Source: a virus. From it: a stretch of 22,158 nucleotides of DNA. Position numbers and translations under genes: made by a program. Location: positions 1 to 22,158 of the IMG/VR virus record IMGVR_UViG_3300045452_000043. The stretch is one strand, 5' to 3'. The notes under the pieces were generated by a model, which was not told where the DNA came from, made no database searches, and worked only from the letters and a program-made list of their open reading frames with translations. Positions 1 through 22,158 of the stretch are shown here, piece after piece (within the stretch, counting starts at the first letter, position 1; every line of letters begins with the position of its first letter).

Positions 1-2784
1 CATCATCCTCCACGCCTGCTTAAATGAATCGTCGGTATTTTTCCCGTAGTGCGAAAGCGCGTCGTAAAAACGGGGAACTTCCTTCCTTCCGATGGGAACC
101 CACCCGCCCGGCGGGGTCGCTCCCTGCATTCGCGGGAAAAGCGTCCGTGCTTCAAGGAGCATCTCAATAAGTTGCCGCCGTCGAAGCATGCTGTCTGCGA
201 ACTCGCCGTATTGCGTCATCCTTTCCGAGGGAGAGCCTATCATCTGCAAGCCCATGCGTTCTGCTTCCTGAATCGTGGCAAGCCTGCGCTCCTTGTAGAA
301 CTGCGCCAGCCTCCAGCCCGGCACAGCGTCGAGGTTGGCATACACGCGGCGGTAATAGTCCTCGACAACGTTCACATCGGCTTCCTTGAGGGCGTCGCCG
401 AACTGGGAGTAAAAAAGCCTCTCTCCTTTTACCACATCCTCCGCCCACGCGATTTGTTCGGGTGTCATCCACGCCGTGCGTTTTGCCGCAGTCGGCGTCA
501 TCATGCCGACCTCCCGCACGATTTCGTCCCTGCCTGCCACGGCAACCACGGCATCGTTCATGATTTTCTTATCGGCGAAAAGCGGAGCTTCCCCCGTAAG
601 TCCTCGCTGAAACGCCTCCCGTTCAACAGCTCGTGCGGCGGTGACAGCCTCCGCAATGTTCAAGCGGTTCACGCGCCCCGTGGCTTCGTAATGCTCGGCG
701 AGGCGGGATACGGCGGCGCGTCCGGGGTCTTTCTGCTCAAGGAATATGTCACGGAGCCGCGTCAGCGTCCGCTTCGGGTATAACCGCGCCGCCAAGTCCC
801 AAACCCCGTGCTTCGCCTTCCGTGAGAGGGGGACGTTCCCGATGAGCCTCGCGCCTTCCTGCCGTATCGCGCCGCTCTTTATGAGGGCGGCGATTAGTCC
901 GTCCACGTCCTTCGTCCCAAGCTGTGTAAGCGCGGCCTCGACCGCAAAGCGGTTCATCTCGTTCCCGCCGCCGATGAGGAGATACGCTACGGGGTCGGTC
1001 TGCGCGAGCGGAGGAAGCATGGATGGTGGCGCGGCGGGAGCGTGCGGCAGCGCCCCCTCCGTGGCGGCGATAGGGGTAGCGGGAACCTCCGCCTTTTCTA
1101 ATGCTGCGCGAAGTTCCGCGAAAGCCTTTTCCTCAATATAGGTCTTCGGGTCAATCGGATGCCCCCTGCGCCCCAAGTCCACAATGTATGCAGCTTCGTT
1201 TGCGGGAAGGCTCGGATTCCGAAGCGCCTCAATCTGCGCGTCGTCCCAGCCGAGTTTCTTAAGTTCATCCCGTGTTTCCTGCAAGATGGCGTGTTTCGGG
1301 AGGCGGGACACGTCCTTGACCTCCTCGAACGAGACGGATACGGTGTAGTCCATGCGCCGCGCCGCGATGCGCTTCTCCGCGCCAAGAACCTCCACCACAT
1401 CGTAAACCGCTCCGTCTTTCGTGGTGAGCGTATCGCCCCCGACAGCGTTCTCGACTGGCACGACATTCTTCTCGTATTCCTTGCGGTAGTTTTTTATGAG
1501 GTTCGCGCGGTCGAGGGCAAGCGCCCTGTCCGACGCCGCCCGTTCTAAAGCAGCCGCCTCGCCCTTCGGCATACCGATGGCTTGTTTTACCGCCTCCCCC
1601 TCAACTTTTTCGAGGGAGCGCACTGTCATCTTTTGGGCGGCGTCTGCCAACTCCGAGGGAACAGCCCCTGCCGCCGCACGGCGGACTATTTCGGCTTCGT
1701 GGCGAACGAACCATGGAACATCCTTGGCTGCCTTGACGGTGGCCACGGCGGGACGGGCAACAAATCCTCCCGCCACACCGAAGGTTATATCCGCGGCGAG
1801 AGCCTTGCCCGGCTCGTCGGGGAACAGGACGCTCCCCGGAAGCATTTCCATGCCTTCTCCGAGCGGGTCTTCGACGGCGGCTTTAAATCCCTTCCCCGCG
1901 CCGAGAAATGTTCGCGCGATGGCCTCGCCGATGAAGGCTTGCCGAATCGGAGGCGGAGCGGAAACTATGTCCCAAGCCTTACGCATCAGTCCCTTTTTGG
2001 CGGGCTTGAGCTGGTCAAGTTCCATGAACGCGGCTTCAGCGATGGGAGGGCGGCGACGCCCTTCTATGCCGAGTTCGCGCATTGCCCCGCCGACAACAGC
2101 AAGCGGAGCCTCCGTAAAGCCTACCACTCCCCGTGCAACAGCGCTGGGGAAGGGTTCGGTGGCTACGTCCTCCACCGCCCCGCCAACAACCTCAACCGCC
2201 TTTTTTCCAGCCTCTTTAGCGGCTTCGGTAAGGGCTACATCCGCCTCCCGAAGAGCGGGGACTTTATGGAGCAGGCGCGTTGCCTCCGTCTGGTATGCTT
2301 GGGCGGCTCGCGCAAAGGGCTGAAGGACGCCGCGCGCTGTTTGCTCGGTTTTCCCGACCACCCACCCCATCCCCTCCTCCGCGATGTCCCAAAGCCGCGC
2401 TATCTTGCCCTTGCGCGGGGCTGTTTTAGCGAGGTGCGAAATGTTTTGCAGGATGCGCCAACGCTCCTTCTCCGACGCCTCGGCAAAGCGCCTATCGATG
2501 ATGACAGAAGCCACCTGCTCCAAAAGTTCCGTGGGCTTAACTATCCAGTCCTTCGGCTCTGGGAGAGTGAGCGGTTTTCCCTGAAAGGTGGGAACGGTTC
2601 GGAGATAGGCGGTCGCAGCTTCGTCAGGGTCGTCGAGGGCGGGAGCGAGTATCTGATTAAAGGCCGTTTCTCGAAATTGCCGCCTCTGCACATCGTTGAG
2701 GCGCGGGTAAATAGGGTCAGCCTCAATCTGCTTGAGTTTCGCGTCGTAATCCAAAATCGCCTTATCTCTCGGAGAGAGCGCCAT
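1..2784 (-). CDS. Very large virion-associated protein, possible internal/ejection or polyvalent protein (partial, C-terminus beyond the window)
   Basis: An uninterrupted frame runs from an ATG at 2784 to the left edge, 928 codons with no stop, so the protein is larger than 928 residues. The start is well supported: GGGAGG lies a few bases upstream and the stop of the preceding gene is 3 nt before the ATG. The protein is Ala/Glu/Arg-rich and mostly helical, with charged amphipathic stretches and short Gly/Ala-rich hydrophobic segments around residues 200-345. I see no lysozyme, transglycosylase or protease signature. In short-tailed phages a giant gene at the end of the tail cluster, after several small Ala/Gly-rich proteins, usually encodes an internal virion protein ejected with the DNA; that is inferred from position and composition only. 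A large polyvalent protein is an alternative. The gene itself is certain, the function is not. Confidence 0.85.
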   Translation of the reverse strand, partial: MALSPRDKAILDYDAKLKQIEADPIYPRLNDVQRRQFRETAFNQILAPALDDPDEAATAYLRTVPTFQGKPLTLPEPKDWIVKPTELLEQVASVIIDRRFAEASEKERWRILQNISHLAKTAPRKGKIARLWDIAEEGMGWVVGKTEQTARGVLQPFARAAQAYQTEATRLLHKVPALREADVALTEAAKEAGKKAVEVVGGAVEDVATEPFPSAVARGVVGFTEAPLAVVGGAMRELGIEGRRRPPIAEAAFMELDQLKPAKKGLMRKAWDIVSAPPPIRQAFIGEAIARTFLGAGKGFKAAVEDPLGEGMEMLPGSVLFPDEPGKALAADITFGVAGGFVARPAVATVKAAKDVPWFVRHEAEIVRRAAAGAVPSELADAAQKMTVRSLEKVEGEAVKQAIGMPKGEAAALERAASDRALALDRANLIKNYRKEYEKNVVPVENAVGGDTLTTKDGAVYDVVEVLGAEKRIAARRMDYTVSVSFEEVKDVSRLPKHAILQETRDELKKLGWDDAQIEALRNPSLPANEAAYIVDLGRRGHPIDPKTYIEEKAFAELRAALEKAEVPATPIAATEGALPHAPAAPPSMLPPLAQTDPVAYLLIGGGNEMNRFAVEAALTQLGTKDVDGLIAALIKSGAIRQEGARLIGNVPLSRKAKHGVWDLAARLYPKRTLTRLRDIFLEQKDPGRAAVSRLAEHYEATGRVNRLNIAEAVTAARAVEREAFQRGLTGEAPLFADKKIMNDAVVAVAGRDEIVREVGMMTPTAAKRTAWMTPEQIAWAEDVVKGERLFYSQFGDALKEADVNVVEDYYRRVYANLDAVPGWRLAQFYKERRLATIQEAERMGLQMIGSPSERMTQYGEFADSMLRRRQLIEMLLEARTLFPRMQGATPPGGWVPIGRKEVPRFYDALSHYGKNTDDSFKQAWRMM

Positions 2785-2787
2785 TGG

Positions 2788-4008
2788 CTACCTCCCGCCG
2801 AACAGGCGCTTCTCTGCGCCCCTGACATCTTCCTCGGAAGCAGTCTCATCTGCGGGACGCTCTCCCACGGACGCGACGGGGCGTGCCCCCGTGGGCGCGG
2901 GGGCGGGTGCGGGCACGGTAGGAGTGGGGGATGGCTTTGCGCGCTCCGTAGAAGAAATGTATTTAGCGAGCGCCCGTAGAAACGCTTCCGCGTCCTGCCC
3001 AAAAGTTGCCTTAAATTGTTCGGGAGATGTAAGACCAAGGATGTTCTTTGATATTTCAAACGTGCGGAGTCCAAGTTTCATGCGCTCAAGTTCTTCATCT
3101 GAAACCTGCTGGTTTCCTTGGACAATCACCTTCCACCGCTCGATGTTGTCGCGCATCATTGCGGTCATGAGAGACGGCGCGGTTAGCGCGACAACAGCTT
3201 GGTCTTTCGCGCCCCACTGCAAAAAGTCCTTCACTCCACCCTCTGGCGTGAGATTTCTTGCGATAGCCCCGCCAACGGCCTGCACGTCTTCGGCGCGTTG
3301 CTCCACGCGGGCTTGAAGTCCCGCTACTCCCGCAGGCACAGCCCCAAACATGGACGCGGCGAAATCCTTTTCCGCTTGCGGTATATTGGGGTCTCGCACA
3401 ATAGTCTGAAATCTTTCCCAGTTCGCAATCGCGGAGGTGGTTTTGGCTTGCCGTGCCATCTCCTCTTCCTCCCACGACGGCAGTTGCTGACCGTAGGGCG
3501 CGGCGAGGCGGTTGTAGAGCTGCAGGCGCACGGGGTTGCGCTGAATCTCCTCGCGGAAGGCGGGGTCGGTGGCGGCGCGTTGTATCGTGAGTTCGATGCC
3601 CTGTTGAAGTTCCCGGCGTCTCGGCACCCCTTCTCCCGCCCTACCTTCCGTGATGCCGAGCGCCGCGCCGACCTTGCCCAAGGTGCGCCGAACGGGCCCT
3701 TTTGGTTGCGGCTCTGGTCGCGCCAAGGGTATCTCTTGGGGGCGTTCCGCCCCCGGCGGCAGTAGAAGCGCGGATTGGGGTGCTTGCGGAGCCAACAGGT
3801 CAGGAAGAGCAGGGGCAAGCGCGGCGAGTGAAGCCTGCACCGCGCGGCGGTTGGCGATGTCCTGTTGCCGCGCCGCGCGCGCGTCAGCGATGGCGGCAAT
3901 GAGGTTGGCGATGTCGTAGCCCGGCGAGGGTTCGTAGCCCGGAGGCTCCTGCACAAACGGCTGGTAGGGCTGAACGGGAACGCGCGGAACGATTACGGGT
4001 ATCGGCAC
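2788..4008 (-). CDS. Hypothetical virion/ejection-type protein, Pro- and Ala-rich (406 aa)
   Basis: The start is GTG at 4008; an in-frame TAA lies five codons upstream, so no earlier start exists. There is no strong ribosome site, so translation may be coupled to the gene ending at 4020. Residues 1-30 are Pro-rich, about 30-80 form an Ala-rich helical stretch, a Pro-rich linker follows, and residues 130-340 are helical with many Gln/Arg/Glu. A low-complexity Pro/Ala/Thr/Ser linker near residues 355-380 precedes a charged C-terminus ending FGGR. I recognise no enzymatic motif. Its place between two short Ala/Gln-rich proteins and the giant leftmost protein suggests a structural or ejected virion protein; this is contextual inference. 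Confidence 0.8.
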   Translation of the reverse strand: MPIPVIVPRVPVQPYQPFVQEPPGYEPSPGYDIANLIAAIADARAARQQDIANRRAVQASLAALAPALPDLLAPQAPQSALLLPPGAERPQEIPLARPEPQPKGPVRRTLGKVGAALGITEGRAGEGVPRRRELQQGIELTIQRAATDPAFREEIQRNPVRLQLYNRLAAPYGQQLPSWEEEEMARQAKTTSAIANWERFQTIVRDPNIPQAEKDFAASMFGAVPAGVAGLQARVEQRAEDVQAVGGAIARNLTPEGGVKDFLQWGAKDQAVVALTAPSLMTAMMRDNIERWKVIVQGNQQVSDEELERMKLGLRTFEISKNILGLTSPEQFKATFGQDAEAFLRALAKYISSTERAKPSPTPTVPAPAPAPTGARPVASVGERPADETASEEDVRGAEKRLFGGR

Positions 4009-4019
4009 GGCGTCTTATC

Positions 4020-4616
4020 TTATTTGGTTGTCTGCTGTGCTTGCCGCTGTTGATATGTTTGCCAAAGGTTTGCTGCCCCGCTTATGATTGGGCCGAGTTG
4101 CGAGAGCAGCCCAGGTTGCTGTTGCATAAACGGCTGTCGTCCCCCCGCGAGGCTGGCGATGTATTGTGCGAGCGCGTCCATCGGGAACGACGCGAGTGCG
4201 GGAGCGAACTGCGCCGCCTGTGATTGCAGTCCCCGAAGTGCCCCGTATTCCTGTCCCAGTAAGCCTTGAATCTGCGCCTGCAGAGGCGCGTCCACACCGG
4301 CAATCTCGGTGCGAACGGCGGGCGTCCCGAAGCCCATACCGCGCGCTCCCATCTGCGACCTCAATACCGACCGCTGGTATTGTGTGGCTTCGGGGGATTG
4401 CAGTTGCGCGATGTAGTCCATGAGGGCTTGATTGCGCGTCGGGTCAAGACTCCCCGTCATCGCCTCCATTGTGGCGGCGGTCGCGCCCCGCAACAGTGGG
4501 TCTTGCCCGCTGTAGATGTTCCCCATAAACTGCTCGAATCCCCGCTGGGCTATGCCCCGCTCGTAGGGGTTGAGTAAGTCTGTGGTTCCGATTCGAGTCC
4601 TACCGAAGAGCGCCAT
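4020..4616 (-). CDS. Virion-type protein, paralogue of the upstream neighbour (198 aa)
   Basis: The ATG at 4616 follows an AGGTG ribosome site and lies 7 nt after the previous stop. The N-terminal 75 residues match the preceding gene product in register: both begin MALF-[S/G]-[K/R]-TR, then share a Y-E/A-R-[A/G]-[I/V]-[S/A]-Q block, a [S/D]PLL-x-GA block and a conserved SxxP/DPxxN step. The rest is Ala/Gln-rich and helical, with a hydrophobic patch near residues 170-182 and a Gln-rich tail. No catalytic motif is visible. The protein most resembles small internal or core proteins that follow the tail genes of short-tailed phages. The duplication is seen in the sequence; the role is inferred. 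Confidence 0.82.
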   Translation of the reverse strand: MALFGRTRIGTTDLLNPYERGIAQRGFEQFMGNIYSGQDPLLRGATAATMEAMTGSLDPTRNQALMDYIAQLQSPEATQYQRSVLRSQMGARGMGFGTPAVRTEIAGVDAPLQAQIQGLLGQEYGALRGLQSQAAQFAPALASFPMDALAQYIASLAGGRQPFMQQQPGLLSQLGPIISGAANLWQTYQQRQAQQTTK

Positions 4617-4623
4617 GGTTCAC

Positions 4624-5229
4624 CTATAAAGAGCCTCCGATGGTGCCGCCTAAACTTGCGCCTGCCGCCGCTCCCGCGGGGCCGCCCATCATGCCGCCGG
4701 CAATCGCGCCGATGATGGGGGCGACTTGCCCCAAAAACCCGCGCTTCCGATACGTCACCACGTCCCGCGTCCCGCGTAGAGCATTGAGGTAGTTTTGGAG
4801 TGCCGTGTGGCCGTAGGCGGCAAGTTGAGGCACTTCCATCGCCGTCTGCAACCGCCGCGCCCTTTCGGTAGCGAAGTTCTGCGCGGTTAGCCCAGCGATA
4901 TTTTGAGCGAGGGGTTGCGCGACGAGGCGTTGCTGAAGTCCGCCAATGTCGGCCGAAAGCCCCTGCCCACGCTCGGCAATCGTCCCCATGGCCTGCCCCG
5001 ACGCGCCCCGCAGAGCATTGAGGTAGGCCGCAAAGCCCAGATTCGTCGCGGGGGAAAGAAACTCCCCCGCGAGCTCGCGTTGCGCCAAGCCCCGCGCTCC
5101 AGCCAAGAGCGGACTGCGGCCGAGGACGAGTTGGTCGTAAACGTCCTGAAGCCCCTGCTGGGACACCGCCCGTGCGTATTCAGGAAGCCTGTCAATCAAT
5201 CGCGTGCGTGTTTTGCTAAAAAGCGCCAT
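4624..5229 (-). CDS. Virion-type protein with glycine-zipper C-terminus (201 aa)
   Basis: The ATG at 5229 lies 3 nt after the stop of the upstream gene. No clear Shine-Dalgarno is visible, which suggests translational coupling. Residues 1-75 are paralogous to the next gene. The middle is helical and Ala/Gln-rich. Residues about 166-199 are a Gly/Ala-rich hydrophobic segment with GxxxG-type spacing, preceded by a basic YRKRGF motif. Glycine zippers of this kind occur in membrane-inserting and pore-forming phage ejection proteins, so a role in crossing the cell envelope during DNA delivery is plausible. The paralogue lacks this segment, so the pair may have specialised after duplication. Function is inferred. 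Confidence 0.82.
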   Translation of the reverse strand: MALFSKTRTRLIDRLPEYARAVSQQGLQDVYDQLVLGRSPLLAGARGLAQRELAGEFLSPATNLGFAAYLNALRGASGQAMGTIAERGQGLSADIGGLQQRLVAQPLAQNIAGLTAQNFATERARRLQTAMEVPQLAAYGHTALQNYLNALRGTRDVVTYRKRGFLGQVAPIIGAIAGGMMGGPAGAAAGASLGGTIGGSL

Positions 5230-5232
5230 GTG

Positions 5233-5613
5233 TTAAATCTGCCACTTTTTCTTTACAAAAACAAGGACTTTCGTTCCGTTCGGAGCGTCCGCGGGAACTG
5301 CTAAATCTTGAACGCGGAGGCGAACGCTCGTGTAGCGCCCCGTGGCGTCCTGCGTCCACGCCTCGATGCCAACCGAAAAAATCGATAACCCTGCGGCTAA
5401 ACCTTCCGCGATTGCCGAGACGGTGGGCTTTTGCCGACTTCGCATGTTCGGAGGAATGGTGATGTCAATCCGCCCCGCCACGCCGCCGATGGTGGACGTG
5501 GTGTATTCCTTCTCCAGCGGATGCGCGACGGACTTCACCGCCTCGCCCGTGAGCACGTCGAACGAGGTCGGGGATTCCGCTTGCGCGGGCGGGCGCGGGA
5601 TTCTTCCGCTCAT
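5233..5613 (-). CDS. Small tail/virion protein of unknown function (126 aa)
   Basis: The ATG at 5613 overlaps the stop of the upstream tail gene (ATGA junction), so translation is coupled. The N-terminus is Pro-rich and probably disordered (residues 1-15). Residues 40-126 alternate short hydrophobic strands with polar turns, consistent with a small beta-sandwich: strands near GRIDITIP, LSIFSVGIEAW, YTSVRLRVQDLAV and TKVLVFVKKKWQI. No family is recognised. Its location directly after the nozzle-like protein suggests a tail component, but a head decoration role cannot be excluded. Confidence 0.8.
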   Translation of the reverse strand: MSGRIPRPPAQAESPTSFDVLTGEAVKSVAHPLEKEYTTSTIGGVAGRIDITIPPNMRSRQKPTVSAIAEGLAAGLSIFSVGIEAWTQDATGRYTSVRLRVQDLAVPADAPNGTKVLVFVKKKWQI

Positions 5614-8042
5614 GGGTTAAGCACTCCGCCTACACCGCCGCCTATTCCTCCACCTACGCCGCCGCCGCCAAACGGCGCGGTCGAACCCGACACGACGGAG
5701 CCTCCGAGCGTCGGGTCAATCTTCCCGCGCCGCACGCTCATAGGGGTGAACATGAAGCCCCAGCGCCGAACGACCCAGTTTTGATTCACGTCGCTGCTTC
5801 CGAACTCAAAGTAAAACTGCCTGCCCGAAACGCGGAAATCGAACTTGTAGGTGTTCGCCCCAGTGAGCGGAACAAACCCCTCCGCCGCGAGGTCAAAGTT
5901 GTCTGACTCGTCATAGCGCCGATACACGCGGCAATAGAGTTGCGCTATAGATGATACGTTGGTGCTCTGAAATGCTACGCCCCGCAGAATCGTTTTGTCT
6001 GGGAAAAGGAAAACCTTGCTCCGAAACCGCGTTGTGTAGGGCAAGCCTCGGTCTTCAAATCCGCGTTGGAAATACGCCGCGCCGTCCCGCGAGGGTCGGG
6101 CTTCGTAAGCCGCCGTGACGGTGGTCTCCGCGAAGTTCCGCGTCAGCGTCGCCTGCCCGTTTCCGTCCACGCTCGAAATCGTGTAGAAAGTTCCGTTTGC
6201 GGTTCGGATATAATCCCCCGCCTTGAGGATGGAAAGCCAAAGTGCGGTGGCGGGGTCGGCCACGCTCACCACGGCGCTTCCGTTCGTGAAGGTGGCGTTG
6301 CCGCCTCGCGTGTAGGGCAGTCCGTCCCCATCTCCCGTTAGTTCCGTGGGAAGCGCCAGCGTGTTCCCGAAGCCATCCCACGTTCCCGATAAATCATCCC
6401 ATTTGACGCCAACGGGAATATCCAACCACCGCACGACATCTTCGGCAGGGAATGTGCCTGCGGCGGAGCATAGCAACGAATAGAAAGAAACAGCGTTTCT
6501 GTCGGACACCACCACGGCGCGGTTGCTGATTTTCGCCGCGCTGCCTTCGGGGAAAAACAGGTAGTAAATGCCGTCCTTCTCGCTGTAGAAGGTGTGCGCG
6601 AGGGAAAGCGAGCCGTTGCCCAAGATTTCCGTGAACCGCCGCCAAATCGAGTTATTTTGCGGGTCAAGTTCGCGCACGCCGCCGCTGTCGAAAATGTAGA
6701 AGTTGTCGCGCCCCATGAAAAAGGACAAGTCCGTAGTGCCGCCCAGCCCGTAGGGAAGAATATTTCCGACATCGGACACGTAGCGCACCCTATCGAAAGG
6801 CGGGTCGCCCCCAACTTCGGCGTAGATGCTCATCCCCGACCGCTTATGGACTTCAAGGAAGTTGCTGGTGCGCTTGATGCCAGTGATTTCATCGCCCCCC
6901 TCCGAGAAAACAATTTCGGAGGCGACGCCGCCGTCAAGGTCTTCGGGTTTGTCGAAGTCGGAACATCGCCACGACTGCACAGCGTTGCTGATGTTGCCAT
7001 AAATCAGGTAGGAGCCGAAGGTGATGACGTATTTCGCGGAGATGTTGCCGCCGCCCGCGCCGTTTGTAGTGGCGTCCGCAGTTGTTTCTGTCAGCCCATC
7101 CCACTTCTGCGCGAGGTTGGTGCCATTGACTGCAAAGAGAAACGCGCCCTTCGGGACGGTTTTGATGTAGGTCGTCATCACCCATCGCTTCTCTCTGCCG
7201 CCCGTGAAGCACTTCCGCGCCGTGTAGGTCGTGGCGTCCACCGCGTTAATTGTTCCGCCCTCATATTTTTCGTTCAGCGTGATTTGAGTGTCGCTCACGA
7301 CTGTCCTGACGGAATACCACCGCCGATGGTAGTTAAGCGCCGTATCGTCTCCCGTTATCATGATGCGGTCGCCGACCTTCAATTGATTCGCCCCCCCCGT
7401 GTTCCAAGTCGTTCCGACGCCCGTAAGAGTGGACGAGCCGTTGGCAATGTGAGCCGTGCCCGTTCCTGTCCTCGGCGTGAGAAATCGGAACGTTTTTTTG
7501 ATGTAGAAGGTTTTGCTTGAGCCGTGAAAAGTGGATGGAATGACGCCGCGCACTTTAAGTTCTCCCGTCCCCGCGCCCCTCTTCGTAATCCACAGAATCG
7601 GGAACCAGTCGCTCAACACGACCACGCCGCTAACCGTCGCCTCAAAGCGGATGAGGTCTTCGGGCATCACGTCGGAAGCAATTGAAGGCAAGGCGCTGGG
7701 AAGGATGTCAACGGAAATCGCGGACACGTCGCGCCCGTTCGCCGCCACGGTGCACGTGCCCGTGAGCGCCGTCGAGCCGTCCCACTTAAGAAGGTCGCGC
7801 TCCGTTCCGATGACGGGAGTTTTGGTGCCCGCCGCGTCGCGGAAGACATGAAACCCCGTGACCGAGCCGTCGAGGAACCCGCCCTCGAAAGGAGCGTTGC
7901 CGCGCCGAGGCCGCATGACGCCGCCCTTGAAGTGTATGTTCTCGACTTCCGTGCCCTGCCGCGAATCAATCACGTTCGCGGGGAGGCTGATGTTCAGCCC
8001 CATCGCGGGCGCGTCAATCCAGTGCTCTTGGTAGCGCGGCAT
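5610..8042 (-). CDS. Large tail protein, possible nozzle/tail-tube-B-like beta-propeller protein (810 aa)
   Basis: The start codon is ATG at 8042, 9 nt after the fibre gene's stop, with only a weak ribosome site. The N-terminus (a GLN-x-SLP stretch, then ENIHFKGGVMRPRRGN) resembles the opening of short-tailed-phage stopper/nozzle proteins, where a 'valuable positions then names its source' type of sequence leads into beta-propeller blades; this is my pattern recognition, not a database match. The body is beta-rich with repeated blade-like segments of the FLEVHKRSG and NFYIFDSGGVREL type. Two regions (about residues 194-270 and 577-640) look like a small module also present in the fibre gene. 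The last 20 residues are almost pure Gly/Val/Ile. It follows the adaptor and fibre genes, so it most likely forms the distal short tail. Confidence 0.8.
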   Translation of the reverse strand: MPRYQEHWIDAPAMGLNISLPANVIDSRQGTEVENIHFKGGVMRPRRGNAPFEGGFLDGSVTGFHVFRDAAGTKTPVIGTERDLLKWDGSTALTGTCTVAANGRDVSAISVDILPSALPSIASDVMPEDLIRFEATVSGVVVLSDWFPILWITKRGAGTGELKVRGVIPSTFHGSSKTFYIKKTFRFLTPRTGTGTAHIANGSSTLTGVGTTWNTGGANQLKVGDRIMITGDDTALNYHRRWYSVRTVVSDTQITLNEKYEGGTINAVDATTYTARKCFTGGREKRWVMTTYIKTVPKGAFLFAVNGTNLAQKWDGLTETTADATTNGAGGGNISAKYVITFGSYLIYGNISNAVQSWRCSDFDKPEDLDGGVASEIVFSEGGDEITGIKRTSNFLEVHKRSGMSIYAEVGGDPPFDRVRYVSDVGNILPYGLGGTTDLSFFMGRDNFYIFDSGGVRELDPQNNSIWRRFTEILGNGSLSLAHTFYSEKDGIYYLFFPEGSAAKISNRAVVVSDRNAVSFYSLLCSAAGTFPAEDVVRWLDIPVGVKWDDLSGTWDGFGNTLALPTELTGDGDGLPYTRGGNATFTNGSAVVSVADPATALWLSILKAGDYIRTANGTFYTISSVDGNGQATLTRNFAETTVTAAYEARPSRDGAAYFQRGFEDRGLPYTTRFRSKVFLFPDKTILRGVAFQSTNVSSIAQLYCRVYRRYDESDNFDLAAEGFVPLTGANTYKFDFRVSGRQFYFEFGSSDVNQNWVVRRWGFMFTPMSVRRGKIDPTLGGSVVSGSTAPFGGGGVGGGIGGGVGGVLNP

Positions 8043-8051
8043 TTTATCTTA

Positions 8052-9137
8052 CTACATTACATATCCAAGCAGACGAACTTCTGTGCTTACGCGTAACGCC
8101 TCTGCATCTTTATCAAGCGCAAAATCAAAACGCAACGATGAATCCAGCGGGACAAAAAATAATCCACTCGCTCGTGGAGAGCCTACCCCAGCTACTGATG
8201 GCATTTCTCCAAAAACTGATAATGTCGGGCAGTTAGGAGTATCTAAACCACTTCCAGTCTTTCTTAATTTTAAACTCCAACCTCCAACTGCACCAGTAGC
8301 ACCAGTAAGTATCAATCTACATTGTAAAATGGCCGTATGCGGCGCATGTCCAGTATTAACAAGATCTGACCCGGATAAGGCCACTGTAGTGAAAGCCACA
8401 GAAACAGAATCGTCCGTCCTGCTGACCTTCGCGGTCGGAGACGTTAACCAAACAAAGACATGCCCAGCTGTTTTGGTCGTCCCTGCGTCACGGAACTTTA
8501 TCCTATTAGCGCCGCCAGCCGCGTCGAACCAAAAGTTCCCATTCTCGACCTTCGGCGGGTCGGCTCCGTCCGTGCGGACGGGAATCTTATGCGTCCCGCT
8601 CGGATTGTGCTCATTCGAGAACCGCGTCGTGCCGATGGGAAGCCACCCGCTCGGAAGCAGTTCCGCCGTCCACGCCACCGCGCTCTCGCTCGCCCCCAGA
8701 TACCCTTGCGTCAAGGTAATTGCCGTGTCGCTGACCACCCTTGCTATCTCCGTGTAGGAGGCGTCGCCGTGGCTTGTAGCCTTTATCTTCATCCCCGGAC
8801 GCAAGACGCTCAACCAGTTCGTGCCGCTCCCCGTCACGTTCGCGTTCCCGTTCGTGAAGGTGGCGTTGCCCGCCCCCGCATAGGGAAGCGCCGACCCCAA
8901 AAACACCTTCGGCGCAAGGTCGTTTCCGTGGACAGCCAGCCGTCCATCCTTGTCGTTCACGCCCGTGAAAAATGTCTCTGTCTTGATGGGGAACTTGTGA
9001 ATGCCGCTGTCGTTATGGTGCTCGACCGTGTGTGTATCGGCGAGCGCGGCGACGATTTCCCGAATCCTCTGCGCGCCGAGACGCGCCTCCTCGGTATTGG
9101 CGGGAACGTTTCTGTCGAGCGAACTGATGAACGGCAT
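8052..9137 (-). CDS. Fibre-like protein with HNxSGxHK motifs and a low-GC C-terminal part (361 aa)
   Basis: The ATG at 9137 overlaps the last base of the adaptor stop codon, and GGGGGTAAG precedes it. Residues 1-40 form a helical N-terminus. The motif HN-x-SG-x-HK-[F/I]-P-[I/V]-[K/R]-T occurs twice (about 41-53 and 177-189); HNxDGTHK-type motifs are common in phage fibre proteins. Between them is a module of about 65 residues (85-150) shared with the next gene. Residues about 241-361, encoded by 8052-8415, are beta-rich and their DNA is clearly poorer in GC than the surroundings, suggesting an exchanged receptor-binding or decoration domain. Fibre identity is moderately supported; whether it sits on the head or the tail is unknown. 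Confidence 0.8.
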   Translation of the reverse strand: MPFISSLDRNVPANTEEARLGAQRIREIVAALADTHTVEHHNDSGIHKFPIKTETFFTGVNDKDGRLAVHGNDLAPKVFLGSALPYAGAGNATFTNGNANVTGSGTNWLSVLRPGMKIKATSHGDASYTEIARVVSDTAITLTQGYLGASESAVAWTAELLPSGWLPIGTTRFSNEHNPSGTHKIPVRTDGADPPKVENGNFWFDAAGGANRIKFRDAGTTKTAGHVFVWLTSPTAKVSRTDDSVSVAFTTVALSGSDLVNTGHAPHTAILQCRLILTGATGAVGGWSLKLRKTGSGLDTPNCPTLSVFGEMPSVAGVGSPRASGLFFVPLDSSLRFDFALDKDAEALRVSTEVRLLGYVM

Positions 9138-9811
9138 TAACTTACCCCCGAATCGTAAGCACGGTTTCTGGCGATGCTCCCTCGGTGGAAGCTCTCGTAG
9201 CGGTCAAGGCGCACGGCGGCTTGATGGCACTCCTCAAACAGCGCTTGCCAGCCCGTAATGTCCTGTTGCAGGAACACTCCCGCGAGCATGCACGCGCGAT
9301 ACAAAACCAAGTCATGCGCGAATTCTGTGAACCAATTCTCATCTGCGTCTTGCACGAGTTCCGGGAGCATGCGGTGGTGCCAAAACTCCATAGAATAGAT
9401 GGCGTTCGGCGTCGGGAAAAACCAGATGCTCTGCCTTCCGTTGTCCACATTGCTCCCAACGTGGACGATATAAGACAGCGGTGCGCCCGTGGTTTCGCCG
9501 TTGTCAAGCATCCGTCTTTGGAACTCCTCCCAGTCGCTTTCCTTGACGAGGACAATGTCCGCATCCGCCGTCGCTCCGCGCCGCTTCATCACGTCGGAGG
9601 CGATGTAGCGCGGTGCATGCGTTATGAGCGGGTATTCGCGCGTTCCCGCGACTGTGCTAAAGGAGGAAAGTTTAGACATGCACTTCCAAAAGCGGCGGCG
9701 CTGGATGTCCACGAGGGCGTTGTTGATGAAGCGCCCCGCGAGGGCGTTCATCTGCCCCGTCCTGTCTTCCACGTAGTCCTTTAGGTCTGATTTTAATTGC
9801 GAAAACTGCAT
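9137..9811 (-). CDS. Head-tail adaptor/connector-like protein (224 aa)
   Basis: The ATG at 9811 lies 10 nt below a strong hairpin and has no clear Shine-Dalgarno (AATAAAAAG precedes it). The protein starts with a helical segment containing LKxYVEDRTG and FINNALVDIQRR, continues with a beta region and ends with helices containing WF-x-E-FAHDLVLYRACMLAG. This layout (helix bundle plus a small beta insertion, about 200-230 residues, directly after the capsid gene) matches adaptor or tail-tube-A-type proteins that bind under the portal in short-tailed phages such as phiSU10 relatives. The assignment rests on position, length and these motifs; the specific family is uncertain. Confidence 0.78.
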   Translation of the reverse strand: MQFSQLKSDLKDYVEDRTGQMNALAGRFINNALVDIQRRRFWKCMSKLSSFSTVAGTREYPLITHAPRYIASDVMKRRGATADADIVLVKESDWEEFQRRMLDNGETTGAPLSYIVHVGSNVDNGRQSIWFFPTPNAIYSMEFWHHRMLPELVQDADENWFTEFAHDLVLYRACMLAGVFLQQDITGWQALFEECHQAAVRLDRYESFHRGSIARNRAYDSGVS

Positions 9812-9821
9812 CTTTTTATTG

Positions 9822-9859
9822 AGGCTGGGGGAGGGGATTAGAACCCCTCCCCACAGCCT
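9822..9859 (-). promoter_or_regulatory. Strong hairpin between capsid and adaptor genes
   Basis: In minus-strand RNA AGGCTG-U-GGGGAGGGG pairs with CCCCUCCCC-CAGCCU: 15 base pairs with one bulge and a 7-nt loop. It starts 12 nt after the capsid stop and ends 10 nt before the adaptor ATG. No U-tract follows (CAAUAAAAAG), so it is not a canonical intrinsic terminator. It more likely stabilises the capsid mRNA 3' end or limits read-through and translation of the downstream low-copy proteins. Confidence 0.7.
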
Positions 9860-9870
9860 TGGTTAGAGGT

Positions 9871-11118
9871 TTACGCCACTGCGGGGACGTTCACGATGGC
9901 GTGAGCCTGCCCGTTCGTCATCTTGAGGCCGAAATACGAGCAGACCTTGTCCACGAAAGCCGTGGAGCCGTCCTGCACGATGTTCTTCCTTGCCAAGATG
10001 CCGCCGGGGCCCTTGTAGACGAGTCTCACGAACTGCGGATCAACCACAATGCCGTGGTTGGCGAGGATGCCGTGCTCTTTCCAGAGCGGCATCGGCACCA
10101 AGACCAGCGACTTCCCGCCGATGGCGAGTTTCTTGAGGTTGAGACCGCCGACGTTCTTCTTCCCGACCAACTCCTCCGAGGAAACGGGTTCGAGTTGAAG
10201 CGTCACGTTCAACGCCATGCGATGGATTCTCGTCATGGCGCTGGGGTGCGTGAACATGACCTTCGATTCGTTGCCATACTGAAAGATTTCCTCAAACAGC
10301 GTGGCGAACTCTTTGAAGGTCGTAGCCGACAGGGTTCCGGTGGGCGAGGTTCCGCCGTAGGAAGACGTGAACTTCCTGTTGGCGGGGATGTGGGCGAGCA
10401 TGCCTTTCATGGGATAGATATACTGGTCGGCGCTGGAGACGAACTCCGGCGCGGCCCCGGGGAGACCGACGGTCAACGCGAGTTCGATGTCTTGCATGAG
10501 CTTGAGCATCGCCATCATCGTCAACCGCTGGTATTCGTCGCCCGTTTTCTGGTTTTTGTTCAGCTTGAGGCGTTCCGTTATCTCGACGGTGCGCTCCAAG
10601 TAGGCGATGAAGTTTTCCCGAAGCACGGGGTTGTTCGCCCACATCTTCGTTGGGCCCGAGCCGTCGGGCGGGTAGAGACCCACGACAACGACCCTGTCCC
10701 CGATGTCCCACTGTGAATTGCCCTCTCCGGCAAAGGCGGGCTTTCGGATGGTGAGGATGTCGGTGCCGTCGTTGAGCGTCACCTGCGCGTGCTCGTTCTT
10801 GTTTTCGTTCCACACCATCGCCCAGCGGGGAAACCGCTTTCCGTGGCCGACCCCGACGCGAAGCGATGTTCCGCTGGCGGCGGTGGCGGTGGTGGTGACG
10901 GTGCTGGTGGCCTCCGGGTGCGGCTCGTCATACCACGTGTATTTGTCGTCGTCCACGGGCGATTTGCCGAACTTGTGGAGGAATATGGCGAACATCCTGC
11001 CTTTCTCGCCATTCGCGGCGAGAATCGGCAGAACCTTCGGGTCGAAGTCTTCAAGGCGTTCCGCGGTAGGGATTTGCGCGGAGCCAAGAAGACCGAGTGA
11101 ACGTGTTCCTTCTGCCAT
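9871..11118 (-). CDS. Major capsid protein (HK97-fold type, 415 aa)
   Basis: This is predicted to be the shell-forming protein of the procapsid. The ATG at 11118 follows AGGAG at 10-nt spacing, 15 nt after the scaffold stop. The N-terminal region carries a TWYDEPHPEA segment after a KFGKSPVDDD stretch, followed by a beta-rich domain with a Thr/Ala-rich strand. The centre has long helices (NPVLRENFIAYLERTVEITERLKLN and MMAMLKLMQDIELALTVG region). The C-terminus has VPMPLWKEHGILANHGIVVDP and an Ala/Val-rich end. Length, the W-x-[E/D]-E near the N-terminus and the order scaffold-capsid-adaptor fit capsid proteins of phiSU10-like short-tailed phages. I am confident it is the capsid protein and less sure of the precise family. 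The strong ribosome site and downstream hairpin fit high expression. Confidence 0.85.
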   Translation of the reverse strand: MAEGTRSLGLLGSAQIPTAERLEDFDPKVLPILAANGEKGRMFAIFLHKFGKSPVDDDKYTWYDEPHPEATSTVTTTATAASGTSLRVGVGHGKRFPRWAMVWNENKNEHAQVTLNDGTDILTIRKPAFAGEGNSQWDIGDRVVVVGLYPPDGSGPTKMWANNPVLRENFIAYLERTVEITERLKLNKNQKTGDEYQRLTMMAMLKLMQDIELALTVGLPGAAPEFVSSADQYIYPMKGMLAHIPANRKFTSSYGGTSPTGTLSATTFKEFATLFEEIFQYGNESKVMFTHPSAMTRIHRMALNVTLQLEPVSSEELVGKKNVGGLNLKKLAIGGKSLVLVPMPLWKEHGILANHGIVVDPQFVRLVYKGPGGILARKNIVQDGSTAFVDKVCSYFGLKMTNGQAHAIVNVPAVA

Positions 11119-11133
11119 AGTAGTAGTGCTCCT

Positions 11134-11991
11134 TTATAAGTCGGTTTTGCCGGCCGTCCTCCTTGCAAGGTAATCGTCAAGCGGGTCGGCGGGCGGTTTC
11201 GGTTGAGGAGGCGCCTTGCTCGGTGCGGACTTCGGCACGACGACCTTCTTTTCCTGCGTCTGCACACCAAACCTTTGGTAGTGCGCTTGCGCGAACTTCA
11301 CGAGGATGTCCACGGCCTGCTCCGGTTGCAGGTTGTTGAGGTTTTCCCCGTAGGTCATCTGCATGTCCCGCGCGGCGAGTTGAAGCGCCGCCGCGCCGAT
11401 GGGGTTATCGTTTGTGAGGCGCTCGTCCTTCTGGGCGACCATAGCGTCAAACACCTGTCTTTCCCGTTGTCGGAACTCGGCCTCGACCCTCTCCAAAAGC
11501 GGGCGCACCTGTTCGAATTGGCGGGCGACGACGGCTTCGGCGCGGGAGTTCACGAGAGCGTCCATGCGCTCCGCGAAGTCCTTGCTTTTGCCTTCGACGA
11601 GGAGGGCAATGTCCGCTTCGGAGAAACCCGATGGCTCGGTTCCCTTTTTCGCGGCTTCCATCTGCGCGCGAAGCGCCTCCGCTTCCTTCTTGAAAGCCCC
11701 CAACTTTAGGTCTTGGGCTTGCTTCCAGAGTTCGGCGGTCTGCAGCCTCGCTTCGTAGTCGGCCTGCTTTTGGTTGAGTTCAGACCAAGACTTCTCGGCC
11801 TCCTCAATGGTGTTGAAGCGCCCGAAATACTTCTTTGCGCCTTGTTCCGAGCCTTCGGGCGTTTCGCCTTCCGGCTTATGTGCGGTCTCGGTTTCAGGCT
11901 CCTGCGGCTGTCCCTCGGGTGTGTCCCCTGTGGGGTTCCCACGGGCGTCCGTGGTCGCAGGTTCAGCGGACGGGTTCAGTGTGTCAGCCAT
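11134..11991 (-). CDS. Capsid assembly scaffolding protein (285 aa)
   Basis: The ATG at 11991 overlaps the end of the preceding small gene by 16 nt. Residues 1-50 are disordered and rich in Pro, Glu, Thr and Gly. A KKYFGRFNTIEEAEKSW segment (about 53-69), typical of scaffold proteins, leads into a long charged coiled coil (about 70-185). The C-terminal part is Pro/Lys-rich (KSAPSKAPPQPKPPADP) and ends in a basic tail, as expected for a scaffold that touches the capsid subunit through a basic C-terminal element. It lies immediately upstream of the capsid gene. The assignment rests on composition and synteny. I see no fused protease. Confidence 0.82.
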   Translation of the reverse strand: MADTLNPSAEPATTDARGNPTGDTPEGQPQEPETETAHKPEGETPEGSEQGAKKYFGRFNTIEEAEKSWSELNQKQADYEARLQTAELWKQAQDLKLGAFKKEAEALRAQMEAAKKGTEPSGFSEADIALLVEGKSKDFAERMDALVNSRAEAVVARQFEQVRPLLERVEAEFRQRERQVFDAMVAQKDERLTNDNPIGAAALQLAARDMQMTYGENLNNLQPEQAVDILVKFAQAHYQRFGVQTQEKKVVVPKSAPSKAPPQPKPPADPLDDYLARRTAGKTDL

Positions 11992-12299
11992 TGGACTGGC
12001 TCCTTTTGTGTGAGAGATTCCACAAACTCTTTTCCGGCCTTCATGCGTTCAAGGGCGCGGGCGGCGCGGAGGAGGCCGTCCCTTCGCCCAAGCATCTCCG
12101 AGACGCCTGTCTGGGATGTGGACGAGACCGCGCCCTGCATGGCCGCCATAATCTCCATGGAGAGGTATTTTTCATAAAGCGCCCACTCCGGCATGGCCAT
12201 GAGTTTCTCCATGGCCGTAATCATCATCTCGACCTCTGCGGTCTTGTCCTTCGCGGGACGCCACGAAAGTTTTCCGTGAAGCCACTTACCGGTGTTCAT
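11976..12299 (-). CDS. Small helical protein between portal and scaffold (107 aa)
   Basis: The ATG at 12299 overlaps the portal stop in an ATGA junction and the 3' end overlaps the scaffold start by 16 nt, so it is translationally coupled on both sides. It is predicted to be almost fully helical and is unusually Met-rich (for example EVEMMITAMEKLMAMPEW and MEIMAAMQG). No family is recognised. Its tight place between portal and scaffold suggests a head-assembly accessory role, which is inference. Confidence 0.78.
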   Translation of the reverse strand: MNTGKWLHGKLSWRPAKDKTAEVEMMITAMEKLMAMPEWALYEKYLSMEIMAAMQGAVSSTSQTGVSEMLGRRDGLLRAARALERMKAGKEFVESLTQKEPVQWLTH

Positions 12300-14254
12300 G
12301 CCGCACCTCCCATGCCCGGTTCGGGCGGGATTCCCGCAGGCGCGGCGGGCGGTTGCGGGGGCGGAATCGGCATCAGGAAGTCCTGCTCGAAGTTGTGAAT
12401 GTCGAGAAACTGCGTCGTGACGCGGAAAAACTCGGAGAGCTTAATGGCGACGCCTTCGGTTTGCGCCATAAGGGGCGCTCCCCGAAGCACCATCGGGAGG
12501 ATATACTGCGCGAGGATGTTTGCCCGCATCTCGTTGTTGGATTGGTCTTTTATGGCGGCTTGGTAGTCGAACTGCCCACCAATGTCCTGCTTGCTGACAT
12601 GTATCAGGAACGGTCCCCTATCGGGTGCGATACCCGCCTCTTGGAGGCGGCGAATCATTCCGAGGTAGCGGTCGCCAAAGATGCGGACGTAGGACGGCTC
12701 TGGCAGGAACTGCTGATTGTTGGCGACGGCCTGCCGTGTTTCCTCGGCGTGCATCATCGTCATATAGAGGTCGGTGAGGAGATTGCCACGAACGAGAGAA
12801 CCCTGTAAGACGGCAGAGGTCTCGGTGGCGGTTTTCCGTCCCTGCGTGAACTGCCCCTGCTGATTTTCCGACAGCGCAAACATGCGCTGGAGCATATCCA
12901 TGGCAAGGTTGGCGTCGGTGACGTTGTTCATGGAGGCGTCGGTGAACCGCGCCTCATAAACTGCGTCCTGCATGGATTGGCCGTGCCCGCGCCGCGAGGG
13001 GATGATTTTCATGGGGTTGTTGGACTTGAATGCGGCAAGGTCTTCTATCGAGTCCACGTCCACGAACAACCACGAGTTGAGGCTTCGCATTACTGCGTCC
13101 CTTCGGGAGTTCATAGACCAGTTAATCCACTTGCCGAGTCCCGCCTGAAGGTCGACATAGGACGGCGCGTAGGGTATTTGGATGACGGGGTGCGGCTCCC
13201 AGCACGAGAACGGGTAGCGGTTGTGGCGATACGTCCACGGCTCGGCGCGGATAATCACGCCATTGCACATCGTAATTGCCCACTTCTGCGGGCGCGTGGA
13301 CGGCGAGAGTTTGAACCGCTTCGGAACGATGCGCCCTATCCACTCCCATATATAGTGCGTCTTCTGCTCGTTCGTCACCCACAACGAGCCGGGGTCTTGG
13401 AGGCGTGTTCGGAAGATTTTGTTTTCTCCCTCACGCTGATAAAAATCATGCCAACGCACACCCTCCAACGCTTCGTCCACATAGTCGTATTCGCCTTGTT
13501 CCTTCGCCTCCAAAAGCGAGTTCTCGCTCAACGTCGAGCGGTGACAGACGAACTCGCCGTCTTGAAGGTCGCGGGCGGGAACCGAGGGGTCGAAGAAGAA
13601 ATCCCACGGCGAGACGTATTCCCACTCGGTGCCCTCATATTCCGTGATGGGAGACTCCGTAATCACGACTTCCGTCTTCGGCTCGCCAGTTTCAGCGTCA
13701 ACCGCCATTCGCGGCTGCCCCGTTTCAGGGTCAATGCCCTCAACGACGGGTTGCTCAATCGCGTCGAGCGATGTGGTTTCCTTCTTGAGCCAGTAGTGCT
13801 TTTTGAAGGCTACGCCGTAGGTGAAACCCGAATAAAGCGCTTGGAAGAGTTTCAGGTTCCACCGCCGCTGGTGGGCTTGTGAGGCGAGCATAGATTCCAG
13901 TAGCAGGGCTGGGTCGCGGTCATCGGGGGACATCGCCAGAAGCGGAAACAGGGGGTCGCGTTTGATGATGCTTTGGTAGAGCACGGACATCTGCGCCCAG
14001 TTCAGCGCGTAGAAGACGGGGATGTGAATCCTGTCCCCGATTTCGTCCATGATTTTCGGTTTCTTTCCGCGTCCGACTTCCGCCGAAACTTCCTTCGCGG
14101 TCTTGCTGACCAGCCACATGTTCTCTTCGGCGGTGCGCCACTCCCGTTCCTTGTCGGAGCGCACGATGAAACTGGACTCGACGGAGTCCAGCACGAGTTG
14201 AACGAGGTTCTTGTGCTCCTCGGTGTCGGGTTTGGGTGGTCGGATGAGCGCCAT
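12296..14254 (-). CDS. Portal protein (652 aa)
   Basis: This is predicted to form the dodecameric DNA-entry vertex that binds terminase and the head-tail adaptor. The 652-residue length suits a large portal. Residues 60-130 contain a charged segment GRGKKPKIMDEIGDR followed by a helix with NWAQMSVLYQSI and DPLFPLLAM. The centre contains the conserved-looking EYEGTEWEYVSPWDFFFDP stretch (near residue 200), typical of portals where a 'v.p.df.wdP' motif occurs. A long helical region (about 470-530, RMFALSENQQGQFTQGRKTATETSAV) fits the stem/wing region. The C-terminus is Pro/Ala-rich. The start at 14254 has no clear Shine-Dalgarno; a run of nine C residues lies just upstream on the sense strand. 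Placement after TerL and before scaffold and capsid makes the assignment strong. Confidence 0.88.
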   Translation of the reverse strand: MALIRPPKPDTEEHKNLVQLVLDSVESSFIVRSDKEREWRTAEENMWLVSKTAKEVSAEVGRGKKPKIMDEIGDRIHIPVFYALNWAQMSVLYQSIIKRDPLFPLLAMSPDDRDPALLLESMLASQAHQRRWNLKLFQALYSGFTYGVAFKKHYWLKKETTSLDAIEQPVVEGIDPETGQPRMAVDAETGEPKTEVVITESPITEYEGTEWEYVSPWDFFFDPSVPARDLQDGEFVCHRSTLSENSLLEAKEQGEYDYVDEALEGVRWHDFYQREGENKIFRTRLQDPGSLWVTNEQKTHYIWEWIGRIVPKRFKLSPSTRPQKWAITMCNGVIIRAEPWTYRHNRYPFSCWEPHPVIQIPYAPSYVDLQAGLGKWINWSMNSRRDAVMRSLNSWLFVDVDSIEDLAAFKSNNPMKIIPSRRGHGQSMQDAVYEARFTDASMNNVTDANLAMDMLQRMFALSENQQGQFTQGRKTATETSAVLQGSLVRGNLLTDLYMTMMHAEETRQAVANNQQFLPEPSYVRIFGDRYLGMIRRLQEAGIAPDRGPFLIHVSKQDIGGQFDYQAAIKDQSNNEMRANILAQYILPMVLRGAPLMAQTEGVAIKLSEFFRVTTQFLDIHNFEQDFLMPIPPPQPPAAPAGIPPEPGMGGAA

Positions 14255-14311
14255 AAATTTTAGGCACGGGGGGGGGTGGTCGCAGACCGCGTGCTATTCT
14301 GCGAAGCTGGG

Positions 14312-14353
14312 TTAGTAGCCCATCTTTTTCTTCGGTTTGCGTTTCTTCGGCAT
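14312..14353 (-). CDS. Lys-rich 13-residue mini-ORF upstream of portal
   Basis: ATG at 14353 to TAA at 14312 encodes MPKKRKPKKKMGY. It is preceded by GAAAGGAGCCTCTTCC, a strong AGGAG ribosome site at 8-nt spacing, and fills the gap between the exported protein and the portal. Eight of 13 residues are Lys or Arg. It could be a real micropeptide that binds DNA or RNA, or a leader peptide influencing portal translation. The strong ribosome site is the main evidence; function is unknown. Confidence 0.55.
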   Translation of the reverse strand: MPKKRKPKKKMGY

Positions 14354-14377
14354 GGAAGAGGCTCCTTTCGGGTGGTA

Positions 14378-15028
14378 TTACCGCTTGAGGACGATGCACT
14401 GCCACGTGCCGCTTCCGTCGGGGTCGGCGTGTGCCGCCGAAGATAGGTAGGAAACGGTCACCGTGTCGGCAGCGGTGACGGCGTAGGAAAACGTTCCTTC
14501 ATTGGTTATCACCGCCGCTGTGCAGGCGCAGGACACGACGTAGTCGCCGAGCGCAGCGCCCGTGACGGTGACCGTCGTGGTCACCACCGAACTGGCGGCA
14601 GGGTCGGCGAGGGAGGTGCCGCCCGTGCCCTCCAAGTATCCCGCTTTCGTGAATTTTCCAGCGGAGGTGCTCACGATGTTCGCGCCGGAGCCGAGCGTCA
14701 ACGTTCCTGTGATAGTCGCGTTGCCGGCGGCGTTCACGCTCCAGTTGTTGGCGACGACGACCACATCCTCCGTTGCGGAGGCTCCGTCGTCCGCGGAGAT
14801 GGTCACGGCCGTCCCGTCCGCGCTTTTGATGGACACGGAACTCGTTGATGTGATGTTCCCTGATGTAAGGTCAGAGAGGACAGCGGACAGAAGGCCGCCC
14901 CACTCAAACTTAACCATCTCCTTGTTGAGTCGGTTGAGTCGGTTTGTCTGGTTGACGGCAAAGGCGGGAAACGGCGCGAGGAGCGCCATCGCCACCGCCA
15001 TCACCAGAAGGTTTCGTAGTGTCTTCAT
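14378..15028 (-). CDS. Exported beta-rich protein with a Sec signal peptide (216 aa)
   Basis: The ATG at 15028 follows TAAGGAGAACAACC, a strong ribosome site, 11 nt after the TerL stop. Residues 1-24 form a textbook Sec signal peptide: basic MKTLRN, a hydrophobic core LLVMAVAMALLA, and an AFA cleavage site before VNQT. No lipobox Cys follows it. The mature part has a short helix (about 30-55) and then repeated Thr/Ser/Val/Gly strands such as NATITGTLTLGSG, typical of fibre or beta-helix sheets, with a C-terminal beta domain containing CAC and a terminal Cys. It sits between TerL and portal, where cytoplasmic head genes are expected. It may be a surface-displayed or periplasmic protein, or a fibre whose N-terminus is a membrane or capsid anchor. 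Function is unknown. Confidence 0.8.
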   Translation of the reverse strand: MKTLRNLLVMAVAMALLAPFPAFAVNQTNRLNRLNKEMVKFEWGGLLSAVLSDLTSGNITSTSSVSIKSADGTAVTISADDGASATEDVVVVANNWSVNAAGNATITGTLTLGSGANIVSTSAGKFTKAGYLEGTGGTSLADPAASSVVTTTVTVTGAALGDYVVSCACTAAVITNEGTFSYAVTAADTVTVSYLSSAAHADPDGSGTWQCIVLKR

Positions 15029-15039
15029 GGTTGTTCTCC

Positions 15040-16539
15040 TTACGCGCCGAGGGGCACGAAGTCGTCTGGATTGTAGGTAGCCCTCCGTTCCTTTTTGGAA
15101 ACGAAGGTAGAGCCGTAAGATTCGATTGCCCGAACACAGGCGGGAAAGTCGTCGTGTTCTTCGACGGGCTTGTTGCCGTCGCCCCAGAGGTATCTTCCCA
15201 TCTGGTAGCGGTGTCCCGTGAGCGTTCGGAAAAACTTAATGGTGGTGTTCATGGGATTGTCGCCGGGACGAAGTTGCTGGCACACCGCCATAATAGAGGC
15301 GTTGACGGAGCCTTTGCGGTGCTCGAATGTGTCAATTTTGCACTTAATGCCGTTGTTTCGCAGGACGCTCACAAAGTTCGCAGAGTTTTTGGCGCTGTTG
15401 ACGAACGCCTGATACGAGGGGTCGATGAGGATGGTGGTGGTGCCGTGGAAGTCCTGCACGGAGGGGACTTTCTCAATGATGGCGCGCGCAATGATGTCGG
15501 CGGGCTGCGGCGTCTTGATTTCGTGCCAGAAAAACTTTTCGTTCTTCGGGTTCACGGCGCAGAACGAGATGTAGGTGTCCTTGGAAGGATGCGGGTCGAT
15601 GGCGATGTAGTGCGTCCAGTGTTTGGGAATCTCAAACGGCTCAATCCAGTAGTGCTTGGCGTCTTCGCCTTCGAGGTTGAATACGGGGCCGACGAGATGG
15701 GAGAAGCGGCCATAGACGCGGGAAGCCCACTCCTGTTGCGGAACGGTAAGTTTGTAGTCCTCGACGTAGGCGGCGTCGGCGATGCCGTATCCCACGTTGT
15801 CATACATGGACATCTCCCAACAGTCAATGATGGAGCTCTTGTGAAACTTGGAGGACTTGACGTAGAACTGGTCGTAGATGAAGGGCGTGTGGTTGCTGAT
15901 GAGGGATGGCGTGAGCGTCAGCCATGCGTAGCCGTTGTTGGCGATGCAACCGCGCCATGACGACACCCATGCGCTTTCCGGGCACGGCTCGTCAATGGCG
16001 AGGTAATGTCCCGTCCATCCCTCGCCCGACGAGAGTTTTTCAAATTGGGTGTGGGTGATGATGTGGATTTGCGAGCCATTGGGCGTGTTAATTTCCTCAA
16101 GGGCGGCTCCGGGTTGGTGGCGATTGATTTTGTAGCCTCGGCTTTTGAGCATGGCCGGGAACCACTTCAAAAGTTTCGGTTCAATGACGGGGCGGACGGT
16201 TTTGGCGAAGTCCGTGGCGATGATGCGGATGCTGACGGGGGGGCGAAAAGGCATGTAGTAGGAGGGGTCGTCTTTCGGAAGCCATGGGCGGTAGCCTAAA
16301 ACGGCGGCGGCGACTTCGGCCATTCCGGCTTCGGTTTTGCCCGATTGGTTCGCGCCGCTCAAAAGACGGATGCGGGCGCGGCTGGCGTGAAAATCCGCCT
16401 GCGTCGCATGGGGGCGGTAAAACTCCAACGGTCGGGAGAGGCGATACTCTTCGAGCGCGCAGAGCGTGTCGAAGAGCTTAATCGCTACTGTATCCGCGTG
16501 GCTTCCGCTGGGGGCGGCATCATGTAGGGTTTCAGGCAT
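15040..16539 (-). CDS. terL: Terminase large subunit (ATPase-nuclease, 499 aa)
   Basis: This is the DNA-packaging motor: an N-terminal ATPase pumps DNA through the portal and a C-terminal RNase H-fold nuclease cuts it. Walker A is GANQSGKT at residues 62-69. Walker B is HYLAIDEP at 178-185, with D183 and catalytic E184. The coupling motif LTLTPS lies at 207-212. Candidate nuclease metal ligands are D315 in IAIDPHPSKD, D373 in LIDPSYQAF and D463/D464 in EEHDDFPAC. The length is normal for the family. The start at 16539 lies inside the 3' end of TerS (55-nt overlap), so the two are coupled. The family is certain; the packaging strategy (cos, pac or terminal repeats) is not visible here. Confidence 0.95.
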   Translation of the reverse strand: MPETLHDAAPSGSHADTVAIKLFDTLCALEEYRLSRPLEFYRPHATQADFHASRARIRLLSGANQSGKTEAGMAEVAAAVLGYRPWLPKDDPSYYMPFRPPVSIRIIATDFAKTVRPVIEPKLLKWFPAMLKSRGYKINRHQPGAALEEINTPNGSQIHIITHTQFEKLSSGEGWTGHYLAIDEPCPESAWVSSWRGCIANNGYAWLTLTPSLISNHTPFIYDQFYVKSSKFHKSSIIDCWEMSMYDNVGYGIADAAYVEDYKLTVPQQEWASRVYGRFSHLVGPVFNLEGEDAKHYWIEPFEIPKHWTHYIAIDPHPSKDTYISFCAVNPKNEKFFWHEIKTPQPADIIARAIIEKVPSVQDFHGTTTILIDPSYQAFVNSAKNSANFVSVLRNNGIKCKIDTFEHRKGSVNASIMAVCQQLRPGDNPMNTTIKFFRTLTGHRYQMGRYLWGDGNKPVEEHDDFPACVRAIESYGSTFVSKKERRATYNPDDFVPLGA

Positions 16540-17132
16540 TCGATGACCCGGTTTCGGGCGATGGCGTTTTCCTTGATGAGGCGTAGAAAGAGGTCAAGGG
16601 CTTCGTCCACGCGGGCATTGAAGGTTTCGGGCGTCACGAAATCGCCACGGACGGAGAGCGGGTCGGCGGTCATCTTCCGCGCCTCGGAAATGACGGAGAC
16701 GATTTGGTTCATGATGGCGAGAAGTTGTGTCGGCGCTTTCGGCGCCTTCGTGCGGTGGCCCTCTTTCGAGCGTGCCTTCGCCATACGGAGGTTGTGAAGG
16801 AATGCCTCTCGGAAATGTTGCTCAAGGGACTTGGCGCGGTCAAGCGCCTCCTGAAGTTCCTGAAGTTGCCGCTGGCGGTTGGCGATGGGGACTTGGACGA
16901 TGGCATTTTCGTAGGCGGCCTCGGCGTCAAGGTAGGCTTTGCGAAGGCGGAAATCGGGGTCTTGCCCGCTGTCTTTGTCCTCGATGATTTTTCGGACGGA
17001 CTCGACGATGTGCTTCTTAAGGCGAAGCGTCTGGCAGATTTCGCGCGTCGGAAAGCGCCGCCCGAAAAACGCGGCTATCTCCTCCGCCTTCTCCCAACTT
17101 ATGCCGAGCGCCCGCTCAAACGTGTCCGACAT
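16485..17132 (-). CDS. terS: Terminase small subunit-like protein (215 aa)
   Basis: This is predicted to recognise phage DNA and regulate the large subunit. It is the first gene of the late operon and overlaps the large subunit by 55 nt. Residues about 10-50 contain a helix-turn-helix-like segment (ISWEKAEEIAAFFG, then RREICQTLRLKK), followed by a long charged coiled coil (about 60-125) and a helical C-terminus. No Walker motifs are present. The ATG at 17132 is the first possible start, as an in-frame TAG lies just upstream; it lies inside a predicted operator palindrome and has only a weak AGGT ribosome site. The assignment depends mainly on synteny, length and layout. Confidence 0.78.
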   Translation of the reverse strand: MSDTFERALGISWEKAEEIAAFFGRRFPTREICQTLRLKKHIVESVRKIIEDKDSGQDPDFRLRKAYLDAEAAYENAIVQVPIANRQRQLQELQEALDRAKSLEQHFREAFLHNLRMAKARSKEGHRTKAPKAPTQLLAIMNQIVSVISEARKMTADPLSVRGDFVTPETFNARVDEALDLFLRLIKENAIARNRVIECLKPYMMPPPAEATRIQ

Positions 17133-17199
17133 TTTTTGTCGCTACCTGTCATTTTTTGTCGCAAGCGACAATTTTTAGTCCTCGGAGACAAAAAATGTC
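17128..17199. promoter_or_regulatory. Four-site operator array in the late-operon leader
   Basis: Four palindromes of the form GACA-N5/6-TGTC (with one mismatch in sites 2 and 3) occur at 17128-17140, 17148-17160, 17167-17180 and 17187-17199. Their start positions are 20, 19 and 20 bp apart, about two helical turns, so proteins bound to them would line up on one face. Sites 1 and 2 share the 12-mer CATTTTTTGTCG plus a following C. Sites 3 and 4 also form an imperfect long inverted repeat in RNA. The array lies between the predicted late transcription start (about 17210) and the TerS ATG, which is inside site 1. It probably controls late transcription. Confidence 0.75.
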
Positions 17200-17216
17200 G
17201 CCGTCGTTAGGATTTA

Positions 17217-17245
17217 ACTTTAGGTTATTCTAAAGGCATTGTCAA
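17217..17245 (-). promoter_or_regulatory. Late-operon promoter (sigma70 type)
   Basis: On the minus strand TTGACA (17245-17240) and TAAAGT (17222-17217) are separated by exactly 17 bp. The expected start is near 17210, giving a leader of about 78 nt that contains the four operator palindromes. It faces TerS and all genes to its left. Confidence 0.75.
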
Positions 17246-17260
17246 GTTAAATTTTCCCCC

Positions 17261-17289
17261 TTGACAAACGGGTATTTAGGGTGTAATAT
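17261..17289 (+). promoter_or_regulatory. Early promoter of the regulator operon (sigma70 type)
   Basis: TTGACA (17261-17266), 17 bp, TAATAT (17284-17289). The expected start (about 17295-17298) is only 1-4 nt before the ATG at 17299, which predicts a leaderless transcript. The -35 boxes of this and the late promoter face each other 15 bp apart and are inverted copies (CTTGACA). Confidence 0.78.
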
Positions 17290-17298
17290 GTTAGTGTT

Positions 17299-17505
17299 AT
17301 GAGAAGTGAAACTAAACGCGTGACGATTTTGTTGTCCCCGCAGGTGCACGTGCGCCTCGCGGAAAAAGCGAAAGAGGAAGGCATGCCGCTCGCGGTGTGG
17401 GTGCGGACTCGTGTGCTCAAGTTCGACCGCCGCCTGACGACGAGGACGGAAGAGGTCGAGCACCGCCGCGACGGTCAGAGGAAGCGCTATGCATCCCCTT
17501 CATGA
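17299..17505 (+). CDS. Ribbon-helix-helix transcriptional regulator (68 aa)
   Basis: Residues 6-41 fit the MetJ/Arc/CopG-type ribbon-helix-helix fold: a DNA-contacting strand KRVTILLS (6-13), helix 1 PQVHVRLAEKAKEEG (14-28), a turn, and helix 2 PLAVWVRTRVLKF (30-42). The tail is basic. Such dimers insert the N-terminal strand pair into the major groove and bind cooperatively to tandem palindromes. The ATG has no ribosome site because the predicted transcript starts almost at the codon. The gene lies directly across the divergent promoter region from a four-palindrome array, so it is the natural candidate repressor of the late operon and perhaps of itself. Target assignment is inference. Confidence 0.82.
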   Translation: MRSETKRVTILLSPQVHVRLAEKAKEEGMPLAVWVRTRVLKFDRRLTTRTEEVEHRRDGQRKRYASPS

Positions 17506-17523
17506 CGGCGGGTTCGCTTTGCC

Positions 17524-17718
17524 GTGGATTCCCGCGAGGGCTTTCTGCCGCCGCATGAATCGGTAAGCGAGGAGTTTGTTAGCGCCGTGGCAATGTGGCT
17601 ATTCGACCAGATGCGACGGCATAACCGCGAGTGCGGGCTGGACGAAGGTGTGGCGCGGGAAGTCGCAGGGATTGCGGTTTACGGAAAAGATTACACGGAA
17701 AAGGAGCAAAGACCATGA
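17524..17718 (+). CDS. Small protein of unknown function (64 aa)
   Basis: The frame starts at GTG 17524; it follows the regulator's stop in the same frame with no stop between. No strong ribosome site is present, so reinitiation after the regulator is likely. The stop overlaps the nuclease ATG in an ATGA junction, which supports it as a real gene. It is a predicted helical, acidic/basic mixed protein with a VAMWLFDQMRRH helix. The start is uncertain; a 25-residue ORF (17489-17566) with a better ribosome site overlaps its beginning. No family is recognised. Confidence 0.6.
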   Translation: MDSREGFLPPHESVSEEFVSAVAMWLFDQMRRHNRECGLDEGVAREVAGIAVYGKDYTEKEQRP

Positions 17719-18308
17719 CACGCAAACTTTTCTACGTAGCGGTTCTTGCGCTGGCTCCGCTCGCCGCGCAAGCGGGCGACCCCCAGCCCTGCATTGGAAT
17801 CGCCTCGATGTCGGGAGTCGTTGATGGCGACACCTTGGACATCGTGTTGCTTTCGTCTCGTTGCGGCACCGAACAAGCCGCGGCGACGCGCCCTAACGTT
17901 CCCCTTCGCGTCCGGCTTTTGGGCGTGGACACGCCGGAGCGGGGGCAGGAAGGTTTCGCGGAGGCGTCGGATTTCACCTTCACGTGGGCAAAAGCAAACC
18001 CCATCGCCATCGCTTTTTTCTCCGTGTCCGACAACAAAATCGCGTCCGACAAATACGGGCGCATGCTCGCCGTTCTTTCCCCCGCCAACACCGACTCCAC
18101 CTTCGAGGGGTTGTTCGCTTCCTCCCTAAACGCCCTCCTCGTGCCGAAGCACGCGAAGACGCTTTCAATCAAAAACGCCAACGCGCAACTCGACTACTTG
18201 ACAAACCGCGTCCACTACGCTATCCTGAAACATGCCTCGAAGAAATCGGGGCAGGAAGCTGACGCAAAAACTCAAAATAAGGAGCCAAAAAACCATGTGG
18301 CCGATTAA
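17715..18308 (+). CDS. Secreted staphylococcal-nuclease-fold endonuclease (197 aa)
   Basis: This is predicted to cleave DNA or RNA with calcium, outside the cytoplasm. ATG 17715 is chosen over an upstream in-frame start because AAGGAG lies 8 nt before it and a signal peptide begins there. Residues 1-20 (MTRKLFYVAVLALAPLAAQA) are a Sec signal with cleavage after AQA. The nuclease domain covers about residues 30-165. Equivalents of all key staphylococcal residues are present: D39 in VDGDT (D21), R67 (R35), D72-T73-x-E75 in GVDTPE (D40, T41, E43) and R116 in KYGR (R87). The C-terminal 30 residues are a hydrophilic Lys/Glu-rich tail. Its ATG overlaps the previous stop and it sits in the early operon, so nuclease is made early. 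Possible roles are nucleotide scavenging or excluding competing DNA. Confidence 0.88.
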   Translation: MTRKLFYVAVLALAPLAAQAGDPQPCIGIASMSGVVDGDTLDIVLLSSRCGTEQAAATRPNVPLRVRLLGVDTPERGQEGFAEASDFTFTWAKANPIAIAFFSVSDNKIASDKYGRMLAVLSPANTDSTFEGLFASSLNALLVPKHAKTLSIKNANAQLDYLTNRVHYAILKHASKKSGQEADAKTQNKEPKNHVAD

Positions 18309-18432
18309 CGAACGCGCCGTTCAAGACCCCGCCCAACTCGCCCGCGCTCTCAACGACCTCAACCAACGCCTTCTCTCCGTTGTGGAGGCGCCGATTGACG
18401 CGCCAAGAGTGGAAGAAGAGGACGACGACTGA
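18295..18432 (+). CDS. Small acidic-tailed protein of unknown function (45 aa)
   Basis: ATG 18295 follows AAGGAG with 8-nt spacing and overlaps the 3' end of the nuclease gene by 14 nt. The product begins MWPINERAVQDP, has a short helix around ARALNDLNQRLLSVV and ends in EEEDDD. No family is recognised. The strong ribosome site supports expression. Confidence 0.62.
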   Translation: MWPINERAVQDPAQLARALNDLNQRLLSVVEAPIDAPRVEEEDDD

Positions 18433-18452
18433 CCTCTTCCCGCTCAACCTCT

Positions 18453-18938
18453 ATGCCCTCCCGCTACGCAACGCCGCCACCCAACGAAACCCAAGCCCAG
18501 CAAAGGCTTGATGAACTCCTCGCCCAGCTCGCGGCGAACCCCAACGACCCCGTTTGGCGGGCGCTCGTCGAGAGCCAAATAGCCGCCATTCGCTCCGGCC
18601 AATTCCAAGCCGCCGCTGGCATCGCCCCAGAGCCCCCAAAAATCCCCACCTCCGGCGCCCTCCCCTTCGACTGGCACGCCCTAATCCCGTTCACCCCCGA
18701 ACACAGCCGTGTTTATGCCGACGCCTACTCCTTCCAACCCGCCTCTGGCCCACCGCTACCTTGGCATCAACTCATCCTCCAGTCCCCAACCGAAATGATG
18801 CGCGCACGCGGAGCCGTTCCTCGCAACATCGCCGCCTTCGTGAACTACATCTCTCAACTTCTCGGCCAAGAACAGCCCCCCACGCCAGCGCTCACTACCC
18901 CTCAATACCGCCGCAGGGACATTGAAAATCTGCCCTAA
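18453..18938 (+). CDS. Pro/Ala-rich protein of unknown function with an internal repeat (161 aa)
   Basis: The ATG at 18453 has no clear ribosome site and follows the 45-residue gene by 20 nt. Codon third positions are GC-rich in this frame, as in neighbours, which supports coding. The N-terminus has an amphipathic helix (about 12-58), then a Pro-rich linker. Two stretches look alike: a LP-x-x-WH-x-LI motif followed by TPEHSR (about residues 71-88) and LP-WH-x-LI followed by SPTEMMR (about 99-114). No known family is recognised. Confidence 0.68.
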   Translation: MPSRYATPPPNETQAQQRLDELLAQLAANPNDPVWRALVESQIAAIRSGQFQAAAGIAPEPPKIPTSGALPFDWHALIPFTPEHSRVYADAYSFQPASGPPLPWHQLILQSPTEMMRARGAVPRNIAAFVNYISQLLGQEQPPTPALTTPQYRRRDIENLP

Positions 18939-18981
18939 TAGACCTCACTACCCCCCACTCAACCCCGCCAATACCACAAAT

Positions 18982-18997
18982 TGTTCCACGTGGAACG
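18982..18997. other. parS-like centromere site
   Basis: TGTTCCACGTGGAACG contains a perfect 14-bp palindrome (18983-18996) and matches 15 of 16 bases of the chromosomal ParB site TGTTCCACGTGGAACA. It lies 44 nt downstream of the last gene of the first plus-strand block, inside a non-coding region. No ParA or ParB gene is present in this window. The match is seen in the sequence; function is inferred. Confidence 0.72.
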
Positions 18998-19113
18998 TTC
19001 GGTTTTTGCGCTCCTTTCTCTCAAAAACTACCACTTTTCGGAGCGGGTTGAGAGTTGAACCCCTAAACAATCCTTCTCTTACTCTGGGTCTCCCCCTCCC
19101 CCTTTCCTTCCCC

Positions 19114-19143
19114 TGTTGCGTTTCTGCAACACTTGAGCAAGTG
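19114..19143. repeat. Two adjacent inverted repeats
   Basis: TGTTGC-N6-GCAACA (19114-19131) is followed, with overlap, by CACTTG-AG-CAAGTG (19130-19143). Each could be a protein-binding palindrome or a hairpin. Neither is followed by a U-tract on either strand. Confidence 0.55.
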
Positions 19144-19160
19144 AGTTTGAGGTGTATAAT
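19133..19160 (+). promoter_or_regulatory. Possible promoter in the gene-free region
   Basis: TTGAGC (19133-19138) and a perfect TATAAT (19155-19160) are separated by 16 bp. Transcription from about 19167 would cross the GC-rich block and could make either a non-coding RNA or a long leader for the gene at 19595. The -35 box overlaps one palindrome. Confidence 0.4.
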
Positions 19161-19214
19161 TTTTGGACAGTAGAGGGTGAGTTTGTATAGTTTTCGCACA
19201 GCGATAATTTTTGG
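19141..19214 (+). repeat. Direct repeats in AT-rich segment
   Basis: GTGAGTTTG occurs at 19141-19149 and 19177-19185. ATAATTTTTGG occurs at 19156-19166 and 19204-19214. The order (GTGAGTTTG then ATAATTTTTGG) is repeated twice with a longer gap in the second copy. Confidence 0.5.
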
Positions 19215-19215
19215 T

Positions 19216-19447
19216 GAGAGGTCTTAAGAGTTCTCGGCGTGGTGCCTGTGCGCTGTGGGGCGTGACAGGGTCGCGGGCGTCTGTGGCGCGTTCCCAGTGT
19301 CGAGGCCGCTCTTGGGGCGGTCGTGGACGGCGGTTTGGTCTCGCGCTGGCTCCGGCGGGCGGCATAGGTGCCTTCTTTCCTGCGTGGTCAATCCCCGCGC
19401 GGCCTTCCGCGAGTCGCTCGGCCACGGGGTAGGGTAGCACGGGGATT
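19216..19447 (+). other. GC-rich non-coding block, possible structured RNA
   Basis: This block lies downstream of the TATAAT promoter. It can form CCTGTGCGC-N6-GCGT-G-ACAGG (19245-19269, one bulge and one G-U pair), and its end is closed by AATCCCCG (19390-19397) with CGGGGATT (19440-19447), an 8-bp perfect inverted repeat enclosing 42 nt. No coding frame looks natural in it. A structured RNA is possible but not shown. Confidence 0.3.
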
Positions 19448-19489
19448 GCGTGTCGTCAAGGGGAAAATTTTATTTTCGCATTTTTGCCC

Positions 19490-19518
19490 TTGACAAACGA
19501 CAAACGATGACTTATAGT
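19490..19518 (+). promoter_or_regulatory. Promoter of the second plus-strand operon
   Basis: TTGACA (19490-19495), 17 bp, TATAGT (19513-19518), with an A/T-rich stretch upstream. GACAAACG is directly repeated across the -35 region and spacer. The 13-mer CCCTTGACAAACG is shared exactly with the promoter at 17261. Confidence 0.75.
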
Positions 19519-19545
19519 GTAATCTGATAGTTGGCACGGCGGATG

Positions 19546-19571
19546 GCTTCCCTCGCCGAAGAGTGGGAAGC
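19546..19571 (+). promoter_or_regulatory. Leader hairpin before the 93-aa gene
   Basis: GCTTCCC (19546-19552) pairs with GGGAAGC (19565-19571) around a 12-nt loop, in the transcript between the promoter and the ribosome site of the next gene. It may protect the 5' end or regulate translation. Confidence 0.4.
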
Positions 19572-19594
19572 GAAAAACGAGAAAGGAAAAGACA

Positions 19595-19876
19595 ATGGAC
19601 AACATCGAAAACGCGCATGTGGTGTTACGGATGATTCGTAGGTATGACCCGACGCTGTGCCCCGCTGGGCTGGTCGATGCAAAGCGGCGGCTGGCGCTAT
19701 TGCGTGGGGCAAAGCCAAAGGGTAGCGAAGCGCCGCCCGTGCATCCGCTCGACCGCTCGTTTCGGCGGGAAAGGTGGGTTGAAGTTGACGGCTGGGTATG
19801 CGCTATCGCAGAGGGTTTCATGCCCCTCTTCTTCGTGCGCCGTCCCGATGGCCAAGTCACATCCATAGCCTATTGA
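19595..19876 (+). CDS. Small protein of unknown function (93 aa)
   Basis: The ATG at 19595 follows AAAGGAAAAGACA, a good ribosome site. It is the first gene after the promoter at 19490. The N-terminal half is helical with a VDAKRRLALLRG segment; the C-terminal half (about 58-93) looks like a small beta domain with WVEVDGWVCAI and PLFFVRRPDGQ strands. No family is recognised. Its position at the head of an operon leading to an AAA+ recombination-type ATPase suggests an early function. Confidence 0.7.
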   Translation: MDNIENAHVVLRMIRRYDPTLCPAGLVDAKRRLALLRGAKPKGSEAPPVHPLDRSFRRERWVEVDGWVCAIAEGFMPLFFVRRPDGQVTSIAY

Positions 19877-19896
19877 CCGCCGAAGGGAGCTTCGTC

Positions 19897-20124
19897 ATGA
19901 CACATCTTGAATCGGCGCGGGCGTATATCGCGTTGGTGGGAGTGCTCTCAGATGGCGGGGTGCCGCTGGGACGGGCGCTCGCCGTGGCGGATACGGCGGC
20001 AGAGTTGGACGTGCTCGGTGCCGATGCGGATGCGACGATTCGCACGCCGGGCTGTGTTCGTGAAGCGCAAGCCGAGGAAACGCGGCGGCAAGCTGACGCC
20101 ATCGGCGTGGAAGTCAACCCCTAA
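19897..20124 (+). CDS. Small Ala-rich helical protein of unknown function (75 aa)
   Basis: ATG 19897 is chosen because AAGGGAG lies upstream at suitable spacing; a longer frame in register begins inside the previous gene and is unlikely. The protein is Ala/Asp/Glu-rich and helical (for example a LGRALAVADTAAELDVL segment). No family is recognised. Confidence 0.66.
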   Translation: MTHLESARAYIALVGVLSDGGVPLGRALAVADTAAELDVLGADADATIRTPGCVREAQAEETRRQADAIGVEVNP

Positions 20125-20141
20125 CCTTGGAGGAAAAGACA

Positions 20142-20441
20142 ATGAAAACAACATTCGGATGGGATGCAGAGCGTGCCCTGCAATCGCTTGACGCATGGGC
20201 GGAGCACGCCGAGACCTCGGCGAAAAGGGAGCGCGACGCGGAGGAGGCGCTCGCCCACAAGAACAGAGCCGACAACTTCCGCCACGTCGCGGGACACGTC
20301 CGCGCCGAACTCGCCCGCCTCCGCCGCATTGAAGAGGCCGCCGCGCACATTCTCGAAATGCGGCGCCTTGAATACCTTGACAGCGATGGCGGCGAGGCTT
20401 GGGACAGGCTGGCTCGCACCGTGCATGGTGGGAAGGAGTAA
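20142..20441 (+). CDS. Small coiled-coil-like protein of unknown function (99 aa)
   Basis: ATG 20142 follows GGAGGAAAAGACA; the 14-mer AGGAAAAGACAATG is identical to the ribosome site and start of the 93-aa gene. Residues about 15-80 are a continuous charged helix rich in Glu, Arg and Ala, suggesting a coiled coil. It ends just before the ATPase gene. No family is recognised. Confidence 0.7.
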   Translation: MKTTFGWDAERALQSLDAWAEHAETSAKRERDAEEALAHKNRADNFRHVAGHVRAELARLRRIEEAAAHILEMRRLEYLDSDGGEAWDRLARTVHGGKE

Positions 20442-20445
20442 GCCC

Positions 20446-21960
20446 ATGATAAAAACTCCTTATTCAGGCTCCGCCTGTGTAGTCGAGGCGCAAGCCCGCG
20501 AGCGCGGGGCGGCGTGGCAGGTCATCGGTCTACCCGATGCCGTCGTGCGTGAAGCGAGTGCCCGCATCATCGCCGCCCTCTCCGGCGTGTGGCCGAAGGG
20601 ACGCGGCGTCCTCGTGTCCATCTCTCCCGCCGCTCTCCGCAAGCGCGGAGAGTCCTTTGACCTGCCAATGGCGCTGGCCGCCCTGTGCGCCATGGGGCGG
20701 TTGCAGGCTCCGCCGCATGACTGGGCGGCAGGCGGCGTGTCCATCTCTGGGCGGCTCGTTCCCGTGCCCAATCCCGTCGAGACCGCCCAGACCGCGAAGG
20801 CACACGGGGCTACAAGCCTCCTCCTGCCGCAGGAAAGCGCCCTGCAAGCGGCTTTCGTGGACGGGATAGCCGTTTATGGGGCGGCGACCCTCGCGGAGGC
20901 GCTAGAGGGCGGCAGGCGCGTTTCCTCGCCGGATGTCGTGGACTCGCCCGCCCAGACCCCTGCCGGGGATTTTGCGGACGTGGTGGGGCAAGCCGCGGTG
21001 AAGTGGGCGCTCGCCCTTGCCGTCGGCGGCGGACACCATGTCCTGATGACGGGCGATGCAGGCGCGGGCAAGACCATGATGGCCTCTCGCCTTCCTACCA
21101 TCATGCCCGCCCTCACGCGGGACGAAGTGGCGGAGCTGACCGCCCTTTACCAATCCGCTGGCGACTGGCGGCCGGCGGCCGGCGGCCTGATTGTCGCCCG
21201 CCCCTTCCGTGCCCCGCACCACACGTGCGCGCCAGAGGCGCTGTTAGGCGGAGGCGGCGGCGTGCCGCGTCCGGGTGAAGTCTCGCTTGCTCACCTCGGC
21301 GTCCTTTTTCTCGATGAGTTCGGGGAGTTCCGCCGCGATTGTCTGGAAGGCTTGCGGCAGGCGCTGGAGTCGCGGCGCGTCTTCATTTCCCGCTCCGAAG
21401 CGAAAGCGTCCTTCCCGTGCGATTTCATGTTGGTAGCCGCCCAGAATCCCTGCCCCTGCGGGCGCGTGCCCTGCATCTGCAAAGCCGCCGCTGTCGAGGC
21501 TTACGAGGCGCGGATTTCAGGCCCCGTCGCTGACCGCGTGGACGTGCAAGCCTACGTCCAGCGCCCGGATGCCGCCTCCCTTTTCGAGCGTGAAGCGGAC
21601 GGTCTGTCGAGCGCCGCCCTTCGGGAGGTGGTCGAGCGCATCCGCAAGGCGTCGGCGAGGCGGAAAAAACTTAATGCCGCCCTCGCGCGGGACGAGTTGA
21701 TGGGCATGCTTCGGCTTTCCGAGCGCGAACGCGCGGTAGTGGCGGCGAACGCCGAACGGCTTCGGTTGTCAGAGCGCGGGATAGACAAGATTCTCCGCGT
21801 CGCGCGGAGCGTGGCCGATGCCGGGGGAAGCGCGGAGGTCGAGTATCGGCATGTCGTGCAAGCCTTCCCGCTTCGGGCGCAAGGCAAGCGCATGGTCGAG
21901 GAATCGCAAGCCGTGGCCGATGCCGTGGACGCGGCGCTCGGCGCGGATGCGCCATTCTGA
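20446..21960 (+). CDS. ComM/YifB-like AAA+ ATPase of the Mg-chelatase family (504 aa)
   Basis: Bacterial ComM (YifB) is a hexameric helicase that drives branch migration during homologous recombination, known from natural transformation. ATG 20446 follows GGAAGGAG. The length (504) matches the bacterial family (about 500). The N-terminal Lon-like/ChlI domain includes QVIGLPDAVVREA (25-37) and SPAALRKRG-x-FDLP (60-74). The AAA+ core has Walker A GDAGAGKT (203-210), RPFRAPHHT (252-260), GGG-x-PRPGEVSLAH (269-283), Walker B VLFLDE (286-291), sensor-1 N334 and ARISGP (355-360). The C-terminal domain has LSERGIDKILRVARSVAD (441-458), the family's arginine-containing signature. The Cys loop is shortened to CPCG-x3-C-x-C. 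Codon use matches its neighbours. A phage-encoded copy is unusual; it may aid recombination-dependent replication. Confidence 0.92.
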   Translation: MIKTPYSGSACVVEAQARERGAAWQVIGLPDAVVREASARIIAALSGVWPKGRGVLVSISPAALRKRGESFDLPMALAALCAMGRLQAPPHDWAAGGVSISGRLVPVPNPVETAQTAKAHGATSLLLPQESALQAAFVDGIAVYGAATLAEALEGGRRVSSPDVVDSPAQTPAGDFADVVGQAAVKWALALAVGGGHHVLMTGDAGAGKTMMASRLPTIMPALTRDEVAELTALYQSAGDWRPAAGGLIVARPFRAPHHTCAPEALLGGGGGVPRPGEVSLAHLGVLFLDEFGEFRRDCLEGLRQALESRRVFISRSEAKASFPCDFMLVAAQNPCPCGRVPCICKAAAVEAYEARISGPVADRVDVQAYVQRPDAASLFEREADGLSSAALREVVERIRKASARRKKLNAALARDELMGMLRLSERERAVVAANAERLRLSERGIDKILRVARSVADAGGSAEVEYRHVVQAFPLRAQGKRMVEESQAVADAVDAALGADAPF

Positions 21961-21971
21961 CGGAGGCCCTA

Positions 21972-22158
21972 ATGAGAATCAACGGGCAGTTTTCAGCGTG
22001 GTGGGCGGAGTTCACCTCAATAAACGAGGACTACCTCGCCCGCCATGAGGTGGTGGACGACCTGCGGGATTTGGCGGATGCTTCCGCCGAAGCGCGCGGG
22101 CAGGCGGAGCGCAACGCCCAAGAGGGCGGCATCGCCAACATCCGCCGCTCCCACGAGG
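21972..22158 (+). CDS. Hypothetical protein, N-terminal part only (runs off the right edge)
   Basis: The ATG at 21972 follows ACGGAGGCCCTA, a good ribosome site, 11 nt after the ATPase stop. The frame is open to the window edge (at least 62 residues). The visible part starts MRINGQFSAWWAEF and is a charged, Ala/Glu/Arg-rich helix. Function cannot be assigned from this fragment. Confidence 0.68.
   Translation, partial: MRINGQFSAWWAEFTSINEDYLARHEVVDDLRDLADASAEARGQAERNAQEGGIANIRRSHE

Follow-up and report, generated by a model that had tools for sequence, protein, structure and literature searches.

A tandem dyad array over the terS start codon of a tailed phage, and its candidate binding proteins

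Genes and promoters around the terS leader

The window analysed in this study is the linear 22,158-bp virus record IMGVR_UViG_3300045452_000043, whose numbering is used for all coordinates. The phage is tailed, its portal and major capsid proteins match SU10 families (Pfam), and its terminase and tail genes are carried on the minus strand. The features of the locus are as follows.

15040–16539, minus strand: terL, large terminase subunit, 499 aa (phrog_2, 2.5e-15)
16485–17132, minus strand: terS candidate, small terminase subunit, 215 aa; a 38% identical homologue holds the same place before terL in the relative described below
17128–17140: dyad 1, GACATTTTTTGTC, GACA-TTTTT-TGTC, exact; contains the terS start codon (complement of 17130–17132)
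17148–17160: dyad 2, GTCATTTTTTGTC, GTCA-TTTTT-TGTC, one mismatch in the left arm
17156–17171: second-register dyad, TTGTCGC-AA-GCGACAA, between dyads 2 and 3
17167–17180: dyad 3, GACAATTTTTAGTC, GACA-ATTTTT-AGTC (N6), one mismatch in the right arm
17187–17199: dyad 4, GACAAAAAATGTC, GACA-AAAAA-TGTC, exact
17217–17245, minus strand: leftward terS promoter, sigma-70-like (10/12); TTGACA (17245–17240), 17-bp spacer, TAAAGT (17222–17217)
17261–17289, plus strand: rightward promoter of the 68-aa gene, sigma-70-like (10/12); TTGACA, 17-bp spacer, TAATAT
17299–17505, plus strand: 68-aa protein resembling ribbon-helix-helix (RHH) proteins, CopG/Arc-like; candidate binder

The ATG at 17132 is the earliest possible terS start, since an in-frame TAG lies directly upstream (17144–17142), and the N-terminus of TerS can be aligned with its homologue in the relative. 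From the -10 element at 17222–17217, terS transcription is inferred to start near 17210, and the array therefore spans about +11 to +83 of the leftward transcript, downstream of the promoter and over the start codon. A divergent intergenic region separates terS from the 68-aa ORF, which has a leaderless or nearly leaderless mRNA and is followed rightward by small genes and then a nuclease-like gene. The end of the array lies 62 bp from the -35 element of the rightward promoter and 99 bp from the ORF; therefore, its position suits a block of leftward transcription and not one at the promoter of the RHH gene itself. A perfect dyad, CTTTAG-N6-CTAAAG (17218–17235), also lies between the -35 and -10 elements of the terS promoter and may serve as a separate operator. 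No match to the window was obtained in Rfam, and none to positions 17000–17600 in a DNA similarity search against phages.

The sole close relative found is contig IMGVR_UViG_3300009537_001542 (L066, identical to L013), whose TerL, portal and TerS are 60%, 62% and 38% identical, respectively. It was recovered with a three-sequence TerL alignment, and repeats with TerL and portal alignments gave that contig only. Single queries with TerS, the RHH protein, TerL and the major capsid protein gave no close relatives in viral contigs; TerL gave none in bacterial genomes, whether as single sequence or alignment, and TerS none in phages.

Two copies of a promoter-like box, ATTTTNCCCTTGACAAACG...GTGTAATNTGNTAGT, are present in the window (17251–17295 and 19480–19531), the second with a 7-bp ACAAACG duplication, and a similar TTTTCCCCTTGACA box stands before the relative's terS (L066, about 1526–1562). 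The shared box probably represents a promoter type characteristic of this phage group. As the rightward promoter box ATTTTNCCCTTGACAAACG recurs at 19480 and a similar box precedes the relative's terS, terS in this group seems to share its sigma-70-like promoter class with other genes. The initial annotation had called the terS promoter a late promoter and had proposed that the 68-aa regulator, bound to the array, acts as an early-to-late switch. Neither proposal is supported: the relative's terS promoter has the same TTTTCCCCTTGACA box as the rightward promoters of the window, the GACA array is absent from its terS leader, and the switch is speculation, as no temporal classes are evident from these data.

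Several further observations concern the wider window and other contigs. About 650 bp between two rightward gene blocks (18939–19594) hold repeats and a promoter and no convincing gene or Rfam match. The two top-scoring window sites of a second, 17-bp dyad-like motif, TGTRTA-N5-NNNACA (19153–19169 and 19184–19200), both fall within this non-coding stretch (18939–19590), and three of the relative's top four scores fall in its terS leader (L066 1489–1505, 1508–1524 and 1552–1569); the motif is a candidate operator common to both phages. A ComM/Mg-chelatase-like gene (20447–21960, ORF listed from 20164; Pfam 1e-70) has a local G+C of 0.67–0.70 against 0.59, and this stretch may be a captured host gene or a prophage edge. 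The block of the nuclease gene is divergent from the terminase genes in the window (17299 onward) and co-directional with them in L066 (1–1569), having been inverted or moved. In the distant Podoviridae sp. ctKR88, the terS leader (2330–2451) contains TGTC-containing units, TGTCAATAG and CAATTGTCCCCACAT, twice each, in steps of 30–46 bp.

The dyad array and its departure from chance

The four dyads, of the type GACA-N5/6-TGTC, start at 17128, 17148, 17167 and 17187, with spacings of 20, 19 and 20 bp, and only 2 of their 32 core bases are mismatched. The coordinates, this spacing, the ATG within the first site, the promoter and the 68-aa ORF at 17299 had all been given in the initial annotation and were recovered here. 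Its description of four palindromes holds exactly for dyads 1 and 4, whereas dyads 2 and 3 are imperfect by one mismatch each. Dyads 1 and 2 have 13 identical bases in common, CATTTTTTGTCGC, and dyad 4 with its flanks is the exact inverse of dyad 1 over 14 nt. The arms often extend further, as GCGACA/TGTCGC, giving a dyad type GCGACA-W5-TGTCGC. On the plus strand, the second-register dyad at 17156–17171 also reads as a weak terminator-like hairpin followed by T5.

The half-sites form a ladder (GACA 17128, TGTC 17137, TGTC 17147, TGTC 17157, GACA 17167, AGTC 17177, GACA 17187, TGTC 17196), in which one GACA/TGTC tetramer occurs every 9–10 bp, continuously and through the linkers too, over 68 bp. 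The mean half-site step of 9.7 bp gives a dyad period of 19.7 bp, which refines the initially noted spacing of about two helical turns and falls slightly short of that length (10.5 bp each, 21 bp). The dyad centres are A/T tracts of T6, T6, T5 and A6, about 19–20 bp apart. The array has the short half-sites, paired as dyads at a fixed spacing near one helical turn, that are expected of a tandem operator of the RHH type.

The number of exact matches is in itself unremarkable, since the window contains two and at least two occurred in 12 of 100 shuffles; both copies in the 22-kb window, however, sit in the array. An equal frequency of the motif in coding DNA, which the initial annotation had named as counter-evidence, was accordingly not found. 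The arrangement is far more discriminating: against the 2 mismatches observed, the best four-site set elsewhere had 8 in 400 whole-window dinucleotide shuffles, 9 in 20,000 local shuffles of a 190-bp region, and 9 in 64 natural phage loci. In a motif-blind test, in which any tetramer and its complement could be chained in 9–10 bp steps with one gap allowed, the longest chain in the array was 7, whereas the 400 window shuffles and 20,000 local shuffles gave at most 6 (once) and the 64 natural loci at most 5. Since this chain reaches 7 at such steps, the dyads are parts of one ladder. A dyad-model scan of the window placed all four array sites within the top six matches, a rank that is not independent because the model was built from these sites. 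The four-dyad array is therefore real and far beyond chance, and the original suggestion that a regular dyad array in the terS leader is a non-chance feature is upheld against all shuffles and all 64 loci.

Candidate binders of the array

The neighbouring 68-aa protein likely has a ribbon-helix-helix fold, as suggested by its structural model together with sub-threshold profile matches. All of its Pfam matches were to RHH families and all were below the curated cut-offs: NikA-like (E 3e-4; 21.3 bits against 27), HicB (0.0035; 17.7 against 21) and RHH_5 (0.037; 14.2 against 26). In PHROGs, the Arc-like repressor family phrog_582 was matched with E 0.085. The single-sequence model, of moderate confidence (mean pLDDT 66; 78–91 over residues 11–40), has residues 1–13 extended and helices at 14–27 and from 31 onward, which is the strand-plus-two-helices order of RHH proteins, although in this monomer model the N-terminal strand is visible only as an extended stretch. 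Foldseek returned CopG first, then Arc, MatP and NikA among others (E 0.04–0.2, probability up to 0.99), and VIA-align returned mainly RHH proteins with Z of 4.4–6.8, middling by the tool's own note. By eye, we take the strand KRVTILL to align with KRLTITL of CopG. The ribbon-helix-helix gene of the initial annotation is thus supported by the CopG, Arc and NikA fold matches, but because no profile reached its curated cut-off, we file the protein as RHH-like by fold, outside any named RHH family. A PDB sequence search with this protein gave spurious matches only; searches in plasmids gave none, and those in phages only chance-level matches.

Our favoured reading, to which we assign about an even chance, is that the array is an operator bound cooperatively by the adjacent 68-aa RHH protein, which would repress terS–terL transcription. 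At each GACA/TGTC half-site, one RHH dimer would reach into the major groove with its beta-ribbon; dimers would pair across each A/T centre and then spread cooperatively along the DNA. The coated 72-bp stretch would be a roadblock to RNA polymerase just past the terS promoter, and the packaging genes would be silent or weakly expressed as long as repressor levels are high. In favour of this binder, an RHH-like gene is found directly beside the array, and the array lies between the terS promoter and start codon. Against it, the RHH promoter carries no copy of the array, and RHH repressors usually autorepress; the RHH protein need not self-repress through the array, since its promoter lies outside. 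No second genome with both array and RHH gene was found in the viral contigs, phages, plasmids and bacterial genomes searched, and the terS leader of the one close relative has no GACA array. A viral-contig search with the array pattern TTTTTTGTCGC-N-TTTTTTGTC gave six matches, which were rejected because they are without a dyad ladder and look like lysine-rich coding repeats.

The TerS protein, which does not figure in the initial annotation as a binder, is a serious rival, because the pac site of phage SPP1 overlaps the promoter, ribosome-binding site and start of terS. According to this explanation, which we consider rather unlikely, the array would be a TerS recognition site (pac or cosB-like) that starts packaging, perhaps with TerS limiting its own synthesis, and the T-tracts would bend the DNA round the TerS ring. 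The array does reach the terS start codon and so lies at or beside terS, as expected of a pac or cosB site, its four A/T tracts recur about every 19–20 bp, and lambda cosB contains three repeated TerS sites. In SPP1, pac overlaps promoters, the ribosome-binding site and the terS start, pacL is bent, and the terminase reportedly represses its own synthesis (PMC6316719, PMC4856287). Nevertheless, tandem dyads with 4-bp arms on a 9–10 bp ladder are typical of dimeric regulators; SPP1 pacL and pacR share no sequence identity, and the TerS sites known from these papers are not regular tandem dyads. The relative's TerS is 38% identical, yet the GACA array is absent from its terS leader, and the TerS model is too poor (pLDDT 49) to reveal a DNA-binding domain. 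It is very unlikely, in our estimation, that the two functions coincide, with the RHH protein coating a packaging-recognition site in the terS leader, silencing the terminase genes and hiding the packaging start.

Another regulator, supplied by the host or by a phage gene beyond the 22-kb fragment, is an unlikely binder: the window is a linear virus fragment beyond which further regulators may lie, and a GACA-W5-TGTC dyad could suit many dimeric regulators, but the window ORFs that were scanned gave no further recognisable DNA-binding regulator, and the RHH gene adjoins the array. A role of the repeats within the terS mRNA leader, with hairpins hiding the start codon and controlling translation, seems still more doubtful. 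Pairing of dyad 4 with dyad 1 can produce a 14-bp stem across the ATG (-32.7 kcal/mol, z -2.15); with more terS sequence, however, this stem has a probability of only 4%, since the dyads pair in many competing ways, and each dyad is palindromic on its own, a property for which a long stem has no need. In the relative, the terS mRNA appears to be leaderless, and control of this kind would therefore not be common to both phages. It is hardly credible that the array arose by chance, by slipped duplication of AT-rich DNA, or as merely curved DNA. One tandem duplication is likely in its history, because 13 bases are identical in dyads 1 and 2, but dyads 3 and 4 keep the arms and spacing despite their different sequence and orientation, and no shuffle or other locus came near the array score.

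Concerning the relative, a perfect dyad with 7-bp arms, CATGTGT-TATTTATG-ACACATG, covers the inferred -10 element and the terS start codon (1550–1571), which shows that a dyad over the predicted terS start recurs there with a different sequence. Upstream of terS, the contig has co-directional small genes and a nuclease homologue (39%) and ends before the position at which an RHH gene would be expected; therefore, it neither confirms nor refutes the pairing of array and RHH gene.

Known systems and biological meaning

The anatomy of the array, with half-sites 9–10 bp apart in tandem dyads, fits published RHH operators. CopG, the copy-number repressor of plasmid pMV158/pLS1, is the best fold match of the 68-aa protein. 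Its operator, TGCA-N5-TGCA, consists of tetrameric half-sites with the 9-bp step of GACA-N5-TGTC, as in the present array; here, by contrast, the half-sites are GACA/TGTC and not TGCA, and four tandem dyads lie in the terS leader instead of at the repressor's own promoter. The likeness to P22 Arc/Mnt lies in a small phage RHH repressor between divergent transcripts, whereas there is no sequence relation beyond the fold and the phrog_582 match, and Arc has one tetramer operator against eight half-sites here.

In Escherichia coli, RelB binds four short repeats with the core [A/T]TGT[A/C]A, paired as dyads on one DNA face; RHH dimers bind relO cooperatively, and exact spacing is essential (PMC2812701). 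However, relO abuts two 12-bp dyads, while the present array has four in 19–20 bp steps, and no toxin gene was recognised here. ParR proteins bind 10-, 11- or 20-bp repeats (PMC9426499), and the parC centromeres (20-bp repeats in pSK41, 11-bp in R1) likewise place an RHH protein beside an array with 10- or 20-bp steps; in this case, there are just four dyads, at a packaging gene, and no ParM/ParA partner was recognised among the scanned ORFs of the window, the record being a fragment. The SPP1 pac (pacL/pacC/pacR) and lambda cosB sites resemble the array as repeated or bent DNA overlapping the terS promoter, ribosome-binding site or start; they differ in being TerS-bound sites without regular tandem dyads, whereas TerS is a candidate binder here. 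An RHH repressor at a terminase operon or late promoter gave nothing relevant in the literature searched, of which the coverage was incomplete, and the literal site sequence gave one unrelated match.

Taken as a whole, the array appears to be a gene switch of an ordinary kind, in a phage that is otherwise uncharacterised. Binding by TerS would mean that the array marks where packaging starts in an uncharacterised phage group with an SU10-type portal and capsid, and a dual role, if true, would couple the timing of gene expression to DNA packaging. With the adjacent RHH protein as binder, the reading favoured here, the locus would be a compact phage switch on the terminase genes.
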